From Methylocystis echinoides (GTDB lineage: Bacteria > Pseudomonadota > Alphaproteobacteria > Rhizobiales > Beijerinckiaceae), in NCBI RefSeq assembly GCF_027923385.1, contig NZ_BSEC01000001.1:1004501-1068500 (forward strand): DNA of 64,000 nucleotides, in the 5' to 3' direction. Position 1 is the stretch's first letter. Each line of letters opens with the position of its first letter. Positions 1 through 64,000 of the stretch are shown one piece after another. The position numbers were made by a program, and so were the translations under genes. The notes under the pieces are model-generated. The model worked only from the letters and a program-made list of their open reading frames with translations. It had not been told where the DNA came from and searched no databases.

Positions 1-1133
1 TCGTGAATGAGCCGGGGGAACACCGCCACGAAGAAGAGCAGGAACAGGCCATGGAAGAAATTGGCCCAGCCTGTCCGCGCGCCGTAATTTACATTGGCGG
101 AGCTGCGGACGATCTCGGCAATCATCGGCAGGCCGCCGATGAGGCCGCAGAGCGCATTGCCGAGACCCACGGCGGCGACGTCGCGGTTGAGGTCCGAGGT
201 GCGCTTGCAGGGATCGAGCTTGTCGACGGCGGCGGCGCTCAGCAGACTTTCGAGACTGCCGACGAGCGCAATGGTGAACACCTGCCGCCAGAACACCAGT
301 TCGCCGGCGCGGTGGAAGTCCGGGAAGGCGAAGCCAGCGAAGAAATTCTGCGGCAGGGTGACGAGGAACTTCGGCCCGAGCATGAATTCGTGGTGGGGCA
401 GCCATTCCGCATTCGGCAGGAACAGATATTTGTGCTCGTCCTCGAGATCGAAATATCTGGCCAGCGCCATGCCGATCAGAACGACGAGCAGCGGCGCCGG
501 GATCGCCTTCAGGCGCGTCTTTCCCACGAGCGTCCAGGCGGCAAGGATCCCAAGGCCGCAGAAGCCGATGATGGCGACTTCCGGGTTCATGTCGCGCAGG
601 CTCGCCGGGATCGCGCCGATGGTTTCGAACAGCGTCTGCGCATCCGGCTTCACGCCGAGCATGACATGAATCTGCTTGGCGATGATGATCAGGCCGATCG
701 CGGCGAGCATGCCATGCACGGCGGAGGCGGGGAAGAAGGCGCTCATCTTGCCGGCCTTCATCAGCCCCATGGCGACCTGGATGAGGCCCGCGAAGAAGAT
801 GGCGGCGAGCGTGTAGCGGTAGCCCGCCATGGCGTCGCCCGCGCCAAGTTCCTGCACCGAGTCGAGGATGACGACGATAAGGCCCGCGGCGGGGCCGGTG
901 ATCGTCACAAAGGAGCCATTGATGCGGGAGACCAGCAGTCCGCCGACGATGGCCGAGATGATGCCCGCCTGCGGCGGAAAGCCGGAAGCCATGGCGATGC
1001 CGAGACACAGTGGCAGCGCGATGAGAAAGACCAGAAACCCGGCGACGATATCGCTTCGCCAGCTTTCGAGGAGACCTGTAAGGCCGGCCTTCGGCAAGGT
1101 GGCGGTTCCTGCGCCGGGAATGGAAACGGTCAT
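1..1133 (-). CDS. SulP-family anion (sulfate/bicarbonate) transporter, partial
   Basis: Inner-membrane SulP/SLC26-type transporter, seen by translating the minus strand from the ATG at 1133; it runs off the left window edge, so the C-terminus (any STAS domain included) is not visible. The N-terminal segment reads MTVSIPGAG, followed by a first helix (DIVAGFLVFLIALPLCLGIA), then the typical SulP stretch GFPPQAGIISAIVGG, and NGSFVTITGPAAGLIVVI. Later the conserved SLESLLSAAAVDKLDP region is present, typical of the bicarbonate/sulfate branch. About 377 residues are in the window. Substrate cannot be decided from sequence; in this family sulfate, bicarbonate or other anions are carried. It is divergent from the two-component pair that starts at 1430. 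Confidence 0.85.
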   Translation of the reverse strand, partial: MTVSIPGAGTATLPKAGLTGLLESWRSDIVAGFLVFLIALPLCLGIAMASGFPPQAGIISAIVGGLLVSRINGSFVTITGPAAGLIVVILDSVQELGAGDAMAGYRYTLAAIFFAGLIQVAMGLMKAGKMSAFFPASAVHGMLAAIGLIIIAKQIHVMLGVKPDAQTLFETIGAIPASLRDMNPEVAIIGFCGLGILAAWTLVGKTRLKAIPAPLLVVLIGMALARYFDLEDEHKYLFLPNAEWLPHHEFMLGPKFLVTLPQNFFAGFAFPDFHRAGELVFWRQVFTIALVGSLESLLSAAAVDKLDPCKRTSDLNRDVAAVGLGNALCGLIGGLPMIAEIVRSSANVNYGARTGWANFFHGLFLLFFVAVFPRLIH

Positions 1134-1429
1134 CGCGTGAAACCCTTCGAGCAACGCATGGCGGTTCCCCGCCGGGAGGCGGGTTCGCGTCTCTCAAGCT
1201 TGGTCTTGTCTTGCGTCGTGGGCGCAGCGCGTCAGCCCGCGTCGAACAAGAGCCCTGAGCGGAGACAGTCGCAGGGGGCTGTTTCAAAAATCTTTCGCGG
1301 CGCAGTAAATTGTTTCCGCACTATGTCTGAAAGGGGGCCGCGCGCCGCATTCGGCGGACAGCGGCCGGCTGGCGCGCTATACGCTCATCGCATGAATAGC
1401 GGGCAGGGGCGTGAGAGGCTGTTGGACGA
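1134..1429. other. Intergenic region between divergent SulP gene and response regulator
   Basis: A 296-base non-coding stretch between two divergent genes, so it should hold both promoters. A GC-rich imperfect hairpin (GGCGGTTCCCCGCC and following) lies near 1160-1182. No confident -35/-10 pair was recognised. Confidence 0.4.
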
Positions 1430-2149
1430 ATGGGCGATCAAAACTCCATCCTCCTGGTTGAAGACGACGCCGAGATCGGCGAACTGATATCACGCTATCT
1501 CGAAAATAACGGCATGGGCGTCACATGGGTCGAGTCCGGCGAGGCGCTCGACCGGAAGCTTGCGAGCGCCGCTTATGACATCATCATTCTCGACCTCAAC
1601 CTTCCGGGCGAGGACGGGCTCTCCATCTGCCGGCGCGTGAGCGCGAGCCGGGACATTCCAATCATCATCGTCACGGCGAAAGGCGAGGATGTGGACAAGA
1701 TCGTCGGGCTCGAGATGGGCGCCGACGATTATCTGGTGAAGCCCTTCAATCCGCGTGAATTGCTCGCCCGCGTCCGCGCCGTGCTGCGACGCGCCGAGCC
1801 GCAGGCGCGCGGCAATGACGACGCCGCAAGGCAGACATTTCAGTTTCTGGGCTGGCGGGTGAATCTTTTGGCGCGCGAGGTCGTGTCGCCCGCGGGAGCC
1901 AAGGTCGCCATGACCGGCGCGGAATTCGATCTGCTGCACGCCTTTTGCGAAAATCCCAATCGCGTGCTCACGCGCGACCAGCTCATCAACATGACGCATG
2001 GGCGCACGGCGGGACCATTCGAGCGCAGCATCGACGTGCTGGTGAGCCGGCTGCGTCAGAAGCTCGAGAAAGATCCCAAGACGCCCTCCATGATCCAGAC
2101 CATACGCTCGGAAGGCTACATGCTTTCCGCTCCCGTTGTTCGTGCATGA
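1430..2149 (+). CDS. OmpR/PhoB-family response regulator
   Basis: DNA-binding response regulator of 239 residues. The receiver domain (about 5-120) shows the acidic pair D12-D13, the phosphoacceptor D55 in IIILDLNLPG and the Lys of the YLVKPF motif near 104. A winged-helix C-terminal domain (about 140-235) has the usual GAEFDLL start and the RSIDVLVSRLRQKLE recognition-helix region. Its stop overlaps the ATG of the histidine kinase (ATGA), so the two are translationally coupled and almost certainly form a cognate pair. The target genes are unknown; the neighbouring divergent SulP transporter is a candidate by position only. Confidence 0.9.
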   Translation: MGDQNSILLVEDDAEIGELISRYLENNGMGVTWVESGEALDRKLASAAYDIIILDLNLPGEDGLSICRRVSASRDIPIIIVTAKGEDVDKIVGLEMGADDYLVKPFNPRELLARVRAVLRRAEPQARGNDDAARQTFQFLGWRVNLLAREVVSPAGAKVAMTGAEFDLLHAFCENPNRVLTRDQLINMTHGRTAGPFERSIDVLVSRLRQKLEKDPKTPSMIQTIRSEGYMLSAPVVRA

Positions 2150-3543
2150 CGTCCGGCCGCCTTTTGCGACGCCTGCAGCCGGGTCGACTGGCCGGCCAGA
2201 TCACCTTCCTCATTCTTGCGTCCATCGTCTGTTTCCAGACCGTGGTGCTGATCGCCTTCCACGTTCTCGACGTGGAGGGACGGCGCCACATCGTCGATCA
2301 GAGCGATTTCATCGCGAGCATCATTCTCGCCGTGGATGCGGCGCCGATCGAGGCGCGTGGTGCGCTGCTCGAGGAATATGCGCGCGCCGCGCCTTTCGCC
2401 AATCTTCATCTGCTGAACGGCCGTCCCGTGGCGGTGGAGGTCGACGACCGGGAATTCGTCAACGAGATTCGCATGGTGCAGAGCGATCTGTGGGCGGGCG
2501 CCGACGTGCTCGCGGCGGCGCCGCCGACAGACCGCGCGCCGGGCGCCATGGCGATCGGTCTGCGCAAGGGCGGCTATGCGCTGGTCTCGATCTCGCAGCA
2601 TCGCAAGCCGCCGCGTTCGGTGTGGCGCTGGCTCTGGCAGCCGGAGCCTGGCACGCCGTTCCTGCTCACGCCCTGGGCGCTTTCCGCCATCCTGTTCTTC
2701 CTCAGCACCTCCGTGCTGGTGCTGTGGGCGTCGAACGCCATCGTCGAACCGCTGATCCGTCTCGCCCGACATGCGGAGCAGTTTCCCGGCGATGTCGGCG
2801 ACGCGGGCGACAAGGCGCTTCCCGAACAGGGGCCGCTCGAAGTGATGGAGCTCACACGCGCCATTACGCGCATGCAGCGCCGCATTCGCTCGATGATCGC
2901 GGCGCGCACCCATGTGCTCGCGGCCGTGAGCCACGACCTCAAGACCATCATCACCCGGCTGAGTCTGCGCAGCGAATTTATTGGGGACGACGAATTGCGC
3001 CACAAGATGCTGCGCGACATCGACTTGATGGACGCCATGCTCCACAAGAACCTGCAATATCTGCGCTCCGAGAGCGACACCTCGGATTATTCCCAGGTCG
3101 ATCTCGACAGCGTGTTGCAGACGGTCGTGGATCAGTTTGCAGAAACCGGGAAGCGGGTGCGCTATCGCGGCGGCGGAAGACAGATGATTTTCGGTTCGCT
3201 GACAGACATGCAGCGCGTGTTCAGCAATCTCGTCGAGAATGGCGTCAATCACGCCGACAAGGTCGAGATCATCATTGAGGAGACGCCGGCCCGGCAGTTG
3301 CAGATCGATGTCGCGGACGATGGCCCCGGCATCCCCGACGCGCAGAAGGAGGCTGTGTTCGAGCCCTTCGTGCGCGGCGAGATCAGCCGCACGATCGGCA
3401 ATCACAGCGGTTTCGGGCTTGGCCTGTCGATCGTTCGTTCACTGGTGGAGCGCCACGGCGGCACGGTTACGCTGCTCGACCGCGCGCCGCATGGGCTGAT
3501 CGTCCGGGTGATGCTGCCCCGCGCCGGCGACAGCCGGGACTGA
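2146..3543 (+). CDS. Membrane sensor histidine kinase
   Basis: Sensor kinase of 465 residues, paired with the upstream response regulator. The start at 2146 is chosen because it overlaps the regulator stop; the open frame extends further upstream but only within the regulator. Two membrane helices (about 15-40 and 172-197) flank a periplasmic domain of about 130 residues. A HAMP-like region follows, then the HisKA motif AAVSHDLKT with H263 as phosphorylation site. The ATPase domain carries the N box (NLVENGVNHA), G1 (DDGPGIPD) and G2 (GFGLGLSIV). The architecture is EnvZ-like; the signal is not identifiable from sequence. Confidence 0.9.
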   Translation: MTSGRLLRRLQPGRLAGQITFLILASIVCFQTVVLIAFHVLDVEGRRHIVDQSDFIASIILAVDAAPIEARGALLEEYARAAPFANLHLLNGRPVAVEVDDREFVNEIRMVQSDLWAGADVLAAAPPTDRAPGAMAIGLRKGGYALVSISQHRKPPRSVWRWLWQPEPGTPFLLTPWALSAILFFLSTSVLVLWASNAIVEPLIRLARHAEQFPGDVGDAGDKALPEQGPLEVMELTRAITRMQRRIRSMIAARTHVLAAVSHDLKTIITRLSLRSEFIGDDELRHKMLRDIDLMDAMLHKNLQYLRSESDTSDYSQVDLDSVLQTVVDQFAETGKRVRYRGGGRQMIFGSLTDMQRVFSNLVENGVNHADKVEIIIEETPARQLQIDVADDGPGIPDAQKEAVFEPFVRGEISRTIGNHSGFGLGLSIVRSLVERHGGTVTLLDRAPHGLIVRVMLPRAGDSRD

Positions 3544-3546
3544 TGG

Positions 3547-3565
3547 CGGGGCGGAGACCGCCCCG
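3547..3565. terminator. Bidirectional hairpin terminator candidate
   Basis: CGGGGCGG-AGA-CCGCCCCG forms a perfect 8-bp GC stem with a 3-base loop in the gap between the convergent kinase and aminopeptidase genes. No clear T-run follows on either strand. Confidence 0.45.
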
Positions 3566-3579
3566 CGCCGCGATGGCGG

Positions 3580-5394
3580 CTAAATCGCCCGTGTCGCCTC
3601 CCGCAGCCACCGGCGCGTCGACGCGTCGACGAGCGGCGAGAGCGTCTTGCGCACCTGCGCGTGATAGGCGTTGAGCCACGCGATTTCGTCGCCGGTCATG
3701 AGCTTCGGCTCGACGCATACCAGATCGAAAGGCGCGAGCGTGATGGTCTCGAAGCCATACATCTCGCGTTCCGCGCCGGCGATCTCGCGCTTTTCCACGA
3801 TAACCAGATTTTCGAGCCTGATCCCATATTCGCCGGCGCGATAATAACCGGGTTCGTTGGAGAGGATCATGCCCGGCTCGAGCGGCGTCGCGCTGACTTT
3901 GGAGATGCGCTGCGGCCCCTCATGCACCGAGAGATAGGAGCCGACGCCATGTCCGACGCCATGGTCGAAATCCAGCCCCGCCTCCCACAGGTGGCGCCGC
4001 GCGAAGGCGTCGAGCTGCGCGCCGGAGACGCCTTTCGGAAACACCGCGCGCGCAATGGCGATATGCCCCTTCAGCACGCGGGTGAAATGGTCGCGCAATT
4101 GTTTCGAGGCGCGGCCGACGACGACGGTGCGGGTGACGTCGGTGGTGCCATCGAGATACTGGGCGCCGCTGTCGACGAGATAGACGCCCTTGCCGATCCT
4201 GAGATTGCTCTTCTCGGACACGCGGTAATGGGGGATCGCGGCATGTTCGCCGAAAGCCGAGATCGTCGGGAAGGAAATGTCGCGCAGATCGCCATTCTCG
4301 CGGCGGAAGGTTTCGAGCGCCTCGGCCGCCGTGATTTCAGTCAGGCCGCCTTTCGGCGCGGCCTGCGCAAACCAGGCGAGAAAACGGGTCAGCGCGGCGC
4401 CGTCGCGGATATGCGCCGCGCGCGCGCCGTCGAGCTCCGTCGCGTTCTTGATCGCCTTCGGCAGCGACGCCGGGTCCTCGGTAACGCGCGGCTTGCCGCC
4501 GGCCTCGCGCAAGGTTTCCACGAGCCGGACGGGAGCGGTCGCGGCGTCGAAGAGGAGCGTCTCGCCACGCTTGCCGGCCTGCGTCAGATCGCCGGTCAGC
4601 GCCTCCGGCGGCCGCAGGGCAAGAAATTTTTCGAGCGCCGCGCGGGTCTTCCTGTCGAGCTTGGCGTCGTCGACATAGAGCGTCGGCGCGCCCGTCTTCG
4701 GCAGCAGCGCGAAGCACAGCGCGATGGGCGTATGCGCGACATCGGCGCCGCGAATGTTGAAGGCCCAGCAGATCGCATGCGGATCGGACATGACGAGCGC
4801 GTCGGCGTCCTTCAGGCTGGCGCGCAGCTTTTTGATCTTCGCGGCGGCGGTTTCGCCGGCGTAGCGCGGCGGATGCAGGACGATGGCGCCGCTGGGTTCG
4901 GGCGGCCGGTCCGTCCAAAGCGCGTCGATCGGGTTGGCGTCGAGCGGGACGAGTTCGATCTTCCGGCTCTCCAGCGCCTTGGCGAAACGGTCGATCTGGC
5001 CGCTCGTATGCACCCAGGGGTCATAGCCGATGCGGGCGCCCTCGCGGGCGTGTTCGGCGAGCCACTGCGCCGGCGAGACATCGGCGATGTTGAGCGCCTT
5101 GAAGATCCGGCCGTCGATTTCCTGCGGCGCCTGAATCACATAGCGGCCGTCGACGAAGAGCGCGGCCTGCTTTCTCAGGATGACGGCGAAGCCGGCCGAG
5201 CCGGTGAAGCCGGTGAGCCAGGCGAGGCGCTCGGCGTTTTTGGGCACATATTCGTTCTGATGCGCGTCGGCGCGCGGCAGCAGCCAGCCGTCGAGATTGT
5301 GGCAGGAGAGTTCGGCGCGCAGCGCGGAGACCCGCGCGGCGCTGTCGTGTGACGAGGAGACGTCGGCGAAGGATTGGAATTTTGCTTCGAACAT
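3580..5394 (-). CDS. pepP: Xaa-Pro aminopeptidase (aminopeptidase P, long three-domain form)
   Basis: Cytosolic metallopeptidase that removes N-terminal residues preceding proline. At 604 residues it is the long, eukaryote-like three-domain type: two creatinase-like N-terminal domains and a C-terminal pita-bread catalytic domain. Metal ligands are visible in DSGAQYLDGTTDVTRT (two Asp), in HGVGHGVGSYLSVHEGP (His), in ILSNEPGYY (Glu) and in GIRLENLVIV (Glu). The start MFEAKFQSF at 5394 gives a full-length family member. It is transcribed in the same direction as prmA, with a dispersed repeat between them. Confidence 0.93.
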   Translation of the reverse strand: MFEAKFQSFADVSSSHDSAARVSALRAELSCHNLDGWLLPRADAHQNEYVPKNAERLAWLTGFTGSAGFAVILRKQAALFVDGRYVIQAPQEIDGRIFKALNIADVSPAQWLAEHAREGARIGYDPWVHTSGQIDRFAKALESRKIELVPLDANPIDALWTDRPPEPSGAIVLHPPRYAGETAAAKIKKLRASLKDADALVMSDPHAICWAFNIRGADVAHTPIALCFALLPKTGAPTLYVDDAKLDRKTRAALEKFLALRPPEALTGDLTQAGKRGETLLFDAATAPVRLVETLREAGGKPRVTEDPASLPKAIKNATELDGARAAHIRDGAALTRFLAWFAQAAPKGGLTEITAAEALETFRRENGDLRDISFPTISAFGEHAAIPHYRVSEKSNLRIGKGVYLVDSGAQYLDGTTDVTRTVVVGRASKQLRDHFTRVLKGHIAIARAVFPKGVSGAQLDAFARRHLWEAGLDFDHGVGHGVGSYLSVHEGPQRISKVSATPLEPGMILSNEPGYYRAGEYGIRLENLVIVEKREIAGAEREMYGFETITLAPFDLVCVEPKLMTGDEIAWLNAYHAQVRKTLSPLVDASTRRWLREATRAI

Positions 5395-5429
5395 GAAGCA
5401 AAGCTAATCCTCGTGGGAGGCGTGGGCAA

Positions 5430-5466
5430 TGCCCCTCCCTGACCCTCCCCCGCGTCACGAGAGAGG
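5430..5466. repeat. CCCTCCCC/CTCCCCCGC dispersed repeat, copy 1
   Basis: GCCCCTCCCTGACCCTCCC followed by CGCGTCACGAGAGAGG. It belongs to the same interspersed family found at 8316, 12713, 12765, 16390, 22530 and 22634, here between prmA and pepP. Confidence 0.6.
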
Positions 5467-5478
5467 ATCTTCGCCGCC

Positions 5479-6378
5479 CTAGACCCCGCCTCGGCGCAGC
5501 ACCAGCGTCGCCCAGCCCTCGATGTTGCGCTGTTCGGCGAGGGCGAACCCCTGCGCCCGATAGGCCGAGAGCACGCCCGGCACGTCGCGCAGCAGAAGCC
5601 CGGAGAGCACCAGCTCGGCTCCCGGCGCCGCCGCGGCGGCGATCGACGGCGCGAGGAGGCGCAGCGGCTTGGCCAGAATATTCGCGAAGATCAGATCATA
5701 GCGCCCCGCCATGGCCGCATGCCGCAGCCCCACGGCTACGACCGGGCGCACAAAGGCGACGGCGCCGTTGGCGATGGCGTTGGCGCGGGCGGTCTCCACC
5801 GCCACCGGGTCGATGTCGCCGCTGGCGACGTTCTGGCGCAAGAGCTTCGCCGCCGCGATGGCGAGAACGCCCGTTCCCGTGCCGACGTCGAGGACCCGGC
5901 GCGGGCGGCGGCGCTTCGTGATCCTATCGAGGGCGCGCAGGCAGCCGAGCGTGGTGCCGTGATGGCCAGTGCCGAAGGCGAGCGCCGCCTCGATCTCGAC
6001 GCCAATGTCATTGGGCTTCAGCCGCACTCGGTCGTGGGAGCCATGCACCACCACCCGGCCGGCGCGCACCGGCTCGAGACCGGCGAGCGACTTTTGCACC
6101 CAGTCTTCCTTGGCGATCTCGAAAAATTCCGCGCGCGCGGCGGTTTCGGCGTCGCTGACCGCCTCGATCAGCCCGCGGATTTCGTCTTCGTCGGGGGCGT
6201 CGGCGAAATAGACCTCGACCGACCAGACCGGGCCGTCGTCCACCTCGAAGGCGGCGGCGGCGGTTTCCGTGGGGTCGAATGTCTCGACGACAATGTCGGC
6301 GACGGCGCGGGCGCGGCCTTCGTCGGTGGTGAGGCGCAGAACATGGCTGGCGCCGTTGGGGGGCAGACCTTCGAGCAT
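5479..6378 (-). CDS. prmA: Ribosomal protein L11 methyltransferase
   Basis: S-adenosylmethionine-dependent enzyme that methylates ribosomal protein L11. The 299-residue protein has the family's N-terminal substrate domain. The diagnostic LAFGTGHHGTTLGCL segment comes next, followed by SAM motif I RVLDVGTGTGVLAIAAAK and the catalytic-loop motif FANILAKPL. The C-terminal YRAQGFALAEQ...GWATLVLRR is typical. It is read leftward ahead of pepP. Confidence 0.93.
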   Translation of the reverse strand: MLEGLPPNGASHVLRLTTDEGRARAVADIVVETFDPTETAAAAFEVDDGPVWSVEVYFADAPDEDEIRGLIEAVSDAETAARAEFFEIAKEDWVQKSLAGLEPVRAGRVVVHGSHDRVRLKPNDIGVEIEAALAFGTGHHGTTLGCLRALDRITKRRRPRRVLDVGTGTGVLAIAAAKLLRQNVASGDIDPVAVETARANAIANGAVAFVRPVVAVGLRHAAMAGRYDLIFANILAKPLRLLAPSIAAAAAPGAELVLSGLLLRDVPGVLSAYRAQGFALAEQRNIEGWATLVLRRGGV

Positions 6379-6489
6379 GCCGCGCGCTTACCATGAGAAG
6401 GCGGCGCGCGTCACCTTTTGGCGCCACAGGCGCGCCTTTCCCGCGCCGCTTGCGCCCTGTATGGTCCCCGCCGTCGCAAGGGATCGGAA

Positions 6490-7485
6490 ATGACGGAAAA
6501 GCTCTCCATCTGTCTGGTCGGGCCGAAAAAGGGAGGCAAATCCTCGCTTCTGGCCTCGCTCGCCGATTGCGTGGCGCAGAGCGCCTTCGGCTATTCGCCG
6601 CGCCTGCGCCCGGCGCTCCAGCCGATCAGCCAGGCCGAATTTCAGGCGGATGCGGCCGACGCCCGGCGCGCCGATCTGTTTCACGCCGAGCAGGGCGATT
6701 ACGAGCGCCTCAAGCAGGACTTCGGGGAGGGCGGCGTCGCCACCGACACGCTCAACACCTACGAATATTTTTTCCGCCTCTCGGTGAACGGCGAGGCGCC
6801 GCCGGCGGTCGTCACGCGCGGGCCATGGCTGCTGGAGGTCGTCGATTCGGCCGGCGAGATCGCCGTGCCGCCGGACGGGGCCGCCGTGCCGATCCTCAAC
6901 GACGTGAAGGCCAAGCTCGCCGGACAGATGCTCGGCGCCGATGCGCTCGTCATCGTGCTGCCGCTGGTGCGACTGGAGGATTCGGCCTGGGTGGGCACGC
7001 TGTCGCGGCTTCTCGACCGCCTGGCGCTGGCGCGCGACCGGCGGCTGCGGCGCGTCGTGGTGGTCTTTTCGCAATATGAGCGGCTGTTCACGCGGCTGGG
7101 GCCGAGCGCTTTCACCTACGCCTGCGATCCGGCGGTCGCGCTGCATGTCCTGCGCAAATCGCTGCGCGCCGCGCCCTGGCTCGACCGGCTTCGCGCACTG
7201 GAGCAACCGGGCGGCGGCGTCTCGGTGCGCTATACGGTCGCCTCGGCTTACGGTTTCACCAAGCGCTTCCAGAATCCGAACATGGACCCGCATCAGCCCG
7301 GCGAGCGGCGTTTCCGCCGCGCCCGCGTCGAGGGCGCGCGCGCCTACAGTGAATATTGGCGGCCCTTCCTGACCGCCGAGCCAATCCTTTACGCGGCGCT
7401 CGGACTGGACAGCGCGTTTACCTTCTCCCACGCGCAACTCGACGCCCGCACAGCAGAAAATCCGGCGATCTCAATTCTTGGTTAA
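6490..7485 (+). CDS. P-loop GTPase-like protein (TRAFAC type), candidate GTPase of a GTPase-centred system
   Basis: Protein of 331 residues with a Walker A/G1 loop GPKKGGKS (residues 11-18) directly after a short beta strand (LSICLV). A G3-like DSAGE sits at 119-123 in LLEVVDSAGE. A hydrophobic strand follows (ADALVIVLPL), then a helix and VVVVFSQYERL, where the G4 motif would lie but no NKxD is seen. This layout is that of TRAFAC-clade GTPases; the DO-GTPase domains defined in predicted prokaryotic conflict systems are a possible match (inference). The ATG at 6490 follows GGGATCGGAA. It is followed after 54 bases by a second gene on the same strand, with which it probably functions. It could also be an ATPase; no homologue of known function is recognised. 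Confidence 0.6.
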   Translation: MTEKLSICLVGPKKGGKSSLLASLADCVAQSAFGYSPRLRPALQPISQAEFQADAADARRADLFHAEQGDYERLKQDFGEGGVATDTLNTYEYFFRLSVNGEAPPAVVTRGPWLLEVVDSAGEIAVPPDGAAVPILNDVKAKLAGQMLGADALVIVLPLVRLEDSAWVGTLSRLLDRLALARDRRLRRVVVVFSQYERLFTRLGPSAFTYACDPAVALHVLRKSLRAAPWLDRLRALEQPGGGVSVRYTVASAYGFTKRFQNPNMDPHQPGERRFRRARVEGARAYSEYWRPFLTAEPILYAALGLDSAFTFSHAQLDARTAENPAISILG

Positions 7486-7539
7486 TTGTTTTTGCCTAAT
7501 CCTCCTTCTTCAGGACGGCGGAAGAAGGCGGGTAGGGCG

Positions 7540-8307
7540 ATGGGCGACGAGACGAGCGTCATCTCAATTCATCGTCTGCATTACGGCAAGCTGGCCGAAG
7601 GCGAGGATCGCCGCGTCACGGCGTCCGCCGGCTACGCGATCACCCGCCGTTCCGCCGGACTCGACCCAGCCTGGGATTCCTGGCTGTCGCCGCCGCGCCT
7701 CGCCGGCCTGCGCCGTTTCGAGCCAGACGCCATCGACATCGACGCGCGCGCCTCCGGCTGTTTTCTCGCGCGCGCGGTCGGGGCGGGCGTCGTTTTCATG
7801 CGCGCGCGCTTCCGGCCCGAGGATGGCGAGCGCGGCGCCGGGCGGCTGCATCAGCAGGCGGCCATGTGGCTCGGGGCGCTCGACGACTGGAAGAGCAACC
7901 CGGCTGCCTGTCTCGCCATCGCCGCGCATGAATTGCGCGCGCAGCCCGATCTCGCGGGGGAAGCCGAGGCGGCGCGCCTGAATGAGACGCCGCTGCGCTG
8001 GCGCGCGGCGCGGCCCGATCCGAACGCCGTCCGCCAACTCATCGGCCGCGCGCCCTGGGCCGTGCCCATGATGGAGGCGCTCCTCGACGGCGCCGAAAGC
8101 CGCAGGCAGGTCGTCTGCGAATTCGGCGCGCATGATTTCGCCACCGAGGCGGCGTTTCTGTCGGCGGTCGGCTTCGCGCTGCAAATGCTGCCGGATAATT
8201 TCCCGGCCTGGCCGGACATCAGCATCGTTTCGGGTCTGTCGACGCCCTTGCAGGGCCTGTGCCTGCGCTACACGCCCTCGTGGAGCCGTGCGCAGGCGGC
8301 TGCGTAG
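7540..8307 (+). CDS. Hypothetical protein, GAP1 N-terminal-like
   Basis: Protein of 255 residues, taken from the ATG at 7540 (MGDETSV), preceded by AAGGCGGGTAGG. The N-terminus contains IHRLHYGKLAEG followed by VTASAGYAITRR, a pattern reminiscent of the HxxHYG...G...ASxG start of GTPase-associated protein 1 (GAP1-N) domains. Those domains are found next to DO-GTPases in predicted NTP-dependent conflict systems. The rest has no motif I can name. Position directly downstream of the P-loop gene supports joint action. The assignment is inference from a short motif and context; without it this is simply a conserved-looking protein of unknown function. Confidence 0.5.
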   Translation: MGDETSVISIHRLHYGKLAEGEDRRVTASAGYAITRRSAGLDPAWDSWLSPPRLAGLRRFEPDAIDIDARASGCFLARAVGAGVVFMRARFRPEDGERGAGRLHQQAAMWLGALDDWKSNPAACLAIAAHELRAQPDLAGEAEAARLNETPLRWRAARPDPNAVRQLIGRAPWAVPMMEALLDGAESRRQVVCEFGAHDFATEAAFLSAVGFALQMLPDNFPAWPDISIVSGLSTPLQGLCLRYTPSWSRAQAAA

Positions 8308-8315
8308 AACGCGGC

Positions 8316-8350
8316 TCCCTTTCTCCCCGCAGTTGGGGAGAGGACGCCCT
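8316..8350. repeat. CTCCCC/GGGGAG palindromic repeat, copy 2
   Basis: CTCCCTTTCTCCCCGC-AGTT-GGGGAGAG is a small palindrome between the convergent ends of the 255-residue protein and the membrane protein, and could terminate transcription from both sides. Confidence 0.55.
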
Positions 8351-10538
8351 ATCCGCCATTCTCTCCGCCTGCTGTCGTCTCCGACGCGAGATAACGCTCC
8401 AGCGCCGTCGGGCGCCGCCGCCGCGCGCCGGCCAGCGCCGCGTCGCTGTACCAGGCGCGCGGGCCATTGGCGCCGTCGAGGCCGTACCGGGCGCGCAGCG
8501 CGCGGGGCCGCAGCGCCGCCGTCAGGCGCGCCTCGATCTGCGAGATGGTGAGATTGTCCACGACATAGACGCCCTGGCGGTCGACATGCGCAATCTCGTC
8601 GCGCACCAGACGATTGAGCGCCGCCGTCAGATTGTCGCGCACATTCTGCGACAGCAGCAGGAGCGAGGGGTCCTGCGGATCGATCTCGCTCATATCGCCG
8701 TGCACGGGCCGCGCGAGGCGCAGCATCGCCTTCATCGCGCGGATGTCGACGGGTTCTTCCTCGTCGTCGCTGAGATCGAGCGGCGCCGTGAACTGGCGCC
8801 GCTCGCGCGCCTCGAAGCCGCGTTTGAAGATCTCCGACAGAAATTTCATGATGAACAGGAAAGCGTCCTGCGCCACGGCCACGCCGATCGCCATGGTCGA
8901 GTCCGGCGTGAAGCTCCAGAAGGCTTCGCGCGCGAGTTCGAACTTGTTGCGCTCGCTCGAATGGGCGCGCATGAAGGCGTCGCTTTTCTTCAGCAGTTCG
9001 CGCACCTCGTCTTCGGAAAGCCCGACGGGCTTGCCGGCGACGACGCAGGCGTCGACCAGCGCCTTCGCCTCGTTGAAGCCATTCGCCGCCGCGCTCCGGT
9101 CCGAGGCCGGCGCGGCGCGGATGCGGGCGACGACGGCGTTGAGTTCGTCACGCAGGCCGCCATCGAGGCTGCATTTCTTGTCGAAGGCCGCGCGCGCGAC
9201 GCGCGTCTCGTCGCGCGCCGAGAGAAGATCGCGCGCCTCGCCCTGCGGCTCGCAGGCAAAATCGCGCGGCACGGACGCGGGCAGGGCGTTGGACGGACGC
9301 GCGGCGGCGAGGATCGGCTCGCAGAGCGGCTTGGCCTCGCGGACTTTCGCCCATGTCGGCTCGACGCGGAGCTGGTCGCGCAGCGCGGTAAGGTCGCGCA
9401 GCGTGACGTCGAGATCGAGGGCGGCTTCGCCCTTCGGCATGGGGCGCTTCGCCGCCGCCGCGGCGACTTCGGCTTTCTGCTTCAGCGCAATGGACTGCGC
9501 GGCGAGCGCGTCGCGCTTTCTCAGCGCGGCGGCGCGTTCCGTCGTCGGTCCGGCGAGCGTCTGGCGGATCGTGGCGGCGCGATGGTTGGCTTCCTCGGCC
9601 TTGAGCCGATGCGCGCGGCAGTTCGGTCCGCAGGTTGCGCCCTTGTTGTCGAGTCCGTGCTCCGCGTCGACGGCGAGCTGCTCCTCGCGCTGCGCCTCGG
9701 CGGCAAGGGTGGCGATCTCGTCCTGTTTGGATTTGATGATGGCGTCGAAGTTGGCGGCGCTTTTCTCCAGCGTCGCCATCTCGGCGCGCGCCTCGTCGAT
9801 CTGGCGGCGCGCGGCCTGCGCGCTTTCCAGCTCCGCCGCCGCCTCGCGCGCGGCTTTGGCGAGAACCGCCTGCTGCGCCTCCTGGCTCTTGCGAATGGCG
9901 TCGCGCAGCGCCGGGCCGGCGGCGCGGGCGGTGTCGATCAACCCGTCGAGCGCGCCCAGATAGGCGGCGAAGGACGGATTGGCGACGATCTTTGCAGATG
10001 TCGCCTCATAGGCCGCGCCGATCTGCTTCGTCGCCGGCAGGACGACTTCGGCGGCGAGCTCCATGGGTTGCAGCTCGGCGACGATCTTGCGCGAACTGAG
10101 CTTGAAGATGTTGTTGTAATAGTAGGTGAAGGAGAAAAAGGCGGAGATCGAGAAGACGAACAGAAACACCGCCGCCGTCACGAGCGTCTTCATCACCATG
10201 CGCTCGCGGGCCATGTGGCGGCGCGCGATCAGCGCGGCGAGATCGGCGCCGAGCGACCAGGAGGTCGACGCCAGCATGACAAGGACGGCCGAGGTGGCGA
10301 CGAGGGTGCCGGCGATGCCGACAATGTCGCCCGGCTCCTTCTGCATGATGTCGATCATGCCGGAGGAGGTCGTGTAGAAGACCCAGGCGAGAACCGGCAG
10401 GGTGACCGCCATGCCGACCCGGCCAAGGTCGAAATCGCCGGCCCAGAAGCGCCTGAGCGGGGCGAGAAGCGCGGAAGTCCGGGCCGGCCGTGGCGTGGCC
10501 GGGGCGTCTGTGCGGGCAGGCGGGGTCGCGACAGTCAT
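8349..10538 (-). CDS. Large coiled-coil membrane protein of unknown function
   Basis: Protein of 729 residues. After a proline/alanine-rich N-terminus there are three membrane helices (about 42-62, 72-95, 117-141), then a long alanine/glutamate-rich coiled coil (about 205-365) with a CGPNC pair near 303-307. A less regular domain follows with further Cys (about 406, 429, 456, 498), then a fourth hydrophobic helix (about 548-568) and an acidic DDEEEP segment (about 591-596) before the C-terminal region. It converges on the GTPase-like pair with about 40 bases between stops, which is why I group the three as a candidate system. No family was recognised. The opposite strand has an equally long open frame, but the membrane helices and coiled coil argue for this strand. 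Confidence 0.7.
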   Translation of the reverse strand: MTVATPPARTDAPATPRPARTSALLAPLRRFWAGDFDLGRVGMAVTLPVLAWVFYTTSSGMIDIMQKEPGDIVGIAGTLVATSAVLVMLASTSWSLGADLAALIARRHMARERMVMKTLVTAAVFLFVFSISAFFSFTYYYNNIFKLSSRKIVAELQPMELAAEVVLPATKQIGAAYEATSAKIVANPSFAAYLGALDGLIDTARAAGPALRDAIRKSQEAQQAVLAKAAREAAAELESAQAARRQIDEARAEMATLEKSAANFDAIIKSKQDEIATLAAEAQREEQLAVDAEHGLDNKGATCGPNCRAHRLKAEEANHRAATIRQTLAGPTTERAAALRKRDALAAQSIALKQKAEVAAAAAKRPMPKGEAALDLDVTLRDLTALRDQLRVEPTWAKVREAKPLCEPILAAARPSNALPASVPRDFACEPQGEARDLLSARDETRVARAAFDKKCSLDGGLRDELNAVVARIRAAPASDRSAAANGFNEAKALVDACVVAGKPVGLSEDEVRELLKKSDAFMRAHSSERNKFELAREAFWSFTPDSTMAIGVAVAQDAFLFIMKFLSEIFKRGFEARERRQFTAPLDLSDDEEEPVDIRAMKAMLRLARPVHGDMSEIDPQDPSLLLLSQNVRDNLTAALNRLVRDEIAHVDRQGVYVVDNLTISQIEARLTAALRPRALRARYGLDGANGPRAWYSDAALAGARRRRPTALERYLASETTAGGENGG

Positions 10539-10812
10539 CGAAACAGGCTCCTCACTCCTTGCCCCGCCGCCGAAGCGTTTCGGTTGATGGATCGGAAATG
10601 AGACCTATTTTTGCCTTTTCGCAAGCGCCCCGGGCGGGCTCGGCGCACCCAGGGCCGCAAGCGCCCGGCAGGGCGGGTTTTCCTCCCCGGACTTTCGTGT
10701 TAGAGGGCCGGGAGGCTCCATATCAGCGCCGGCGCGGGATCGCGGCAGAAAGCGCGCCGGGCCTCTTGTCTCGCGGCCCCTTGAAGGTCGCGCAACACAA
10801 CAGGAACAAGCC
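10539..10812. other. Divergent intergenic region upstream of hpnH
   Basis: About 270 bases separate the membrane-protein start and hpnH. No hairpin, repeat of the two dispersed families or strong promoter match was recognised; it should nonetheless carry the hpnH promoter. Confidence 0.35.
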
Positions 10813-11964
10813 GTGTCCATACCTTTCCGTTACGTTGCGAAAATCGGCGCCTATCTCGTCAAGCAGCATCTCCTCGGCAGAAAACGCTACCCGCTGGTGC
10901 TCATGCTGGAGCCGCTGTTCCGCTGCAATCTGGCCTGCTCCGGCTGCGGCAAGATCGATTATCCCGATCACATTCTCAACAAGCGCCTGTCGGTCGAGGA
11001 ATGCCTCGAATCCGTGGATGAATGCGGCGCGCCGGTCGTGGTCATCGCTGGCGGCGAGCCGCTGCTGCACAAGGATCTGCCGCAGATCGTCGAAGGCATC
11101 ACCAAGCGCGGCAAATTCGCCATCGTTTGCACCAACGCCTTGCTGCTGGCCAAGAAAATCGACCAGTACAAGCCCTCGCCCTACTTCACCTGGTCGATCC
11201 ATCTCGATGGCGACAAGGAGATGCATGATCGCGCGGTGAGCCAGGACGGCGTCTATGAGCGCGCGGTCGAGGCGATCAAGCTCGCCAAGTCGAAGGGCTT
11301 CCGCGTCACCACGAACAGCACTTTCTTCGCGGACGCCGATCCCGAGCGCGTGGCGAAGTTCCTCGACGAGACGACGGCGATGGGCATTGACGGCATGACC
11401 GTCTCGCCGGGCTACGCCTATGAGCGCGCCCCGGACCAGACCCACTTCCTCAATCGCCAGAAGACGAAGGAACTGTTCCGCGCCATTCTGCGGCGCGGCC
11501 GCGGCGGGCGGAGCTGGGCCTTCCAGCAATCCGGCCTGTTCATGAATTTCCTTGCCGGCAATGAGACTTACGCCTGCACGCCGTGGGGCAATCCGCTGCG
11601 CACGGTGTTTGGCTGGCAGCGTCCCTGCTATCTGCTCGGCGAAGGCTACGTCCCGACCTTCAAGCAGTTGATGGAAGAGACGAACTGGGACGCCTATGGC
11701 GTCGGCAACTACGAGAAATGCGCCGACTGCATGGTCCATTGCGGCTTCGAGCCGACGGCCGTGGCGGATACGGTGATGCGCCCGTGGAAGGCGGCCGCTG
11801 TCGCGCTCTTTGGCGTGCGCACGGAAGGCCCGATGGCGCCGGACATCTCACTCGAGAACCAGCGTCCGGCCGAATATGTCTACGACGAAAATATCGCCAA
11901 GCTCTCAGAGATCCGCGAGCACGAGGCGAAGCAGCGGTCCGAGCAGCGGTCCACAGCGGCCTAA
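10813..11964 (+). CDS. hpnH: Adenosyl-hopene transferase HpnH (radical SAM)
   Basis: Radical SAM enzyme that joins 5'-deoxyadenosine to diploptene, the first step of extended (C35) hopanoid side-chain formation. The 383-residue protein starts at a GTG (MSIPFRYVAKIGAYLVKQHL). It has the cluster motif CNLACSGC with C38, C42 and C45, followed by the characteristic GKIDYP. VVVIAGGEPLLH is the SAM-contacting GGE motif. C-terminal cysteines (EKCADCMVHCGFEP) are typical of this family. It is convergent with hpnG, whose 3' end overlaps it by 60 bases. Confidence 0.95.
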   Translation: MSIPFRYVAKIGAYLVKQHLLGRKRYPLVLMLEPLFRCNLACSGCGKIDYPDHILNKRLSVEECLESVDECGAPVVVIAGGEPLLHKDLPQIVEGITKRGKFAIVCTNALLLAKKIDQYKPSPYFTWSIHLDGDKEMHDRAVSQDGVYERAVEAIKLAKSKGFRVTTNSTFFADADPERVAKFLDETTAMGIDGMTVSPGYAYERAPDQTHFLNRQKTKELFRAILRRGRGGRSWAFQQSGLFMNFLAGNETYACTPWGNPLRTVFGWQRPCYLLGEGYVPTFKQLMEETNWDAYGVGNYEKCADCMVHCGFEPTAVADTVMRPWKAAAVALFGVRTEGPMAPDISLENQRPAEYVYDENIAKLSEIREHEAKQRSEQRSTAA

Positions 11965-12639
11965 AGAGCTGAAGGCCGCGCGGGAATCGAGACCCGCGAG
12001 GATCAGGCCGCCGATCTGATGGGGCGCGCGAATCAGTTCGCGCGCCACAATTTTTCCATCCACGTCGCCGTCGGGGGTCAGAGCCATGGCCGCGAGCGGC
12101 GGCAGGGCGCGGTGCGCCGGATCGCTGATCGCGCGCATGACGGCGAAGGGAATGTCCCGGCCGCGGGCGAAATCCGCCGCGAGATGCGATTCCATGTCGA
12201 CGGCGGCGGCGTTGGCGTTTTCGCGCAGGCGCATCTTGGCGTGGCGGTCCATCGCCGGCTCGTCGACGCCGACAATCGCCCCTGGCACAACCTTGCAGCC
12301 CTTGGCGGCCGCGCCCTCGGTGAGCGCGTCGGAGAGGCGGCCATGCGTCTCATGGCGATCGGCGCCGGAGACGACGGCGTCGGCGATGACGAGATCGCCG
12401 GGGCGCAGCGCATGATCGAGCGCCCCCGCCAGCCCGAAGCTGACCACGGCGGCGAAGCGTTTTTCCTGAAGCTGGTCGAGATCGGCGCGCAGCTTGACGA
12501 CATTTGCGCCGCTGCACAGGACGACCACTCCTTCGCCGGCGACACAGGCGGCCTCGCGTTTCATGCCGGTGACGACGAGAACGGGGCCCTGCGCCGGAAC
12601 TCTGGCCGTCTCGCGGCGACGGCTCTCAAGCAGCGTCAT
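11905..12639 (-). CDS. hpnG: Hopanoid-associated nucleosidase/phosphorylase HpnG
   Basis: Member of the phosphorylase/nucleosidase superfamily, proposed to release adenine from adenosylhopane on the way to ribosylhopane. The 244-residue protein carries VSFGLAGALDHALRPGDLVIAD, the usual nucleoside-phosphorylase loop, and AAAVDMESHLAADFA, the nucleobase/ribose-binding MES motif. Identification leans on the adjacent hpnH and shc. The C-terminal about 20 residues are encoded inside the hpnH coding region on the other strand. The start at 12639 is the only convenient ATG. Confidence 0.88.
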   Translation of the reverse strand: MTLLESRRRETARVPAQGPVLVVTGMKREAACVAGEGVVVLCSGANVVKLRADLDQLQEKRFAAVVSFGLAGALDHALRPGDLVIADAVVSGADRHETHGRLSDALTEGAAAKGCKVVPGAIVGVDEPAMDRHAKMRLRENANAAAVDMESHLAADFARGRDIPFAVMRAISDPAHRALPPLAAMALTPDGDVDGKIVARELIRAPHQIGGLILAGLDSRAAFSSLGRCGPLLGPLLRLVLADL

Positions 12640-12712
12640 GAGGGCTCCCCTGTTCGTGAGCGTTGGCTTTTACTCCCCCGGAAGAAGGGCGAAGTCAACG
12701 GTCAACAGGGTC

Positions 12713-12739
12713 GCCCCCTCTCCCCGCCTTGACGGCGGG
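12713..12739. repeat. CCCTCTCCCCGCC dispersed repeat, copy 3
   Basis: GCCCCCTCTCCCCGCCTTGACGGCGGG, a partial copy upstream of hpnG, close to a fuller copy at 12765. Confidence 0.5.
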
Positions 12740-12764
12740 TAGAAAGATCGGGCGACTGTTTTTG

Positions 12765-12812
12765 CGGCTTTGCCCCTCACCCCGACCCTCTCCCCGTTTT
12801 ACGGGGAGAGGG
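12765..12812. repeat. CCCTCTCCCCG palindromic repeat, copy 4
   Basis: The sequence CGGCTTTGCCCCTCACCC then GACCCTCTCCCCG-TTTTA-CGGGGAGAGGG closes a perfect palindrome just downstream of the shc stop. The first 18 bases recur almost unchanged at 22634. It may act as the shc terminator. Confidence 0.65.
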
Positions 12813-12817
12813 CGCGC

Positions 12818-14794
12818 CTACAGCCCCACCGTCACAAGTTTGCTGTTCGTGTTCAGCAGGTTGCGGTAGCGCGCCAGCGCCCACAGCGGGAAGAATTTCG
12901 CATAGCCGTGGTAGCGCAGATAAAAGACGCGCGGGAAGCCGGTGGCGGTGAAGCGGGCCTCGTTCCACAGGCCATGCTGCGCCTGCGTCGCCTGCAAATA
13001 GGCGACGCCGCGCGCCACCGCCGGGTGATCCACATCGCCCGAGGCCATCAGCGCCAGCACGGCCCAGGCCGTCTGCGAGGCGGTGGAGGGGGCGGGCTCA
13101 TAGCCCTTGTAGTCCATCTTGTAGCTGGAGAGATCCTCGCCCCAGCCGCCATCCGGGTTCTGGATCGAGACGAGCCAATTCACCGCGCGGCGGTAGGACT
13201 CGTGCTCATGCGGCAGGCCGGCGGCGTTTAGCGCGCAAAGCGCCGACCACGTGCCATACACATAATTGGCGCCCCAGCGGCCGAACCAGGACCCGTCCTT
13301 CTCCTGATCCTCGATGATGTAATCGACGCCGCGCTTGAGGCAGTCGCTCGTCTCGACCGTATCGCCGAGCTGCGCAAGCAGCGAGACGCAGCGCGCCGAG
13401 ACGTCCACCGTCGGCGGATCGAGCAGGGCGCCATGATCGGCGAAGGGAATGTGGTTGAGATAGTGGTAGCAATTGTCGGCGTCGAAGGCGCCCCAGCCGC
13501 CATTCTTCGACTGCATCCCCTCGATCCATTCCTTCGCGCGGGCGATGCGCTCGGCATAGGGCTTGGCGCCTTCATTCGCCGTGAGGCGATCCATGGCGGT
13601 GGCGACGACGGCGGTGTCGTCGACGTCCGGATAATAGGCGTTGGCGTATTGGAAGGCCCAGCCGCCCGGACGCAGGTTCGGGCGCTGCACGGCCCAGTCG
13701 CCCTTCACGTCGAGCACCTGCAACGGCGCCAGCCAGTCGAGCGCCTCGCGGGCGCGTTCGCGCGCGTCGGCGTCGCCGGTTTCGAGCAGCGCATGGGCGA
13801 CGAGCGAGGTGTCCCACACCGGCGAGACGCAGGGCTGGCAATAGGCTTCCGTCTCATTGACGACGAGCAGCCGCTCGATCGACTCGCGCGCGTCCTTCAC
13901 GCGCTGGTCGCTCGCGGGGATTCCGAGCACGTCATACATCAGCAGACTGTTCACCATCGCCGGGAAGATGGCGCCGAGACCGTCGACGCCGTTGAGGCGC
14001 TCGGTCGTCCAGCGTTCCGCAAGCTCGATCGAGCGTTCGCGCGGACCCTTCGGCATATGCGGCTCGAGGACGCGCAGCAGCTTGTCGATCTCGCCGAAAA
14101 TATGCGCCCACGGCCAGGTCTGGTGCTCGCCCTTCGGCCACACCTTCACCTCTTCCGGCGGCGTGGTGAAAAGCTCCTGAATGCGTACGCCCTTGGGATT
14201 CTTCGCCTGCGGCTTCTTCGTCATCAGCACGAGAAGCGGCACCAGCACGGTGCGGCCCCAATAGGAAATCTTGTCGAGATGGAAGGGGAACCAGCGCGGC
14301 AGCAGCATGATTTCCACAGGCATCACCGGCACGCCGCGCCACGGGATTTCGCCATAGAGCGCGAGCAGCGAGCGGGTGAAGACATTGGTCGTCGCCGCGC
14401 CGCCATGCGCGAGAATGGCTTCGCGGGCGCGCACCATATGCGGCGCATTGATGTCGTCGCCAATCATCTTGAGCCCGAAATAGGCCTTCACGCTGGCGCT
14501 GATATTGAAGTCGCCGTCCTGAAACAGCGGCCAGCCGCCGTGACGGTCGCTCTGCGTGCGGCGCAGATAGACGCCGATCTTGCGTTCGAGTTCAGCGTCG
14601 ACCGGCTCGGCGCGGAAATGGCGCATCAGCACATATTCCGCCGGGATCGTCGTGTCGGCCTCGAGCTCGAAACACCAGTGGCCATCGGCCTTGCCGAGAG
14701 CGAGCAGGGCGCGCTTGGCGCTCTGGATGCTGGCTTCGAGCGCTTCGGCGTCGTTTCGCGTCAGGGTCGTTTCAACGCGCGCGGCTGCGGTCAT
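12818..14794 (-). CDS. shc: Squalene-hopene cyclase
   Basis: Cyclises squalene to hopene/hopanol, the committed step of hopanoid synthesis, as a monotopic membrane enzyme. I choose the ATG at 14794 (MTAAARVETT), which has AAAGGA six to seven bases upstream, rather than the in-frame ATG at 14821 that abuts the preceding gene; this gives 658 residues, normal for the family. The catalytic acid motif DVDD lies at 390-393. Several QW repeats are visible (GSWFGRWG, NPDGGWGED, QSKNGGWGAF). The enzyme is separated from hpnBCDE by three unrelated-looking genes. The upstream HTH gene ends only a few tens of bases before the start and may be cotranscribed. Confidence 0.96.
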   Translation of the reverse strand: MTAAARVETTLTRNDAEALEASIQSAKRALLALGKADGHWCFELEADTTIPAEYVLMRHFRAEPVDAELERKIGVYLRRTQSDRHGGWPLFQDGDFNISASVKAYFGLKMIGDDINAPHMVRAREAILAHGGAATTNVFTRSLLALYGEIPWRGVPVMPVEIMLLPRWFPFHLDKISYWGRTVLVPLLVLMTKKPQAKNPKGVRIQELFTTPPEEVKVWPKGEHQTWPWAHIFGEIDKLLRVLEPHMPKGPRERSIELAERWTTERLNGVDGLGAIFPAMVNSLLMYDVLGIPASDQRVKDARESIERLLVVNETEAYCQPCVSPVWDTSLVAHALLETGDADARERAREALDWLAPLQVLDVKGDWAVQRPNLRPGGWAFQYANAYYPDVDDTAVVATAMDRLTANEGAKPYAERIARAKEWIEGMQSKNGGWGAFDADNCYHYLNHIPFADHGALLDPPTVDVSARCVSLLAQLGDTVETSDCLKRGVDYIIEDQEKDGSWFGRWGANYVYGTWSALCALNAAGLPHEHESYRRAVNWLVSIQNPDGGWGEDLSSYKMDYKGYEPAPSTASQTAWAVLALMASGDVDHPAVARGVAYLQATQAQHGLWNEARFTATGFPRVFYLRYHGYAKFFPLWALARYRNLLNTNSKLVTVGL

Positions 14795-14821
14795 GGTCAA
14801 TCCTTTTTCTGAATGCGTCAT

Positions 14822-15115
14822 TTAGGCGATGCGGAGCGACGCCGCCTGCGGGGCGCCGGCGTGCGGCTTCACGACGATTTCCACGTCCTGTCCCAGCGCG
14901 ACGAGAAAGCGCAGCAGCCGCTCCACGGAAAACTGCCGGAAGTCGCCATGCAGCAGCTTGGAGACGTCGGGCTGCTTCACGCCGAAGAGCCGCGCCGCCT
15001 CGGTCTGCTTGAGGCCGCGCTCCTTCAGCAGCGCGTCGATCTTGTGCGCGAGCTGCGCCTTGAGGAGATGGTCCTCGGCCGCCTGCGCGCGGTGGGGGGA
15101 AAGCGCGTCGGTCAT
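14822..15115 (-). CDS. HTH (XRE/HigA-like) DNA-binding protein, orphan antitoxin-like
   Basis: Small 97-residue protein starting MTDALSPHRAQ. A Cro/C1-type helix-turn-helix occupies about 25-75: LKQTEAARLFGVKQPDVSKL, then a second half RFLVALGQDVEIVVKP, which is typical of antitoxins paired with RelE/HigB-type toxins. No toxin gene lies upstream on the same strand; the next gene upstream is divergent. It sits immediately before shc and may therefore act as a regulator of that gene or of itself. A longer reading frame reaches 15226, but the family-like N-terminus and ATG at 15115 are preferred. Confidence 0.8.
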   Translation of the reverse strand: MTDALSPHRAQAAEDHLLKAQLAHKIDALLKERGLKQTEAARLFGVKQPDVSKLLHGDFRQFSVERLLRFLVALGQDVEIVVKPHAGAPQAASLRIA

Positions 15116-15246
15116 GATGATCCGCGGACGATTATAGTGATTTGACCATATCGTCAAGCCGGCCTCTGGCGCGTCGATTGCTACCCGTGAGGGAGGACGG
15201 CCGTTTTGCGGCCCGACGCCCGACATTGTTCGAAAGAGGCAGGCCC

Positions 15247-15618
15247 ATGGACGAGCTTTTTGTGATTTGTCGGACAGTCGAGATCGAGGACGGCGAAGCC
15301 ACGGGTTTCGTGCTGATGAAGGCGGAGGAGGGCGGCGACGCCGCGCCCTGGCCGATCCTGATCACCCGCAAGGGCAATAATTTCTACGGCTTCGAGAACG
15401 CCTGCCCGCATGAGGGGACGCGGCTCGACACGAACCCCGGCTCCTTCATGGACGAGGAAAACAATTTCATCGAATGCGGCCGGCATCACGCGCAATTCGA
15501 CATCGACACGGGCGAATGTTTCATCGGCCCCTGTCAGGGCGCCCGCCTCACGCCGATCAAGCTGGTCATCGACGACGGCGACGTCTGCGTGACCGGCGTC
15601 ATGCTGGCGGATGCGTGA
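15247..15618 (+). CDS. Rieske-type [2Fe-2S] domain protein
   Basis: Small 123-residue protein consisting essentially of a Rieske ferredoxin fold. Cluster ligands are C53 and H55 in CPHEGTRLD, and C77 and H80 in CGRHHAQF. The start MDELFVICR at 15247 has GAAAGAGGC upstream. Stand-alone Rieske proteins of this size usually act as electron carriers for oxygenases or as soluble redox partners; no oxygenase is nearby. It is followed after 10 bases by a gene of unknown function, likely in the same operon. Its position inside the hopanoid locus is notable but does not prove a role in it. Confidence 0.85.
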   Translation: MDELFVICRTVEIEDGEATGFVLMKAEEGGDAAPWPILITRKGNNFYGFENACPHEGTRLDTNPGSFMDEENNFIECGRHHAQFDIDTGECFIGPCQGARLTPIKLVIDDGDVCVTGVMLADA

Positions 15619-15628
15619 GGGCCCGGCG

Positions 15629-16381
15629 ATGACGGACATGGCCGAACTGCAAAACCGCAAGAAACGCATCAATCTGGCGATCGTCTATGTCGATCCGGAC
15701 GCTTTCGTTGCGAATTACCTCGGTTGGCTCGAGATAACGACGTTCATCACCGCGCTGCGCGCCGGGGAGGCCGAGGCGCCGGCCGATGGCGTGACGCCAC
15801 AACTGACTCCGCAACAGTTGAAGGGAGGCGTCGCCGCCAAATATGGCTCTGACGCGATCTTCGCTTTTTGCATGACGGCGGCGCTGAAGGGCGACAGGGC
15901 GGCGGTCGACAAGGTCGACGCCGCGTTGACTGAATTGCTGGGCAAGGATTTTCCCGGCTCCGTCGCCTTCTGGAGTTTCCGCTCGGCCAATGAGTCGCCG
16001 ATCAGCCTGGAGGATCACGTGGGCGCGGCGGCTTACAAGATGCTCGCCGGCGACATCCCGCCGCCGCCGATGCGCGCGCGGGAGAACTGGAACGCCGGGC
16101 TGCGCTTCTTCGAGAAAGCGCGACAGTCGAACTTCGTGCAGGAAATCATGTATCCGCTCGCGGTCTGGACGCGCGCCAAATGGAGCGAGACGCTGGAAAA
16201 GGGCGTGGCGTTCATGGCCCATATCGAGGACAGCGTCCCCGAGTTGAAGGATTGTCTGGCCGAGACGCGCAACGATCAGGCCTTCATCGCCAATATGCTG
16301 CTGAAAATGGCGCCGGCGATCGAGCAGGATCTGAGTGACGATACGCAGGGGTTTTTGAGGTCGCTGGCGCGGCGGGGGTAG
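15629..16381 (+). CDS. Hypothetical protein downstream of Rieske gene
   Basis: Protein of 250 residues from the ATG at 15629 (MTDMAELQNRK). It looks soluble and mostly helical, with no signal peptide, membrane segment or recognised motif. The distance of 10 bases from the Rieske stop suggests an operon and perhaps a shared function. I do not recognise the family. Confidence 0.65.
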   Translation: MTDMAELQNRKKRINLAIVYVDPDAFVANYLGWLEITTFITALRAGEAEAPADGVTPQLTPQQLKGGVAAKYGSDAIFAFCMTAALKGDRAAVDKVDAALTELLGKDFPGSVAFWSFRSANESPISLEDHVGAAAYKMLAGDIPPPPMRARENWNAGLRFFEKARQSNFVQEIMYPLAVWTRAKWSETLEKGVAFMAHIEDSVPELKDCLAETRNDQAFIANMLLKMAPAIEQDLSDDTQGFLRSLARRG

Positions 16382-16389
16382 TGAGGCTG

Positions 16390-16560
16390 TGCCGGGAGGC
16401 CCCCTCCCCAACCCTCCCCCGCTTCGCGGGAGAGGGAGCAGCTTGGCGCCCTCACAATGAGTGCTGATCGTGAGCGTCCCCTCTCCCGCCATAGCCCGTC
16501 TGCGAAGACGGGCGTCCTACGCCGCCTTATGGCGGGGGAGGGACAGGGAGGGGGCCTCTC
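16390..16560. repeat. Composite inverted repeat of the CCCTCTCCCGC family, copy 5
   Basis: About 170 bases between two convergent genes. The left part reads GGCCCCCTCCCCAACCCTCC then a CGCTTCGCG hairpin. The right part ends with GGGAGGGACAGGGAGG then GGGCC, the inverted counterpart, so the whole can fold back on itself. A second internal hairpin, CCCGTCTGCGAAGACGGG, lies near 16496-16513. It probably stops transcription of both hpnE and the unknown gene. Confidence 0.65.
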
Positions 16561-16564
16561 AGCT

Positions 16565-17809
16565 CTACAAGTCCCCGGCCAGCTCCGCCGCCCGATACCC
16601 TGACCGGATCGACCCCTCGATCGTCGCCGGCAACCCTGTCGCCGTCCAGTCGCCCGCGAGAAACATGTTCCCCCACGCCGTCGCCGCCCCCGGCCGACGC
16701 GCTTCCTGCGCGGGCGTCGCGGCGAAGGTGGCGCGCTTTTCCTTCACGATTTGCCAGGGCGGCAGATCGTCCGGCAGGCCGGTGGCGTTCGCGACTTCCC
16801 GCCAGATTGTTTCGGCCAGCGCCTCGCGCTGCGTGTCCATCAGCCGGTCGGCGCCGCTGATCGTCACCGACAGCCGGTCGTCGAAGGCGAAGAGCCACTC
16901 GGACACCGAGCCCACCATGCCGAGCAGCAGCGGCTGGCCCGGCGGCGGCGCGATCTTGAAATGCACATTGAGAATGGCGCGGAAATCATCGGGCGCGACG
17001 AGATTCGGCACGAGTTCGGCGGCGATCCACGGGGGGACAGCGAGAACGAGGCAGTCATCGGGGCCGATCTCGATTTCCTCCTCCCCAAACCTCAGCGCCC
17101 GCGCGCGACCGCTTTCGAAGACGATCTCCCGCAGCCGCGCGCCAAAGCGCGGCGCGACGCCCTGGGATTGCAGCTTCGCGAGCGCGGGCTCGATGAAGGC
17201 GTGGCCGAGGCCGCCTTTCGCGACGAGCGGACGGCAGGCCGCGCCGCCGGCGGCGAGCGTCTCGCGCAGCACGGCGCCGGCGAGCGTGGCGGAGGCTTCC
17301 TTCGGCTCGGTGTTGAGCGCCGACAGCATCACCGGCCGCCAGAGCTTTTCATACAGCACGCCGTCGCAGCGCATGGTCTCGCCGATGGTGGCGCCGTCCC
17401 TCGCGAAAAGCAGTTTGGCCGCGTCGAGATAGTCGAGTGGGCCCGTGCCGGGCACGCGGCGGTCGGCGAGGAAAATCCACCAGGGGAGTTTCGAGGCGTT
17501 GGGCCGCAGCCGCCAGCGCTGGCCGTTCTCGCAGTCGAGAAAGTCGAATTCGCATTCCGCCGGACCCACGAGCGCGTCGCTCGCGCCGATGCGGGCGCCG
17601 TAGTCGCGCGCCGCCGTGTTGCCGGAGAGAAGCAGATGGTTGCCGTTGTCGATGGTCAGATCGAGCGTCGGATCGAAATAGGAGCGGCAGCGCCCGCCCG
17701 CCATGCGCGCGGCCTCGTGGAGCGCGACGCGTTTGCCCGCGTCGGCGAGACGCACGGCGCAGGAGAGGCCGGCCAGTCCGGCCCCGACGATGTGGATCGT
17801 TCCGCTCAC
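16565..17809 (-). CDS. hpnE: Hydroxysqualene dehydroxylase HpnE
   Basis: FAD-dependent amine-oxidase-fold enzyme that reduces hydroxysqualene to squalene, the last step of the HpnC-D-E route. It has 414 residues from a GTG start at 17809, which overlaps the hpnD stop (GTGA). The N-terminal dinucleotide-binding motif is IHIVGAGLAGLSCAVRLADAG, continuing to GGRCRSYFD. The C-terminal FAD motif is NMFLAGDWTATGLPATIEGS. The open frame extends far upstream only because it runs through hpnD in another frame. Confidence 0.94.
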   Translation of the reverse strand: MSGTIHIVGAGLAGLSCAVRLADAGKRVALHEAARMAGGRCRSYFDPTLDLTIDNGNHLLLSGNTAARDYGARIGASDALVGPAECEFDFLDCENGQRWRLRPNASKLPWWIFLADRRVPGTGPLDYLDAAKLLFARDGATIGETMRCDGVLYEKLWRPVMLSALNTEPKEASATLAGAVLRETLAAGGAACRPLVAKGGLGHAFIEPALAKLQSQGVAPRFGARLREIVFESGRARALRFGEEEIEIGPDDCLVLAVPPWIAAELVPNLVAPDDFRAILNVHFKIAPPPGQPLLLGMVGSVSEWLFAFDDRLSVTISGADRLMDTQREALAETIWREVANATGLPDDLPPWQIVKEKRATFAATPAQEARRPGAATAWGNMFLAGDWTATGLPATIEGSIRSGYRAAELAGDL

Positions 17810-18669
17810 AGGAAGGCGTATTTCAGCAGGGCGCCGAAGAGCCGCGCGCGCGACATGCGCACCGGCGCGCGCGGCGGCGAGAAGCCGCGCGTTTCGAGAC
17901 GGTCGAGAATGGAGCGGTAGCCGGCGGCCATGATGTAGGGCGCCTTGACCCCCGATTTCGGCAGGCCCGCCATCACGAGATCGGATTGCTCGAAATGCGA
18001 ACGGGCGCGCTGCATGACGGGCGCGCAAACGGCGTCGAGGGCCGGGCTGGAGATAACGGCGTGCGGCGCATGGTTCGTGACGCCGGCTTCCTCCAGCGCC
18101 TCCAGCGGCAGATAGAGACGTCCGCGCGCGGCGTCCTCGTCGAGGTCGCGCAGGATGTTGGTCAGTTGCAGCGCCCGGCCGAGGTGATAGGCGAGGAGCT
18201 TGGGCGCTGTCGCCAGTTCCGGGCTGTCGCCGTCGATCAGGCCGAAGGCGCGCACCGAGAGCCGGCCGACCGCGCTGGCCACACGGTCGCAATAAAGTTC
18301 GAGCTTCTCCCAGTCGGGCGCGCAGATATCCTCGTCGACATCCATCATCATGCCGTCGATCACCGCCTCGAAGTCGGCGCGGTCGAGACGGAATCGGCGC
18401 ACCGGCTCGGCGAGAAAGGCCGTCTTGGGACGAATGCGTCCGGCGTAGAGATCGTCGAGGTCGCGACGCCAGTCGTCGAGCGCATCGCGACGCGCGGCGC
18501 GGTCGCCTTCGTCGTCGGCGATGTCGTCCACCGCGCGGCAGAAGGCGTAGATCGCATACATGGCGTCGCGGCGCGCGGGCTCCAGAATGCGCATGGCGAG
18601 ATAAAAGGAGCTTTTGACGGCGACGGGCTGCGTCTGCAACGGCGCGATGTCGGTCGTTTCCATGGTCAT
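17806..18669 (-). CDS. hpnD: Presqualene diphosphate synthase HpnD
   Basis: Condenses two farnesyl diphosphates to presqualene diphosphate. The 287-residue protein is of the squalene/phytoene synthase fold. The two aspartate-rich motifs are FCRAVDDIADDEGD and LTNILRDLDEDAARGR, the latter followed by RLYLP as usual. The ATG at 18669 overlaps the hpnC stop (ATGA), and its own stop overlaps hpnE, so hpnC-hpnD-hpnE are translationally coupled. Confidence 0.95.
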   Translation of the reverse strand: MTMETTDIAPLQTQPVAVKSSFYLAMRILEPARRDAMYAIYAFCRAVDDIADDEGDRAARRDALDDWRRDLDDLYAGRIRPKTAFLAEPVRRFRLDRADFEAVIDGMMMDVDEDICAPDWEKLELYCDRVASAVGRLSVRAFGLIDGDSPELATAPKLLAYHLGRALQLTNILRDLDEDAARGRLYLPLEALEEAGVTNHAPHAVISSPALDAVCAPVMQRARSHFEQSDLVMAGLPKSGVKAPYIMAAGYRSILDRLETRGFSPPRAPVRMSRARLFGALLKYAFL

Positions 18670-19544
18670 TGGGGTGAGCCCGCGAGGTTGCGCAGCGGGC
18701 GCAGCGCCCGCCGCGTGAGCGCGCCGAGCGCGCCCTGCGTCGCGGCCGCGGCGAAGCCGAGCTTGCCGGCGTGCACCTTGTCGCCAAGCGGATCGGCGAC
18801 ATCGAGCCGCGCCACGAGTTTTTCGGCGAGCGCCTGAATGGCGCCGACTTCCATCGCGAGGCGCGTGTCGTCGAGAAGATCGGCGAAGGCGCGCGACTGG
18901 TCGAGCAGCGTCTTTGTCCTGCCGTTCAGATCGCGGATGGCGGCGAGCAGGGGCGCCGGCGCGCGCGGCGCGGCAAGCATCTCGACCGCCGCGCCATGGG
19001 CGTCGAGCGCCTCCGCCGTGACATAGACGCGATCGAGATCGCGATAATCCTTGGCGCAATCCTGAAGATGGTTGATGACCTGAAGCGCCGCGCAGAGCGC
19101 GTCATTGGCCGGCCAGACCTTTTCCGGGTTCTCGCCGTGCACGTCGCAGACGAAGCGGCCGACCGGCATGGCGGAATAGCGGCAGTAGTAAATCAGATCG
19201 TCCCAGTCGCGGTAACGCAGATAAGTGACGTCACGCATGAAGGCGGTGATGAGGTCGCGCGCGTGCTGCGGATCGAGCTTTCGCGCCCGGCATTGCTCGC
19301 GCAGCTTTTGCGCGACGGGCTCCTGCGGGCCGCGATCCATCAGCGCCTGATCGAGCCGCTCCAGGAGATCGAGCTTCTGTTGCGCCTTCAGCGTCGGGTG
19401 GTCCGAAATGTCGTCGGCGGCGCGGACGAAATCATAGAAGGCCATGATCGGCGCGCGGTGCTGCGGCGCGATCAGCACCGAGGCGACGGGAAAATTCTCG
19501 TCGCGGTGCGTCTTGCCGGAGCCAGTGTCGGCGATGTCGATCAT
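18666..19544 (-). CDS. hpnC: Hydroxysqualene synthase HpnC
   Basis: Converts presqualene diphosphate to hydroxysqualene. It is a squalene-synthase-like protein of about 292 residues if started at MIDIADTGSGKTHRDENFPV (19544). An upstream ATG at 19598 would add 18 residues and overlap hpnB by 31 bases, and cannot be excluded. The GKTHRDENFPVAS start is characteristic of HpnC. Other motifs are FVRAADDISDH and NHLQDCAKDYRDLDRVY, the altered second Asp motif of this family. It is the second gene of the hpnB-C-D-E run. Confidence 0.93.
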   Translation of the reverse strand: MIDIADTGSGKTHRDENFPVASVLIAPQHRAPIMAFYDFVRAADDISDHPTLKAQQKLDLLERLDQALMDRGPQEPVAQKLREQCRARKLDPQHARDLITAFMRDVTYLRYRDWDDLIYYCRYSAMPVGRFVCDVHGENPEKVWPANDALCAALQVINHLQDCAKDYRDLDRVYVTAEALDAHGAAVEMLAAPRAPAPLLAAIRDLNGRTKTLLDQSRAFADLLDDTRLAMEVGAIQALAEKLVARLDVADPLGDKVHAGKLGFAAAATQGALGALTRRALRPLRNLAGSPQ

Positions 19545-19567
19545 TTTCCCGAAAATCTCCGCATGCG

Positions 19568-20725
19568 TCAGGCGGGCGCCTGATAGCGGCCTTTCCATTC
19601 GCCGCCGCGGCCGCGCATGTGCCGCCAGGCCGAGACGGCGGTAAACCACGTATAACACGCCGCGATCAACGGCAAAGCAAAGGCTCGCGCCCGCGACAGG
19701 CCGTAAAATCGCAGGCTCGGCATATAGGCCTGCGCCATGATCAGCCACGCAACGAGCGCAATGTCGCGCGCCGGCGATTCGGCGAGGACGACGATGAGCG
19801 GCGGCGCCAGATAAACGAGGCACATGCCCACGACGGCCCCGGCAAGCTTCAGCGGCGAATAATCGAGCTGGGCATAGGCCGAGCGCGTCACCATGCGTTC
19901 GATGTCGGCGAAATGCGGATAGGGGCGCAGGCTGCGGACGTCGTCGGTGAGGCCGAGCCAGATTGGCCCCTGTTTCTTCATCAGCGCGCCCAGCGCGCAA
20001 TCGTCGATGAGCGCGTCGCGGATGGCGGGCAGGGCGCCGGCGCGCGCCAGCGCCTCGGGCCGCACCAGCATCACGCCGCCGGCCGCGCCCGCAATGTGGC
20101 ACTCCGGATCATTGACCGCGCGGAACGGGTAAAGCTTCTGGAAGAAGAAGATGAAGGCCGGGATGAACCATTTTTCCGCCGGGCTCTCACAGCGCAGTTT
20201 CACCATGAGCGACGAGAGCACCGCGCCGCGCGCGCTCGCGCCGGCGACGAGGCGGGCCAGCACATGCGACTCGAAGGCGATGTCGGCGTCGCAGAACAGC
20301 ACGAAATCGGGCTGCTTCGGCAGGCTGCGCACATAATCGAAGCCGCGATGCATGGCGGCGATCTTGCCGGTCCAGCCGTCGGTCGGGCCACCGGATTTGA
20401 GGACGGTGAGCCGGTCGGCGGCGCCGAGTTTCGCGGCGGCGGCGCGGGCGACGTCGCCCGTGCCGTCGGTGCTGTCGTCGTCGACCAGCACCACCTCGAA
20501 ACGGCCGGGGAAGTCCTGTTTCAGCAGAGAGGCGAGACTTGCGTCGATGACCTCGGCCTCGTCGCGCGCGGGGACGATGGCGATGACATGGGCGCCTTCG
20601 GGCGCCGTCGCGCCTTCCGGGACGAATCGCTCGTCATGCTCGGTGAGCCGCCAGAAGCCCTTGTTGAACATGAGCAAATAGAGCCATGCGGCGAGGGCTA
20701 TCGAGGCGATGAGGGTCGAAACCAT
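19568..20725 (-). CDS. hpnB: Hopanoid-associated glycosyltransferase HpnB
   Basis: Family 2 glycosyltransferase of 385 residues, membrane-anchored. An N-terminal helix (MVSTLIASIALAAWLYLLMF) precedes the nucleotide-sugar domain. That domain carries VPARDEAEVI, EVVLVDDDSTDGT, the metal-binding FCDADI and LIDDCALG. Helices near the C-terminus (VVGMCLVYLAPPLIVVL and following) anchor it again. HpnB is linked to hopanoid loci, but its exact sugar acceptor is not settled. The start at 20725 is chosen at the hydrophobic N-terminus; the frame is open 41 codons further upstream. Confidence 0.9.
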   Translation of the reverse strand: MVSTLIASIALAAWLYLLMFNKGFWRLTEHDERFVPEGATAPEGAHVIAIVPARDEAEVIDASLASLLKQDFPGRFEVVLVDDDSTDGTGDVARAAAAKLGAADRLTVLKSGGPTDGWTGKIAAMHRGFDYVRSLPKQPDFVLFCDADIAFESHVLARLVAGASARGAVLSSLMVKLRCESPAEKWFIPAFIFFFQKLYPFRAVNDPECHIAGAAGGVMLVRPEALARAGALPAIRDALIDDCALGALMKKQGPIWLGLTDDVRSLRPYPHFADIERMVTRSAYAQLDYSPLKLAGAVVGMCLVYLAPPLIVVLAESPARDIALVAWLIMAQAYMPSLRFYGLSRARAFALPLIAACYTWFTAVSAWRHMRGRGGEWKGRYQAPA

Positions 20726-20810
20726 GGCGCTCTTCGGAGTTTGGAAGGCTAAGTGGCTTCTAGCATTGTGAACGGGCGGTGGCCAAGCATGGCGGGCGCG
20801 GCGGGGCCCC

Positions 20811-21509
20811 TCAGGCCCCTGCAATCTCCCGCGCGATCTCCCCCACAATCGCCTGCGCCGCCCCGCGAGGGTCCACCGCGCGGGTGATCGGCCGGCCGAC
20901 GACGATATGGTTGGCGCTCGCCGCGATGGCCTGCGCCGGGGTCATGACGCGTTTCTGATCGCCGGCGTCGGCGCCGGCCGGTCGCACGCCGGGGGTGACG
21001 AGCAGCATATCGGGGCCGACGGCGGCGCGGATGGTCGAAAGCTCCAGCGGCGAGAGGATCAGTCCATCCAGCCCCGCCGCCTTCGCCTGCCGGGCGCGCC
21101 GGGCGACGAGATCGGCGACGCCATAGGCGTAGCCCGCCTCCTCGAGATCGGCGTCGTCGTAGGAGGTCATGACCGTGACCGCGAGAAGCTTGAGATCGCC
21201 CGCGCCGGCGCGGGCGGCGGCCATGGTCTGCGGATAGGCGTGAACGGTGAGGAAATCCATGCCCATGCGCGCGATCTGCCGCGTGGCGCGCTCGACCGTC
21301 GCGCCGATGTCATGCAGCTTGAGGTCAATGAAGACGCGCTTGCCCGAGTCCTTCAGCTCCTGCGCCAGGGTCAGCCCGCCGCCATAGGCGAGCTCCATGC
21401 CGATTTTGTAGAAGGAGACAGCGTCGCCGAGCGTCGCGACGAGCGCGCGCGCCGCCACGACGGTTTCGACGTCGAGGGCGACGATGAGGCGGTCGCGGGC
21501 GTCCGTCAC
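20811..21509 (-). CDS. pyrF: Orotidine 5'-phosphate decarboxylase
   Basis: Last step of de novo UMP synthesis. The 232-residue protein from a GTG start at 21509 overlaps the stop of the preceding methyltransferase gene (GTGA). Family motifs: LIVALDVET at the N-terminus, the catalytic [13 protein letters not shown] with the Lys-Asp-Lys set, VTVMTSYDD and VTPGVRP, and HIVVGRPIT at the phosphate site. An in-frame ATG at 21545 would extend it into the upstream gene and is less likely. Confidence 0.95.
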
Positions 21510-22120
21510 GGCTGGCCGCCGTGGCCCGCCTTGCGGTAGCGCCACACGCGCGCGGGCGGAATGTTCAGGACCACCGGCGCCGAGCCCTTGCCGACATAGG
21601 CGCCGCTGACGTCGCGGGCGTGCAGCGGCATGGGCGATTTGGTCAGGCCGTAGGTGAACTGGATGAACAGCCCGTCGTCGCCCATCAGCTCAAAGGCCTG
21701 ATGCAACAGCTCGACGCGGTCGCGCTCCGGGCGCACCAGCAGCGGCAGGCTGGAGACGACGGCGGCGACCTGGCCCTCGATCTTGCCCTCCAGCGTCTTT
21801 TTCAGCCCATAGGCGTCGCCCTGGACGACATGGACCCCGGGAAAGCGCTCCGAGAGCAATTTGCAGAAGCGCTGCTCATATTCGACCAGCACAAGGCGCT
21901 CGGCGGGCACGCCGCGCGCAAGAAGCGCCTTGGTGACCGGGCCGGTGCCGGGTCCGAGCTCCACCACGAGGCCCGCGCGGGAGAGGTCGACGAAGCCCGC
22001 CATCGTCTTGGCCAGCGCGGGCCCGGAGGGCGAGACGGCGCCGATAAGGCGGGGGTTCTCGATCCACTGTTTGATGAAACGGGCGCTGTCGGCGAGCGAG
22101 CTTTTCTGGCTGTTGGGCAA
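21506..22120 (-). CDS. pmtA: Phospholipid N-methyltransferase (PmtA-type)
   Basis: SAM-dependent methyltransferase of 204 residues resembling PmtA, which methylates phosphatidylethanolamine towards phosphatidylcholine in many alphaproteobacteria. It has the N-terminal [20 protein letters not shown] typical of this group, SAM motif [22 protein letters not shown] and VVSSLPLL. It could also be described as an rRNA adenine dimethylase-like methyltransferase, but the SPSGP start favours PmtA. Overlap with pyrF implies cotranscription. Confidence 0.82.
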
Positions 22121-22162
22121 AGGGCGGCTTCCCTGAAGTTCGGCTTCTCACGGCCGGATTTA

Positions 22163-22196
22163 CGCCAAACGGCCCCGCTGCCGGGGCCGTTTGGCG
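22163..22196. terminator. Perfect 15-bp hairpin, terminator-like
   Basis: CGCCAAACGGCCCCG, loop CTGC, CGGGGCCGTTTGGCG: a perfect stem downstream of the small HNH gene and upstream of pmtA. No T-run follows, so it may be an RNA-stabilising or attenuating structure rather than a classical terminator. Confidence 0.55.
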
Positions 22197-22245
22197 ACAA
22201 TAGGGGACGCCAATGCGAAAGACAACGCGGCGGGCAGGCGCGCAG

Positions 22246-22587
22246 TCATCTCGAGTCCTGTCTCCGCCGGCTCATTTGCGTGGGGACGTAAAACTCCGGC
22301 GGCTTGTTGCGGACCCATTCGACAAAGACGCGGATGTCCTCATGTGCGAGGAGGCGCTCGAAGCTGTTGTAATGGTCGCGCAATTCCTGATCGGTGAAGG
22401 TCGCGTGAATCTTCCGGTGGCAGACGGCGTGCAGCAGCCGCGTCTCCTTGCCCTTGTAGCGGCGCGGGATCAGATGGTGCCCGGTGACGCGGATGTGTCC
22501 GAGTTCACGCGCGCAAAGAGGACAGCTCTGCTCCCTCTCCCCGCCTGCGGGGATGGGGCCGGGGCGAGGGGCAGGCCCGCCCGACAT
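22246..22587 (-). CDS. Small HNH-family protein with repeat-encoded N-terminus
   Basis: A 113-residue protein from the ATG at 22587. The core contains CPLC (about 22-25), then TGHHLIPRR with the catalytic His pair, and LLHAVCHRKIHATFTD with the second half of the HNH zinc/beta-alpha-metal motif; this resembles small HNH endonuclease-like proteins common in alphaproteobacteria. Residues about 5-20 (rich in P, G and E/R) are encoded by a copy of the dispersed CCCTCTCCCCGC palindrome. The gene's start therefore either lies within inserted repeat DNA or translation starts elsewhere. Whether it cleaves DNA is not known. Confidence 0.7.
   Translation of the reverse strand: MSGGPAPRPGPIPAGGEREQSCPLCARELGHIRVTGHHLIPRRYKGKETRLLHAVCHRKIHATFTDQELRDHYNSFERLLAHEDIRVFVEWVRNKPPEFYVPTQMSRRRQDSR
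22530..22573. repeat. CCCTCTCCCCGC palindromic repeat, copy 6 (inside HNH gene)
   Basis: CTCCCTCTCCCCGCCTGCGGGGATGGGGCC and GGGGCGAGGGG form a palindrome overlapping codons of the small HNH gene. Confidence 0.65.
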
Positions 22588-22633
22588 GTCTTGCGGGTTC
22601 GATGTCAAATCGAAAACGCGGGGTTTGCGCACG

Positions 22634-22679
22634 CGGCTTTGCCCCTCACCCTGACCCTCTCCCCGCGAGCGGGGGGAGG
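22634..22679. repeat. CCCTCTCCCCGC palindromic repeat, copy 7
   Basis: CGGCTTTGCCCCTCACCC then TGACCCTCTCCCCGC-GA-GCGGGGGGAG directly downstream of the dnaJ stop. The leading 18 bases match those at 12765. Confidence 0.65.
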
Positions 22680-22682
22680 AGA

Positions 22683-23804
22683 CTAACCGCCGAACAAATC
22701 CTTCATCCGCGCGAAGAACCCATGTTCCTCGGGGTGGGTCTCGTGAGAGGATTCCTGCTCGAACTCCGAGAGCAGTTCCTTCTGCCGTTTCGTGAGGTTT
22801 TGCGGCGTCTCGACGCTGAGCTGCACATGCAGATCGCCATGGTCGCGGGCGCGCAGCACCGGCATGCCCTTGCCCTTGGCCTTGATCTGCCGGCCCGACT
22901 GCGAGCCTTCGGGAACCTTCAGCTTGATCTCCGAGCCGTCGATGCCATGCACCCTGATCTCGCCGCCGAGCGCGGCGCGCACCATGGAGATCGGCACGCG
23001 GCAATAGAGATCGGCGCCGTCGCGCTGGAAGAAGGCGTGCGGCTTCACCGACAGGAAGATGTAGAGATCGCCCGGCGGCCCGCCCCGGACGCCGGCCTCG
23101 CCCTCGCCGGCGAGACGGATGCGGGTGCCGTCCTCGACGCCCGGCGGCACATTGACGGAAAGCGAGCGCTCCACCGTCTTGCGGCCCGAGCCCGAGCAGG
23201 ACGAGCAGGGATTGTCGATGATCTCGCCGCGTCCCTGACAGGCGGGGCAGGTCCGCTCGATGGCGAAGAAACCCTGCTGCGCGCGCACGCGGCCATGGCC
23301 GGCGCAGGTGGTGCAGGTCTTGGGCTTGGAGCCCTTCTTGGCGCCCGTGCCGGCGCAGGCCTCGCAGGTGGCGGAGGTCGGGATTTTCAGCGAGGCGGTC
23401 TTGCCGTTGTAGGCCTCCTCGAGCGTGATCTCCATGTTGTAGCGCAGGTCGGAGCCGCGCTCGCGCCCGCCCGAGCGGCCGCGCCGTCCCATGACGTCGC
23501 CGAAGAGATCCTCGAAGATGTCGGCCATGGAGGCGCCGAAGCCCTCCGACGCGCCGAAGCCGCCCATGCCGCCGCCCTGCTCGAAGGCGGCGTGGCCGAA
23601 GCGGTCATAGGCCGAGCGCTTCTGCGGATCGCAGAGGCACTGATAGGCCTCGTTGACCTCCTTGAAGCGCGTCTCCGCTTCCGGGTCGCCCGGATGGCGG
23701 TCGGGATGGCACTGCATCGCCGCCTTGCGAAAGGCGATCTTGAGTTCGGTTTCCGTCACCGTGCGGGTGACGCCGAGGACTTCGTAGTAATCGCGCTTGG
23801 ACAT
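22683..23804 (-). CDS. dnaJ: Chaperone DnaJ (Hsp40)
   Basis: Co-chaperone that stimulates the DnaK ATPase and hands over unfolded substrates. The 373-residue protein is full type I: J domain (1-70) with the HPD tripeptide in [11 protein letters not shown], a Gly/Phe-rich linker ([14 protein letters not shown]), and four CxxCxGxG zinc repeats ([32 protein letters not shown]). The C-terminal substrate domains come last. It lies downstream of dnaK in the same direction, with a hairpin terminator between them. Confidence 0.97.
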
Positions 23805-23900
23805 TGTCTGTTGTCGTCGTCAGTCGGAGAACCGGCAGCGCCGGAAAACGGCATTCGGCGGGGTGTTTTGCAAGACTCGAACCGGCTCCGAAACGCAAGG

Positions 23901-23926
23901 AAACCCGGCGTTCTCACGCCGGGCTT
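23901..23926 (-). terminator. Rho-independent terminator after dnaK
   Basis: On the minus strand AAGCCCGGCGT-GAGA-ACGCCGGGTTT forms an 11-bp stem with a GNRA-like loop, ending in a short T-run, just after the dnaK stop. It would partly separate dnaK from dnaJ expression. Confidence 0.75.
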
Positions 23927-23967
23927 CCGTTGGCTAGCGCATCGGGCGGCTCAAGGCCAGCCCTCGC

Positions 23968-25863
<1,896 letters not shown>

Positions 25864-26014
25864 ATTGTCTTCCTTTCGCTTTCGAATCCGGGACCCCGAA
25901 GCGGTCCCTTCGTCACTTCCGGACAGCGGCTCGCCATGAGCCCGCCGCGCGATCCGGAAGCGTTGTCGAACCCCAAGATTGGGTGCGCCCCAGCCTGTCG
26001 CAAGGGCTGGCCGC

Positions 26015-26043
26015 ATATAGAAGAAGGAAACGGCCGGGACAAG
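26015..26043 (-). promoter_or_regulatory. Probable RpoH (sigma-32) promoter of dnaK
   Basis: On the minus strand CTTGTC (26043-26038) is followed after 16 bases by TCTATAT (26021-26015). The alphaproteobacterial heat-shock consensus is CTTG, 17-18 bases, then CYTATnT; this matches at nearly every position. The predicted transcript start would leave a leader of about 140 bases before dnaK. Confidence 0.6.
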
Positions 26044-26187
26044 CCGCCGCCGGGCGATTGTCAAGCCTCTGGTAAGCGAAAATACCGACACTCTTTCCCA
26101 GGAGGAACTTGACCGTTTACTGATGAATGATAAATGTTAAAATTCATCAGTCGTTGCGCTCACATGCGCAGGAGGCGTCGCCCGGCC

Positions 26188-27297
26188 ATGACCCACTCCC
26201 CCGCACAAGCTTGTTCCTTGCGTGTCCTCGCCCTCGCGGCGCTTGCCGCCGCACTGGCTCTTTCCGCCTGCGGCAAGCATGAGGAGGAAAAAAGCGACGC
26301 GCTCTCCGAGCGGCCCGTGCTGGTGACCCAGCCCCGCGTCGCGGCGCAGTCGCAGTCGCGCGATTTTGCGGCCACGATCCGGCCGCGGGTGGAATCCGAC
26401 CTGGGCTTCCGCGTGACGGGCAAGGTGGTGAAGCGCTTTGTCCAGACCGGGCAGAAGGTGAAGGCCGGCGATTCGCTCGCCGCGCTGGACGAGAACGACT
26501 TCCGCCTCCAGCGCGAGCAGGCCGAGGCCGAGCTGGCGGCGGCGAAGATGGTCGTGGCGCAGGCGCTCGGAGACGAGAAGCGGGCGCTGGCGTTGCGCAA
26601 GAACGGCTGGACCACCGACGCCACGCTGGACCGCATTCGCGCCACGGCGCAGGAGGCGCGCGGCCGGCAGCAGCGGGCCGAGCGCGCGCTGGAGCTGGCG
26701 CGCAATTCCCTCGATTATGCGACGCTCAAGGCGGATGGCGACGGCGTCGTCACCCAGACGCTGGTCGAGCCGGGTCAGGTGGTGGGGGCCGGGCAGACCG
26801 CGATCCGCCTTGCCCATTCCGGCGATCTGGAGGCGGCCGTCTCGCTGCCGGAGGATTTCGTCCCCTACGCCGACAAGGGCGCGGCGACGCTCACCCTCTG
26901 GTCCGACCGCAACAAGGTCTATCACGCCAGGTTGCGCGAGCTAAGCCCCTCGGCCGATGTGGCGACGCGCACCTTCGCGGCGCGCTATTCGATCCTCGAC
27001 TCCGACCCCAAGCTCGCGCTCGGCATGAGCGCCACGCTGAGCATCGCCGCGGCCGGCCATGAGTCGGTGATGAGCGTGCCGCTTTCGGCCCTGTATAATC
27101 AGGGCGGCGGGCCATCGGTGTGGAAGGTCGGCGCCGACGGACGACTCGAACTCGCGCCGGTGACGCTCGTGCGCCTCAACTCCGACGCCGCGCTGGTGAC
27201 GGGCCCGCTCACGCCGTCCGATCAGATCGTCATGCTGGGCGTGCACAAGCTCGAAGCCGGCCGCAAGGTGCGCGTCCTGACGCGCGAGACGCTCTAG
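26188..27297 (+). CDS. RND efflux periplasmic adaptor (HlyD/MFP family), lipoprotein
   Basis: Membrane-fusion subunit of an RND pump, 369 residues from the ATG at 26188. The signal peptide ends in a lipobox LSAC with C28 as the lipid-modified Cys, so the protein is anchored to the inner membrane. It has the lipoyl-like half motif VTGKVVKRFVQTGQKVKAGD, a coiled-coil hairpin (about 105-185), the second lipoyl half DGVVTQTLVEPGQVVGAG and beta-barrel domains. In-frame ATGs at 26134 (as GTG/ATG region) and 26164 are alternatives. It is 12 bases upstream of the pump gene and clearly in one operon with it. Confidence 0.9.
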   Translation: MTHSPAQACSLRVLALAALAAALALSACGKHEEEKSDALSERPVLVTQPRVAAQSQSRDFAATIRPRVESDLGFRVTGKVVKRFVQTGQKVKAGDSLAALDENDFRLQREQAEAELAAAKMVVAQALGDEKRALALRKNGWTTDATLDRIRATAQEARGRQQRAERALELARNSLDYATLKADGDGVVTQTLVEPGQVVGAGQTAIRLAHSGDLEAAVSLPEDFVPYADKGAATLTLWSDRNKVYHARLRELSPSADVATRTFAARYSILDSDPKLALGMSATLSIAAAGHESVMSVPLSALYNQGGGPSVWKVGADGRLELAPVTLVRLNSDAALVTGPLTPSDQIVMLGVHKLEAGRKVRVLTRETL

Positions 27298-27309
27298 GGA
27301 GAGACCGCC

Positions 27310-30300
27310 ATGCGCTTCAATCTCTCCCGCTGGGCGGTCATGCGCCCGCAGCTGATGCTCTTTCTGATGATCGCGATCGCGGTGGCCGGCGCCTATTCCT
27401 ATGTGCGCCTCGGCCGGGCGGAAGACCCGTCCTTCACGATCAAGGTGGCTAATGTCATCGCCACCTGGCCGGGCGCGACAACGCAGGAAATGCGCGATCA
27501 GGTCGCCGATCTCTACGAGAAGAAGCTGCAGACGCTGCCCTATCTCGACAAGATCGACACCTACACCAAGCCGGGCTTCCTCGCGATGCAGGTGACCTTC
27601 AGGGACACCACGCCCCCGAAGGAAATTCCCCAGCTCTTCTATCAGCTCCGCAAGAAGCTCAACGACGTCAAGAGCGACCTGCCGGACGGCGTGCGCGGCC
27701 CGCAGATCAACGACGAATATGGCGACGTCGACTCCGTGCTCTACGCCATCACCGGAGATGGGGCGGATTATCACATGCTCCACAAGGTCGTGGAGGTGTT
27801 GCGCCAGCGTCTCGTCGAGACGCCGGAGGTGATGAAGGTCGACGTCTATGGCGAGCAGCCGCGCCGCGTTTATCTGGAGTTCAGCCAGGAAAAGATCGCC
27901 AATCTCGGCATCGAGCCGCAGGCGCTCTTCGATTCTCTCGCCAAGCAGAACGCCGTCACCGACGCGGGCGTCTTCGAGACCTCCGCCAACCGTGTGCGCG
28001 TACAGGTTACCGAGGAACTGAAGGGGGCCGACGCCATCGCCGCCATTCCGGTGCCGGCCAATGGCAAGGTCATCCGGCTCGGCGACGTCGCCGACGTTCA
28101 TCTGGGCTTCGAGGACCCGCCTTCCTTCCTCGTGCGCTACAAGGGCCAGCCCGCCGTCGTCGTCGGCGCGGTGATGGGGAAGGGCGGCAATGTCTTCAAA
28201 TTCGGCAAGGCGGTCGAAGCCGCCGTCGCCGAGGTCAGCGCCAAGGTTCCTGTCGGCATCGACATCGAGCAGATTGCCGATCAGCCGAAGGTCGTGGAAG
28301 AAGCCGTCGGCGAATTCACCCGCTCCTTCATCGAGGCGCTGGTCATCGTTCTCGGCGTGAGTTTCCTGTCGCTGGGCTTTCGCACCGGCGTCATCGTGGC
28401 GCTCTCCGTGCCCTTCGTTCTCGCGGTCGTGTTCATCTTCATGTATCTGATGGGCATCGACCTCCAGCGCATTTCGCTGGGCGCGCTCATCATCGCGCTC
28501 GGCCTGCTCGTCGACGACGCCATCATCGCGGTGGAGATGATGATGGTGAAAATGGAGCAGGGTTTCGACCGCATAAAGGCCGCGACCTTCGCCTGGGATT
28601 CGACCGCCTTTCCCATGCTCACCGGCACGCTGATCACGGCGGCCGGCTTTCTGCCGGTCGGCTTCGCGGCTTCGGGCGTGGGCGAATATACTGGCTCCAT
28701 GTTCTGGGTGCTATTGATCGCGCTCATCGCCTCCTGGTTCGTGGCGGTGATGTTCACGCCCTTCCTCGGCGTGAAGCTGCTGCCCGATTTCGGCAAGCTG
28801 CATCCGCATCACGATCCGGACGAAATCTACCAGACGCCGTCCTACCTGCGGCTGCGCGCGGTCATCAGCTGGGCGGTCGACAATCGCGTCAAGGTGATCG
28901 CCGGAACGGCGGGCGTCTTCTGCCTCGCCATTCTGGGCATGGTCGTCGTGCAGAAACAGTTCTTCCCCTATGCCGAGCGGCTGGAGCTGTTCCTGCAGAT
29001 GCGGATGCCCGAGGGCTCGTCCATCGGCGCGACGCTCGAGACGGCGAAACAGGCCGAGAAGCTGCTCGCCGACGATCCCGACATCAACTTCTTCACGACC
29101 TATGTCGGGCAGGGTCCGCCGCGCTTCTGGCTCGGCCTCAATCCGCAGCTGCCGAATGAAGCCTATGCCGAGACGGTGATCGTCAGCAAGGACGTGGCCG
29201 CGCGCGAACGGCTGAAGAAGAAGATCGAAGCCGCCGTCGCCAATGGCGCGCTGCCGCAGGCGCGCGTGCGCGTCGACCGTTTCTCCTACGGCCCGCCGGT
29301 CGGCTTTGCCGTTCAGTATCGCGTCATCGGCGCCGATCCGAACAAGGTGCGCGACATCGCCTACAGGATTCGCGACGTCGTCGAGCAGGACCCCGGCGCC
29401 GACGATCCGCATCTCAACTGGAACGAGCAGACGCCGAGCGTGCGGCTCGTCATCGATCAGGATCGCGCCCGCATGATGGGCGTGACGCCGCAGGAGGTGT
29501 CGAACAGGATTCGCATGGCGGTCTCCGGCATTACGATCACGACGCTGCGCGACGGCACGGATCAGATCGACGTGGTGGCGCGCGCCGTGCCCGAGGAGCG
29601 CGCCGCGCTCGGGGCGCTGGGCGACATGGTTCTCTATTCGCGCGACGGCAAGCCCGTGACCGTCTCGCAGGTCGCGAAGATCGTCTACGAGCATGAGGAG
29701 CCGCTGATCTGGCGGCGTAATCGAAACATGACGATCACCGTGCGCGCCGGCGTCAAGGACGGCGTTCAGGCACCGGACGTCTCGAGCCGGGTCTGGTCGA
29801 AGCTCGCGGACATTCGCGAACATCTGCCGCCGGGCTATCGCATCGAGATGGGCGGCGCCATCGAGGAATCGGAAAAGGGCAACAGCTCGATTTTTGTCGT
29901 GTTCCCGGTGGTCATCCTGCTCATGCTGGCCCTCGCCATGTTCCAGTTGCAGGATTTCACGCGCGTCGGGCTGGTGATGATGAGCGCGCCGCTGGGCCTG
30001 ATCGGCGCCTCGCTGGCGCTGAACCTCGCCCATGCGCCCTTCGGCTTCGTCGCGCTTCTCGGCCTCTTCGCGCTGTCCGGCATGGACATGCGCAATTCGA
30101 TCATCCTCGTCGATCAGGTGCGGCAGGACCTCGACGACGGCGCCAATTACCGTGAGGCCATCATCGGCGCCACCGTGCGCCGCGTGCGCCCCGTCGCGCT
30201 CACGGCGCTGGCGGCGATTCTGGCGATGATCCCGCTGTCGGGGTCGGCGTTCTGGGGGCCGATGGCGCTCACCATCATGGGTGGCCTGTTTGTCGCGACC

Positions 30301-30432
30301 TTCCTCACCGTGCTGTTCCTGCCGGCGCTTTACGCCCTCTGGTTCCGCAAGCATCTCGACGACCACCTGCCGGACGCCGCGCCGCGCGTGGGCGCCATTG
30401 GCCAGCGTCTGGCGGGGGAGGCCGCCGAATGA
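27310..30432 (+). CDS. RND efflux permease (AcrB/HAE1-like)
   Basis: Proton-driven inner-membrane pump of 1040 residues, the normal length. A first helix (LMLFLMIAIAVAGAYSYVRL) is followed by a large periplasmic loop. Helices 2-6 follow, with the proton-relay region GLLVDDAIIAVEMMM (the Asp pair in TM4). A second periplasmic loop follows, then ALSGMDMRNSIILVDQVRQDLDDG near TM10-11. SD GGAGAG precedes the ATG. The operon continues to a TetR regulator overlapping by 4 bases. No outer-membrane channel gene is nearby, so a TolC-like partner from elsewhere is expected. Substrate unknown. Confidence 0.93.
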   Translation: MRFNLSRWAVMRPQLMLFLMIAIAVAGAYSYVRLGRAEDPSFTIKVANVIATWPGATTQEMRDQVADLYEKKLQTLPYLDKIDTYTKPGFLAMQVTFRDTTPPKEIPQLFYQLRKKLNDVKSDLPDGVRGPQINDEYGDVDSVLYAITGDGADYHMLHKVVEVLRQRLVETPEVMKVDVYGEQPRRVYLEFSQEKIANLGIEPQALFDSLAKQNAVTDAGVFETSANRVRVQVTEELKGADAIAAIPVPANGKVIRLGDVADVHLGFEDPPSFLVRYKGQPAVVVGAVMGKGGNVFKFGKAVEAAVAEVSAKVPVGIDIEQIADQPKVVEEAVGEFTRSFIEALVIVLGVSFLSLGFRTGVIVALSVPFVLAVVFIFMYLMGIDLQRISLGALIIALGLLVDDAIIAVEMMMVKMEQGFDRIKAATFAWDSTAFPMLTGTLITAAGFLPVGFAASGVGEYTGSMFWVLLIALIASWFVAVMFTPFLGVKLLPDFGKLHPHHDPDEIYQTPSYLRLRAVISWAVDNRVKVIAGTAGVFCLAILGMVVVQKQFFPYAERLELFLQMRMPEGSSIGATLETAKQAEKLLADDPDINFFTTYVGQGPPRFWLGLNPQLPNEAYAETVIVSKDVAARERLKKKIEAAVANGALPQARVRVDRFSYGPPVGFAVQYRVIGADPNKVRDIAYRIRDVVEQDPGADDPHLNWNEQTPSVRLVIDQDRARMMGVTPQEVSNRIRMAVSGITITTLRDGTDQIDVVARAVPEERAALGALGDMVLYSRDGKPVTVSQVAKIVYEHEEPLIWRRNRNMTITVRAGVKDGVQAPDVSSRVWSKLADIREHLPPGYRIEMGGAIEESEKGNSSIFVVFPVVILLMLALAMFQLQDFTRVGLVMMSAPLGLIGASLALNLAHAPFGFVALLGLFALSGMDMRNSIILVDQVRQDLDDGANYREAIIGATVRRVRPVALTALAAILAMIPLSGSAFWGPMALTIMGGLFVATFLTVLFLPALYALWFRKHLDDHLPDAAPRVGAIGQRLAGEAAE

Positions 30433-31037
30433 GTGAGACGACAGAAGCCCTCCGGGACGCCGAGCCGCGCGCGCGAATCGTCGCGACGGCGGAGCGTCTT
30501 TTCCGCGAGATCGGCTTCCAGAAGACCACGGTCGCCGACATTGCGCGCGAGCTGCGCATGTCGCCGGCCAATGTCTACCGCTTCTTCGGCTCCAAGGCCG
30601 AGATTCACGTGGCGGTCGCCGGTCATCTGATGAGCGAGGTGGAGGCGGCGGCCCAGCAGATCGCCTTCGGGCCGGGCTCGGCCTCGGAGCGGCTGCGGGC
30701 GCTCGTCATCGGCAACGAGAAAATGAACGCCGAGCGCTACCTGGCCGACCGCAAGCTGCACGACATGGTCGAGGCGGCGCTCGACGAGCACTGGCCGGCG
30801 ATCGACGCCCATATCGACCGTATTGACGGGCTCATCGAGAGCATCATCGCCGCCGGCATGGTGACGGGGAAATTCGCAAAAGGCGACCCCGGCCTCGCCG
30901 CGCGGCTGGTCCATACCGCCTGCATCCGCTTCTGCCACCCCCGCCTGATGGTGGAATACGCCGACCGGCCGGAGCCGACCAGCGCGCAGATGATCGAATT
31001 CTGCCTCGCCGCCCTGCGCGCCGGCGTCGCGGTCTGA
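30429..31037 (+). CDS. TetR/AcrR-family transcriptional regulator
   Basis: Repressor-type regulator, 202 residues. The N-terminal HTH (about 15-60) reads IVATAERLFREIGFQKTTVADIA then ELRMSPANVYRFFGSKAEI, a textbook TetR DNA-binding domain; the C-terminal ligand domain is divergent. The ATG overlaps the pump gene's stop (ATGA). It probably controls the efflux operon, although being the last gene it would need to act on the promoter near 26.1 kb. Confidence 0.92.
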   Translation: MSETTEALRDAEPRARIVATAERLFREIGFQKTTVADIARELRMSPANVYRFFGSKAEIHVAVAGHLMSEVEAAAQQIAFGPGSASERLRALVIGNEKMNAERYLADRKLHDMVEAALDEHWPAIDAHIDRIDGLIESIIAAGMVTGKFAKGDPGLAARLVHTACIRFCHPRLMVEYADRPEPTSAQMIEFCLAALRAGVAV

Positions 31038-31125
31038 TCGGCTCGCGCAGGGCTATACGGAGCCCGCAACGCTTGTGTATGATAACAGGCTCAACGAACG
31101 CGCCCAGGGAAGCAGCAGAGCCGCC

Positions 31126-31950
31126 ATGAAGGTCACACTGGTCCAGATGAATTCGATTGCCGACAAGGCCGTCAATCTCGCCAACGCCCGCGACCTTATC
31201 GAACGGGCCGTCGCGCAGGAGAAGCCGGACTGGATCTGCCTGCCCGAGGTGTTCGATTTCATCGGCGGCTCGCGCGCCGACAAGATGGCGGCGGCCGAGG
31301 AGCTGCCCGGCGGCCCGGCCTATGAGATGTGCAGCGCGCTGGCGCGCGAACACAAGGTTTTCATCCACGCGGGCTCGATTCTCGAGAAGATCCCCGGCGA
31401 GGAGCGCCTCTACAACACCAGCGTCGCCTTCAACCGCGAGGGCAAGGAAGTCGCCCGCTACCGCAAGATCCACATGTTCGACATCACCGCGCCCGATGGC
31501 GCGAAATACCACGAAAGCGCCGCCTTCAAGCCGGGCGATCAGGTGGTGACCTATGACGTCGACGGTGTGACGGTGGGCTGCGCCATCTGCTACGATCTGC
31601 GCTTTTCCTATCTGTTCCAGGCGCTGGCCGACAAGGACGTGGATCTCGTCGCGCTTCCGGCGGCCTTCACGCTCGTCACCGGCAAGGATCACTGGGAGGT
31701 GCTCTGCCGCGCCCGCGCCATCGAGATGCAGGCCTATTTCTGCGCCCCGGCCCAGACCGGGGCCCACAAGGCCGGCCATGAGACGCGCTTCACCTACGGC
31801 AATTCGCTGATCGCCGATCCCTGGGGCCATGTCGTCGCCAAGGCGTCCGAAGGGCCGGGCCTCGTCTCCTCCTATGTCGACATGGATCGCATCCGCAAGG
31901 TGCGGGCGATGATCCCGGTGGCCCAACACAAGGTGAAGCTTGCCGTTTAA
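31126..31950 (+). CDS. Carbon-nitrogen hydrolase (nitrilase/Nit2-like omega-amidase family)
   Basis: Cytosolic amidase of 274 residues from the ATG at 31126. The Glu-Lys-Cys catalytic set of the nitrilase superfamily is visible: E41 in CLPEVFDF, K114 in YRKIHMFD and C155 in CAICYDLRF. The HMFDI...F sequence and CYDLRFSYLFQ match Nit1/Nit2-type enzymes, which hydrolyse alpha-ketoglutaramate or deaminated glutathione. Exact substrate is not decidable here. It is a single gene between tetR and the ihfA leader. Confidence 0.9.
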   Translation: MKVTLVQMNSIADKAVNLANARDLIERAVAQEKPDWICLPEVFDFIGGSRADKMAAAEELPGGPAYEMCSALAREHKVFIHAGSILEKIPGEERLYNTSVAFNREGKEVARYRKIHMFDITAPDGAKYHESAAFKPGDQVVTYDVDGVTVGCAICYDLRFSYLFQALADKDVDLVALPAAFTLVTGKDHWEVLCRARAIEMQAYFCAPAQTGAHKAGHETRFTYGNSLIADPWGHVVAKASEGPGLVSSYVDMDRIRKVRAMIPVAQHKVKLAV

Positions 31951-31970
31951 TCTTGAGCGGCGCTTTTAGA

Positions 31971-32014
31971 CTGCGGCGGGGCTGCGTCATTTTATTGACG
32001 AAGCTGCGCCGCAG
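31971..32014. other. Large imperfect hairpin upstream of ihfA
   Basis: A 19-base left arm (CTGCGGCGGGGCTGCGTCA), six-base loop TTTTAT and right arm TGACGAAGCTGCGCCGCAG, pairing at about 16 of 19 positions. It lies just after the amidase stop and about 150 bases before ihfA in a locally AT-richer region. It could be a terminator without a T-run, a protein-binding site or a leader structure. Confidence 0.5.
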
Positions 32015-32164
32015 CCTTGCAAATATACTGCGTCTGGCTAGTATGCGCCACGTAAGCTATTGTGCTTGCGTACATAATCTGTTTTTGTCGCGCCGCCTGA
32101 GAATACGACAAAATCTTGTCTGTAGACCCCGGCCGCCGGTCCCTCGAGTCTGTGTTTGCCCCGC

Positions 32165-32500
32165 ATGGAAAGAAAGAACGCGCCTGGAAACACTTTGACG
32201 CGCGCCGCGCTGCGGGAGGCTGTTTATAGCTGCTGCCCGACCCTGTCGCGGGCCGAAGCGCGCAAGATTCTCGATTCGACGTTCGAGGAGATCACCGACG
32301 CGCTTTTGCGCGGCGAATCCGTAAAGCTGCGCTCTTTCGGCACCTTCAACGTGCGCGCCAAGCGCGAGCGCATTGGCCGCAACCCGAAAACCGGCGTCGA
32401 GGCCACAATTACGCCGCGCCGTGTCCTCACTTTCAAGGCGTCCCCCGTGCTTGTCGCGCATGTCAACGGCGACGCGATCATTCCGACAGAGGATGATTGA
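32165..32500 (+). CDS. ihfA: Integration host factor alpha subunit
   Basis: Nucleoid protein that bends DNA at specific sites, acting as a dimer with IhfB. It has 111 residues; the HU/IHF fold is complete. Helices LTRAALREAVYSCCPTLSRAE come first, then SVKLRSFGTFNVRAK. The beta-arm follows with the IGRNPKTG signature, then PRRVLTFKASPVL. The N-terminus and the two adjacent Cys (SCCP) are unusual for IhfA; the C-terminal PTEDD tail is acidic. The ATG at 32165 lacks a strong ribosome-binding site. IHF supports many sigma-54 and recombination processes, including flagellar promoters. Confidence 0.87.
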   Translation: MERKNAPGNTLTRAALREAVYSCCPTLSRAEARKILDSTFEEITDALLRGESVKLRSFGTFNVRAKRERIGRNPKTGVEATITPRRVLTFKASPVLVAHVNGDAIIPTEDD

Positions 32501-32591
32501 GAAAGCGCCGCCGCCCGTGCAAGAGTGAGGGGAGCGATTTTGCGTCGGCGCCCGGCGGGCCCGACGCCTCCCATCCTTCAAAGGGCCAAAG

Positions 32592-34691
32592 ATGCGAAAA
32601 CTGAGCGCGGCCGTCGCCGCCTTCGCTTTGCTTGCCGCGCTGGTCGGCGCGCATAAGGCGGACTCCGACCTCTTCGTCCTCGCCGTCGCCGCCGGCCTCT
32701 GCGCCTATACGACCTGGCGCGGCGCGGATATGTCGAGCTTCATGAAGATCTTCGCCGCGATCTTCTCGACCGAGACGGTCGTCTTCGGTCTGGTCCGCCT
32801 CGTTCAGGCGGAAGGGCTGTGGCCGCAATCGCTCGCCACTTACGCGCCGGCCGAGAGCATGGCGGTCACGGTGGCCGTTTTCTCGATCCTCGTCTTCGCC
32901 ATCTCGCATGTCCCGGTGGTGCGCGAGATGACGCGCATCGCCGACCTCTATTTCGACTCGACCGACCGCGGCGAGGGCCGCGTCTGGCCCTTTCCGCGTT
33001 TCGCGGCGCGCGAGCGCACCATCGCCATCGCGATGGTCGTCTTGCTGGTTCTGATCAATCAGGGGCAGGTGGGCATCACCGTGCGCCTGTCCTTCTTCAA
33101 CCGCGACTGGTTCAACGCCATTCAGGAGAAGAACGCCGCCGAATTCTGGCGCCAGCTTCTCTTCGTCTTCACGCCCTGGGCCTTTGTTTATGTCGCCATC
33201 GCGGTTATCGAATTCGTCGTTCAGTCGATGCTCGTCATCCGCTGGCGGCGCTGGCTGACCGAGCATTATGTGCAACGCTGGCTCGGCGGCCATACGCATT
33301 ACGGCATGACGCTCGCCGGCGGCGCCGCCGACAATCCCGATCAGCGCATCGCCGAGGACGTCAACCGCTTCATCAATGGCGCGGACGACGGCTATGGCGT
33401 CTACTCCTATTCCATCCTGCTGATCTCGACGGTCAGCTCGCTCGTCTCCTTCTCTTTCGTCCTTTGGGAGCTTTCCGGCAATTACCCGCTGCCGGGCACG
33501 AACATCTATGTTCCGGGCTTCCTGTTCTGGGTCGTGCTCGCCTATGCGACGCTCGGGACGGTGATCACCCATCTGATCGGCCGCAAGCTCACCGTGCTCT
33601 ATTTCGACAAGCAGCGCCGCGAGGCCGACTTCCGCTTCTCGCTGGCGCGGCTGCGTGAATACAGCGAGCAGATCGCGCTGCTCTCGGGCGAGAAGGCCGA
33701 GCAGGGCAACCTGATCCAGCGCTTCGCGGGAATCGTGTTCAATTATCTGGCGATCGTGCGCACGCGCAAGCAGCTCATGGCCTTCACCGCGTCTTACGGC
33801 CAGATGTCGCCCATCATCCCCTATGTCATCACCGCGCCCTTCTACTTCGCGGGGCGCATCCAGCTCGGCGTGATGACGCAGACGGCGAGCTCCTTCGCCC
33901 GTGTGGAGAGCGCGCTCACCTTCTTTATCAACTATTACACCTCGCTGGCGCAGTTCAAATCCGTGCTCGACCGTCTCGCGTCCTTCGACCAGGCCATCGA
34001 CTCGGCGCGCACGCAGAGCGGCGCCGCGCAGATCGTCTCGCGCGCGCAGACACCCGAGCTTGCCCTGAGCGACCTCACCCTGTCGCTTCCCGATGGCCGG
34101 CGCATCGTTCACGTCGATCAGCTCGCGCTGGCGCCGGGCAAGTCGGTGCTGCTCACGGGCCCCTCCGGCTCGGGCAAATCGACGCTGTTCCGCGCAATCG
34201 CAGGCGTCTGGCCGCATGTGACCGGCGCGATTGCGATGCCGCCGAACGCCCGGATCATGCTCGCGCCGCAGCGTCCCTACATCCCGATGGGCACGCTGGC
34301 GGAGGCGGTGGTCTATCCGGCGGCGCTCGAGGATTTCCCCCGCAGCGATATCGAGTCGGCGCTGGTCGCCGCGCGGCTCGCGCCCTTCGTCGGGCGGCTG
34401 GACGAGGACAATAACTGGGGCCAGCGCCTCTCCGGCGGCGAACAGCAGCGCGTCGCGATCGCCCGCGCCCTGCTGGCGCAGCCGGACTGGCTCTTCCTCG
34501 ACGAGTCGACCTCCGCGCTCGACGAGAAGCTCGAAGGCGACATCTATCGCATGCTGCGCGAGCGTCTGCCGAAGACGACGATCGTCTCCATCGGCCATCG
34601 CTCCACGCTGCTCGATTATCACGACCGCCATATCGAAATGCAGGCGGACGCCGATGGTCTCTTCGCGCCGCGCGACAAGGTGCTGGCATGA
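32592..34691 (+). CDS. ABC transporter, fused SbmA/BacA-type membrane domain and ATPase
   Basis: Single-polypeptide half-transporter of 699 residues. The membrane part (about 1-460) includes the SbmA/BacA-like [17 protein letters not shown] and [14 protein letters not shown] segments with [13 protein letters not shown], typical of the YddA/BacA-related and ABCD (peroxisomal fatty-acyl) exporters. The ATPase has Walker [10 protein letters not shown], the signature LSGGEQQR and Walker [14 protein letters not shown]. Relatives carry very-long-chain fatty acids, vitamin B12 or peptides; substrate here is unknown. It overlaps rlmE by 4 bases. Confidence 0.92.
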
Positions 34692-35392
34692 GCGAGAACA
34701 AGGGCTCCGGCCGCGAGGGCGGGCGTTCGCTGAAGACGCGGGTGAAGACCGCGCGCAAGCGGTCGCTCTCCTCGACGCTCTGGCTGGAGCGCCAGCTCAA
34801 TGACCCTTATGTGGCGCGTGCGAAGCGGGACGGTTTCCGCTCGCGCGCGGCCTACAAGCTCATCGAGATGGACGACCGCTATCACCTCTTCAAGCCGGGC
34901 GGGCGCATCGTCGATCTCGGCGCGGCGCCTGGCGGCTGGTCGCAGATCGCCGCCGATCGCGTGAAGGCGAAGGAGGGCCGGGGCAAGGTCGTCGGCGTCG
35001 ATCTTCTCGACATGGAGCCCATCTCCGGCGTCGCCTTCGCGGTGAAGGACTTCAACGACGACGACGCGCCGGATTTCATCAAGAACATGCTGGGCGGCGA
35101 GGCCGACGGCGTCATGTCCGATATGGCGGCCAACACCACCGGCCACAAGCAGACCGATCATCTGCGCATCGTCGGCCTCGCCGAACTCGCCGCCGAATTC
35201 GCGATGGATGTGCTGGCGCCGGGCGGCTTCTTCGTCGCCAAGGTGCTGCAGGGCGGCACGGAAGGACAATTGCTGACGCGCCTCAAGCGCGATTTCGCGA
35301 CCGTGCGTCACGTGAAGCCCGCCTCGAGCCGCGCCGATTCGGCGGAGCTCTACGTGCTGGCCACCGGGTTTCGCGGCCGTCGCGCAGAGTAG
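34688..35392 (+). CDS. rlmE: 23S rRNA 2'-O-methyltransferase RlmE (FtsJ)
   Basis: Methylates the ribose of U2552 in 23S rRNA. It has 234 residues with the FtsJ fold and its K-D-K-E set: Lys in [13 protein letters not shown] motif [13 protein letters not shown], Asp in [18 protein letters not shown] and Lys in [10 protein letters not shown], with Glu near ELYVLATGF. An N-terminal basic extension (about 30 residues: [14 protein letters not shown]) is common in alphaproteobacteria. Its ATG overlaps the ABC transporter stop. Confidence 0.95.
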
Positions 35393-35414
35393 GGCTTCTG
35401 TTTCAGCCTTTTCT

Positions 35415-35496
35415 CGTCATCGCGCGCGCAGCGCAGCCATCCAGCAGCCCTGATGCCGCTCAGGATTGCTTCGTCGCTGCGCTCCTCGCAATGACG
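35415..35496. repeat. CGTCATTGCGAG-family palindromic element, copy 1
   Basis: The left arm starts CGTCATCGCGCG and the right arm ends CTCCTCGCAATGACG; the inner part includes AGGATTGCTTCGTCGCTGCG. It is the same family as the element at 42654. It lies between convergent rlmE and the MFS gene. Confidence 0.7.
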
Positions 35497-35507
35497 GGGG
35501 AGAAGCC

Positions 35508-36956
35508 TCACTCCCGCGCGCCGCGTCCGGTGAGTTCGTCGCCGGCGTTGGGGGCGAGGCGCATGAAGCTTGTCAGCGACAGCATGGAAATCACCGCGAC
35601 CGCATAGAAAGCCGGCGCGAAGTCCTCCCATTGCAACGCGCCGCCGCCATGCAGCGCGCGCGCCGCCTCCAGCGCCGCCGCGCCAATGGCGACGCCGGTC
35701 GAGATCGACAATTGCTGGCCGACCGCCGCGAAACTGGTGGCGTTGCTCATGGAGTCCCGTGGGACGTCCGCGTAGCAGATGGTGTTCAGCGCGGTGAATT
35801 GCAGCGAGCGGAAGAAGCCGCCGATGAGCAGCGCCGCCATGATCAGCCCATGCGACGTCGACGGCGTGAACAGCGCGTTGAGGATGAGGAAGCCCGAGCA
35901 GATCAGGGTGTTGCCGATCAGCGCGCGGCGGAAGCCGACGCGCTTGAGAATGGGGTGGGCGGTGGCTTTCATCACCATCGCGCCGGCCGCCGCGACGAAG
36001 GTCAGGAGGCCGGATTCGATTGCCGTGAGGCCGAAGCCCACCTGCAGCAGCAGCGGCAGCAGAAAAGGCACGGCGCCGAGCCCGATGCGAAACAGAAAAC
36101 CGCCATAGATCGCCGCCTGAAAGGTCGGGATGCGCAAAAGCGCCAGATCGATGATGGGATGGTCGATGCGCCGCGCATGGAGCAGATAGCCGACGATCGA
36201 CGCAACGCCGACGCCGATGATCAGCGCGACGACAGGCGCCGGCGCGAAGCCGCGTCCGACGATGGTGAAGCCGAAGACGATACAGGAAAGACCGACGCCC
36301 GAAAGCAGCGCGCCGCGCGCATCGAGCGGCCGGGCGTTCTCCTCGCGCAGATTGGGAATGAAGCGCGTCGAGAGCGCAATGCCCAGAAGACCGATGGGCA
36401 CATTGATCCAGAAAATATATCGCCAGTCGAAATGGGTCGCGAGAAAGCCGCCGAGCGGCGGACCGATCAGCGGGCCGATGAGCGCCGGGACGGTGAGCCA
36501 GGCCATGGCGCGCACCAGTTCGTCGCGCGGCGCCGTGCGCAGCACGACGAGCCGCCCCACCGGCACCATCATCGCCCCGCCCAGCCCCTGAATGACGCGC
36601 GCCAGCACGATCTCGAAAAGAGATTGCGAAAAGCCCGAGAGGATCGAGCCGGCCGTGAACACGGCGATGGCGGCGCGAAAGACGCGCCTCGCGCCGAATT
36701 TGTCGGCCGCCCAGCCGGAGAGCGGGATGAAGACGGCGAGCGACAGAAGATAGGAGGTGAGCGCAAGTTTCAGCGCCACCGGATCTTCGTGCAGATCCGC
36801 CGCCATCGCCGGCAGCGCGGTGGCGAGCACCGTGCCGTCGAGTTGCTCCATGAACAGCGACGTGGCGACGATGAGCGGCGTGATCCGGTTCGGCGGAAGG
36901 CGCTTCAGGAGAGAGGCGCGCGGGGAGGCGGGGGCTTCCGGCGGATCAGCGCGCAT
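35508..36956 (-). CDS. MFS transporter, DHA2 (EmrB/QacA) drug-efflux type
   Basis: Major facilitator protein of 482 residues, multi-span. The N-terminal motif region reads LIVATSLFMEQLDGTVLATALPAM, diagnostic of the DHA2 family (motif D1), followed by SGWAADKFGARRVF (motif A) and RVIQGLGGAMMVPVGR (motif B/C region). The extrusion of drugs or other small organics in exchange for protons is expected; the substrate is unknown. No adaptor or regulator gene is adjacent. Confidence 0.9.
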   Translation of the reverse strand: MRADPPEAPASPRASLLKRLPPNRITPLIVATSLFMEQLDGTVLATALPAMAADLHEDPVALKLALTSYLLSLAVFIPLSGWAADKFGARRVFRAAIAVFTAGSILSGFSQSLFEIVLARVIQGLGGAMMVPVGRLVVLRTAPRDELVRAMAWLTVPALIGPLIGPPLGGFLATHFDWRYIFWINVPIGLLGIALSTRFIPNLREENARPLDARGALLSGVGLSCIVFGFTIVGRGFAPAPVVALIIGVGVASIVGYLLHARRIDHPIIDLALLRIPTFQAAIYGGFLFRIGLGAVPFLLPLLLQVGFGLTAIESGLLTFVAAAGAMVMKATAHPILKRVGFRRALIGNTLICSGFLILNALFTPSTSHGLIMAALLIGGFFRSLQFTALNTICYADVPRDSMSNATSFAAVGQQLSISTGVAIGAAALEAARALHGGGALQWEDFAPAFYAVAVISMLSLTSFMRLAPNAGDELTGRGARE

Positions 36957-37073
36957 GCGATTCCGGCGCGTATTCGACGGCGGAGATTAGACACGGCCCA
37001 CCCCCGTCCTTGCGCGGAGCGACGCGACGACGCGCGCTGGAGCCGCCACGACAGGACTCTGGCGCGGGCGGCG

Positions 37074-37802
37074 TCAAAGCAGCTTGAGCCCGCGGAAGCT
37101 CGTCTGCCCATCGCGCCCGACGATCAGATGATCGTGCACGGAAATGCCGAAGGGCTGCGCGATCGTCGCGATTTCACGCGTCATGCTGATATCCGCCGCC
37201 GAGGGCGTGGGATCGCCGGAGGGATGGTTATGGGCGAGGATCAGCGCGCTTGCGCCGAGCTCCAGCGCGCGCCGCACGACCTCGCGCGGATAGACGGGGG
37301 TGTGGTCGACGGTGCCGACGCCCTGCACCTCGTCGGCGATCAGGGCGTTCTTCTTGTCGAGGAAGAGCACGCGGAATTCCTCGCGTTCGGCATAAGCCAT
37401 GGCGGTGCGGCAGTAATCCGTCACCATCGAAAAGGACGACAGCACCATGCGCTTTTCGATCGCGCCGCGCGCCAGCCGTCTTGCCGCGGCTTCCGTGACC
37501 TTCAGATCGATGATGGCGCCTTCCGTCAGGCCGGGGATTTCGCGCAGGCGTTCGGGCCGCGCCGCGAGCGCCTCGGCGAAAGAGCCGTGACGCTCGATGA
37601 GCGCCTTGGCGAGCGGCTTCACGTCGCGCCGGGGAATCGAGCGAAAGAGCAGAAGCTCCATCAACTCGTAATCGGCGAGCGCGGCGGCGCCCGCCTCCAT
37701 GAAGCGCTCGCGCAGGCGCTGGCGGTGGCCGTGATAATGCGGAACCGCGGCCTCCTCCATGCCGGCGGGCCGCGCGTCCGCTTTGTCACCGGATTTCGTC
37801 AT
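37074..37802 (-). CDS. radC: RadC-family JAB-domain protein
   Basis: Protein of 242 residues with an N-terminal helix-hairpin-helix region ([21 protein letters not shown], then [12 protein letters not shown]). The C-terminal JAMM/JAB domain carries the metal motif [17 protein letters not shown]. Despite the name, a role in DNA repair is doubtful; RadC-like domains are probably nucleases or peptidases linked to DNA processing. It begins inside the map stop codon (ATGA overlap), an arrangement frequent in alphaproteobacteria. Confidence 0.92.
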
Positions 37803-38635
37803 GCGCCGCGCGTGGCGGCGGTGGGGTTGTCGAGCCCAAGGGGCGAGAGGGTGAAAATCTCGGCTCCCGTCTCGGTCACGCCGATCGAATGCTCGAACTG
37901 CGCCGAGAGCGACCGGTCGCGCGTCACCGCGGTCCAGCCGTCGGAGAGGATCTTCACCTGCGGCTTGCCCAGATTGATCATCGGCTCGATGGTGAAGAAC
38001 ATGCCCGCCCGCAGCTCCACGCCCTGGCCGGCGACGCCGTAATGAAGAATGTTCGGCTCGTCGTGGAAGACGCGGCCGAGCCCGTGGCCGCAGAAGTCGC
38101 GCACGACCGAGCAGCGCTCGCCTTCGGCGTAGTGCTGGATCGCCGCGCCAATGTCGCCGGTCGTGGCGCCGGGCTTGACCGCGGCGATGCCGCGCAGCAG
38201 CGATTCATAGGTCACGTCGATCAGCCGCTGCGCCTTGCGCGGAATCTCGCCGACGCCGAACATGCGGCTCGCGTCGCCGTGCCAGCCGTCGAGGATGAAG
38301 GTGACGTCGATATTGACGATGTCGCCGTCGCGCAGCGGCTTGGCGTCCGGCACGCCATGGCAGACGACATGGTTGATCGAGGTGCAGATCGACTTGCGAT
38401 AGCCGCGATAGTCGAGCGGCGCGGGATAGGCCCCGTTGGCGAGCGCGAAGTCGAAGACGAGGTCGTCGAGATGCTGGGTGGTGACGCCCGGCTTCACATG
38501 CGGCGCGAGCATGTCCAGCGCCTCGCCGGCGAGGCGGCCGACCTTGCGCATGCCCTCGAAATCGGCCGGGCCGTGAAGCTTGATGTGCCCGCTCTTGCGG
38601 CCGGAGGGGGCGAGGTGTGATTCAATGAAGGTCAT
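37799..38635 (-). CDS. map: Methionine aminopeptidase, type I
   Basis: Removes the initiator Met from nascent proteins. 278 residues from [10 protein letters not shown] at 38635; an upstream in-frame ATG at 38701 would add 22 residues without homology. Metal ligands: Asp in [19 protein letters not shown] (two), His in [11 protein letters not shown], Glu in FTIEPMI and Glu in QFEHSIGVT. The catalytic His is in [10 protein letters not shown]. Coupled to radC. Confidence 0.95.
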
Positions 38636-38748
38636 GCGGGCTCGTTCAGGTCTGAAGCGGATTGCCGGGATTATCGACAAGGTAGTGATTTCAACAGGCA
38701 AAGCAAGAATTGAGACAAAAGGCGGCGCTTTCGGCGCACAATTTGTAT

Positions 38749-39936
38749 ATGCTGGCGCTGCGGCAAAGCTGGCAACGGGAAAAAGCGTCGACCGTGCAAA
38801 AAGATCGCATCGATTCCGTCGACTTCTGGCGCGGCGTCGCCCTCGCCGCCATTCTGGTCAACCACATTCCCGGCAATGTGCTGGGCGCGCTCACCCCCCG
38901 CAATTTCGCCTTCTCGGACTCGGCGGAGATGTTTGTCTTCCTGTCGGGATTCTCCGTCTATCTCGCCTATGGCGGCCGCTTCGCCGCCGGGCGGGCGGGG
39001 GAGGCGACGGCGGCGCTGCTGCGACGCGCCGGACGCCTCTATGGCGCGCATCTGGCCTTGAGCGTCGCCGCGCTGCTGTTCTTCGGGCTCGTCACCTTTT
39101 TCACGCCCTATGACATGCTGATGGCGGAGGAGGGCGGGGGCCGGATCGAGCCCTATCTCGATACGCTGACCGGGCTTGGCGGCCTCCTCGCCATGACCCA
39201 CCAGCTCGCCTTCTTCAATATTCTGCCGCTCTATGTGCTGCTCATGGCGACGGCGCCCCTGATGCTTTTCCTCGCAGTTCGCGACCCTCGCCGGCTGCTG
39301 CTCGCGTCCGTCGCGGTCTATGCGGCGGCGCGGGCGACGGGAGTCAACCTGCCGACATGGCCGGGGCACAACGGCTGGTATTTCAATCCCTTCGCCTGGC
39401 AGCTAATGTTCGCGTCCGGCGTCGCCTGCGCCGCCTTGTGGCGGGAGCGGGGCGTTCCCTATTCGGCCCCGCTGCACGGGCTGGCGGCGGGCGTCTCGAT
39501 CGTCGTGGCCGTCGTCGTCTCCAACGCTTTCGGCTTCGCGCCGGGCCTCGTCGACGAGGCCGGCCGCTACCTCGACTGGGACAAGAGCCAGCTCGGCGGC
39601 GCCCGGATTCTCTCGTTTCTGGCGCTCGCCTATGCGGCGGCCTTTTCCGGCGTTGCCGAGTGGTTCGCGGGCGGTCGCGTCTTCGACTTCTTTCGCCGAC
39701 TGGGTCGCCACGCGCTGACGACCTTCTGCGCCGGCAGCCTGTTGAGCGCCGTCGGGCAGGCGCTGCGGCTCGCGCTCGACGTCAACGGGCTGGCGACGCC
39801 GCTCGCGGATGCGCTGTTCGTCGGCGGCGCGCTGCTCCTGCTCGACGCGCTCACCCGCCGGATTGAGCGGGCGCGGACGCCCGCGCGGTCGCCGGCGCCG
39901 CGGCCGCGCCTCGCGCCGGCGACCAGCGGCGTCTAG
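38749..39936 (+). CDS. opgC: OpgC-family membrane protein (glucan succinyl/acyltransferase)
   Basis: Multi-span inner-membrane protein of about 395 residues, belonging to the OpgC/acyltransferase-3-like family that decorates periplasmic glucans. The conserved start is RIDSVDFWRGVALAAILVNHIPGN, followed by FSDSAEMFVFLSGFSVYLAYG, the typical OpgC signature. About ten hydrophobic helices follow. The true start is uncertain: ATG 38749 is used here, while GTG 38794 would still keep all the conserved part. Confidence 0.85.
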   Translation: MLALRQSWQREKASTVQKDRIDSVDFWRGVALAAILVNHIPGNVLGALTPRNFAFSDSAEMFVFLSGFSVYLAYGGRFAAGRAGEATAALLRRAGRLYGAHLALSVAALLFFGLVTFFTPYDMLMAEEGGGRIEPYLDTLTGLGGLLAMTHQLAFFNILPLYVLLMATAPLMLFLAVRDPRRLLLASVAVYAAARATGVNLPTWPGHNGWYFNPFAWQLMFASGVACAALWRERGVPYSAPLHGLAAGVSIVVAVVVSNAFGFAPGLVDEAGRYLDWDKSQLGGARILSFLALAYAAAFSGVAEWFAGGRVFDFFRRLGRHALTTFCAGSLLSAVGQALRLALDVNGLATPLADALFVGGALLLLDALTRRIERARTPARSPAPRPRLAPATSGV

Positions 39937-39998
39937 CGGCCGGGCTTGGCGTTCCGGCCCGCGCTCGCCATAATCATGCCTCCAGGGAGGCGGGCGGC

Positions 39999-40751
39999 AT
40001 GAAAGAACCCGAAACGGGCGAGGCGCCGGCGACAGCGGCGGTTCTCGTCATCGGCGATGAAATCCTGTCCGGCCGGACGCAGGACACCAACACGCGCTAC
40101 ATCGCGACCTACCTTGCCCAGATCGGCGTCGATCTGCGCGAAGCCCGCGTCGTGCCGGACGTCGAGGAAGAGATCGTCGCGGCGGTGAATGCGCTGCGGG
40201 CGCGCTACACCTATCTCTTCACCACCGGCGGCATCGGGCCGACGCATGACGACATCACCGCCGACTCGGTCGGCAGGGCTTTTGGCGTCGAGGTGATCGA
40301 GGACCCCCGCGCGATGGCCATGCTGCGCGAGCGCTTTGCGGAGGAGGAGCTCAATCCCGCGCGCCGCCGCATGGCGCGTATTCCCCGCGGCGCCGAACTG
40401 GTTTGCAACGCCATATCGAAGGCGCCCGGTTTCTGGATCGGCAATGTGATCGTCATGGCCGGCGTGCCGGTTATCATGCAGTCGATGATGGACACGGTCG
40501 GCCCGCAACTGCGCAGCGGGGCGCGGGTTGAGGTCGAGACGGTCGAGGCGGGCTCCATTCCAGAAGGCAGTTATGCGATGCGGCTGGAAGAGATCGCGGC
40601 CGCGCATCCGGGGGTGAGCGTCGGCTCCTATCCGAATTTCTCGGGGCAGGGGGTGCGCAACCAGATCGTGCTGCGCAGCCGCGACGTGGCCTCGCTGGCC
40701 TCCGCGAAGGCGGCCGTGCGGGCGCTGCTCGCCGAACTCGCGGGCGCGTGA
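39999..40751 (+). CDS. Molybdopterin-binding (MoCF/CinA N-terminal-like) domain protein
   Basis: Soluble 250-residue protein. It begins with [22 protein letters not shown] and has the molybdopterin-binding [21 protein letters not shown] loop, the hallmark shared by MoaB/MogA/CinA. The length and absence of a C-terminal amidase domain mean it is the short CinA-like form, whose function is poorly defined (molybdenum cofactor or pyridine-nucleotide recycling). A SD-like GGGAGGCGG precedes the ATG. It is followed closely by gpt. Confidence 0.85.
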
Positions 40752-40768
40752 TGGAAAAGGAGTGCGGC

Positions 40769-41272
40769 ATGCAGCCCGAAAAATCCTTCCCCGTTTCCTG
40801 GGACATGTTCCACCGCGACGCGCGCGCGCTCGCCTGGCGGCTGGCCGCGATCGGCGGATTCTCGGCCATTGTCGCGGTCACGCGCGGCGGGCTGGTCCCG
40901 GCCGGCATCGTCGCGCGCGAGCTCGGCGTCCGCGTCATCGAAACGGTCTGCGTCGCCAGCTACACAGACGAGACCGAGCGCGGCCGGATCGAGGTGCTGA
41001 AGCCGCTGACCGACGCCATCCTGTCGCGCCCGAGCGCCGAAGTGCTCATCATCGACGATCTGGTGGACACCGGCGCGACCGCGAAGGCCGTGCGGGACAT
41101 GCTGCCGAAGGCGCATTTCGCGACCGTCTACGCCAAGCCGCAGGGCCTGCCGATGGTCGACACCTTCGTGACCGAGGTCTCGCAGGACACCTGGATTTAT
41201 TTCCCCTGGGACACGGGACTCTCCTTTCAGGCGCCGATCCACGCGCCCGCGCGCCGCACGCGACGGGGGTGA
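40769..41272 (+). CDS. gpt: Xanthine-guanine phosphoribosyltransferase
   Basis: Purine salvage enzyme of 167 residues that makes XMP/GMP from bases and PRPP. Start at 40769 ([14 protein letters not shown]), with AAGGAG eight bases upstream; the ATG at 40751 is an alternative. The PRPP-binding signature is [18 protein letters not shown]. Also present are [20 protein letters not shown] near the N-terminus and WIYFPWDTG near the C-terminus, both typical of bacterial Gpt. Confidence 0.93.
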
Positions 41273-41281
41273 ATTTCCCGC

Positions 41282-41311
41282 TTGGCGCCCGCGCGGGCCG
41301 GGGCCTATAAA
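41282..41311 (+). promoter_or_regulatory. Probable promoter of the split tRNA-Leu
   Basis: TTGGCG (41282-41287) and TATAAA (41306-41311) with an 18-base GC-rich spacer, about 19 bases ahead of the first tRNA nucleotide. Both boxes match the housekeeping sigma-70 pattern at most positions. Confidence 0.5.
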
Positions 41312-41329
41312 GTTGCGCTCACGCGGCAT

Positions 41330-41638
41330 GCGGGCGTGGCGAAACTGGTAGACGCAACGGACTTGAAACAATTTGAGTGCCCGGCGGGAAACCGCCGGCG
41401 TAGAACCGCTCAAAGTCGGGGAACCCTCGAAAAGTGGCGATCCCGAGCCAAGCCCGCCGTTCCGGCGGGAAGGTGTAGAGACTAGACGGGCGGCGCCTAA
41501 CGCGCGCGACAGCGCGCCACGGCGAAGGGATAGTCCAGACCCCAAACCCGCGCCAGCGGGGCGGCGAAAGTCGTGGCGGGTAAGAAAATCCGTAGGGCCG
41601 CAAGGCCTGTGCCGGTTCGATTCCGGCCGCCCGCACCA
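41330..41638 (+). tRNA. tRNA-Leu(UAA) interrupted by a group I intron
   Basis: Exons 41330-41364 and 41585-41638 join to an 89-nt tRNA with encoded CCA. Acceptor stem: GCGGGCG pairs with CGCCCGC. D arm: GCG-AAACTGGTAGA-CGC. Joined anticodon arm: ACGGA-CTTAAAA-TCCGT, so the anticodon is UAA. Long variable arm AGGGCCGCAAGGCCT marks a class II leucine tRNA. T arm: GCCGG-TTCGATT-CCGGC. The intron sits between U34 and A35, the same position as the ancient cyanobacterial/plastid tRNA-Leu intron. Processing must rely on self-splicing. Confidence 0.93.
41365..41584 (+). ncRNA. Self-splicing group I intron (IC3-like), 220 nt
   Basis: The 5' exon ends in ...ACUU and pairs with an internal guide GAGU inside AATTTGAGTG, putting the obligatory U.G pair at the splice site. 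The intron ends with G41584. P2 is a perfect hairpin CCGGCGG-GAAA-CCGCCGG (41381-41398). P4/P5 region: CAAAGTCGGGGAACCCTCG. P6: CCCGCCG/CGGCGGG (41453-41469). P7: GACTA (41480-41484) with TAGTC (41531-41535), within the typical TAGAGACTAGACGG and GGGATAGTCCAGAC blocks. P8: GCGCGC/GCGCGC. No open reading frame is encoded. It is GC-rich like the host, which suggests long residence. Confidence 0.92.
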
Positions 41639-41789
41639 CATTACCGAGTGCATTTTTTCGCGTGCCGATTTGAGCGAGCTAATGGCAGTTTGCTCTCAAG
41701 GCGCAGATTGAGAGTTTTACTTGACTGTTTCTAATGAGAAGTTGTCGATGGCCTTCAATGCTGCTTGCAAGCTTTACGGCTAACCGCGC

Positions 41790-42548
41790 ATGAGCACAAT
41801 CGATCGTCCCGCCTTGAAAGAAATCGTCTGGCATCAAATGCGGCAAGATTTGCAGTCATTGATACCGTGGTTCGCAAATAAAGAATTATTGCTGTGTCCG
41901 GCCTGTTGTCGTCCCCTTACGTTCGATGATTTCTCATTAGAACACATCATTCCAAAGCAAGCTTTGGCGTGTGACCCCCCGGATGTACGCGCCGCCATCC
42001 CGCAAAACGAACGCAGCGGGATGACTTTGTTATGCCGGAAGCCTCTTGTCATCAAGGGCAGAAGAATACCTGGTTCCGGTTGCAATAGCTGGAAAGGTAA
42101 GCACTACGATCCTTTTCTTCGTGAGCTTATTCGAAGCGTCAACCCTATAATAGCGAAGTTTAATTCGAGGCATCAATTAGCCTTGTTTTCAGCTGGCTAC
42201 CTTGGATTATTCCGCCAATTTGGTTACCAGATTGCACTTTTGCCCGCTGGCCTGCTTATGAGACATCAATTTTTTCACCCGAACAGGTTTCTTCGCGAAG
42301 TCCCACTGGACTGCCAAATGATTCTGGCAGGAGAGGCTTTGTCCGCGTATGATAGCGACTCTCGAAAGTATTGGAGTGAACCGTTCAAGATCACCGTGGA
42401 TGGATACTCAGCGCTCCTCATATTACGAAATATGGCCTTTAGGCTACCCTTATCGCGCGATCCCCTGGTGCCCATTGCACGAGCGCTGCCCTACGCACCG
42501 TCGAAATACGTCTTTAGACCTGATCTGAGGACGGTTTTCGAGTTATAA
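41790..42548 (+). CDS. HNH-type putative endonuclease in AT-richer islet
   Basis: Protein of 252 residues. The N-terminal half shows a zinc-dependent HNH pattern: CPAC (36-39), SLEHIIPKQ with H52, C82, then GCNSWKGKHYD with N99 and H105. The C-terminal half (about 110-252) is unrecognised. Base composition and codon use are visibly richer in A/T than in neighbouring genes (many TTA, ATA, AAA, TTT codons), suggesting horizontal transfer. It lies 150 bases after the intron-containing tRNA. It may be a restriction-type or stand-alone nuclease; a role in intron homing is possible but unproven. Confidence 0.7.
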   Translation: MSTIDRPALKEIVWHQMRQDLQSLIPWFANKELLLCPACCRPLTFDDFSLEHIIPKQALACDPPDVRAAIPQNERSGMTLLCRKPLVIKGRRIPGSGCNSWKGKHYDPFLRELIRSVNPIIAKFNSRHQLALFSAGYLGLFRQFGYQIALLPAGLLMRHQFFHPNRFLREVPLDCQMILAGEALSAYDSDSRKYWSEPFKITVDGYSALLILRNMAFRLPLSRDPLVPIARALPYAPSKYVFRPDLRTVFEL

Positions 42549-42653
42549 GGTGCCGTTGGCAGTAATCGCCAGAGATATTTTATCCTTTAGATGATTAGCT
42601 GTTTTATGGCATGTAATTCTTCGCGCGACCGTTACAGCTTTGCCACGCCTTCT

Positions 42654-42729
42654 CGTCATTGCGAGCAAAGCGAAGGAATCCAGAGGCCGTGATGTGACTC
42701 TAGATTGCTTCGCTTCGCTCGCAATGACG
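42654..42729. repeat. CGTCATTGCGAG-family palindromic element, copy 2
   Basis: CGTCATTGCGAGCAAAGCGA followed by AGGAATCCAGA on the left; the right arm TCTAGATTGCTTCGCTTCG CTCGCAATGACG is its near-perfect inverse. It ends the AT-richer islet before the permease gene. Confidence 0.8.
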
Positions 42730-42792
42730 AGGGAGCGCATGACAATCAATGCTTAACTTGCTTATCTGCGTGTGATCATTCGGGGGCATAGC

Positions 42793-44202
42793 ATGACCAG
42801 CCTGCATGACTTGCGTCGCGTCAAATCCATCGACGCGCTCAGATCCGAAACCGCGACGTCATCCACGGGCTTTCGGCGCGTGCTGGGCGTGTGGCAGCTC
42901 ACCAGCATTGGGCTCGGCGGGCTGATCGGCGTCGGCATTTTCGTGCTGACGGGGGTGGTCGCCGCGACGCAGGCCGGGCCGGCGGTGGCGCTGTCCTTTC
43001 TGATCGCGGGCGTCGCCAGCGGCGCGGCGGCGCTGTCCTATGCCGAATTCGCCGGGCTCATCCCTGTCGCGGGCAGCGCCTATACTTATTCCTATGCGGT
43101 GCTCGGCGAGCTTGTCGCCTGGATCATCGGCTGGGATCTGCTGCTCGAATATGCGCTGGTCGTCGCGGTCGTCTCGATCGGCTGGTCGGGCTATTTTCAG
43201 GCCATGCTGTCGCAGCTCGGCCTGCCGCTTCCCGACTGGGCCGCCGGCGCGCCTGGCACAGGACCGGGACACGTCGTCGATCTGATGGCGGCGCTGGGGG
43301 CGCTCGGCGTCGCGGGGCTGCTGACGCTGCGCATCGAATGGGGCGCGCGATTCAACACGGCGATGGTCCTTCTCAAGATCGCCGCCGTGATCTTCGTCAT
43401 CGTGGTCGGCCTCCCCTATGTGCGGGTCGAGAACTGGCGGCCGTTCATGCCCTTCGGGTTCTCGGGCGTCGCGGAAGGCGCGGCGGTCGTCTTCTTCGCC
43501 GTCTTTGGCTATGACACGCTCACCACCGCCGCCGAGGAGGCCCGCAATCCGCAGCGCGACCTGCCGCGCGCGGTCCTGCTGTCGCTCGTCGTCGCGCTGA
43601 CGCTTTATGTGGTCATGGCGCTGGTGCTGACCGGCATCGCGCCCTATCCCACGCTCGACAATCCCGCGCCCGTGGTCACCGCCTTCGCGGCGCTGGGCCT
43701 GCCCTGGGTCGCCTTCATCGTCTCCGTTGCGGCGGTCGCCGGCATCACTTCGGTGATGCTGGCGTTTCTTCTCGGCTGCGCGCGCATCTGGTTCGCCATG
43801 AGCCGCGACGGCCTGCTGCCCGAGTGGTTCTCGGTCCTGCATCCGCGCTTTCGCACGCCGCACCGGCCGACGCTCATCGCCGGCGCGCTGACGGCGGTGG
43901 TCGCGGCGCTCTATCCGATCAGGGAGGTCGCCGAGCTGGTGAACATCGGCACGCTCTCCGCCTTCGTCGTGATCTGCGTCGCGGTGATGGTCCTGCGCCG
44001 CACCCAGCCCGACGCGCCGCGCAGCTTCCGCACGCCTTTCGTGCCCCTCACGCCGATTGTCGGCGTCGGCTTTTCACTCTGGCTGCTGTCGCGGCTTCCG
44101 GCGATCGCCTGGGAGCGTTTTCTGATCTGGCTGCTGATCGGTCTTGCCGTCTATTTCCTCTATGGCCGCCATCACAGCAAACTCGCGCGCATGACCGATT
44201 AA
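42793..44202 (+). CDS. APC-superfamily amino acid permease
   Basis: Inner-membrane transporter of 469 residues, 12 or more helices. The start MTSLHDLRRVKSIDALRSET and LGVWQLTSIGLGGLIGVGIF are typical of the cationic amino acid transporter (CAT/YfnA) branch. GSAYTYSYAVLGELVAWIIGWDLLLEY is the conserved helix-3/4 region, and FFAVFGYDTLTTAAEEARNPQRDLP the family signature around helix 6. Substrate specificity is not clear. The ATG at 42793 is preferred over 42772. Confidence 0.92.
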   Translation: MTSLHDLRRVKSIDALRSETATSSTGFRRVLGVWQLTSIGLGGLIGVGIFVLTGVVAATQAGPAVALSFLIAGVASGAAALSYAEFAGLIPVAGSAYTYSYAVLGELVAWIIGWDLLLEYALVVAVVSIGWSGYFQAMLSQLGLPLPDWAAGAPGTGPGHVVDLMAALGALGVAGLLTLRIEWGARFNTAMVLLKIAAVIFVIVVGLPYVRVENWRPFMPFGFSGVAEGAAVVFFAVFGYDTLTTAAEEARNPQRDLPRAVLLSLVVALTLYVVMALVLTGIAPYPTLDNPAPVVTAFAALGLPWVAFIVSVAAVAGITSVMLAFLLGCARIWFAMSRDGLLPEWFSVLHPRFRTPHRPTLIAGALTAVVAALYPIREVAELVNIGTLSAFVVICVAVMVLRRTQPDAPRSFRTPFVPLTPIVGVGFSLWLLSRLPAIAWERFLIWLLIGLAVYFLYGRHHSKLARMTD

Positions 44203-45836
44203 GGCACGCCCAGCCGCTGGCGCAGCGCATGCGCCGGCGCAAGGCTGCTCCTGGCCGGTCGCGACATCGGCGGCGCGCCCGTCCTTGTGCGGCTCACCAG
44301 CACGTCCAGCTTGCGGAACAGAAGCTCGATGTCGCGCCGCAGCGGCATGAAAGCGGCGTCGAAATCCATGTTCTGCGACAGACGCTCCGCAACGCCGTTG
44401 ATCTGCGGCATGCTCAGGCTGATCGTCAGCGCCGCCCGTTCGCCGGCGACGGTCGGTTGTCCGAGATGGCAGATGCGGTCGAGATCGGACGCGCCCTGCG
44501 CGCCGAGCGGCGAGGCAAGCCAGTCGTGGAGGCGCTGCGTCTGCGCGGGATCGGCGCCGAGCGCGACGACCGGATAGATTGTCGCCGGCTGGCCGAGGCG
44601 CCAGCTTTCGGCGTCCAGAAAATCGAGATTCATATTGCTCGCCACGGCGCGGCGCACGGTTTCCGCAAAGCGCGCGACAACCGATTCCCGGATCTCCGCC
44701 GGCGTGCCGGCGAAGGCCTCCATCTCCGACAGCGCCGCCACCCAGCGCAGCGCGAGCCCCAGATTGGCCGGCGCGAAGCTCCCCGCGCCAAAGGCGTGCG
44801 CGAAGCTCTCGGGCCAGTCGAGCCGCGCCGTATAGGCGCCGAGGCCTGCCGGCAGTTTCATGTCGCGCAACTGCGCGGCCTTGCAGGGCGGGATGAGCAA
44901 TGCGCCGCAGAAGGCAGGTCCGCCGGCAAATTTCGAGCCGCTGATGATGACGAGAAATCCGGCTTCGAGATCCGCGCGAATATCTTCGAACGTGCAGCGC
45001 AACTGGCTGGCGTCGACGACAACGAGCGCCCGATCGCCGCAGCTTGCGACAATCCCGCGCGCGGCTTCGCGACTGAGGCCGCCGCGTCCCGTCTTCGAGG
45101 AGTCGAGAAGATGCAGTATCGGCGCGCAATGCTGTGCGAGCGCGTCGGCGACATGGCGCGCGGCGGCGCGGTCGATCTCGAAGGCGGGGAGCGCGAGACC
45201 CTCATCGTCGCGGATCGCGACCGTGCGCAGCGCCGCCTCCTCTTCCGCCCAGCCCGCAAGCGGCGCGCCTCTCTCGACATGCGGCGCGAAGGCGGCGGTG
45301 TCGCCGAAATGCCGGCCCGACGCCGCGGCGCGCGCGCCGTCGCTCACCTCGTCGGGCGCGATGAGAATGTTGACGATCTGCCGGTCGAACAGCGCCCGCG
45401 CGACGGCGAGCGCGGTAAATTCCGCCTCGGCGGCGGAGGCGGCGAGGGCGACTTCCATGCCGGGGAGACCGACGAGCGCGGCGATGCGGGCGCGAATATC
45501 GTTGAACAAGGCCGCCGGATCGGCGCCCATGCGCGCATGGGCGTAGAAGGCGCGCGTCGCCGCCGCAGAGCCGCGCGGCGAGATCGCGCTCGCGGCGGCG
45601 GAGGAAAACCACAGCTCCTCCGAAGCGGGCGACGCCGGCGCCCCGTAGCGATTGCGGCGCGTGACGGGATCGAGCCAGATGCGCTCGTCGCCGCCCGAGA
45701 TCAGCATCATGTCGAGCCGCGCCTGCGCAGGTGTGCGTCTCGTGACATGCTCGGAAAAGTTGCTGTTTTCCGGGCTGTCCACGTCCGCCCAGAGCCGTCC
45801 CGCCACCGCCGCCATCGCACCTTCCCGTCGAATCAT
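44199..45836 (-). CDS. PLP-dependent aminotransferase-fold protein of unknown specificity
   Basis: Protein of 545 residues, convergent with the permease (4-base overlap at the stops). It has features of fold-type I PLP enzymes: ALVVVDASQLRCTFEDIRAD as the Asp strand binding the pyridine nitrogen, and FLVIISGSKFAGGPAFCGALL with SGSK as the likely Schiff-base lysine. It is longer than cysteine desulfurases, with added N- and C-terminal parts, and I do not recognise a named family. The C-terminus is proline/arginine rich. An internal ATG at 45815 is an alternative start. Confidence 0.65.
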   Translation of the reverse strand: MIRREGAMAAVAGRLWADVDSPENSNFSEHVTRRTPAQARLDMMLISGGDERIWLDPVTRRNRYGAPASPASEELWFSSAAASAISPRGSAAATRAFYAHARMGADPAALFNDIRARIAALVGLPGMEVALAASAAEAEFTALAVARALFDRQIVNILIAPDEVSDGARAAASGRHFGDTAAFAPHVERGAPLAGWAEEEAALRTVAIRDDEGLALPAFEIDRAAARHVADALAQHCAPILHLLDSSKTGRGGLSREAARGIVASCGDRALVVVDASQLRCTFEDIRADLEAGFLVIISGSKFAGGPAFCGALLIPPCKAAQLRDMKLPAGLGAYTARLDWPESFAHAFGAGSFAPANLGLALRWVAALSEMEAFAGTPAEIRESVVARFAETVRRAVASNMNLDFLDAESWRLGQPATIYPVVALGADPAQTQRLHDWLASPLGAQGASDLDRICHLGQPTVAGERAALTISLSMPQINGVAERLSQNMDFDAAFMPLRRDIELLFRKLDVLVSRTRTGAPPMSRPARSSLAPAHALRQRLGVP

Positions 45837-45921
45837 CGCCCTGTTTACATTATGGCCAAGCTTTAGCGGAGAAGGTTAATCAAAACTTAAAGCGGCTCTC
45901 GGCGCCCCCGTCCCGCGCCGC

Positions 45922-46176
45922 TCAATGCGGCGCGGGATGAGGATGGTGCGGGCGATGGTAGCCGGGATGGTAGGGGTTTAGGCTTTTGCGCTCCGGGTGC
46001 GGGCAGGGGCTGCGCCAGTGCCGGATGCCTTTGGTGTGATGCGTTGGCGACGTCGTGACGAAACAGCCCTTGCCATGATGTGCATGAGAAGAGGCTTCAT
46101 GGATGAAAGCCAGCGCTGGACTCGACGCCGTGATTGCGGCGAATGCAAAGAGGGCGACATGCAGAAGGGGCTTCAT
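45922..46176 (-). CDS. Small secreted histidine-rich protein
   Basis: 84-residue precursor with a clear signal peptide (MKPLLHVALFAFAAITASSP, cleavage after ALA about residue 23). The mature 61-residue part holds 14 histidines and two cysteines (C38, C58), ending in a Pro/His/Tyr-rich tail HPGYHRPHHPHPAPH. SD GAGGAG lies a few bases before the ATG at 46176. A periplasmic metal-binding or metal-buffering role is inferred from composition. No family is recognised. Confidence 0.65.
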   Translation of the reverse strand: MKPLLHVALFAFAAITASSPALAFIHEASSHAHHGKGCFVTTSPTHHTKGIRHWRSPCPHPERKSLNPYHPGYHRPHHPHPAPH

Positions 46177-46295
46177 TGTTCTCCTCGAGATTTGTCTCGA
46201 CCTTCGCCAGAGGTGAGATCGGTTTCGCAGAGGACATGAAGCCACCGGAGAAAAATGAAATGGCGCCGGCGTCGCCTTGGTCGGAGATGCGCTGA

Positions 46296-46928
46296 ATGGC
46301 TATTGATGCGCTCGTCGCTCTTCTTGTCGCGGCGTCAGTTTTTTGTCTGACGGACGGCGGCGTGCGCCTCGCCATTCAATTTGCGCTCGTGCGGCGCATT
46401 GGCTTCGTCTTCACGCCGAAACTGATCATCGTGGGCGACAGCCTTGCCGCTGGATGTCCCTGGCGGAAGCTCTATCGGCTTCCATTCGCCACGCTCAATC
46501 TCGCGACGGGCGGCGCAACGATCAAAGAGATCGCCGGACAGATTTATCGCGCCCGTGACATTCGCGCGCCATGGCTGCTCGTCGACGGCGGCCTGAACGA
46601 CCTGCTGTTCGATTCTGCGGACGGCGAGCAGATTGAATCCGATTTCAGCGCCTTATCCCGACGCATTGGCGACGACCGCAGGGTGATCGTGACGCTGATG
46701 CCCTATGTCGCCGATCCGGCGCAAACGACGCGGATCAACGAAGCAAATCGCAGGCTCTTGAAGCTCTGCGCCGCGCGCCGATACAAGGTGATCGACCTTA
46801 ATCCGGTGATCTCGAAAGACGGCGTGCGCGCGGCGGATATGACGCCGGACGGCTTGCATTTTTCAGGCAAGGCGGAGCAGGTCTGGCTTGACGCCGTCAG
46901 CAGCGTGATCCGCTTTAAAAACACTTAG
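46296..46928 (+). CDS. SGNH/GDSL-type hydrolase-like protein, membrane-anchored
   Basis: 210-residue protein with one N-terminal hydrophobic segment (ALVALLVAASVFCL and beyond). SGNH blocks: GDSL at 47-50 (catalytic Ser49), a Gly in NLATGGATI, N101 in DGGLNDLLF, and D185/H188 in DGLHF. All four blocks are in place, so it should be an active esterase or acyl hydrolase facing the periplasm. It lies between two histidine-rich secreted proteins, with a terminator on its 3' side. Confidence 0.83.
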   Translation: MAIDALVALLVAASVFCLTDGGVRLAIQFALVRRIGFVFTPKLIIVGDSLAAGCPWRKLYRLPFATLNLATGGATIKEIAGQIYRARDIRAPWLLVDGGLNDLLFDSADGEQIESDFSALSRRIGDDRRVIVTLMPYVADPAQTTRINEANRRLLKLCAARRYKVIDLNPVISKDGVRAADMTPDGLHFSGKAEQVWLDAVSSVIRFKNT

Positions 46929-46976
46929 GCCTCATCCAGAGGCGCGAGGAAAGCTCGCGCCTCGAAGGACGAGGCC
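46928..46976. terminator. Bidirectional terminator between SGNH gene and SmbP-like gene
   Basis: GAGGCGCGAG-GAAAG-CTCGCGCCTC (46939-46963) is a perfect 10-bp stem, nested inside a second pair GGCCTC...GAGGCC. It lies between the two convergent genes. Confidence 0.65.
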
Positions 46977-47007
46977 GCCGTGGCTGGTCTTTGCTGGCGC
47001 CAGACGA

Positions 47008-47343
47008 TTACTTCGCCATTTCCAAGTGTTTCAGAGCTTCTTCCGCATGTTTCGTGGCGACGTCGGCATGTTTCATCTTGCCGTGCTCGATCGCCTGGTC
47101 GAGATGCGTGATCCCTTCCTTCACATGCGGATTGGCCTTTTCGGCCTCAGCCGCCTTGGCGTGTTTCACAGCTTCTTCCGCATGGGTCACGAGCACGTCG
47201 GCATGGCCCATTTTGCCATGCTCGATCGCCTGTTTCGTATGCGTGATGGCCTCTGAAACATGACTTTCAGCAAAGGCGAGACGCGGCGCAAAAAGAAGGC
47301 CGACGCCAAGAGAGAGAGCGAGAGCGACAACTCGGCGGTTCAT
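47008..47343 (-). CDS. SmbP-like periplasmic small metal-binding protein
   Basis: 111-residue precursor; signal peptide ends at AFA (residue 25). The mature protein has 12 histidines in two tandem copies of one pattern: H28, 35, 42, 47, 54, 61 and H73, 80, 87, 92, 99, 106, with identical spacing 7-7-5-7-7 and offset of 45. It contains the motif AIEHGKM twice. This helical histidine-repeat layout matches SmbP of Nitrosomonas europaea, a four-helix bundle binding several Cu(II) and other divalent ions. A copper-buffering role in the periplasm is likely by analogy. Confidence 0.85.
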   Translation of the reverse strand: MNRRVVALALSLGVGLLFAPRLAFAESHVSEAITHTKQAIEHGKMGHADVLVTHAEEAVKHAKAAEAEKANPHVKEGITHLDQAIEHGKMKHADVATKHAEEALKHLEMAK

Positions 47344-47430
47344 GGATGATCTCCTCGAAAAGTTGGCCGCAGACCCGATATAGTGTCTATGAACGCCGCT
47401 TCCAGAGCCGCGCGCGCCGGCCCAACCGAT

Positions 47431-47832
47431 TTACTGCCTGTCGGCCGCGAAAAGCGTGCAGCTTTCACCGAACTCGCCGAGCCCGCTCTCCAGATGGGCG
47501 GAGAGCAGCGGCTGTCCGAGCAGATAGGCGGATGTCGGGCCTTCATGACGCGCCCGCGCTTCGGTCAAGGCCGTTTCCCATTCATCCCCGGAAAAATCTC
47601 CACGCCCGACCCAGGCCAGCGCCACGAGCTCGGCCTGTTCTTCCTCGTCCATCGCCTCGATGAAAGATGCAATTTCCGCCCTGACGGTATCGAAGGCCTC
47701 TTCGGTCAGCACGCTGACAAAATGATCGTCCGTCGGGTTGGAGGCGTCCGCTTCCACACCGCTGTCCTCGCTTTCCAGTTCGCGCGCCTTCACGACGATG
47801 AAACAGACCTTGTCCGTATTGATGGTCGGCAT
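47431..47832 (-). CDS. DUF3775-like hypothetical protein
   Basis: Acidic cytosolic protein of 133 residues beginning MPTINTDKVCFIVVKARELE at 47832. The EAMDEEEQAELVALAWVGRG segment and GDFSGDEWETALTEAR resemble the DUF3775 family, common in Rhizobiales and of unknown function. The frame is open to 47940, but that extension lacks homology features. It is divergent from ald. Confidence 0.72.
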   Translation of the reverse strand: MPTINTDKVCFIVVKARELESEDSGVEADASNPTDDHFVSVLTEEAFDTVRAEIASFIEAMDEEEQAELVALAWVGRGDFSGDEWETALTEARARHEGPTSAYLLGQPLLSAHLESGLGEFGESCTLFAADRQ

Positions 47833-47960
47833 GAGTCTCTCCCCCGGCCGAATTCTTCTGGCTTCGCCTTGGCCCTTGTCGGGCGCGGCGGCGCCTTTCA
47901 TATATTGGGAGAAAAACTTTTTTCGCACTGTTCGAGACACCTGAAAGACCGGAGCAGCAC

Positions 47961-49079
47961 ATGCGTGTCGGCGCGCCCAAGGAAATCAAGAACAATGAAT
48001 ATCGCGTGGGCCTCACGCCGTCGGCCGTGACCGAACTGGTTCACGCCGGCCATGAGGTTCTCATCGAGACTGGCGCGGGCCAGGGCGCGGGATTGTCCGA
48101 CGATCAATATATCGCGTCCGGCGCGCGGCTCACGCGCAGCGCGGCGGAGCTCTTCGCCGGCGCCGATCTCGTCGTGAAGGTCAAGGAGCCGCAGCCGGAA
48201 GAAATCGGCATGCTGCGTCCGGGGCAAATTCTTTTTACTTATTTACATCTTGCCGCCGATGCGGCCTTGACCCGCGGCCTGATGGAGAGCGGCGCCTGTT
48301 GCATCGCCTATGAAACCGTCACATCGCCGGGCGGCGGTCTCCCGCTGCTCGCGCCCATGTCGGAAATCGCCGGCCGTCTTGCGCCACAGATGGGCGCGCG
48401 TTTTCTCGAGCGGCAGGAGGGCGGCATGGGGGTGCTGCTGTCCGGCGCCCCCGGCGTGCCGCCGGCGGAGGTTCTCATTCTCGGCGCGGGCAGCGTCGGC
48501 CAGCAGGCCGCGGCGGTCGCCATGGGCATGGGCGCGACGGTTCTCATCGCGGATCGCAATACGGACGCGCTGCGCCGCCTCTCCGCCACGCTCGGCCCGT
48601 TTGTGCGGACAATCTATTCCACACGCGCGGCGATCGCCGAATGTGTGCGCCGCGCGGATCTCGTCATTTGCGCGGCGCTGACGGCGGGGGCGCGGGCGCC
48701 CATTCTCATCACGCGCGACATGTTGACAACGATGAAGCGCGGCGCGGTGATCGTCGACGTCGCCATCGACCAGGGCGGTTGCTGCGAAACATCTCGCCCC
48801 ACGAGCCATTCGGATCCGGTCTATACTATCGACGGCGTTGTTCACTATTGCGTGACCAACATGCCGGGCGTGGTGCCGCGCACGTCCACATTCGCGTTGA
48901 ACAACGCCACCCTGCCATTCACGCTCGCTCTTGCAAACAAAGGCTGGCGCGACGCCCTGCGCGATGATCCGCATTTGCGCGCGGGACTCGAAATCGCTTC
49001 CGGCCGTGTTGTTTCCGCTCCGGCAGCCGCAGCGCATGGACTGTCTTTTACAGCAGCGATTGATGTTTTGAATGGTTAA
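47961..49079 (+). CDS. ald: Alanine dehydrogenase
   Basis: NAD-dependent enzyme interconverting pyruvate + ammonium and L-alanine, important in ammonium assimilation in many methanotrophs and rhizobia. It has 372 residues, normal length. MRVGAPKEIKNNEYRVGLTP with the substrate-binding Arg is at the N-terminus, followed by VKVKEPQPEE. The NAD-binding glycines are in VLILGAGSVGQQAAAVAMGMGA. VDVAIDQGGCCETSRPTSHS is the family's catalytic segment. SD GGAG precedes the ATG. Confidence 0.95.
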   Translation: MRVGAPKEIKNNEYRVGLTPSAVTELVHAGHEVLIETGAGQGAGLSDDQYIASGARLTRSAAELFAGADLVVKVKEPQPEEIGMLRPGQILFTYLHLAADAALTRGLMESGACCIAYETVTSPGGGLPLLAPMSEIAGRLAPQMGARFLERQEGGMGVLLSGAPGVPPAEVLILGAGSVGQQAAAVAMGMGATVLIADRNTDALRRLSATLGPFVRTIYSTRAAIAECVRRADLVICAALTAGARAPILITRDMLTTMKRGAVIVDVAIDQGGCCETSRPTSHSDPVYTIDGVVHYCVTNMPGVVPRTSTFALNNATLPFTLALANKGWRDALRDDPHLRAGLEIASGRVVSAPAAAAHGLSFTAAIDVLNG

Positions 49080-49244
49080 TAAAGGGTTAAAGGTTGACAA
49101 TCGACTGTCTTAAAAAGGGAACAACTGGCATTTCAGTCGAAGTTTACTATTACTATTCAGTTGACCCGAACGATTCCCGGACTTTAACTGGCTTCATCAG
49201 GCGAATCGACGCCGTTACGAGAAATTCCACTCAGGAGCCAGAAG
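49080..49244. other. AT-richer intergenic region upstream of ftcR
   Basis: Contains TTGACA at 49094-49099 and a short TTACTATTACTATTCAG direct repeat. No -10 box at correct spacing was found. It likely holds the ftcR promoter and perhaps the ald terminator. Confidence 0.35.
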
Positions 49245-49958
49245 ATGTTCATTATCGTCGACGAGCGTGATCTCGTAACGAATGGATACGCCTGTCGGTT
49301 CGGTCAGGAAGGCATTGCGTCGACCGGATTTCGTCCTGGCCAGTTCCGTGACTGGGTCGCCACCGCGGTCGAAGGCGACGTGCAGGCGATTGAAGCATTT
49401 CTGATTGGCGAATGTCCCGAGCGCGAGGAGATTCCGCGGCTCATTCGCCGGCGATCGCAGGCGCCCGTCATCGCGATGAATGACGCGCCCTCGCTCGAGC
49501 AGACGCTCGGCCTGTTCAGCGCCGGCGTCGACGATGTCGTGCGCAAGCCGGTGCATGTGCGCGAGATACTCGCGCGCGTTCACGCCATTCGCCGCCGCGC
49601 CGAGGCGCGGCAGGATTGGGCCACCGTCGGCGGCATCCAGGTGTTCTTCAACGGCGGAGATCCGATTGTGAATGGCGACGTGCTTCCGCTGCCGCGCCGC
49701 GAACGACGCATTCTCGAATATCTTCTCGTCAATCGCGGCCGTCGTCTCACGAAATCGCAGATCTTCAATGCTGTCTATGGCCTCTTCGACGACGACGTCG
49801 AGGAAAATGTCATCGAGAGCCACATCAGCAAATTGCGCAAGAAACTGCGCGCGCGCCTCGGCTATGATCCGATCGACTCGCAGCGATTTCTCGGTTATCT
49901 GCTCGTCTCGCCGTCGCTGGACGACGCGGACCGCGAGGACATGCGCGCCGTCGGTTGA
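49245..49958 (+). CDS. ftcR: Flagellar transcriptional regulator FtcR
   Basis: OmpR-like regulator (237 residues) that in Brucella and relatives activates late flagellar genes. The N-terminus [20 protein letters not shown] then GIASTGF is distinctive for FtcR. The receiver domain is degenerate: the normal acidic pair and phosphoacceptor Asp are not obvious, though [15 protein letters not shown] retains the Lys. The winged helix (about 140-225) has [19 protein letters not shown] and [20 protein letters not shown] lies nine bases upstream. Positioned at the border of the flagellar cluster. Confidence 0.9.
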
Positions 49959-50027
49959 GGCGCGCGGCAACATCTTGTTAGCTTCGCGGTCCTAACATGC
50001 TTCAGCTTACTCGAAGCGAAGCGTGTG

Positions 50028-50414
50028 ATGGCCGCGTTTGTAGAAGTTCTCGACCAGATAGAGAAGCGCTCCTGTGCGCATGGGACTTTCACGTCCTTGC
50101 GCTTCGGCCTTGTGGCGCCCGACATGCCGAACGCCGGGGCGGCGCCCGTGGGCGCGGCGCAGGCGCTCGCCGCCTATCGAAGCGTGCAGGTGGAGCCGCG
50201 CGCCCCGACGCCCCCCGTACAGCCGGAACCCGATCCGCTCGCCAGTCTGATGGCGGAGGCGGTTCATTCCCCGCAAAGACTGCTCATGCTTCGCCGCCAG
50301 CTTGCCTGGCGTCTTCATCCAGACCGAAAGCCCGAACAGGATTCGCAGCCGCTGGCGGAAGTCAACGCGGCGATTGACGCGGCGCTCGCGCGGGCGCGAC
50401 GCCGCGCGACATGA
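50028..50414 (+). CDS. Hypothetical protein with HPD (J-domain-like) segment
   Basis: Protein of 128 residues downstream of ftcR. The C-terminal 40 residues read LRRQLAWRLHPDRKPEQDS followed by an alanine-rich helix, resembling helix II, HPD loop and helix III of a J domain without helix I. The middle is a proline-rich linker. It could be a diverged DnaK co-chaperone, but that is a weak inference. A GTG at 50025 is an alternative start. Confidence 0.55.
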   Translation: MAAFVEVLDQIEKRSCAHGTFTSLRFGLVAPDMPNAGAAPVGAAQALAAYRSVQVEPRAPTPPVQPEPDPLASLMAEAVHSPQRLLMLRRQLAWRLHPDRKPEQDSQPLAEVNAAIDAALARARRRAT

Positions 50415-50420
50415 ACGGCC

Positions 50421-50867
50421 TCAGCGCGCGCCAATGGTTCCGCGCTCCGTGACGAGCGCCCACCGGCCGCCGTGCTTTTGAATGTCGAGCACGCCGCCAA
50501 GCCCGCCGATGCGTCCACCGCGCAAGACACGCAGGATGCGTCCTTCGGGCAGGCGCACCAGCGCCCAATCGGATGTCGCGTCGAGAATCTCATAGCCTGC
50601 CAGCAGCGCGCCTGGGGTCTTCCTTGAAATCGACCCGACGGGCGTGTAATCGACATTTGGCGCAGGCGCAGGCCCCGACTGTTGCGGGCCATGCCGCGCT
50701 GGCCGCGCATAAATGGCGAGATGTTCGACACCGGTGATGCGCGGGGCATGACCTGGATCGGAGAGCATATGCGTGGCGAAAGCAATGCTCCCGGTCGCCA
50801 GCGCGACGCCGGTGAATTTCAATCCCGCGTCTATGAGATCGATCCGTGGCGGTTGCGGGGCGCGCAT
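50421..50867 (-). CDS. Hypothetical single-pass membrane protein
   Basis: 148-residue protein from the ATG at 50867 (MRAPQPPRIDL), with GGAG seven bases upstream. One hydrophobic helix (about 14-35, GLKFTGVALATGSIAFATHM) is followed by a periplasmic region. The C-terminal half (VGSISRKTPGALLAGYEILD and on) looks like a small beta domain. Unknown family; it lies in the flagellar neighbourhood. Confidence 0.6.
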   Translation of the reverse strand: MRAPQPPRIDLIDAGLKFTGVALATGSIAFATHMLSDPGHAPRITGVEHLAIYARPARHGPQQSGPAPAPNVDYTPVGSISRKTPGALLAGYEILDATSDWALVRLPEGRILRVLRGGRIGGLGGVLDIQKHGGRWALVTERGTIGAR

Positions 50868-51027
50868 GAAATCTCCAGAAATCAACCGAACGCCCACAGG
50901 ATATTTTCGCCATTTTGCGCGAAGCTGAACAATCGTCGCTCGAGCGGTAAATGAAATTTTAACAGCGACAAGTCCCGCGACAGCTTCGCGCCTTACTCTT
51001 TGTTCATTCAATCAGAAGAGGCGATCG

Positions 51028-51300
51028 ATGAATCCCATCCCGCAACTTGACCAGCTTCGTCGTCAGATGGCCGAGGAGCTCACCCATATTCCTCAGTATC
51101 GTGCGCTGAAAGCCATGGAGCGCTTCATCGCCGACATGTCGGCGATCTACGAACATGCGCCGGATCTCGCCATGACGAGCGAGGTCGACGAACCCAATCG
51201 CAAGATTGCGCAGGCGATTGAAAATCATCTCAAGGGAGAGACCGGGCCGGCGTCCATCGTCAAGAACGCCAGCTACCTCCCTGTTCATCGCGTCGCCTGA
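51028..51300 (+). CDS. Small hypothetical protein
   Basis: 90 residues, helical, MNPIPQLDQLRRQMAEELTH, with AGAGG before the ATG. The region YRALKAMERFIADMSAIYE looks amphipathic. No signal peptide or known motif. It is the only plus-strand gene between two leftward units here. Confidence 0.6.
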   Translation: MNPIPQLDQLRRQMAEELTHIPQYRALKAMERFIADMSAIYEHAPDLAMTSEVDEPNRKIAQAIENHLKGETGPASIVKNASYLPVHRVA

Positions 51301-51336
51301 GGAAAGCGGCGCGCGGCCCGCCGGGGCCGCGCGCGC

Positions 51337-51798
51337 TCATTGGGGGAGCTCCTCGCGCGGGATGAAGGCAAAATTCTTGACGAGTGTTTCCTTGATCAGT
51401 TCCGAGCCGAGCCGCTTATTGACGTTGGCCGTGATGCGGCTTGTCAGTTGCGCCAGATCGGACGTCTGCATGTTGGTGAAATCGACTTTGTTCTCACCGT
51501 AAATAAGCCGGAACGCCTCGTCCATCGCATAGCCTTCCGGATCGATCGACGCGCCATGCGCGCCATGCGGATCGCTTTTGGGCGTCATCAGCGTGAACTC
51601 CGCCGCGATATAGCCCTTCAGCACGCCATCGGCGATGATGGGAACCGTGATCGGCTTCACCTTGTGCGGTTCGAGCTTTTCCTCGTGGGCGGCGGTCGCC
51701 GTCGCATTCACGGATTGCTGGCGCCAATAAACGCCGCCATAGGCCCCGGCAAGCGTCACGAGACAGGCCCAGATGCCGACGATGAGAGCCTGGTTCAT
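51337..51798 (-). CDS. FliL-like membrane protein, last gene of the flagellar operon
   Basis: 153 residues from the ATG at 51798, which overlaps the upstream gene stop (ATGA). One N-terminal helix (ALIVGIWACLVTLAGAYGGV) precedes a periplasmic domain of about 125 residues. The domain includes IADGVLKGYIAAEFTLMTP, and the tail ITANVNKRLGSELIKETLVK then NFAFIPREELPQ recalls the FliL C-terminus. FliL supports the stator; this assignment is by topology and weak similarity only. Confidence 0.5.
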   Translation of the reverse strand: MNQALIVGIWACLVTLAGAYGGVYWRQQSVNATATAAHEEKLEPHKVKPITVPIIADGVLKGYIAAEFTLMTPKSDPHGAHGASIDPEGYAMDEAFRLIYGENKVDFTNMQTSDLAQLTSRITANVNKRLGSELIKETLVKNFAFIPREELPQ

Positions 51799-52151
51799 TT
51801 GGGCGTCACTCCGGGCGAGCGGATCGAATAGGTTCCATCCGACTCGCTCTCTCGAATATGATGAACAATCAGATTGGTGATTTCCTGCGCCGCCTGCAGG
51901 CGTCGCTCCAGAAGCAGCGCATTCTCCGACAGGAGCTTCTGAAGCGATTGCACGCGGTCGCCGATCTGCGTCGCGCTTTGCGGCGGCGCTGTCCTGGAGA
52001 CTTGGAGGAATTCGAGCAGGGCGTGCGTCTTTCGCTGGTTGAGCGCGTCGAAATCGACATGCCCGCCCTGCTTCAGGATGCGCGTTTCCGACTCGATGAT
52101 GTCGCGAAGGCGGTCGATGCAACGCGCGAGCGCATCGGGCGCAGCGTCCAT
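51795..52151 (-). CDS. FlgN-like flagellar chaperone candidate
   Basis: 118 residues, nearly all predicted helix: CIDRLRDIIESETRILKQGG, RKTHALLEFLQVSR, LLSENALLLERRLQAAQEI. The size and helix pattern fit FlgN, the export chaperone of FlgK and FlgL, which are encoded in the same operon. GTG 52202 could extend it by 17 residues. Identification is by pattern and context. Confidence 0.5.
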   Translation of the reverse strand: MDAAPDALARCIDRLRDIIESETRILKQGGHVDFDALNQRKTHALLEFLQVSRTAPPQSATQIGDRVQSLQKLLSENALLLERRLQAAQEITNLIVHHIRESESDGTYSIRSPGVTPK

Positions 52152-52223
52152 CGCGTCGGCGCCTGAACGGTCGGATGTCGCCGCGCGGAGAAAGTTGATC
52201 ACATCTTTGCTCTTGAGCTTCTC

Positions 52224-52655
52224 TTATGCCGAGATGGAGCTGTTTTTATGCGTCAGAAGCTGGTGCAGGCCAACGCCGCCGGCGCGCACGATCTGCGTCG
52301 AGAGCTGTTCCGCCATCATCGAGCGCCAGATGTCTGCGCCTGGCCCATTGCCGTAAACGCCGCTTCCCTCCTTGGGCAGAAGCGCTTCGAGCCAACTCTG
52401 CAGAAGGAAGGCTTCGAATTTTTGTGCGGGGCCGAGCGTCTCCATGCGCGGGGCTGTGGGCGCGGCGGAGTTGATCGTCATCGGCCGCGCATCGGTTCGC
52501 GCGACGAAGGCCCTTGTTGCGGCGAACGTCGCGCCGTCCGGGCGCAGCTTTTCGCCGCCGATATCTTCGAGACGTTTCGTGGCGAGCCTGAGCTTGCCTG
52601 GATCAGCCGCGCGCGCGACGTCCGAAACAATGTCGGTTGCGGGAAAAATCGACAT
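52224..52655 (-). CDS. FlgJ-like rod-binding protein (without muramidase domain)
   Basis: 143 residues starting MSIFPATDIV. The conserved rod-binding segment is APRMETLGPAQKFEAFLLQSWLEALLP, followed by YGNGPGADIWRSMMAEQLST, matching the N-terminal domain of FlgJ (rod-binding). No peptidoglycan hydrolase domain follows, which is usual for alphaproteobacteria. It helps assembly of the rod through the periplasm. Confidence 0.72.
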   Translation of the reverse strand: MSIFPATDIVSDVARAADPGKLRLATKRLEDIGGEKLRPDGATFAATRAFVARTDARPMTINSAAPTAPRMETLGPAQKFEAFLLQSWLEALLPKEGSGVYGNGPGADIWRSMMAEQLSTQIVRAGGVGLHQLLTHKNSSISA

Positions 52656-52693
52656 GGCGTCTCCTTGGGACATCTCATCCTAGTTGCAAGAAC

Positions 52694-53062
52694 TTACCGG
52701 GCGCTGACGTCGTCGGACGCGGCGTCGAACCGAAGCGCAACGGCGGCCTCGTCTCTCTGAGTGGCCTCTTTGGCGGCCTTGTGCAGTTTTTCAGTAAGCT
52801 TCATGCGCCGCCCATATTCCCGCGCGCTTTCCTGCGCCCGGGCGAGCGCGGCTTCCGCCTCGGCGCGTTGCGCGGCGAGGGTGGCGATGTATGGCAGCAC
52901 GAGTCTTGGCTCCATTCGGTCGAGAGACTGGAAGGAGGCGCTTTCCGCCGCGCGCAGCGCCGCGACGGCGCGTTCCGCCTGTGCAAGGCGGCTCTGCTGA
53001 AGCCGCCAGAGCTGATCGGTGATGTCCTTTGCGCGTGCGAGGCGGTCACGGCGGCTTTTCAT
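52694..53062 (-). CDS. FliJ-like coiled-coil flagellar protein candidate
   Basis: 122 residues, almost wholly coiled coil (MKSRRDRLARAKDITDQLWR through EKLHKAAKEATQRDEA). Position directly after fliR and helix pattern fit FliJ, the export-apparatus stalk linking FliI to FlhA. No sequence motif confirms it. The overlap-free gap to fliR is only 4 bases. Confidence 0.5.
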   Translation of the reverse strand: MKSRRDRLARAKDITDQLWRLQQSRLAQAERAVAALRAAESASFQSLDRMEPRLVLPYIATLAAQRAEAEAALARAQESAREYGRRMKLTEKLHKAAKEATQRDEAAVALRFDAASDDVSAR

Positions 53063-53066
53063 CGCA

Positions 53067-53816
53067 TCACCCCTTTTGCAGCCAGGCGCCGTAGTTGGAG
53101 ATGAAGGCCGCGAAGAAATCCCATCCCAGCACGAAAAAGGCGGACAGTCCGATAAAGATAACCAGGGGACCGGAAACGAAATAAATCTGGAGCTGCGGCG
53201 TCAGGCGCGACAGCAGACCGAGCGCGACATTGACGATGAGACCGAACAGGAGAAAAGGGCTGCAAACGCGAAGCGCAAGCAGGTGGGACTGTGTGAGCAC
53301 GCGCAGGACTTCGTCAATCAGGGCGTCGATGCGCGGCTCGGCGATGATCGGCGCCGTATCATAAGACAGATAAAGCGCGCGGATGAATTCGAGGTGGAGG
53401 TCGGTCGTGAACACGAGCGTGAGGGCGGCGACGATGACGAATGAGGAAAAGGTCGGCGTCGACTCGTCCTCGGTAATGGCTGCGCCAAAGATATTGCCGA
53501 GGCCGATGGTCATCGCAACGCTGGTCGCGAGCATTTCGAGCGCGAAGAAATAGAAGCGCGCGAGAAGTCCGAGCGACACGCCGATCAGCAGTTCCGCGAA
53601 AATCATCGCGGCGAGCGTATGCGGCGCGGCGTTGGTGAAGACGGCGGAGAACCTTTGCAGGAGCATCGGGGCCAGCACGAATGTGACCGCGATGGCGAGA
53701 TACAGGCGGAATTGCACCGGAACGCGCTCGCTGGAGAAGCCCGGCGCCGTCATCAGGCAACCGCCGACACGACAGAAGAGGATAACGGCCGGATAGACAG
53801 GGAGCGGCATGTCCAT
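53067..53816 (-). CDS. fliR: Flagellar export gate protein FliR
   Basis: 249-residue inner-membrane protein of the flagellar type III export gate. The N-terminus MDMPLPVYPAVILFCRVGGCLMTAPGF, the conserved LYLAIAVTFVLAP and the family's FAELLIGVSLGLLARFYFFAL are recognisable. The start codon directly follows the flhA stop with no gap, so the two are cotranscribed. Confidence 0.93.
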   Translation of the reverse strand: MDMPLPVYPAVILFCRVGGCLMTAPGFSSERVPVQFRLYLAIAVTFVLAPMLLQRFSAVFTNAAPHTLAAMIFAELLIGVSLGLLARFYFFALEMLATSVAMTIGLGNIFGAAITEDESTPTFSSFVIVAALTLVFTTDLHLEFIRALYLSYDTAPIIAEPRIDALIDEVLRVLTQSHLLALRVCSPFLLFGLIVNVALGLLSRLTPQLQIYFVSGPLVIFIGLSAFFVLGWDFFAAFISNYGAWLQKG

Positions 53817-55904
53817 TCAGGAAATCGAGCCGATTGATTTCACTTGGACGCCGCCGCCAACCTCCATATGCGAGAGCACGGCCTGCGAGGGGAACGGCCG
53901 GCTGAGCAGCAGCCGCACATAGGGCCTCGCTTCCGGCGTGGTGAGAACGATGAAGGCTTCGCCGCGCTCCATGCGCTCGCGGATGGCGGCGCCGGCCTCC
54001 TGGGAGAATTTCTCGATCTGCGCCGGATCGGCGTCGAAGCCGATGATCTCGCCCTTCGCGTCGCGCTTCATTTTTTCGTGGAAAAACAGGTCCCAGCGCG
54101 GACCCAGCCGCAGCACGCCCAGAACCCCTTCGATCGCGAGATCGCTGCAGATCTGCGATCCGAGGCGCGTGCGCACATGTTCGACGATCGCTTCCGCGCG
54201 CCGCGCGAAGGGGGCGATTTCCGCAATCGCCTCCAGAATGAGCTCGAGGTTGCGGATCGACACGCGCTCGGCGAGCAGGAGTTTCAGCACGCTTTGCAGC
54301 GTCGAATGCGTGATGAGGCTTGGCGCCATATCGTCGACGAGGCGCCGATATTCCGGCTCCAGCCGGTCGATCAGCGCGCGCATATCCTTATAGGTGAGAA
54401 GCTGCGCGAGATTGTTGCGCAAGGTCTCGGAGAGATGGGTGAGCAGCGCCGATACTGGATCGATCGGCATGTAGCCCAGCCGCTTGGCTTCCTCGATCAT
54501 GGCGTCGGGAATCCACATCGCGCGCATGCCGAAGGCCGGGTCGGTGGTTTCCTCGCCGGCGAGATTGGGCGCCGATCCGCGCCCAAGGATCACGAGATGG
54601 CGCTTGAGCTGCAATTCATTGGTCGCGACCAGCGCGCCCTGAATGCGGATCTGGTAATGTTTCGGACGCACGTCGAGATCGTCGGCGAGTTTGATGTCGG
54701 GAAAGACGAAGCCGTAATCGCGCGCGAAATTGCGCCGCATGCGCAGCACGCGCTGTCCGAGCTCCGCCTGATAGGGCAGCATGCCCGCCCAGAGCTGCTT
54801 GCCGAGTGACAGTTCGACCGGCGGAATGCGCAGCAGCTCGCGCGCGGATTCCTTGCCGTCCTGTTTGGACTGGCGTTCGGCGGAACGCTCCGTTTCATCC
54901 TTGAGCAGACGCGCCTTCTCCGCCTGTTTGGGGATGAGATAGGCGACGAAGGCCATGACGCCGCCCAGCGCCCCGAAAGGCGCGAGCGGCAGGCCCGGCA
55001 TGAGCGCGAGGACGAACATCAGCGAGGCGGCGACGAGCAGCGCCCGCGGATACATGCCGAGCTGACGGAGAATGTTCTGCTCGGCCGAGCCGCGCATGCC
55101 GCCTTTCGAGACGAGCAGGCCGGCGGAAAGCGAGACGATCAGCGCCGGAATCTGCGACACGAGCCCGTCGCCGACCGAAAGCTTGGTGTAAACATCGGCT
55201 GCGGCGGACAGGCTCATGCCATGGCGCGTGACGCCGATGATGATGCCGCCAAAAATATTGACGGCGAGGATGATGAGACCCGCGATGGCGTCGCCGCGCA
55301 CGAATTTCGATGCGCCGTCCATCGACCCGAAGAAGGCGCTTTCCTCTTCGAGCTCGCGACGGCGGACCTGCGCCTCGCGCTCGTCGATCAGCCCGGCGGA
55401 GAGATCGGCGTCGATCGCCATCTGCTTGCCGGGGATGGCGTCGAGGGTGAAGCGGGCGCCGACTTCGGCGATGCGGGTCGCGCCCTTTGTGATGACGAGG
55501 AAATTGACAGTGACGATGATCGAGAAGACGGTCAGACCGATGACGAAATCGCCGCTCATGACGAGCCGCGAGAAGCCGCTGATGATGTAGCCTGCCGCGG
55601 TCGACCCTTCAGAGCCGTGCGACAGGATGAGGCGCGTCGTCGCAATGTTGAGCGACAGGCGCAGAATGGTCGCGACCAGCAGGACTGTCGGGAAGGACGA
55701 AAATTCCAGCGGCTTCTGAATCCAGAGCGCCACCATCAGGATGAGAACGGAAAGGCCGATCGAAAAGGCAAGTCCGGCGTCGAGCAGGAAGGGCGGGATC
55801 GGCAGGAAGAAGACGCACAGGATGAACACGATCGACATGGCGAAGCCAATGTCTTTCGAGCTCCCTTCCCCTGGAGTCTGCGGCCTGGCGGCGGCATCCG
55901 TCAT
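53817..55904 (-). CDS. flhA: Flagellar export protein FlhA
   Basis: Largest gate subunit, 695 residues. Eight N-terminal helices contain [24 protein letters not shown], the FHIPEP signature. The loop [20 protein letters not shown] precedes a large cytoplasmic domain (from about 330) that binds chaperone-substrate complexes. [18 protein letters not shown] lies inside it. Lies between fliQ and fliR. Confidence 0.97.
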
Positions 55905-55926
55905 TCACGCGCTCCGTTGCGCCGCG

Positions 55927-56193
55927 TCAGAAGCCTTTTTCGATCTTTGAATAGGCGAACTGCGCGAGCATGCTGATTTTCGAGCCGATATAGGGGGTCG
56001 CCAGACCCAGCACGGCGATCATCGCCACGATCTTTGGAACAAATGTGAGCGTTGTTTCCTGCACCTGGGTCAGGGCTTGCAGCAGTGCGATGACGATGCC
56101 GACGGCCATCGCCGCGCCGACGAGCGGACCCGACACCAGCAGGATCGTCAGTATGGTTCGCTGAACGATTTCGAGCGCGTCGGCCTCGTTCAT
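55927..56193 (-). CDS. fliQ: Flagellar export protein FliQ
   Basis: 88-residue, two-helix export gate subunit: ILTILLVSGPLVGAAMAVGIVI then LLQALTQVQETTLTFVPKIV, the conserved family core. Complete and of normal length. Separated by only 2 bases from the preceding flgD stop. Confidence 0.95.
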   Translation of the reverse strand: MNEADALEIVQRTILTILLVSGPLVGAAMAVGIVIALLQALTQVQETTLTFVPKIVAMIAVLGLATPYIGSKISMLAQFAYSKIEKGF

Positions 56194-56195
56194 GA

Positions 56196-56600
56196 TCAGG
56201 CGACGGAGACGCCCGACGCCAGCGACACCCTGCGTCCGTCGGCAAGATTGGCGACGAGGCCGCCGTCCGCGAGCGTGACCGATTGAACCGCGCCACTCAC
56301 CGCGCCATCGGCGGAGGTGATGGTGCGGCCGATGAGGGCGCTCCCTTGCGTGAGCGTGGCCTGACTATTCAGCGATGTCAGGAGATCATTGGTTTTGACC
56401 GCCTGCTCGAGCGAGGAGAAGGTTGCGAGCTGCGTGACCGTCTGCGTGGGATCGACCGGCTTGGTGGGGTCCTGATTCTTGAGCTCCGTCAGCAGAAGCT
56501 GAAGAAACATCTTGTAATTGCCAGCCGCTTTCGTGGCGTCGGCGCTGGCTGCGGATGTCGGACCGCGCGTCGCGGCCGCCTGGACGGGTGTAACTGTCAT
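56196..56600 (-). CDS. flgD: Hook capping protein FlgD, short form
   Basis: 134 residues. The N-terminal FlgD core NYKMFLQLLLTELKNQDPTK then PVDPTQTVTQLATFSSLEQ is diagnostic. The C-terminal part is short (one beta domain, ALIGRTITSADGAVSG and on), as in rhizobial FlgD, compared with about 220 residues in enterobacteria. It scaffolds FlgE polymerisation at the hook tip. Confidence 0.93.
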   Translation of the reverse strand: MTVTPVQAAATRGPTSAASADATKAAGNYKMFLQLLLTELKNQDPTKPVDPTQTVTQLATFSSLEQAVKTNDLLTSLNSQATLTQGSALIGRTITSADGAVSGAVQSVTLADGGLVANLADGRRVSLASGVSVA

Positions 56601-56610
56601 GTCGTTTCCT

Positions 56611-57018
56611 TTATGCGACTTCGCGGGCGCCTTCCGGCTCGCTGGCCATCAATTCCGCTTCAACCGGAAAGAGTCCGCGAACCGCTTTCAGCGCCTCGAA
56701 CATCTTCTTGTCTTCGATGTTGCGCACGGCCGTCCGCAGGCCCTCCATGATGCGGGGATCATGCGCGGAGCTGCTCAGCGAGATGAACATTTCGCGGCAA
56801 AGCTGCAGGGCCGTCTCACAGTCGTTTGGCGACATGAGCATCGTCTGGATGATGAAGTAGAGGCGCTTGAGCGGCGTTGTCGCCGCTTCGGCCTGCATGA
56901 CGTGACTTTCCAGGAGGAAGGTGACGTCATTGAGAAGCTCGAGGCAAACCTTGCGGTCGACCTTGAGAACGGCGCCATTGATGAAGATGCGCTCACCGCG
57001 GCGTAGGGAGATGTTCAT
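56611..57018 (-). CDS. flbT: Flagellin translation regulator FlbT
   Basis: 135 residues, MNISLRRGERIFINGAVLKV then DRKVCLELLNDVTFLLESHV, matching FlbT, which in Caulobacter binds the flagellin mRNA leader and represses its translation or stability. No flagellin gene is in the window. flaF follows without a gap on the other side. Confidence 0.94.
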   Translation of the reverse strand: MNISLRRGERIFINGAVLKVDRKVCLELLNDVTFLLESHVMQAEAATTPLKRLYFIIQTMLMSPNDCETALQLCREMFISLSSSAHDPRIMEGLRTAVRNIEDKKMFEALKAVRGLFPVEAELMASEPEGAREVA

Positions 57019-57366
57019 TCAGGCGAGTCCGTCGGCGATAATGCGGTTGATGTCGATGAGGCCGTCGAAATTGGTCGAGGCGCCGCGATCGATGGCGTCC
57101 GCCTCGCGGCGCACCCAGAATCCGATCGAGATGAGAGAGGCGCGCAGTTCCGCCGGCAGACCGTTTTCCTCGTTGCAGAGGTCGGAAATGAAGATCGACC
57201 AGAGCCGGCGGAGATAGTCCGTCGCCTCGAAGGACGCCGGCGTGAGCGGTCCGCTGGATTTCGCCGCGGCGAGCTTCTGGATCGCCTTTTCGAGCGCCTC
57301 CTTTTCGCGGGTGCGCGCGGAATGGGACGAGTCGCTTGCCATTTCTACGTAGCGTTGATGATACAT
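57019..57366 (-). CDS. flaF: Flagellar biosynthesis regulator FlaF
   Basis: 115 residues from the ATG at 57366 (MYHQRYVEMASDSSHSARTR), the position matching the usual MYxxxYxE start. FlaF promotes flagellin synthesis or secretion antagonistically to FlbT. The central EATDYLRRLWSIFISDLCNE and LISIGFWVRREADAI are typical. The stop abuts the flbT start. Confidence 0.92.
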   Translation of the reverse strand: MYHQRYVEMASDSSHSARTREKEALEKAIQKLAAAKSSGPLTPASFEATDYLRRLWSIFISDLCNEENGLPAELRASLISIGFWVRREADAIDRGASTNFDGLIDINRIIADGLA

Positions 57367-57377
57367 CAGGCTCGGTC

Positions 57378-58421
57378 TCACAGATATTTGATCAGGCTCA
57401 GCTGGCTTATTCGCGCGGTGAGCGTGTAAGCCGTTTCAATTTGTGTCATGAGACCGTTCACGCGCGCACTGGCCTCGATGGGGTCAACCGCCTCGAGGTC
57501 ATGCAGATGCGCATCCAGCGTGTCGGACTGAATCAACATCGTTTCATTTGCGGTCTGGACGGTGTTCTGGATCACGCCCAGTCGCGCTTGCGTCTTTGTC
57601 AAGGCGTGAATGCCGGAGTCGAGCGTGGTCATGGCGGATTGCAGCAGCGTCGAATATGCGGCGCTGCCCTGATCTTCGGCGCCGAGGTCCGTCATCATCG
57701 TATAGGCGGCGGCAAGCTTTTGCAGGGCGGGCTCATTGGCGGTGATCGAGGTGTCGATGGCGACTGAGAGGCTCACCTGGCTGCGGATCGGCGTGTCGGA
57801 GGCGCGGGACCAGTCGTTTTTCCAGCTCGCCGCCGAGAAGAGCGACGAAAAGGCGCCGTCGAGGAAGGTCTTCATCTGCGGTCCGGTGATGGTCGAGACC
57901 GCGGGATCGCTTTGGGAGAAGCCGAATTCGGCGACGAAGGCGGCGTCGAGCGCGATCTTGTTCGTCTGGGGCGGATCGGAGAAATAATTGACGACCGGCT
58001 CCTGATCCGTATTCACGCCGCCGAAGACGAAACCTTCCGCGTTCGAGCTGTTGAGCTTCGCCATGAAGGTTGTGAGCGCCTGTCGCGCCTGGGTCACGAT
58101 GGCGCCGGGATCGCCGCCATTGGTCTGCGCGCCCATCAGCGTCGCGCGCATGCCCTGCGCGTCGGACAGCAGGGCCGAGAGCGCGACCTGCGTCGAATCG
58201 AGCCGACTGCTCAGCATGCTGTTCGAGGCGCGTGTCGCCTCCAGCGACGCACGCGCCGAGACAACTGTAAAACTCTCGCTCACGCCCCTGCCCATCGCGA
58301 GGCCGAGATCGGCGTGGCGTCCCGTGGTGACTTCCTTCTGACCCCGCGTCAGATCGGACTGGAGCAGGGCGAGCGTGCGTCGCAACGAGGCGGTCATTGT
58401 GTAGGTCGATGTCAGATACAT
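57378..58421 (-). CDS. flgL: Hook-filament junction protein FlgL
   Basis: 347 residues of hook-associated protein 3. A flagellin-like N-terminal helix (MYLTSTYTMTASLRRTLALL, then LTRGQKEVTTGRH) and C-terminal helix (EASARVNGLMTQIETAYTLT, ARISQLSLIKYL) form the coiled D0/D1 domain, with a variable middle. The C-terminus overlaps nothing; it lies 8 bases after flgK. Confidence 0.92.
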   Translation of the reverse strand: MYLTSTYTMTASLRRTLALLQSDLTRGQKEVTTGRHADLGLAMGRGVSESFTVVSARASLEATRASNSMLSSRLDSTQVALSALLSDAQGMRATLMGAQTNGGDPGAIVTQARQALTTFMAKLNSSNAEGFVFGGVNTDQEPVVNYFSDPPQTNKIALDAAFVAEFGFSQSDPAVSTITGPQMKTFLDGAFSSLFSAASWKNDWSRASDTPIRSQVSLSVAIDTSITANEPALQKLAAAYTMMTDLGAEDQGSAAYSTLLQSAMTTLDSGIHALTKTQARLGVIQNTVQTANETMLIQSDTLDAHLHDLEAVDPIEASARVNGLMTQIETAYTLTARISQLSLIKYL

Positions 58422-58429
58422 GGCCCTGC

Positions 58430-59899
58430 TCAGCGTATGGCCGCAAACAGCGAGTCGAACATGGAGTTGACGGCTTCGAGAAGTTTGGCCGACGCCTGAT
58501 AGGAGTTTTCGAGCGCCAGCATTTGCGACATCTGGTCGTCGAGATTGACGCCAGTCGCGTTCGAAAGCGCCTGCGTCGTCTGCGACACCACGGCGTCGTA
58601 ATAGGTGGTGGCGCTGTCCGCCTGCTGACGCTGCGCCGCGACCCAGCCGTTGGAGGCGGCGGAGAAGGTTTCGAGCGAGGCCGTGTTTCCCAGCCCGGCG
58701 GCAGGATCGAAACCAAGCGTCTTCGTGGAGGCGTCGATCAGCGCGATCAGATGATCGGCGTAACCCGGGGCGTGGCTCGGATTATAGACATAGGCGGGAT
58801 CGCCGGAGGCGCCGCCGTCGCGCAGGAGCGTCGCGTCGCCGCCCTGTGACGGATCGACGGTCGCATTGACGAGGATCTGACCGGCCAGTCCGGGAATGAG
58901 CGTCGCGGTGGGCGCCTGCGTCGCCCCCGGATAGGTGAAGAGCCCGGGAAGATCCGGGCCGCCGCCGCCGCTCTGATCGCTTTCTGCAAAAGCGACGACG
59001 AGGCCGCGCGCGATCTCGTCGAGCTGGCTCTGATATTGCGGCATGATGTCGTCGCGCAACTGCGTCATGCCAAGGATGGCGCCGGAGCGCAGCGCCAGCG
59101 GCGCGCCGGCGCCTGTGACCTGCACGCCGTCGATGTAGACGGCCGAGCCGTTGACGCCGGGGGCGAGCGTCGCCGTCTCCTGAAAGGCGAGCTTGCGCGG
59201 CGTCGTTTCGAACAGGGTGACGCCGCTGTCGGTGTAAAGCACCATGTCGTTGTTGGGTCGGCTGACGGCCGAGACGCCGATCTTTTTCGACAGTTCCGCC
59301 AGCAGGCCGTCGCGCTTGTCGAGCGCATCGGTGACGTCGGCGCCGGTCGCCGCGCCATAGACGATCTCAGCGTTGACTGTTCCGAATTTTGCGAGAAGGC
59401 CGTTGATGTCGGCCACCGCCGCGGCGATTCCCGCATCGGCGGTGCGCCGCTCCTGCTGGACGGCCAGCGTCGCGTCATGCAGCGAGGAGACGAGATTCTG
59501 CGCCGCGCCGATCGTGAGCTGCGCGCCCGTTTCGTTTTGTGGCGTGGCGCTGAACGCCTGCAACGCGCTCTTCAATTTCGAGATCAGCGAGGCAGGCGAC
59601 CGGCTGTTCTCGGAATCGGAGAGGTTGAGCGTCTTGTCAATGCGGGTCAGCGCATCCGCGACGATTGTCGAGGACTCCTGATGCGCATTGGCGGAGAGCA
59701 GATTGCGGAAAAGCGCGACATCGGTGGCGCGCTCGACGCCAAGCAGGACGACGCCTCCGTCGCCGGGCGCAATCTTCGCATATTTGGCGTTGACCCCCGC
59801 AACGCCGGCGCCCGCGATATTGCGGGAGGTGACGCTGATCTGGCCCGAAACGACGCCAAGCGACCTTAAGGCGATGGCGCCGGCCGTACTGAGAGACAT
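58430..59899 (-). CDS. flgK: Hook-filament junction protein FlgK
   Basis: 489 residues of hook-associated protein 1. N-terminal SLSTAGAIALRSLGVVSGQI then ISVTSRNIAGAGVAGVNAKY, and C-terminal GVNLDDQMSQMLALENSYQA followed by SAKLLEAVNSMFDSLFAAIR, are the defining axial-protein segments. Shares with FlgL the chaperone FlgN, a candidate for which lies later in the operon. Confidence 0.94.
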   Translation of the reverse strand: MSLSTAGAIALRSLGVVSGQISVTSRNIAGAGVAGVNAKYAKIAPGDGGVVLLGVERATDVALFRNLLSANAHQESSTIVADALTRIDKTLNLSDSENSRSPASLISKLKSALQAFSATPQNETGAQLTIGAAQNLVSSLHDATLAVQQERRTADAGIAAAVADINGLLAKFGTVNAEIVYGAATGADVTDALDKRDGLLAELSKKIGVSAVSRPNNDMVLYTDSGVTLFETTPRKLAFQETATLAPGVNGSAVYIDGVQVTGAGAPLALRSGAILGMTQLRDDIMPQYQSQLDEIARGLVVAFAESDQSGGGGPDLPGLFTYPGATQAPTATLIPGLAGQILVNATVDPSQGGDATLLRDGGASGDPAYVYNPSHAPGYADHLIALIDASTKTLGFDPAAGLGNTASLETFSAASNGWVAAQRQQADSATTYYDAVVSQTTQALSNATGVNLDDQMSQMLALENSYQASAKLLEAVNSMFDSLFAAIR

Positions 59900-59909
59900 G
59901 GCGCTTTCC

Positions 59910-61145
59910 TTACTTCAGGTTGTTGAGAACTTGCAGAATCTCCGACGCAACCTGAAAGCTCTGCGTGTTCGCGGTGTAGGATCGCTGGGCGATGATCATG
60001 GAGGAGAGTTCGGCCGCGAGGTCGACGCCCGACCCTTCCAGAGTCGACGACGCGATGCTGCCGCGACCGGCCGCATTGCACGCGGCGACGGAAATTTCGC
60101 CCGAATCGCCATTGGCGGCGTAGACATTGCCCGTGTAGTTGAACAGCGCGTTTGGCGCGCGGACATTGCCCAGTGGAATGGTGTAGGCCGACACAAGCTG
60201 ACCGTTGTCGAGCTGATAGCTGAGCGTGCCATCCGAGGCGACCTGGATCTGTTGCACGGAGCCCGCGGCGTTGCCGTTGGCGCGCGAGTCGTTGACGATG
60301 AAGGGCGCGCCTAATTGCGTTGTGTTCGAGAGATCGAGCGCGATCGATCCGCCACCGGTCGGCGTCACGGATATCGTGCTGCCGGTGAGGATGGCGCCGT
60401 TCGCGGGATCGAAGGTGAGATTCTGGGTCGCGAGCGCCGCCGCCGCATAGGGGAAGGTCCCGCCTGTCGATCCGCTCGCCTCATAAATCGAGACTTCCCA
60501 GTCTTCGGCGGCGTTTTTGGCGTAATAGATGTCCAGAACGACCGGCGCGCCGAGATTATCGTAAACCGTCAGTGACGATTTCGCCGTGTAGGTTGCGCCC
60601 GCGAGATTTGTCGACGGAAGGTTTGCCGGCGGCACATTCGCCGCCGTCGACGGCAGGTTGACAGACAGCACGCCCGAGGACGTCGGGTTGGAATAGAGGC
60701 GGTCGTTGCGGATCTTCACGACCTGCAGATTCCCCAGCGAGTCGGGCGCCGCTCCCGCCGGCGCGGCCATCAGAAAATAGCCTGCGGAGTTGACGAGGCG
60801 GCCCTGCGTGTCGGTCGTGAAGGAGCCCGCGCGCGTCAGAAAGGTGGAGCCGGAGCCATCGGCGACGACGAAGAAGCCGGCGCCGCGGATGGCGAGGTCG
60901 GTCTGGTTTCCCGTGGCGTTGAGCGGCCCCTGCTGCATGATGTCGTAGCGGCTGCGGGTCGTGACGCCGCCGCCGAACTGGTTGGGGTCCTGAAAGCCGT
61001 TGAGCACGGTGAGAAAATGCGTCGTCGCATGCTTGTAGGCGGTCGTGCTCGAATTGGAGATGTTCTCCGAGATATTGGCGAGCGCGGCGGCCTGGGCGTT
61101 CATGCCCATGATGGAGGAGGAAAACAAGCCGAAGGAGTTGGACAT
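59910..61145 (-). CDS. flgE: Flagellar hook protein FlgE
   Basis: 411 residues, subunit of the hook. N-terminal MSNSFGLFSSSIMGMNAQAA then LANISENISNSSTTAYK, a variable middle, and C-terminal SSTLEGSGVDLAAELSSMII then AQRSYTANTQSFQVASEILQ, typical of rhizobial FlgE. It is the first gene of the leftward operon; the promoter should lie in 61146-61292. Confidence 0.95.
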   Translation of the reverse strand: MSNSFGLFSSSIMGMNAQAAALANISENISNSSTTAYKHATTHFLTVLNGFQDPNQFGGGVTTRSRYDIMQQGPLNATGNQTDLAIRGAGFFVVADGSGSTFLTRAGSFTTDTQGRLVNSAGYFLMAAPAGAAPDSLGNLQVVKIRNDRLYSNPTSSGVLSVNLPSTAANVPPANLPSTNLAGATYTAKSSLTVYDNLGAPVVLDIYYAKNAAEDWEVSIYEASGSTGGTFPYAAAALATQNLTFDPANGAILTGSTISVTPTGGGSIALDLSNTTQLGAPFIVNDSRANGNAAGSVQQIQVASDGTLSYQLDNGQLVSAYTIPLGNVRAPNALFNYTGNVYAANGDSGEISVAACNAAGRGSIASSTLEGSGVDLAAELSSMIIAQRSYTANTQSFQVASEILQVLNNLK

Positions 61146-61292
61146 TTCACCGATCCGATAGCGTGATTGCGGTCGATTAAACGCCGAGCGGCTTGTCTGA
61201 AGCTGTCACGCGCACGCGGCTCCGCATTGCCGACGCCCTTGTTTGGGCGATAACAATTTACCGGTGCTGATCGATATGGAGAGAAAGCCATC

Positions 61293-61718
61293 ATGGCCGG
61301 TAAGCATGTCATGGACGGCGTCCGGCTTCATGCCGGGCTGTCGGCGCTCTCGCGCTGGCGCCTGCGGTCTGTCGGCGCGCCGCTCTTCGAGCGGCTTGGC
61401 GACGCGCCGGCGGATCGTCGCCATGAAAAGCGCCGCGCCGTCCGGCTCACCTGGGGCAAGGCGCTGGACCTGTCGGAACGGTTCCTGTGCGACTGCCGGA
61501 TCGTCGACCGCGCCCAGGGCGGCGCGCGCCTGCGCCTTGCCCGCAACATTGCGCCGCCGACGCGCTTTTACCTTTTCGACGAAGCCGAGGGCGGGATTTT
61601 CGCCGCGCACATCATGTGGCGGCGCGGGAGTGAGATTGGTTGTCGTCTGTCGCCGACGCCGTTGCGCGACAAGGCCCATGTCGCGCAACGCATGAAAGGT
61701 CGTTACTACGCCCTGTGA
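61293..61718 (+). CDS. PilZ-like domain protein
   Basis: 141 residues, divergent from flgE. The segment ADRRHEKRRAVRLTWGKAL then CRIVDRAQGGARLRL and EIGCRLS is PilZ-like: an RxxR-type arginine cluster followed by a small beta barrel, the cyclic-di-GMP site in bona fide PilZ proteins. The D/NxSxxG part is replaced by DRAQGG, so nucleotide binding is uncertain. Location beside flgE suggests a motility-related role. Confidence 0.65.
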   Translation: MAGKHVMDGVRLHAGLSALSRWRLRSVGAPLFERLGDAPADRRHEKRRAVRLTWGKALDLSERFLCDCRIVDRAQGGARLRLARNIAPPTRFYLFDEAEGGIFAAHIMWRRGSEIGCRLSPTPLRDKAHVAQRMKGRYYAL

Positions 61719-62033
61719 TCAGGCCTCGCCCGCGACAAAATATCTCAGCCGCCGCTGCGCCGCCCAGCGCGCCGCGTGGCCGGCGCCGGCGGCGAAGGAG
61801 GTGGCGTCGAAGGGGGCCTGTTCGTCTTCCGCCGCGCGCGCAAGAAGGCCCGCCGCGATGGAGAGGAGAACAGTGGTTGAGGCTTTGACGAAGGTCGCGT
61901 CGTCGGCGCCGCCGTCGCGCGCTTCGCTGCGAATGCGGTCGACGATGGTGCGCACTTCATAATCGAGCAATTCGAGATCCTGGCGGAGTGGCGTATCGAG
62001 CTTCTGACATTCTTCGATTGTCATGACCGTCAT
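61719..62033 (-). CDS. Hypothetical protein
   Basis: 104 residues from the ATG at 62033 (MTVMTIEECQKLDTPLRQ), mostly helical, no signal peptide. The segment KASTTVLLSIAAGLLARAAE is hydrophobic but short. An upstream ATG at 62072 and an internal one at 62024 are alternatives. No recognised family; it converges on the PilZ-like gene. Confidence 0.55.
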   Translation of the reverse strand: MTVMTIEECQKLDTPLRQDLELLDYEVRTIVDRIRSEARDGGADDATFVKASTTVLLSIAAGLLARAAEDEQAPFDATSFAAGAGHAARWAAQRRLRYFVAGEA

Positions 62034-62162
62034 GCCGGCGCCGTGCCTCCTACGCATGCTGCTTCTCTCCACTACGCTTACGGCCTCGACTGTGTGGGCC
62101 GCGTCTAAACAAACGCTTGCTTCGAGAGGGCGGGCGCAACGCGCCGTCAGTCTCGCGCAATT

Positions 62163-62525
62163 CTACGGTTGATCGCGCAGACACTCGGCGCGATGGAGCT
62201 GGGCGCCGAGCGCAAGCGAATCGCCCTTGAGCCGTGCGACCTCCGCCTCGCCGCCGCCCTCGAAGATCGTGGCCATGGGCGTGGGAACGCCGAAGGTGCG
62301 CGTGCGGTCGTCCTGATAGCGCTGATATTGTGCGATCTCGGCAAGGATCAGCGTGCGGTCGGTGCGGGCGCGCATCTGCGCGAGCTGCCGGCAATCGGCC
62401 TGGGCATAGGCGGCGGGGCTGATCGGCGCCGGGGCGATTTCGGCGGGGCGCAGGGCGCAGCCGGGAAGCGGGGCGATCAGTAAGACGATGACGGTCGCCA
62501 GGATGTCGCGCGCGGTTCCCTGCAT
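62163..62525 (-). CDS. Small putative lipoprotein
   Basis: 120 residues. The N-terminus has a hydrophobic stretch and lipobox LPGC with C23 as the modified residue (MQGTARDILATVIVLLIAPL). The mature part is hydrophilic and helical, with CRQLAQMRARTDRTLILAEI and a second Cys near the end. Unknown function. Confidence 0.62.
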   Translation of the reverse strand: MQGTARDILATVIVLLIAPLPGCALRPAEIAPAPISPAAYAQADCRQLAQMRARTDRTLILAEIAQYQRYQDDRTRTFGVPTPMATIFEGGGEAEVARLKGDSLALGAQLHRAECLRDQP

Positions 62526-62831
62526 TCGTCCCTCCGCCGCGGCCGAGGCGGGCCGCTTGCTCCTTCTTGGGCAAAGAGGCTGGCGCGAGGCCTTCCGGTC
62601 CCTCCGGCGGTCTTAGGGGCCGGGCCACGCCGCGACATCATGGACCGTCGACGGCGCTTTCCGGGGCGGCTTCGGCCGTCATATAAGGGGCTTACATTCT
62701 CCCGGAGACGTCGCGGTGGCGGCGGGCCGGGCCTGTTTTCGCGCCCGACAGATTGTTAGACCAAGACGCGGCCTCCGGGTTCGGTCATAATGCCAACCGG
62801 CCGCCGAGCATCGAGAAGGACAAGAAAGCGC
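62526..62831. other. Intergenic region upstream of phaC
   Basis: About 306 bases without a supported gene, between divergent lipoprotein and PHA synthase genes. A CATATAAGG (about 62679) may be a -10 element, but no matching -35 was seen. No repeats of the dispersed families. Confidence 0.35.
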
Positions 62832-64000
62832 ATGACCATGAGCCGCGATGACGACGCCACGGTCGAGGAGCGGAAGAACCCGCCAAAGACCGGGGAGGGA
62901 TCGGCGCGGAAGTCCAAATCGGACAAGAAGCCTGCGCGCAAGGCCAAGTCGCAGAAGAAGGGCGAGAAGGCGGACAGGGTCGTCGCTCCCGCCGCCCCGG
63001 CGGCGGCCGAACCCAAGCCGGCCGAAGCGGCGGCCGAACCCAAGCCGGCTGAAGCGCCGGCCGAACCGAAGCCGGCCCAGGCGGCGGCCGGACGGAAGCC
63101 GGCTGAAGCGGCGGCGCGAGAGCCGTCCCCCACCGTCGCGGTCCCGCCGATTTCGACGCTGACAGCGGTCGATTTCGAGGTCATGGCGGAAAACATGGCC
63201 CAGCTCGTCGATCAGGGACGCAAGGCCATCGCCGCGGCGATCGGCAACGCCGAAGCCGGCGGGCCGCGCAGCGAGCTTGCCGCCAATGTCGCGGACGCCA
63301 CCAAGACGCTCGGGGTCGTGGCCGAATACTGGCTGGCCAAGCCCGAACGCGCGGCGATCGCACAGGCCGAACTTTACGGCGGTTTGAGCGAAATCTGGCG
63401 GCAGACGATGCGCCGCTATACGGGCGAGGACGTGCCGCCGATCGTGCGGCCGGAGCCCGGGGACAAGCGCTTCGAGTCGCCCGAATGGGAGCAGAGCCCC
63501 TTCTTCGACTGGCTGCGGCAGTCCTATCTCCACGCGTCCCGCTGGGCCGGCGAGATGGTCGACAAGGCCGAGGGGCTCGATCCCCACACCCGCGCCAAGG
63601 CGGCCTTTTACACGCGGCTGATCTCCAGCGCGGTGTCGCCGTCGAATTTCGTCCCGACGAATCCCGAACTGCTGCGCGCCACCATCGAGAACAAGGGCGA
63701 AAATCTCATTCGCGGCATGAAGATGCTTGCGGAGGACATTTCCGCCGGCCACGGCATGCTGAAGATCCGGCAGAGCGACGACACGAAGTTTCGTCTCGGC
63801 GTCGATCTCGCGACGACGCCCGGCAAGGTTGTATGGCGCAATGACGTGATGGAGCTGATCCAATATGCGCCGACGACCGAAGAGGTCTATCGCCGGCCTC
63901 TGCTGATCACGCCGCCCTGGATCAACAAGTTCTACGTGCTCGATCTCAACCCCGAGAAGAGCTTCGTGCGCTGGGCGGTGGCGCAGGGCTTCACGGTCTT
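62832..64000 (+). CDS. phaC: Class I poly(3-hydroxyalkanoate) synthase, partial
   Basis: The beginning of a PHA synthase, read to the window edge without a stop (about 390 residues visible). The first 100 residues are an unusual extension: a Lys/Arg-rich stretch followed by four 9-residue repeats of AEPKPAEAA type (residues 59-94). The conserved N-terminal domain follows (WLRQSYLHASRWAGEMVDKA, then SPSNFVPTNPELL). After it come GENLIRGMKMLAEDIS and the start of the alpha/beta-hydrolase fold, PLLITPPWINKFYVLDLNPE then KSFVRW. The catalytic Cys lies beyond the window. It polymerises hydroxyacyl-CoA at granule surfaces. Confidence 0.93.
   Translation, partial: MTMSRDDDATVEERKNPPKTGEGSARKSKSDKKPARKAKSQKKGEKADRVVAPAAPAAAEPKPAEAAAEPKPAEAPAEPKPAQAAAGRKPAEAAAREPSPTVAVPPISTLTAVDFEVMAENMAQLVDQGRKAIAAAIGNAEAGGPRSELAANVADATKTLGVVAEYWLAKPERAAIAQAELYGGLSEIWRQTMRRYTGEDVPPIVRPEPGDKRFESPEWEQSPFFDWLRQSYLHASRWAGEMVDKAEGLDPHTRAKAAFYTRLISSAVSPSNFVPTNPELLRATIENKGENLIRGMKMLAEDISAGHGMLKIRQSDDTKFRLGVDLATTPGKVVWRNDVMELIQYAPTTEEVYRRPLLITPPWINKFYVLDLNPEKSFVRWAVAQGFTV

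Follow-up and report, generated by a model that had tools for sequence, protein, structure and literature searches.

This methanotroph has, as far as its genome shows, one tRNA-Leu(UAA) gene, and that gene is interrupted by a small RNA which very probably excises itself: judging from sequence comparison, we are highly confident that it is a functional, self-splicing, IC3-like group I intron belonging to a family of alphaproteobacterial tRNA introns. This kind of intron is already known and is not rare in the class; the interest lies in the series of filled and empty alleles found within a single genus, and in the wide family of introns to which this one belongs.

The split tRNA gene and the fold of its intron

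The gene occupies positions 41330-41638 on the + strand of the window (the whole stretch of 64,000 nt that was analyzed) and, as read from the sequence, it is complete, with CCA encoded. The 5' exon (41330-41364, 35 nt) covers tRNA positions 1 to U34 and ends in ...ACGGACTT, the 3' exon (41585-41638, 54 nt) starts at A35 with AAAATCCGT and ends in the encoded CCA, and the intron between them (41365-41584, 220 nt) has G as its first base and G41584, the omega G, as its last. Joining of the exons gives the anticodon arm ACGGA-CTTAAAA-TCCGT, with the anticodon UAA split at 34/35. ARAGORN, run on the locus with introns allowed, reports tRNA-Leu(taa) i(36,220), an insert between U34 and A35; without the intron option it reports zero tRNA across the whole window. 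Both exons agree with the respective parts of the unsplit genes of 17 congeners, in which the same tRNA lacks the intron, and comparison thus fixes the boundaries that the sequence-only reading had proposed, an insert of 220 nt exactly between U34 and A35.

As to the group I identity, Rfam reports nothing in the window at the gathering threshold. The model RF00028 (Intron_gpI) matches when compared with a 601-base stretch (34 bits, E 5.9e-7), below its gathering score of 50, and a genome-wide search with it reports a single match, namely the window intron (E 1.3e-6); we treat the gathering score as a detection threshold and not as a defining molecular feature. A model built from nine alphaproteobacterial tRNA-Thr(GGU) and tRNA-Arg(CCU) introns and from zero Leu introns (R2) matches positions 41403-41546 with 142.6 bits (E 2.2e-36), the next-best match in the window (12040-12167, 12.1 bits, E 0.054) being probably due to chance, and a second model (R1), whose training set includes the window intron, scores it at 137.8 bits. 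Covariance models thus recover the proposed intron, Rfam's under the cut-off and R2 with a high score. The structure is likewise shown by comparison. When 27 related introns, among them that of the window, were aligned over their cores and compared with a stated structure of P3, P4, P5, P6, P6a, P7 (a pseudoknot) and P8, 99.5% of 780 cells were found paired, with two-sided changes at 12 pairs; none of the 500 shuffles matches the core on any of five measures, and slid structures are 30-48% paired.

The individual elements, all on the + strand, can be followed along the intron. P1 (41361-41378; 41361-41367 with 41372-41378) is read from the sequence, and the same 7-pair hairpin appears in the centroid fold; it places the wobble U34.G41375 at the 5' splice site, and its internal guide GAGU (41375-41378) pairs with A31-U34, three more P1 pairs being intronic. 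A candidate P10 of 3 bp could be formed by UUU 41372-41374 with AAA 41585-41587 of the 3' exon. P2 (41381-41398), both read and present in the centroid fold, is a hairpin of 7 bp with a GAAA loop (41388-41391). P3 (41406-41411 with 41488-41493) shows two-sided changes in four of its six pairs and is also recovered in the centroid fold. P4 (41416-41421 with 41441-41446) is invariant in all 27 rows and encloses P5 (41425-41426 with 41436-41437), where GC to CG changes are seen at one of the two pairs; P6 (41447-41449 with 41472-41474), again invariant in the 27 rows, encloses P6a (41453-41456 with 41466-41469), with two-sided changes in all four pairs. The P7 pseudoknot (GACUA 41480-41484 with UAGUC 41531-41535) shows such changes in two of five pairs, and P8 (41494-41497 with 41521-41524) in one of four. 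Two adjacent 5-pair hairpins of the P9 region, one at 41547-41560 and one with a GAAA loop (41566-41569) at 41562-41573, are read from the sequence and seen in the fold, and the minimum energy of the single-sequence fold has a z of -2.85. The P2, P4-P6, P7 and P8 elements named from the letters alone, along with the U.G pair of P1 and the terminal G, have therefore all been found.

The conserved P3-P8 core with the P7 pseudoknot, the U.G pair at the 5' splice site and the terminal G are those of a group I intron. P7 is the helix that binds guanosine in such introns. The intron is small, is inserted in a tRNA anticodon loop and has no P5abc extension, its P5 being just 2 bp long under a short loop, in agreement with subgroup IC3 of bacterial and plastid tRNA introns as partly defined in PMC11835236.

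The precursor RNA would fold into P1-P9, and guanosine bound in P7 would attack behind U34, at the U.G pair of P1. The freed 3'-OH of U34 would then attack behind the terminal G41584, with P10 aligning the 3' exon, and exon joining would produce an 89-nt tRNA with the anticodon UAA. While this chemistry is what we infer, the need for it can be argued from the genome (5.32 Mb, 10 contigs, 99.09% complete; four matches to PF02461, the ammonia/particulate methane monooxygenase family, above cut-off). With all anticodons of its 46 RF00005 matches read, the other leucine anticodons are CAA, GAG, UAG and CAG, and an intact second tRNA-Leu(UAA), which by the sequence-only reading would have made this one a decayed copy, is not among them; R1 likewise has one match in the genome. 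Given the completeness of 99%, a missed second copy is unlikely, though possible. As the codon UUA is readable only by the anticodon UAA, a non-splicing gene should be lethal, and, with no other tRNA-Leu(UAA) found, splicing should work. A decayed or non-splicing copy, its tRNA being supplied by another gene, would be in line with an RF00028 score under the Rfam cut-off and with a gene missed by ARAGORN when run without the intron option, but we consider it next to impossible and have rejected it, since no other such gene is found, since, of the 14 further congener genes with an intron in this tRNA type, eight have exons identical to the window's, and since the core pairs are intact throughout the 27 aligned introns. 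The intron is real and, as far as comparison of sequences can tell, almost certainly active.

With 220 nt, equal to 73 codons at most, the intron has no room for a homing endonuclease ORF; the ORF listing took in frames of at least 80 aa, and those listed at the intron extend past its ends. One of 106 aa lies antisense to the tRNA gene (41319-41639, minus strand) and is probably spurious. A promoter scan gave no result, and no exact repeat (15-25 bases) of the tRNA 3' end, the mark of an island, is present elsewhere in the window. Directly 3' of the tRNA is a stretch of low G+C (41640-42750, about 0.47-0.52 versus about 0.64-0.74 in most of the surroundings), and similar DNA (72%) is found elsewhere in two congeners. 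It contains an ORF of 252 aa (41790-42548) with a weak HNH_5 match (E 0.025), which was considered as the homing endonuclease of the intron and rejected, as it lies outside the intron, in the low-G+C stretch, and the match is weak.

Filled and empty alleles within the genus

When 39 genomes of the genus were searched with positions 40740-42560 and the loci read with ARAGORN, 15 of them, the window's included, proved to have a complete intron in this type of tRNA, and in 17 the same tRNA stands uninterrupted after the same phosphoribosyltransferase gene (PF00156). In one genome (G1116) the 3' half of the intron gene alone is seen, at a contig start, another (G1101) has the intron in a different tRNA-Leu(UAA) type, two (G993 and G1108) have a different tRNA-Leu(UAA), unsplit, and three (G1107, G1110 and G1123, with completeness of 77, 90 and 59) show no tRNA-Leu(UAA) in the stretch examined. 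Compared with the exons of the window once joined, the unsplit genes agree at 89 of 89 bases in 12 cases and at 88 of 89 in five, and therefore both splice sites and the expected spliced product are fixed to the base. As to the introns themselves, the genus has 15 other full-length ones at tRNA-Leu(UAA), of which 13 share 81-93% identity with that of the window, the two of low identity being those of G1092 (79.5%) and G1101 (76.0%, the other tRNA type); the intron of G1127 is identical to that of Methylocystis sp. isolate JZJ.7. The intron is present in part of the genus only and appears to be gained or lost horizontally at this site.

One candidate for a recent gain is presented by G1092. In the tree of the flanking phosphoribosyltransferase gene (34 rows, two loci omitted), the intron and empty labels need three changes, and G1092 carries an intron of 256 nt, yet its upstream gene nests with those of 16 empty genomes (97/96). 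Forcing 11 intron rows together in this tree is rejected (p 0.00018), the tested clade having been defined before tree inspection and G963 and G1127, of a distant flank, having been excluded. On the 5' side, from the DNA before the tRNA to the end of the 5' exon, G1092 is 94-96% identical to the four empty alleles compared. On the 3' side the four relatives are not uniform: the match to empty G1117 and G1118 is 88.5-90.8% over about 1.3 kb, whereas that to empty G1129 and G1106 is confined to the 54-nt exon and a displaced block. The intron of G1092 clusters with those from other genera (95/97), away from those of its genus mates. From these sequences, horizontal gain of the intron alone is the simplest reading and a probable one. 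The pattern could also be due to a retained intron and many losses in the neighbours, the tree being a gene tree of the flank and not a species tree; an exchange of flanks instead of intron gain is a further alternative. If the intron was indeed gained, we infer that it moved by reverse splicing or by recombination through the exons, because 220 and 256 nt are too short for the usual homing endonuclease.

The genus thus presents a natural experiment, in which one tRNA occurs at one place as filled and as empty alleles, with exons often identical and with one probable fresh gain, and the spread of small tRNA introns that have no endonuclease becomes directly testable at the tRNA-Leu(UAA) locus.

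Hosts, family and origin of the intron

When 199 genomes from the order were searched by BLAST with the complete tRNA gene, 148 genomes matched, mostly via the tRNA exons alone; among the best 30 loci, 27 have introns, in Leu(UAA) (17, the window's included), Thr(GGU) (five), Arg(CCU) (four) and Leu(CAA) (one). Model R1 finds matches in 43 of 199 genomes of the family, 49 of 386 of the class and 45 of 397 of the phylum, all lower bounds with a bias to Leu, as R1 was trained mostly on Leu introns and 7-15 candidates per genome were scored, with stricter filters. In the class sample, taken from its named relatives to be alphaproteobacteria, Leu(UAA) introns are found in 19 of the 386 genomes versus nine with Arg(CCU) and five with Thr(GGU), as counted with R1, which leans to Leu; further sites are Lys-type UUU (six), Leu(CAA) (four), Thr(CGU) (two) and Lys(CUU)-type (two), and nine of the 49 genomes have at least one hit without an assigned site. 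The contrast that the sequence-only reading had drawn with a textbook intron in tRNA-Arg(CCU) is weakened by these counts, which correct the view of alphaproteobacterial tRNA introns as chiefly those of tRNA-Arg(CCU). The intron type turns out to be fairly common and probably still moving in its bacterial class, rather than a rare cyanobacterial loan, and the gene shows why its like are overlooked: ARAGORN without the intron option and the Rfam cut-off both miss it.

Named examples come from a pattern scan, with 80 loci listed of at least 118 stretches. At least 52 of the listed loci are Leu(UAA) introns by site calls, at least 26 of them in alphaproteobacteria (Bradyrhizobium, Caulobacter, Phenylobacterium, Brevundimonas, Sphingomonas, Sphingobium, Reyranella, Devosia and Methylocystis among them), at least nine in cyanobacteria, at least 10 in gammaproteobacteria, at least two in Bacteroidota and at least five in bins without class placement, two duplicates that the tree set lacks being included in these counts. 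The 28 loci not counted are mostly intron-less tRNAs that match the pattern by chance, and they include five with intron-like starts and no ARAGORN tRNA and one that is mis-sited. The site caller considers the anticodon loop only, requires a terminal G and favors introns preceded by U; as GGACTT and TTGAG were moreover part of the pattern, uniform site features across the introns are partly built in. Seven loci with no intron tRNA in ARAGORN were dropped, as were three without site assignment.

Related introns are also called, in the anticodon loop only, in other tRNAs: Thr(GGU), Thr(CGU) and Arg(CCU) at 36/37, Leu(CAA) at 33/34 and at 34/35 (three introns at the latter site are preceded by C, not U), and also Lys-type, Arg(UCU), CAU and Thr(UGU) tRNAs. 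Nine of 30 viral stretches from IMG/VR contigs have a tRNA-Leu(UAA) intron by site calls, and some others have intron-like starts at contig ends or intron-less tRNAs. One unannotated gene resembling tRNA-Lys(UUU), which by ARAGORN contains a group I intron of 238 nt, lies near an integrase gene of Gordonia phage Daredevil (NC_048021.1, positions 1454-1765); at the time of a 2014 review, phage introns were known in protein-coding genes only (PMC3984707).

A further example is a tRNA-Leu gene that lacks annotation, seems complete and contains a group I intron of 213 nt (NZ_CP116901.1, L391:5963-6261, and L392 and L393), its anticodon read as UAA and its ARAGORN label being tRNA-Stop. In all three records examined it adjoins aac(3)-IId and an AAA-ATPase gene. 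Matches to the window's tRNA occur in 1,284 of 72,556 plasmid records, mostly of Enterobacteriaceae, with a 75.7% match in 28 of the 30 rows sampled, and the L391-type intron has matches in 625 of 5,426 complete E. coli genomes. The joined exons of this gene are those of two genomes of the window's family, the introns being 93.4-93.5% identical, and in one of the two the match (91%) extends about 165 bases upstream of the tRNA; these sequences point to an alphaproteobacterial origin of the stretch.

For trees, 13 duplicate introns were removed, leaving 186, and five of at least 340 nt were omitted, leaving 181 in a quick tree; 90 of these, chosen by hand, entered a careful tree and the AU tests (211-213 columns, unrooted), for which the bootstrap had not settled and in which the cyanobacterial branch is long (2.35). 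The label gammaP takes in both named gammaproteobacteria and genomes from other classes of the phylum. The careful tree joins the window intron to Leu introns from its own genus (seven rows, 100/97), and its placement in the quick tree is the same. A branch with 100/98 separates a mostly alphaproteobacterial side of 74 rows, which includes the window (48 alphaproteobacterial Leu, 11 Arg, seven Thr and eight from another class of the phylum), from 16 rows (eight cyanobacterial, six gammaproteobacterial and two Bacteroidota). Membership of the window intron in the alphaproteobacterial tRNA intron family, which spans Leu, Arg and Thr, is well supported by such comparisons, with identities to alphaproteobacterial Leu introns of up to 92.4% (median 76.6), to Thr introns of up to 74.5% (median 70.4) and to Arg introns of up to 73.4% (median 69.0).

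Common descent, transfer and independent insertion had all been named as possible causes of the position shared with cyanobacteria. A recent horizontal transfer from the cyanobacterial tRNA-Leu(UAA) intron would explain it, and the 34/35 site, the U.G pair and the GAG guide are common to nine cyanobacterial introns, although these features were partly built into the search pattern; nor does the AU test reject the window's genus and the cyanobacteria as a forced group (p 0.214). Such a transfer is nevertheless very improbable and is not favored, because the best tree separates the window from the cyanobacteria by the 100/98 branch, the log-likelihood of the forced group is 26.9 lower, the identity to the nine cyanobacterial introns is 59.0% at most (median 56.3), well under the maxima for alphaproteobacterial Leu, Arg and Thr introns, and R2 gives eight of the cyanobacterial introns 75-92 bits versus 142.6 for the window. 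Alphaproteobacterial and cyanobacterial Leu introns as one clade give a borderline p of 0.0459.

Within the alphaproteobacterial side, the Arg introns (11 rows, 100/97) and the Thr introns (seven rows, 97/94) form one clade each, nested among Leu introns in the drawn tree, which is suggestive of Leu introns being paraphyletic to Arg and Thr, with Leu ancestral and Arg derived. The Leu(UAA) site may instead have been hit separately by alphaproteobacterial Arg(CCU) or Thr(GGU) introns, and not the reverse, as several tRNAs are occupied, as no root is set for the tree, and as the AU test does not reject a clade of Arg and Thr introns separate from all those of Leu (p 0.448); with Arg and Thr each confined to one clade inside the wide Leu spread, this appears unlikely. 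Alphaproteobacterial Leu introns as one clade give p 0.146. We tentatively propose, as a possible scenario that falls short of being the probable one, a single interchangeable alphaproteobacterial family of small introns without endonuclease, whose ancestral home would be tRNA-Leu(UAA), whose Arg(CCU) and Thr(GGU) members would have relocated, and whose Leu intron would still pass from one genus to another, entering empty sites through reverse splicing or through recombination guided by the exons. If Leu is indeed the ancestral home, the textbook Arg(CCU) intron and the Thr(GGU) intron would be derived relocations.

The intron among known tRNA introns

The cyanobacterial tRNA-Leu(UAA) intron is like the window's in its insertion between U34 and A35, its U.G pair and its GAG guide, features partly built into the pattern, and in a P3-P8 core recognized by the same model; it is unlike the window's in its identity, at most 59% over the nine examples, and in its separate branch in the trees. 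The shared site had been noted from the sequence alone, and it is found in these nine introns and, according to PMC4033280, in the plastid tRNA-Leu(UAA) intron. The same source describes group I introns in tRNA genes of cyanobacteria and of alpha- and betaproteobacteria, and tRNAscan-SE 2.0 is described as not designed for the detection of such introns (PMC8450103). Among the literature matches listed (titles and abstract openings, with subscription journals thinly covered), none concerns alphaproteobacterial tRNA-Leu introns, a search too narrow to prove their absence from the literature.

Gammaproteobacterial tRNA-Leu(UAA) introns occupy the window's site in at least 10 of the rows listed, along with eight rows of another class of the phylum. 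The six gammaproteobacterial ones used in the careful tree fall on the cyanobacterial side, unlike the window's, and the five used from the other class fall inside the alphaproteobacterial side. A gammaproteobacterial intron of this kind was reportedly described in 2002.

The intron of Azoarcus tRNA-Ile(CAU) shares with the window's a compact core and GAAA loops on P2 and P9, and it resides in another tRNA. Crystal structures of the Azoarcus intron are mentioned in PMC3984707. The alphaproteobacterial tRNA-Arg(CCU) intron is of the same family as the window's, with identity of up to 73.4% and 142.6 bits for the window under the Arg/Thr model; it differs in its tRNA, in its site (36/37) and in its guide sequence. 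Its type example is that of Agrobacterium.
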